From Planctomycetota bacterium (GTDB lineage Bacteria > Planctomycetota > Phycisphaerae > WQYP01), in the NCBI GenBank assembly GCA_021809365.1, contig JAKBAC010000143.1, positions 1-8,686 of the forward strand: a DNA stretch of 8,686 nucleotides. The letters are read 5' to 3'. The position numbers and the translations under genes were made by a program. Shown here piece after piece: positions 1 to 8,686 of the stretch (position 1 is the stretch's first letter; the number at the start of each line of letters is the position of its first letter). Below the pieces are notes generated by a model. The model saw nothing but the letters and a program-made list of their open reading frames with translations. It did not search any database and was not told the origin of the DNA.

Positions 1-52
1 CGATAGAGCAGGCGAACGGAGAGAGTTGAACAGTAGAGCAGATAAGGGTGAT

Positions 53-89
53 GCAAAAGCGAGGCTGGCGCAAAAGCGTGGCTGTCGCA
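53..89. repeat. 17-nt tandem repeat, about 2.2 copies
   Basis: GCAAAAGCGAGGCTGGC at 53-69 is followed directly by GCAAAAGCGTGGCTGTC at 70-86 (15 of 17 identical), then GCA begins a third copy. It lies in non-coding DNA and its function is unknown. Confidence 0.7.
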
Positions 90-217
90 CAGACGAGATG
101 CCCCGCCTGCGGTCTACTTTCTACTTGCCATTCTCACGCTTTAGATATCGCGAACTGTGAGATTTAAAATTTCAGATTTGAGATTTTTGTCAAGCCCGGC
201 GTTTATCCGAGAAATCA

Positions 218-237
218 GCGGAATCCGCGGTTTTTTT
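218..237 (+). terminator. Weak terminator-like hairpin with T-tract
   Basis: A short GC stem, GCGG (218-221) with CCGC (225-228) around an AAT loop, is followed two bases later by seven T residues (231-237). The shape resembles an intrinsic terminator reading rightwards, but the stem is only 4 bp and no plus-strand gene ends to its left within the window. It may belong to a gene outside the window or be chance. Confidence 0.2.
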
Positions 238-355
238 CGCTCTATTTTGGATTGCACATCGCGTGCTGGAATTTTAGTTTGGATCCGTTGTTGAACAACA
301 GCTCCTTTGCCGCACGTCCACGCTGCCCACCCGAATTTCTTGCTGTGACAGGGAA

Positions 356-1531
356 CTACGGCCTTTCCAGCATCGCAAACGCGGCGTTGGCCGCTTGCTG
401 AGCTTCAGCCAGTGTTGGGGCCGTGTGAATCATGTGGCCCATTTTGCGGCCGGGCCGTGGGGTTTTGCCATACAGGTGAATCATCCCGCGGCCATCGGCA
501 AGTACTTTGGCGAAATCCGGTTCGCCGTGCAACCATAAATCGCCCAGTAAATTGGTCATCACCCCGGGCTGCACGGTCTGAATTTCCGGCAGGGGAAGGC
601 CGCAAATGGCGGCAATGTGCATTTCAAACTGACTGCGGCTGGCGGCGCGCATGGTCACATGCCCGGAATTGTGCGGGCGGGCCGCCAATTCATTAATGTA
701 GACATCTCCATCCGGAAGGATAAACATTTCCACCGCCAGCAGTCCCACCACGCCCAACGCCTCCGCCGTGTTGCGGCCTAACTGAATCGCCTTGGCGGCC
801 GTGGCGGGCGGGAAATCGCCGGGCATGCGGGTTTGAAATAAGATCCCGCGCCGATGTTCGTTTTGAAAGATCGGAAAATGTGTCATGCGGCCATCCGCCG
901 ACCGCGCCACAATCACGGACGCTTCCGCCACAAAATCAATGCCGCTTTCCAGCACCAGCGGTGTGGATCCCAATGCTTCCCATGTGTCCGCGGATTCATC
1001 AGCGGAATGCAGCCACCGCTGCCCTTTACCGTCGTAACCGCCACGGGCGGTTTTAGCCACAATCTTTTTGGCCCCTGCGGCAAAGAGCGTTTCCGCCGCT
1101 TCGCTTATCTGCCTGGCAGATTCCGCTATGGCAAACGGGCCAACCGCCAGACCATGATCGCGGAGGAACAGCTTTTCCAGCCGCCGGTCGCGCACCGTGC
1201 GCTGAACGTCCGCCGATGGGGACACACGGCACGGCGTATTAGCGGCGGCTTCCAGAGCTACCGGATCAATGGATTCCGCTTCAACCGTCAGCACGGCACT
1301 TTGGCGCGCCACTCGCGCTGCCGTGGCTGGTTCCCCAGGATCGGCAATCAGGTGATGATCCGCCCAGCGCCGGGCCGGATCGGTTTCATGGCTGGAAACA
1401 CAAAACGTGCGATAACCCATGCGCTTGGCCGCCTCGCACAACATGGAACCCAGTTGGCCTCCGCCCAGCACGGTAATAAGTTCCGACGGAAGAATGGGTT
1501 GCTGCGGGATGGATTCAAGTGGTGACTTCAT
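356..1531 (-). CDS. purK: N5-carboxyaminoimidazole ribonucleotide synthase (PurK)
   Basis: PurK is a cytosolic ATP-grasp enzyme of de novo purine synthesis. It uses ATP and bicarbonate to carboxylate 5-aminoimidazole ribonucleotide to N5-CAIR, which PurE then rearranges. The 391-residue protein has the family layout: an N-terminal nucleotide-fold start, ITVLGGGQLGSML (19-31); the ATP-grasp glycine loop KTARGGYDGKGQ (160-171); an acidic ATP/Mg region around VEMF (267-270) and INELAARPHNSGH (279-291); and the C-terminal YGKTPRPGRKMGH (354-366). Length is slightly above the common 350-380, owing to a short N-terminal extension before residue 19. The usual TEFE-type motif reads TVEAES (82-87), a small variation. 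Start ATG is at 1529-1531, with only a weak CAGG 6 nt upstream. It lies 48 nt downstream of purE on the same strand, so the two are probably one transcript. Confidence 0.95.
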   Translation of the reverse strand: MKSPLESIPQQPILPSELITVLGGGQLGSMLCEAAKRMGYRTFCVSSHETDPARRWADHHLIADPGEPATAARVARQSAVLTVEAESIDPVALEAAANTPCRVSPSADVQRTVRDRRLEKLFLRDHGLAVGPFAIAESARQISEAAETLFAAGAKKIVAKTARGGYDGKGQRWLHSADESADTWEALGSTPLVLESGIDFVAEASVIVARSADGRMTHFPIFQNEHRRGILFQTRMPGDFPPATAAKAIQLGRNTAEALGVVGLLAVEMFILPDGDVYINELAARPHNSGHVTMRAASRSQFEMHIAAICGLPLPEIQTVQPGVMTNLLGDLWLHGEPDFAKVLADGRGMIHLYGKTPRPGRKMGHMIHTAPTLAEAQQAANAAFAMLERP

Positions 1532-1579
1532 GGGTACCTGTTAGATTTTCTACATCAAGAACGTCGGCTCGTATTTATG

Positions 1580-2104
1580 TTATTGTGGTGCTGCGGGTAT
1601 GGCATCCAATGTTTCACCCCGCACTTTTTCGGTGATGGATGCGCGGTACGCGGCATAGCGATTCCGTATTCCTTCATCGGATAATCCCAATATCGCCGCC
1701 GCCAGAAGCGCCGCATTGATCGCCCCGGCTTTGCCGATCGCCAATGTTCCCACCGGCACGCCGCCGGGCATCTGCACGATTGAAAGCAGGGAATCCAACC
1801 CATTAAGGGCGGCACTTTGAATCGGCACTCCCAATACCGGCAGAATGGTTACCGCGGAAATCATGCCCGGCAAATGCGCTGCGCCGCCGGCACCGGCAAT
1901 AATTACGCCGATTCCCCGCGCCGCCGCCTGCTGTCCATAAGCGATCATATCCACGGGCATCCGATGAGCGGAAACCACTTTGGCCTCACATGGTATTTCC
2001 AGCACGTGCAGTATTTCCGCCGCATGTTGCATGGTAGGCCAGTCCGATTTACTTCCCATCACAATGCCCACCAGGGGCTTTGGAGACATTTTTACGCTTG
2101 TCAT
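1580..2104 (-). CDS. purE: N5-CAIR mutase (PurE, class I)
   Basis: PurE converts N5-CAIR, the product of PurK, to 4-carboxyaminoimidazole ribonucleotide in purine biosynthesis; class I enzymes are cytosolic octamers. Diagnostic motifs are visible: [10 protein letters not shown] (13-22), the active-site segment VVSAHRMP (43-50) with His48 matching the catalytic His45 of E. coli, the glycine-rich [11 protein letters not shown] (71-81), and [25 protein letters not shown] (split around 96-120). Three starts are in frame: GTG at 2108-2110, ATG at 2102-2104 and ATG at 2087-2089. ATG 2104 is preferred because GGGAG lies 5 nt upstream; this gives 174 residues. purK follows on the same strand. The presence of purK supports the class I, two-step route rather than the class II single-enzyme route. 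Confidence 0.95.
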
Positions 2105-2151
2105 AACCACTCCCGGCTAGCCGCCGCAATATGCCGAATCACAATCTTCAG

Positions 2152-2168
2152 CATGTACATGTACTATA
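2152..2168 (-). promoter_or_regulatory. Possible purE -10 box with adjoining palindrome
   Basis: On the minus strand TATAGT (2163-2168) matches the -10 consensus at 5 of 6 positions, about 58 nt before the purE start. No recognisable -35 lies at normal distance. Next to it, CATGTACATG (2152-2161) is a perfect 10-bp palindrome overlapping GTACATGTAC (2155-2164). That position would suit an operator. Both calls are weak. Confidence 0.22.
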
Positions 2169-2196
2169 ACCTTTTTCACCAATCGCGGCCCGCCTT

Positions 2197-2322
2197 CCTG
2201 GGTTACAGGGGACGACGACGAGTTAGAACGCAGGAGTTGGGAGCCGACCTGGGTTACCGACCTGGGTTACAGGTGACAGGTTACAGGTGGCAGTGACAGG
2301 GTTGGGGGTTGGGAGTTAGAAG
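2197..2322. repeat. Degenerate short tandem repeats (CCTGGGTTAC and GTTGGGA heptads)
   Basis: CCTGGGTTAC occurs exactly at 2197-2206, 2248-2257 and 2261-2270. Between 2263 and 2300 the words GTTACAGG and TGACAGG recur. At 2301-2321 three adjacent heptads read GTTGGGG, GTTGGGA, GTTAGAA. The last heptad is also the one that ends the exact array at 8537-8567, which suggests that a single repeat type is scattered in the gaps. The form recalls the short tandemly repeated heptamers described in cyanobacterial genomes, but no function can be read from it. Confidence 0.6.
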
Positions 2323-2361
2323 GTTTTGGACACTGGCGCGTTCATGCCCAATGCGTCATAT

Positions 2362-2489
2362 GGGTGTGGAAATTTTTCCGGGCACCCCGCATCAACTCGA
2401 CCGGCGAGCCGCCGGGTTTATCCCGGCGGGCTTCAGCATTCCTTTGAAAAGGGGGCTTTTTTACCCCGCCCGGAAAAATTGCCACGCCC
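2362..2489. mobile_element. Miniature inverted-repeat transposable element, copy 1 (128 bp)
   Basis: The element starts GGGTGTGGAAATTTTTCCG followed by GGC (2362-2383) and ends with the reverse complement of GGGCGTGGCAATTTTTCCG followed by GGC (2468-2489); 20 of 22 positions pair. Directly outside both ends is the same 8-bp word, CGTCATAT (2354-2361 and 2490-2497), as expected of a target-site duplication made by a transposase. The 84-bp core codes for nothing recognisable and contains a strong hairpin (2407-2432) and a T-tract (2456-2462). It is non-autonomous; no transposase is in the window. Eight-bp duplications and GGG ends would suit families such as IS1595 or ISL3, and IS66 and IS256 also make duplications near this size. 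That family assignment is inference. Confidence 0.85.
2407..2432. repeat. Hairpin inside miniature element copy 1
   Basis: CCGCCGGG (2409-2416) pairs fully with CCCGGCGG (2422-2429) across a TTTAT loop. The flanking AG and CT pair as well if G2430 is bulged. A six- to seven-base T-tract follows 24 nt later (2456-2462), preceded by AAAAG-GGGG-CTTTT (2447-2459), so the plus-strand transcript could terminate there. Copy 2 has a comparable GC hairpin. Confidence 0.6.
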
Positions 2490-2515
2490 CGTCATATTAA
2501 TGTGTCATACCAAAG

Positions 2516-2544
2516 TTGGCGATCGCGCAGCGGCTGGATAGAAT
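2516..2544 (+). promoter_or_regulatory. Candidate sigma70-type promoter of the PEP-CTERM gene
   Basis: TTGGCG (2516-2521, 4 of 6 matches) is separated by 17 nt from TAGAAT (2539-2544, 5 of 6 matches). Transcription would start near 2551, leaving a leader of about 80 nt before the ATG at 2630. It lies 18 nt to the right of the transposon target duplication, so the insertion seems to have spared it. No experimental support. Confidence 0.35.
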
Positions 2545-2629
2545 GGGGGGGCGGGGTTGGCCGGTAACGGCTGCGGGAGTGACGAGGGTTTTATCTTATC
2601 TGGCCGCTTTGAGTTGAGAGGATATTTTT

Positions 2630-4324
2630 ATGATCAGGAATGGTGTGAAATTGCTGGGGATGATTTCCGCAGCGGCGCTTCTGGTGCCGGCGGGGATGGC
2701 ATTGGCGGTGGGGGCGGGGGTTGCGGATGCGGTCGTAGGCGACAATGGTCCGCCAATGGGAGTGGATATTACGTCCCATGGTGGCACGGACGCATTATCC
2801 GCCATCAGTTCCGCCGGCGCATATGGCGCGGTGGTGCAGAGCTTTACCGCCGGTACGTCCAGCAATTCCGGCTACACGCCGCCGGACACCAACGGGGCGG
2901 TGGGTCCGAACAATATTGTCCAATTGATCAACGGATATTATGGCGTCTACAGCCTGACCCCCAGCGTCAATATCAATGGTGTAGGGACGCCGCTTTTGAG
3001 CGAATCGTTATCAAACTTCTGGACTACATCGGGTGTCGCATTGCCGACGGCAAGCAGCGGATATGGCTCATTTGTCTCTGATCCGCGGGTGATTTACGAC
3101 CCGAGTTCCGGACATTGGTTTGCCAGCAGCATTGATGTGATGGAAAACAGTTCCACGGGTAAGGTAAGCCAGACGAATGATCTTCTTTTGGCGGTGTCGA
3201 GAAATTCCAATCCGCTGGACGGATTCACCGGATTTAAGGTTGGAGCCTATCAGCCGACGAACCCATCGCTGACCACCAGCGAGGCGAGTTATGGAAAGAC
3301 TTTTGCGGATTTTCCGACCCTGGGAATTACCTCGAACTATGTCACGATAGCGGCCAATAATTTCACGGTACCTAATTCCCAGAACCAGTTTGCTTCAAGC
3401 CCGGCGTATGAATCAGTGCTCGTGGTGAATAAAAGCGCCCTGACGGGTACAAATCCCACAACATCCAATTTCAATGCCAACAGCGCGCTGACGTATCAGT
3501 CCTTTAATAACTTGGGCTTTACCAATCAGCCGGTGAATGATCTAAATGCTGCGGGTAAGGCCTCGTATCTTTTTTCCAATTATGATGCGTCCGGGACCGG
3601 CGGCACGTTTACGCAGAATCTCAACGAAACGCGGATTGCGGCCGTCAGCAGTTCCGGTGGACTGGACACCAATTATGGTCTGGTGCCGTTCAACTACCAG
3701 TCCGGCGAACCGGTCAACGCCACGCAACCCGGTTCTTCGGCGACGATTGACACCAATGATGACCGTTTGAGCAGCAGTCTGACCACCGACAGCAGCGGTC
3801 ATATTTGGGGGATTCAATCGGTGTTGAACCCCACGAACAGCGGCCTGTCGGCATTGCGCTGGTTTGAAGTAGCACCGGTTTCCACGCCTGGTACCGGTAA
3901 CGCGCCGACTATTCTGGCGGAAGGCGTGATCTCGGATCCGAATAATTCACTTTATTTCGGCTCCATCGCGGTGAATTCTCTGGGCAAAGTGGTTATCGGT
4001 TTTACCGAAAGCGGAACTATGTATCCCAGCGCGTATGCCCTGATCGGGAATTTAAACGGTACGAATATCACCCTTGGCAGCCCGCTGCTGCTGCATGCGG
4101 GGCTGGCAGCTTATGGAAACTCCGGGGCCAATCGCTGGGGCGATTACAGTTCCACGTGGCTGGATCCCACGAATCCCAATATTTTCTGGACCTTTCAGGA
4201 ATATGCGATCAGTTCCAGCCAATGGGGAACGCAGATTGCGGAAATCGCGGTGCCGGAACCGGCAGCTCTGGCACTGTTTGCCGTTGGCGGTCTGCTGCTG
4301 TTGCGACGCACAAGGGCACATTAG
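2630..4324 (+). CDS. Exported PEP-CTERM protein, beta-propeller-like
   Basis: This 564-residue protein is probably exported and processed by an exosortase. Residues 1-26 form a signal peptide (basic start MIRNGVK, hydrophobic 8-22, AMALA before the likely cut). The C-terminus has the PEP-CTERM tripartite tail: VPEP (541-544), hydrophobic 545-558, then RRTR (559-562). The body has PPDTNGAVGPNNIVQ (84-98), SDPRVIYDPSSGHWFAS (150-166) and RWGDYSSTWLDPTNPNIFW (502-520). Such motifs recur in large secreted proteins that I associate with sialidase-like or beta-propeller folds; enzymatic activity cannot be claimed. It is rich in Ser, Thr, Asn and Gly and has no cysteine, which fits an extracellular protein. 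The start is set by GAGAGGA 7 nt upstream. It stands alone between two miniature elements, and its last codon and stop lie inside the target duplication of the second. No exosortase gene is in the window. Confidence 0.85.
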   Translation: MIRNGVKLLGMISAAALLVPAGMALAVGAGVADAVVGDNGPPMGVDITSHGGTDALSAISSAGAYGAVVQSFTAGTSSNSGYTPPDTNGAVGPNNIVQLINGYYGVYSLTPSVNINGVGTPLLSESLSNFWTTSGVALPTASSGYGSFVSDPRVIYDPSSGHWFASSIDVMENSSTGKVSQTNDLLLAVSRNSNPLDGFTGFKVGAYQPTNPSLTTSEASYGKTFADFPTLGITSNYVTIAANNFTVPNSQNQFASSPAYESVLVVNKSALTGTNPTTSNFNANSALTYQSFNNLGFTNQPVNDLNAAGKASYLFSNYDASGTGGTFTQNLNETRIAAVSSSGGLDTNYGLVPFNYQSGEPVNATQPGSSATIDTNDDRLSSSLTTDSSGHIWGIQSVLNPTNSGLSALRWFEVAPVSTPGTGNAPTILAEGVISDPNNSLYFGSIAVNSLGKVVIGFTESGTMYPSAYALIGNLNGTNITLGSPLLLHAGLAAYGNSGANRWGDYSSTWLDPTNPNIFWTFQEYAISSSQWGTQIAEIAVPEPAALALFAVGGLLLLRRTRAH

Positions 4325-4326
4325 CT

Positions 4327-4500
4327 GGGCGTGGCAATATTTCCGGGCAACGCGCGCCGTGCGGATAAACTTCACATAGCCGCCGGCTCTGCCGGTGGTG
4401 GAATGCACCACGTTCGCACCCCGCCGCCGCTGGACCAAACGGTGCGAGTTGCCCATGATTTCGCCGTATTTCAGTCCCGCCCGGAAAACATGCCACGTCG
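4327..4500. mobile_element. Miniature inverted-repeat transposable element, copy 2 (174 bp)
   Basis: The left end GGGCGTGGCAATATTTCCG plus GGC (4327-4348) matches the reverse complement of copy 1's right end at 21 of 22 positions. Its own right end (4479-4500) is more decayed, pairing at 17 of 22. Perfect 8-bp direct repeats CATTAGCT lie immediately outside (4319-4326 and 4501-4508). The left one contains the last codon (CAT) and the stop codon (TAG) of the PEP-CTERM gene. The core has competing hairpins: 4380-4387 with 4391-4398, GTGGTG/CACCAC at 4395-4411, and TCGCACC/GGTGCGA at 4414-4447. No transposase is encoded. The core is 46 bp longer than in copy 1 and matches it only in patches, best in the opposite orientation (GGATAAAC, GGCTC and GCCGGT words). 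Confidence 0.85.
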
Positions 4501-4573
4501 CATTAGCTGATTCGCCACGCGCTCGCTGGATATATTGGCGCTTTTGTGGGAAAATGAAAAACTAGAATCGGTT

Positions 4574-4597
4574 GAACCCTCCGGACCACCGGGGTTC
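4574..4597 (+). terminator. Hairpin, possible old terminator of the PEP-CTERM gene
   Basis: GAACC (4574-4578) pairs with GGTTC (4593-4597), and CCGG (4581-4584) with CCGG (4589-4592), around an ACCA loop and with CT bulged. There is no T-tract directly after it. Without the inserted miniature element it would lie about 68 nt beyond the stop codon, so it may have been the original 3' end structure. Confidence 0.3.
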
Positions 4598-4633
4598 GGA
4601 ATCTGAAATTAACCGGTTTTACGGACAATTTAT

Positions 4634-4662
4634 TTGACACGCAGAGCGTGGGCGGATAAAAA
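4634..4662 (+). promoter_or_regulatory. Candidate sigma70-type promoter of the small lipoprotein gene
   Basis: A perfect -35 hexamer TTGACA (4634-4639) lies 17 nt before TAAAAA (4657-4662, 4 of 6 matches to the -10). The start of transcription would fall near 4669, about 42 nt before the ATG at 4711. Confidence 0.4.
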
Positions 4663-4710
4663 CTACCCGATTTAACCGCGGGGCGGATGTCTTGCTTTGG
4701 AGGCTATTGC

Positions 4711-4929
4711 ATGAAGCGGTATGCGACACTTTTACTTATCGTTGGCGCAGCGGCTGTCTTGCCGATGTTGGCGGGATGTCAAACCCTCACCGACACGCCG
4801 GGGCAAAACGCTGTTCGCATTGACCACGCCATGGCGACAGATTGGCTGCAGGTTCCGGATAATGCCGAGCAAGTCCTGATGCTCAATCGGCCCACGCAGT
4901 TGTCTGACAAACCTGTGCCGGCGCAATAA
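4711..4929 (+). CDS. Small lipoprotein, function unknown
   Basis: I do not recognise this 72-residue protein. It begins MKRY, followed by a hydrophobic stretch (6-20) and a good lipobox, LAGC (20-23). It should therefore be cut before Cys23 and lipid-anchored, leaving a mature part of about 50 residues that is polar, proline-containing and without further membrane segments. Gln follows the Cys, which under the proteobacterial sorting rule would allow the outer membrane; whether the rule applies here is unknown. ATG 4711 is chosen because GGAGG (4699-4703) lies 7 nt upstream. An in-frame ATG at 4687 would add eight residues before the signal and lacks a ribosome-binding site. It has its own candidate promoter and is 264 nt from the next gene, also a lipoprotein. 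Confidence 0.7.
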   Translation: MKRYATLLLIVGAAAVLPMLAGCQTLTDTPGQNAVRIDHAMATDWLQVPDNAEQVLMLNRPTQLSDKPVPAQ

Positions 4930-5026
4930 CGGGTTCTAGTGCGCTGTCAAGCCTGCAAATTAGGATTGATTTCCACGGTTCTTGCCACGGCAATTGTCGC
5001 ACGCGGACCCATGCCCGTAACTTTTA

Positions 5027-5056
5027 TTGGCCGGTTTTCATTTTTGAGCCGATAAT
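5027..5056 (+). promoter_or_regulatory. Candidate promoter upstream of the TPR lipoprotein gene
   Basis: TTGGCC (5027-5032, 4 of 6) is 18 nt before GATAAT (5051-5056, 5 of 6). The leader would be about 130 nt and would contain the GC-rich hairpin at 5109-5133. Weak, from sequence only. Confidence 0.28.
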
Positions 5057-5108
5057 GACTGGGTTGGCCCGATAAGCGGATTGCCGATTGTAAAAATTGG
5101 TATATCCG

Positions 5109-5133
5109 GGCGGCGGTTTTCGGTTCCGCCGCC
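5109..5133 (+). promoter_or_regulatory. Strong GC hairpin in the leader of the TPR lipoprotein gene
   Basis: GGCGGCGG (5109-5116) pairs perfectly with CCGCCGCC (5126-5133) around a 9-nt loop. It sits 60 nt before the start codon. No T-tract follows, so it is not a typical terminator. It may shape mRNA stability or translation, or end the transcript of the preceding lipoprotein gene in a factor-dependent way. Confidence 0.4.
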
Positions 5134-5193
5134 GGCGTGCGGACTGGATGTGGTGTTATTAGCAGGCATTTTTGTTGCCGAGGGGTTTCTCTC

Positions 5194-6183
5194 ATGACGA
5201 AACGTTTTCTTCTTTTACCGTTGGCGATGGCCGGTTCTCTCTGGCTTGGCGGATGCACCAGCCAGAACAACTCCTCAACGGCCATCAGTCATTATGTGCA
5301 CGGCCAGTTAGATATTGAAAGCGGAAAGACACAAAAGGCCCTCGCCGAACTCACCCAGGCAATTAAACAGAATCCGAATATGGTCCTGGCTTATGAAGCC
5401 CGCGGTGATATTTATCGCAAACAGGGACAGGAGCATAACGCAATTCATGATTATCAGCACGCCGTCAAATTAAATCCCAAAAGCTTTCACGGTTGGTATG
5501 AACTGGGTGTAAGCTTTCAGGCGGTCCATAACTTTCAAAGTGCCGTGGCCGCCTATCAGCAATCGTTGCAGGTTGAACCGAAAAATGGCAATGCTACGAT
5601 GAATCTGGCCGTGGCCTACGCCCAGACCGGCCAGCCGATCTTTGGCGTTATTTACGGTCGTCGCGCGCTGGCCAACGGTGCACGGTCATTTTCGTCTCTG
5701 GCTAACCTGGGTGCCATATACGCCGAGGCTGCCAATGTTGACCCGCATTATGGTCGAAAAGCTCTGCATTATTTCAAATCGAGCCTGGAGTTAAAGCCCC
5801 ATCAATCAGCGATATATCTGGATATGGCGGCGGTGTACCTCAATGGTAAACAGTATGCCATGGCGTCGCGGGTGCTTAAAACCGCGGGCAAACTCGCTCC
5901 GTCCGCCTTGGTGCAGGAGCGGTTGGGGTATGCCTATTATCGTATGGGCAATCTGCCGCAAGCCAGGGCCGCGTATCACGCCGCATTGAAGCTCAAAGCT
6001 GATTATCCGCCCGCGCTCAACGGTCTTGGGGTTGCAGATATGGCCATGGCTTTACAATCTCAGGGTGGTGATCCGGCGCTGCGCCGCAAAGCAATTGCCT
6101 ACTGGCGTAAGAGTCTCGAACTGAATCCGGATCAGCCGCTGATTGAAAAGCTGGTCCGGCGTTTTTCGCAATCATCGCACTAA
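5194..6183 (+). CDS. TPR-repeat lipoprotein
   Basis: This 329-residue protein is a lipid-anchored tetratricopeptide scaffold. Residues 1-20 form a signal (MTKR, hydrophobic 5-18) ending in a lipobox LGGC (18-21). The rest is helical TPR repeats, about eight: near 30-61, 65-97, 99-131, 133-163, 168-202, 204-236 (weak), 238-270 and 273-313. Typical signatures are ALAELTQAIKQNPN (49-62), HAVKLNPKSFHGWYELG (89-105), AAYQQSLQVEPKNGNA (119-134) and AYWRKSLELNPD (302-313). TPRs bind proteins, so the likely role is assembly or docking at the envelope; no partner can be read. ATG 5194 has GAGGGG 8 nt upstream. A start at 5137 would add 19 residues that spoil the signal peptide. The MoxR gene follows 66 nt later on the same strand, suggesting an operon. 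Confidence 0.85.
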   Translation: MTKRFLLLPLAMAGSLWLGGCTSQNNSSTAISHYVHGQLDIESGKTQKALAELTQAIKQNPNMVLAYEARGDIYRKQGQEHNAIHDYQHAVKLNPKSFHGWYELGVSFQAVHNFQSAVAAYQQSLQVEPKNGNATMNLAVAYAQTGQPIFGVIYGRRALANGARSFSSLANLGAIYAEAANVDPHYGRKALHYFKSSLELKPHQSAIYLDMAAVYLNGKQYAMASRVLKTAGKLAPSALVQERLGYAYYRMGNLPQARAAYHAALKLKADYPPALNGLGVADMAMALQSQGGDPALRRKAIAYWRKSLELNPDQPLIEKLVRRFSQSSH

Positions 6184-6249
6184 GGCCGCGGAACTTCGGG
6201 CCTGTGCCAATCACCGCCCCGATCCGGGCGAGACAGGAATACAAAACGC

Positions 6250-7176
6250 ATGAATCCGCTGGAAAGACTGCGAAAAAATATCCAAACGGTTTTCTTCGGT
6301 CGTCCCGAAGTGGTCACACACCTGCTTGTGGGGTTACTGGCCCGCGGCCATGTGCTGATTGAAGATGTTCCCGGTGTGGGAAAAACGGTTCTTGCCAGGG
6401 CCCTGGCCCGCAGTATCAACTGCCAGTTCAGCCGCATCCAGCTTACCCCCGATCTGCTGCCCAGCGATATTCTCGGCGTATCGGTCTACAATCAGGAACG
6501 ACAGGAATTCACCTTTAAGCCCGGTCCCATTTTCGCCAATATTGTTCTGGCGGACGAAATTAACCGCACCACGCCACGCACCCAAAGCAGTCTCCTGGAG
6601 GCGATGAACGAAAATTCCGTCTCCGTTGACGGCCAGACCCTCCAGCTTCCCCGCCCCTTTATGGTCGTGGCCACCCAGAATCCCTTTGAATTTGAAGGCA
6701 CCTATTTCCTGCCGGAAAATCAGCTGGACCGGTTCCTGCTGCGGATTCAGCTCGGTTATCCCGAACGCGACCGTGAACTGGCCATCTTGCGCGAGCAGCC
6801 GGGCCAGCATCGGCTTGATACCCTGGACCCGGTACTTTCCAGCGAAGAAGTGGAAGCCCTGCAGGGGCAGGCGGGGCAGGTGAAAATTGACCCGCTGCTG
6901 CTGGAATACATGCTGGATATCGTCACTGCCACACGCACGCACGAACTTTTGCATACGGGTATTTCACCCCGCGGTTCTTTAGCACTTACCCATGCGGTGC
7001 AGGCTCTGGCGTTGGTGAATAAACGCGATTACGTCACACCCGATGACATCAAGGAAATGGTGGTTCCTGTTTGCTCGCACCGGGTTATTACCAAGAGTTA
7101 CATGGCCAACGGTGATATTACTACCGCTGTGCGTATCATGCAGGAATTATTGCAGAATATTCCCTGTCCCATGTAG
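6250..7176 (+). CDS. MoxR-family AAA+ ATPase
   Basis: MoxR proteins are cytosolic AAA+ ATPases that act as chaperones, often for von Willebrand or DUF58 partners encoded beside them. The 308-residue protein has the complete family set: Walker A, EDVPGVGKT (38-46); the insert TPDLLPSDILG (66-76); Walker B, IVLADEINR (98-106), followed by TTPRTQSSLLEAM (107-119); sensor 1, ATQNPFEFEGTYFLPENQLD (141-160), followed by RF; and sensor 2, GISPRGSLAL (237-246). The length is normal for the family (about 300-330), and no catalytic residue is missing. A modest AGGA (6235-6238) lies 11 nt before ATG 6250; the protein begins MNPLERLRKNI, as relatives do. It lies between a TPR lipoprotein gene and a DUF58 gene in the same direction. 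The target complex is unknown. Symbols such as moxR are used loosely, so none is given. Confidence 0.93.
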   Translation: MNPLERLRKNIQTVFFGRPEVVTHLLVGLLARGHVLIEDVPGVGKTVLARALARSINCQFSRIQLTPDLLPSDILGVSVYNQERQEFTFKPGPIFANIVLADEINRTTPRTQSSLLEAMNENSVSVDGQTLQLPRPFMVVATQNPFEFEGTYFLPENQLDRFLLRIQLGYPERDRELAILREQPGQHRLDTLDPVLSSEEVEALQGQAGQVKIDPLLLEYMLDIVTATRTHELLHTGISPRGSLALTHAVQALALVNKRDYVTPDDIKEMVVPVCSHRVITKSYMANGDITTAVRIMQELLQNIPCPM

Positions 7177-7242
7177 TTCTGCGCCCGTTGCTTGGCCGCC
7201 TGCAAGGTGGAAAAGCAAATATTTTCAAGGCGGTCCGCAGTC

Positions 7243-8448
7243 ATGCGAAAACACCGGCACATGACGTATTACGAGCTGACCTTTACCGGGTTTGTCTTCG
7301 CCGGCGTTACCTGCTTTGTACTTATCGCGGCTCTCAACAGTCAAAACAATGTTCTATTCTGGGCGCTGGGAATTGTCCTGGGAACCCTTTTGGTCTCCGC
7401 AGTATTGGGCGATTTACTTCTGCGGCGGCTGGAAGTCACGCGATCGGTCAGTGAGCACGCGGTAGCCGGTGAACCCATGGAAGTGCATTACCGCCTGGTG
7501 AACCATAAAATCCTCTGGCCCTCCTGCGCTATTCGTATTACCGAGGCGCGCTTCCTGGGAGCCGTCTCGGTTGTTCCCGAAGGTTATTGCCTGCACCTCG
7601 GGCCGGGGCAGACCACGCTGGTGATGACCCATCTGGTGCCCACGCATCGCGGAATTGTCGAACTGCGTGAACAGAGAGTCTGCTGTTCATTTCCCTTCGG
7701 CTTCCTGAACCGGGCGGTGCATATTCGGGCACCACGCCGTATCACCGTCTATCCGCGTATCGGCATGCTTAACCGCGAACTGCTTGCCCGCTCGCGCACG
7801 TTTTGCTCCGGCGGATCAACAACTTCTCCCCGGCGCGGCGGATCGGACGAATTTTTTGGGCTTCGTGAATATCAATCCGGGGATGCCATCCGATCTATTC
7901 ACTGGCGCCGCAGCGCTCACACCGGACAGTTGATGGTCCGGGAAATGACCACCGACACCCCGCCCACGATTGTTATCACGCTGGATTTACGCCCATGGGC
8001 AACCGTACCCAACGGCCCCGCTCTGGCCGAACGGGCCATTGAATTGGCCGCCGCCTGGATGTGCCGCGGCTTAATGGACCACTTTTCCGTTGGCATGCAG
8101 ATTACCGGTTATAGCCGATCCGTACCCACCCTGATCACCGCCGGTCGCAGTCAGCGCCAGATACTTCTGGAAGCCCTGGCCACCATTGACCTGGCCGCCA
8201 TCTCGCCCGATGGCCCCACCGCAGATCCTCTTCAGGAAGATCGTATGTCCCGTGAAGCGGAGCACGTGGTCATAGCGCTATCGGAAAAAACCGCGCGCCT
8301 TGATATGGTGCCCGCCGGCTGCAATTACACGCTGCTATGTATGGACGATCCGGACAGCCAATACTGGCTCTATTTCCCATCCCAACCCGGCCCCGCCGGC
8401 GCAACGGCGGACTTTGCTGCCGTAGCCCCTGAGAGCCTGTCCGGGTAA
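7243..8448 (+). CDS. DUF58 membrane protein, partner of MoxR
   Basis: This 401-residue protein has two membrane segments near the N-terminus (about 14-31 and 37-58), a beta-rich middle region, and the DUF58 signature at 203-235: EFFGLREYQSGDAIRSIHWR, then RSAHTGQLMVREM. In relatives this motif reads like EF..LREY..GD..R.IHW..SA..G.L.V.E. The following part (242-315) has the alternating strand and helix pattern of a vWA-like domain, with TLDLR (246-250). DUF58 proteins are usually encoded next to MoxR and are thought to be its clients or partners in envelope processes; the biochemical role is unknown. ATG 7243 gives a basic N-terminus, MRKHRH, before the first membrane segment. A TTG at 7192, a GTG at 7207 and an ATG at 7261 are alternatives, and the ribosome-binding site (AAGG, 12 nt upstream) is weak. 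It lies 66 nt after the MoxR gene. Confidence 0.88.
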   Translation: MRKHRHMTYYELTFTGFVFAGVTCFVLIAALNSQNNVLFWALGIVLGTLLVSAVLGDLLLRRLEVTRSVSEHAVAGEPMEVHYRLVNHKILWPSCAIRITEARFLGAVSVVPEGYCLHLGPGQTTLVMTHLVPTHRGIVELREQRVCCSFPFGFLNRAVHIRAPRRITVYPRIGMLNRELLARSRTFCSGGSTTSPRRGGSDEFFGLREYQSGDAIRSIHWRRSAHTGQLMVREMTTDTPPTIVITLDLRPWATVPNGPALAERAIELAAAWMCRGLMDHFSVGMQITGYSRSVPTLITAGRSQRQILLEALATIDLAAISPDGPTADPLQEDRMSREAEHVVIALSEKTARLDMVPAGCNYTLLCMDDPDSQYWLYFPSQPGPAGATADFAAVAPESLSG

Positions 8449-8462
8449 TTACCGGGTTGCGA

Positions 8463-8478
8463 TCCCGGCGCGCCGGGA
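8463..8478. terminator. Perfect 16-bp GC palindrome after the DUF58 gene
   Basis: TCCCGGCGCGCCGGGA is a perfect palindrome 14 nt beyond the DUF58 stop. As RNA it would form a stable short stem. It lacks a T-tract, so an intrinsic terminator is only possible; it could equally be a 3'-end stabiliser. Confidence 0.3.
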
Positions 8479-8536
8479 CGATGTTTGGCAACTTGGGGCA
8501 TCCTCGCGTCATCGAGCACCATGGTGATTGCGAGAA

Positions 8537-8564
8537 GGAGTTAGGAGTTAGGAGTTAGGAGTTA
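8537..8564 (+). repeat. Four exact GGAGTTA heptads
   Basis: GGAGTTA is repeated four times without error (8537-8543, 8544-8550, 8551-8557, 8558-8564) and is followed by GAATTTT. The perfect copies suggest recent expansion or contraction by slippage, in contrast to the decayed heptads at 2301-2321. It lies in non-coding DNA beyond the DUF58 gene. Confidence 0.9.
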
Positions 8565-8630
8565 GAATTTTCTGGAAGCGCTACCGCTTTACCATTTTGC
8601 GCGGCAGAATAAACTCGCCGGCTCGCGCCG

Positions 8631-8660
8631 TCTAACTTCAATCTCCAAACTCCAAACTCC
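8631..8660 (-). repeat. Inverted partner of the GGAGTTA array
   Basis: Read on the minus strand, this stretch begins GGAGTTTGGAGTTTGGAG and ends GAAGTTAGA. It matches 8537-8566 at 25 of 30 positions, so the two arms could form a 30-bp imperfect stem around a 64-nt spacer (8567-8630). The spacer holds a small hairpin AAGCG/CGCTT (8576-8589). No direct repeat is seen outside the arms. Confidence 0.7.
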
Positions 8661-8664
8661 TCGT

Positions 8665-8680
8665 CCAACCCGGTGGTTGG
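8665..8680. terminator. Small hairpin at the right edge
   Basis: CCAACC (8665-8670) pairs with GGTTGG (8675-8680) around CGGT and is followed by TTT, where the window nearly ends. It may be a weak terminator for the MoxR-DUF58 transcript, but the stem is short and the T-tract cannot be judged. Confidence 0.2.
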
Positions 8681-8686
8681 TTTGCG

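Follow-up and report, generated by a model that had tools for sequence, protein, structure and literature searches.

How does a piece of DNA that is too short to hold a transposase gene come to be spread through a genome, and what decides where it lands? These questions are raised by the window analysed here, i.e., the whole stretch of 8,686 nucleotides from a Planctomycetota bacterium, which carries a segment of 128 bp at 2362-2489. A segment of this size has room for a frame of at most 42 amino acids, in which a transposase gene would not fit (the list of open reading frames, ORFs, holds those of at least 80 amino acids). Its ends are GGG...CCC, and its terminal inverted repeats (TIRs), 22 bp each, lie at 2362-2383 on the plus strand and at 2468-2489 on the minus strand, with 20 of the 22 positions paired. 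On both sides there is CGTCATAT, the target-site duplication, at 2354-2361 and, without any change, at 2490-2497. All of these elements were found where the first-pass annotation had placed them. It had read the segment, called copy 1 below, as a miniature transposable element (MITE) and had considered its structure hard to explain by chance; many copies, duplications and orthologous sites without the insert now support that reading, while the question of chance is settled by the numbers given next.

The nearest genome compared (G001; 3.9 Mb in 220 contigs, 94% complete and 5% contaminated) holds 100% of the sampled words of the window, which corresponds to the minus strand of its contig C191; the match of copy 1 there is 100%. 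When this genome was searched with the 128-bp element, 126 or more query bases were aligned in 25 copies, among them that of the window; one further copy is cut at a contig start and one is partial, so that there are about 27, or about 26 besides copy 1. The TIR pattern, at three mismatches or fewer, gave 69 + 69 matches in this genome, compared with 1 + 1 for the reversed pattern. The 8-bp flanks of the 25 copies are identical in 11 and agree at 7 or more of 8 bases in 16. On the contrary, when the left flank of one copy was paired with the right flank of another, none of 600 such pairs was identical and one agreed at 7 or more bases. Copy 1 is, therefore, far beyond chance, and the prediction that copies would share their ends and differ in their 8-bp flanks came true. 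Two pairs of copies, L002/L003 and L010/L025, have flanks in common, and these probably come from the assembly.

An empty orthologous site, with a single target and no insert, had been named as the decisive sign of insertion, and in this respect the outcome depends on the copy. At the site of copy 1, no element is present in the related genome G003 (91% identity downstream), where the target occurs once and matches at 5 of 8 bases only: G003 reads CCAATG-TGAAATAT-TAATG, against CCAATG-CGTCATAT-(element)-CGTCATAT-TAATG in the window. A further 13 bases ahead of the promoter are also missing from G003. For ten other copies, the flanks were joined and aligned to relatives, and three of the ten sites (L012, L017 and L010) are uninterrupted there, so that the sign did appear, at copies other than the one for which it had been proposed. 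The L012 site is uninterrupted in six of the seven other genomes of the genus: the junction is free of gaps nearby in G003, G005, G007 and G008, and small deletions extend over the target in G004 and G006. In G003, the junction of L017 is aligned with one gap within the target, and the target of L010 is intact, with small gaps elsewhere. No clear alignment across the junction was found in the relatives for the other seven sites tested, the L008 junction being crossed by 4-18 bases only. In G008, the L017 site holds 272 other bases (G008:C4 6392-6663, in L253) in place of the MITE, which may represent another insertion at that promoter.

Copy 1 thus has the traits of a MITE: it is short, it has TIRs and no transposase gene, it lies within an 8-bp duplication, its copies are dispersed and empty sites exist. 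It is also part of something larger. Among the loci gathered for this comparison, 121 distinct elements of 118-211 bp are bounded by the TIR, and their interiors fall into seven clusters and four singletons. Exact repeats flank them at a length of 8 bp in 53 cases, 9 in six and 7 in one, with none at lengths 5, 6 or 10; mismatched pairs drawn from the same 121 elements agree at 8/8 in 5 of 14,520. Judged by sequence, one TIR that bounds several different interiors is best described as a MITE superfamily. Copy 1 is assigned to its subfamily A (126-131 bp), which has members in G001, G004 and G023. As for the hosts, the TIR (up to two mismatches) occurs in 24 of the 25 genomes of the bacterial family, some of them with a single match, and in one of 16 genomes of other families, the reversed control being found in none of the 41. 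At least 89 TIR stretches are present in named genomes, all of them labelled Planctomycetota, Phycisphaerae, Phycisphaerales or Phycisphaera. No description of the MITE was found in the literature searched, mostly by way of listings, with ISfinder and most subscription journals beyond reach; the accessible parts of PMC3733652 and PMC9208149 describe no such element.

The interior of copy 1 contains a palindrome, AGCCGCCGGGTTTATCCCGGCGGGCT, at 2407-2432. In G001, 27 of its 29 matches (three mismatches or fewer) are inside subfamily A copies, so that the palindrome as a free mobile repeat is unsupported in this genome. The other two are in contig C132, where a cluster of partial matches to the palindrome extends over 11315-12336, outside any listed MITE.

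The window holds a second element, which the first-pass annotation had also listed and which is likewise real: copy 2, of 174 bp, at 4327-4500, between CATTAGCT at 4319-4326 and CATTAGCT at 4501-4508. Its arms are paired at 17 of 22 positions and its interior differs from that of copy 1, grouping instead with a cluster of 172-185 bp; for these reasons it is placed, with its related ends, in another subfamily (B). Copy 2 is not present in G003. Its left duplication includes the TAG stop (4322-4324) of an ORF of 564 amino acids (2630-4324, plus strand, from the ORF list), which is downstream of the predicted promoter of copy 1 and ends in what we take to be a PEP-CTERM-like tail. Counterparts of this ORF exist in G003 and in G004 (there on a different contig), while the alignments of G004, G005, G006 and G008 run from about 2126 to 4521 of the window without it. 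It appears to be a gene gained or lost beside MITE sites. Elsewhere between genes, the window has short degenerate direct repeats at 2195-2310 and 8540-8576 (CCTGGGTTACAGG; GGAGTTAGGAGTTAG).

What, then, decides where these elements land? Beyond copy 1, a -35/-10 scan predicts a -35 box, TTGGCG (2516-2521, plus strand), that starts at base 27 from the edge of the element, and, after a spacer of 17, a -10 box, TAGAAT (2539-2544, plus strand). The promoters considered here are all predicted, with E. coli-like weights of our own choice and a cut-off score of 8. Copy 2 is followed at offset 27 by a weak predicted promoter, TGGATA-17-GAAAAT (4527-4555, plus strand), whose score of 7.5 is below the cut-off; a higher score, 9.4, occurs at offset 7. 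The same spacing emerges with no motif assumed: when 143 outer flanks, taken from 72 elements, were pooled, the bases that stood out, counted from the edge, were T (28), G (29) and A (51), and a larger pool was enriched in T27, T28, G29, T50 and A51. The scan of 152 flanks from 77 sites gave 37 matches at offsets 26-28 and at most three at each other offset. Offsets 26-28 were picked after the motif-free enrichment and this first scan, and the tests on other sites are a group of new elements and a set with decayed duplications. Of 37 new elements fetched, 19 with duplications under 6/8 were set aside; the other 18 (35 flanks), scanned with offset and cut-off fixed, have 10 matches at 26-28, whereas the offsets outside 25-29 average 0.1 each; offsets 29-33 hold 6 matches altogether. 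In the decayed-duplication set, unused in the earlier scans, the promoter is at 26-28 in 26 of 60 sites, some pairs of which may have wrong edges or a common flank.

With the flanks of the first scan and of the 18 new elements pooled (187 from 95 sites), there are 47 matches at offsets 26-28 compared with 2.09 expected, a count in which adjacent offsets of one flank may both figure (Poisson P 5e-46), and any single offset outside 24-30 has three at most. Counted by site, the promoter is at offsets 26-28 in 41 of 95, copy 1 included; in 54 no promoter reaches the cut-off of 8 at these offsets, and at a cut-off of 7 there is none in 47. The sites were deduplicated by 12 + 12 flanking bases, and an insertion common to two species could count twice. 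A control offset of 56-58 was occupied in one of 92 sites (duplication of at least 6, both flanks). The signal is spread over sizes, with 15/31 sites at 126-132 bp, 10/24 at 170-185, 10/23 at 137-144, 3/4 at 151-163, 1/3 above 185 and 1/7 at 118-119 bp; it is present in 11 of 24 subfamily A copies of G001, a list that leaves out L002, L025 and L027. Of the 42 flanks on the promoter side, 39 lead to an ORF start, compared with 66 of the 113 flanks that score below 4. As for the source of these promoters, both boxes beyond copy 1 are identical in G003, which has no element there, and the promoter region of L017 is retained where its site is empty; these promoters were therefore not brought by the element. 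Insertion appears to be non-random, at a nearly fixed distance ahead of predicted promoters. The edge of the element lies near -62 of the predicted promoter, and the footprint of RNA polymerase ends just downstream of about this position.

Does such a distance necessarily reflect the act of insertion? The MITE could have inserted at random, and selection could have retained the copies that help, or spare, the downstream gene. Selection may indeed contribute to the avoidance of long open frames, as 23 of 63 sites are in an open stretch of at least 150 codons compared with 84% of 1260 random points. For the spacing itself this is an improbable account: an offset shared by so many matches at 26-28 is too sharp, and the frequency of the promoter is no higher as the duplication decays (28/61 at 8/8, 12/31 at 6-7 and 26/60 at fewer). 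Also, both orientations occur (9 and 7 in subfamily A), three of six insertion sequences have the same promoter offset, and PMC3942029 describes promoter targeting by related transposases. Against targeting stand the low share in the 118-119-bp class and, beside insertion sequences of other lineages, further promoter-like matches at offsets 33 (L237), 34 (L208) and 36 (L190).

Another question is which enzyme moves a MITE that encodes none. A candidate is provided by G025, a genome of a related genus, in which an insertion sequence of 1566 bp (L175 1749-3314) has GGGCGTGGCAATTTTTTCGGGC as both TIRs and TTTTTGAA as its duplication (8/8); among the loci gathered at that stage, it was the sole TIR pair bounding a stretch of insertion-sequence size with a perfect duplication. 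Its TIR is identical to the right arm of the MITE at 21 of 22 positions and to the left arm at 19 of 22, and beyond the TIR the two have little in common. The second of its two ORFs (ORF2, L175 2088-3287, 399 amino acids) matches the ISKra4 model NF033572 at 145.5 bits (E 2.5e-42), or at 148.9 bits with both ORFs read together; the NCBI cut-off of 205 is not reached, and for this reason the partner is called only "ISKra4-type". The transposase also has a UPF0236 domain (PF06782, 34.7 bits; cut-off 24.3), and at E 1e-10 it has homologues in 22 of the 41 genomes; against a protein database, E 1e-20 was reached by 2945 of 7540 candidate proteins. ORF1 (L175 1859-2122) lies upstream of ORF2 and overlaps it. 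By three-frame translation and the ORF lists, ORF2 is +1 (or -2) to ORF1 at a TTTTTCCCCC run in L175, where the run occupies 2077-2086, and in L208; such a run is at the overlap in 14 of 18 loci inspected, L175 among them, and the others are 23-83% identical to L175. The run and the +1 relation suggest programmed +1 frameshifting or transcriptional slippage, and not the -1 shift reported for ISMich2.

The ISKra4 family is characterized by GGG ends and duplications of 8-9 bp, and the partner has both. In the ISKra4-type elements, the duplication is exact at 8 bp in L175, L237 and L238 and at 9 bp in L190, and it agrees at 8/9 in L208. The G025 element is the autonomous relative with common ends that a MITE is expected to have; an intact version was not seen in G001. 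At the DNA level, only a 33-base end of it was matched in this draft (40 of 81 candidates scored), and at E 1e-10 or better G001 gave one ISKra4-type hit, a 1589-bp insertion sequence in contig C44 (L237) with the duplication TCTAATTT (8/8). It is ruled out as a likely driver, as its TIR agrees with that of the MITE at 13 of 22 positions only. With such ends in C44, the MITE of G001 is probably the orphan of a driver that is lost, rare or unassembled. L237 has a 1589-bp counterpart in G003:C34 (L238), also ISKra4-type, with other ends than the MITE and an exact 8-bp duplication; the duplications differ between the two genomes, so that these are apparently independent insertions.

It could also be argued that another family moves the MITE, the likeness to ISKra4-type ends being a coincidence. 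IS1595, ISL3 and IS256 types all leave 8-bp duplications, and the ISKra4-type search found no close matching insertion sequence in the very draft, G001, that is rich in copies. Yet the coincidence would have to include the 21 end positions common to the MITE and the G025 element, the end of a G018 element that matches the TIR pattern of the MITE with no mismatch, and the agreement of MITE and ISKra4-type elements in duplication length and promoter offset. MITE-like ends, moreover, adjoin ISKra4-type genes or remnants in five genomes: they occur in G025 itself, beside homologous transposase genes in G024, G018 and G012, and in G004. In this last genome, which belongs to the same genus as the window, what is left of a G025-like element is a 141-bp end. 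A mover of another family is therefore quite unlikely. As to a folded RNA gene or a family of REP-like palindromes spread in some other way, the fold of copy 1 (z-score -5.4), its internal palindrome, a weak Rfam match to anti-hemB (22.8 bits, below the gathering score of 49.5, so that this identity is rejected) and the REPs reported for Planctomycetes in the accessible part of PMC3733652 lend it some colour, but it is contradicted by the 8-bp duplications and the empty sites and is hardly credible. The strong predicted fold is due to the inverted repeats and the internal palindrome, and since the same ends enclose different interiors across subfamilies, it is the ends, and not the fold, that are conserved.

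With good confidence, although from sequence comparison, we regard copy 1 of the window as a non-autonomous MITE whose mover, acting in trans, is a DDE transposase of the Mutator-like, ISKra4 type; this enzyme would generate the 8-bp duplication and insert just upstream of sigma70-type promoters. Both the identity of the mover and the cause of the spacing, namely docking of the transposase complex on promoter-bound RNA polymerase, are what we infer. The transposase would recognise the ends of the MITE, which would itself retain nothing but these cis-acting ends; its complex would dock on the polymerase, as the accessible part of PMC3942029 proposes for TnGBS. Insertion would then produce a staggered duplication of 8 bp, with the -35 box beginning about 26 bp beyond the edge of the element. 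The inserted element would abut the polymerase footprint on its upstream side, and the promoter would remain undamaged. Near-symmetric ends would explain why both orientations occur, again in line with PMC3942029.

How does this compare with known systems? Other bacterial MITEs, such as RUP, NEMIS and Nezha, have other ends, other duplication lengths and other transposase families, and we know of no promoter-spaced insertion for them. The resemblance, based on the accessible part of PMC3733652, lies in their size (70-300 bp), their TIRs of 15-30 bp, the absence of coding capacity, a frequent position beside genes and the possibility of being moved by transposases that recognise the TIRs. The accessible part of PMC3942029 reports that ISKra4-group, ISLre2 and TnGBS elements target promoters at 13-17 bp, that 13 insertion sequences of the ISKra4 group insert upstream of sigmaA promoters, with the promoter on either side, and that Planctomycetes are among the hosts of p-MULT 4. 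With the ISKra4 family, or p-MULT 4, the present system has in common the transposase match of the partner, the near-perfect inverted repeats and the insertion upstream of promoters; the window element differs in having no transposase. The spacing differs too: 13-17 bp from the junction of inverted repeat and genome in the ISKra4 group of that source, and here, if counted alike, 26 bp from the edge of the inverted repeat, or 18 bp beyond the duplication. The gap between 26 bp and the published 13-17 bp might amount to one turn of the helix, or it might come from the way of counting. The ISMich2 group of PMC3942029 has two ORFs, as does the partner, with a -1 frameshift in the former and a +1 relation in the latter; the partner would hence unite traits that the accessible part of this source assigns to separate groups, promoter targeting to the ISKra4 group and two ORFs to the ISMich2 group. 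TnGBS and ISLre2 (p-MULT 3 in PMC3942029) also integrate ahead of sigmaA promoters with a constant spacing, the counterpart here being predicted promoters at 41/95 sites. They do so, according to the same part of that source, at 15-17 bp, in one orientation bar one exception and with their own transposase, whereas the MITEs here are tiny and occur in both orientations. No report of a promoter-targeted MITE was found in the literature searched, the published cases in the accessible part of PMC3942029 being ISKra4-group, ISLre2 and TnGBS elements.

What goes beyond the first-pass annotation is the different interior of copy 2, the ISKra4-type insertion sequence whose ends almost match, and the constant spacing between the insertions and the predicted promoters downstream. 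A MITE that is an orphan is here connected with a type of transposase, and the findings suggest that delivery to promoters is retained by an element which is hardly more than its two ends. Somewhat more tentatively, and with slightly less than even credit, it can be proposed that a gene-free transposon superfamily lands on promoter-bound RNA polymerase, displaced upstream by about one turn of the helix compared with its relatives in PMC3942029. The ability of a transposase to find promoters would become testable with short synthetic substrates, and the edges of MITEs would hint, from sequence only, at the positions of promoters in uncultured Planctomycetota. If the superfamily does land in this way, such MITEs would, in many genes, time and again exchange the DNA that lies beyond about position -60, and they would be natural markers of active promoters in these uncultured bacteria.
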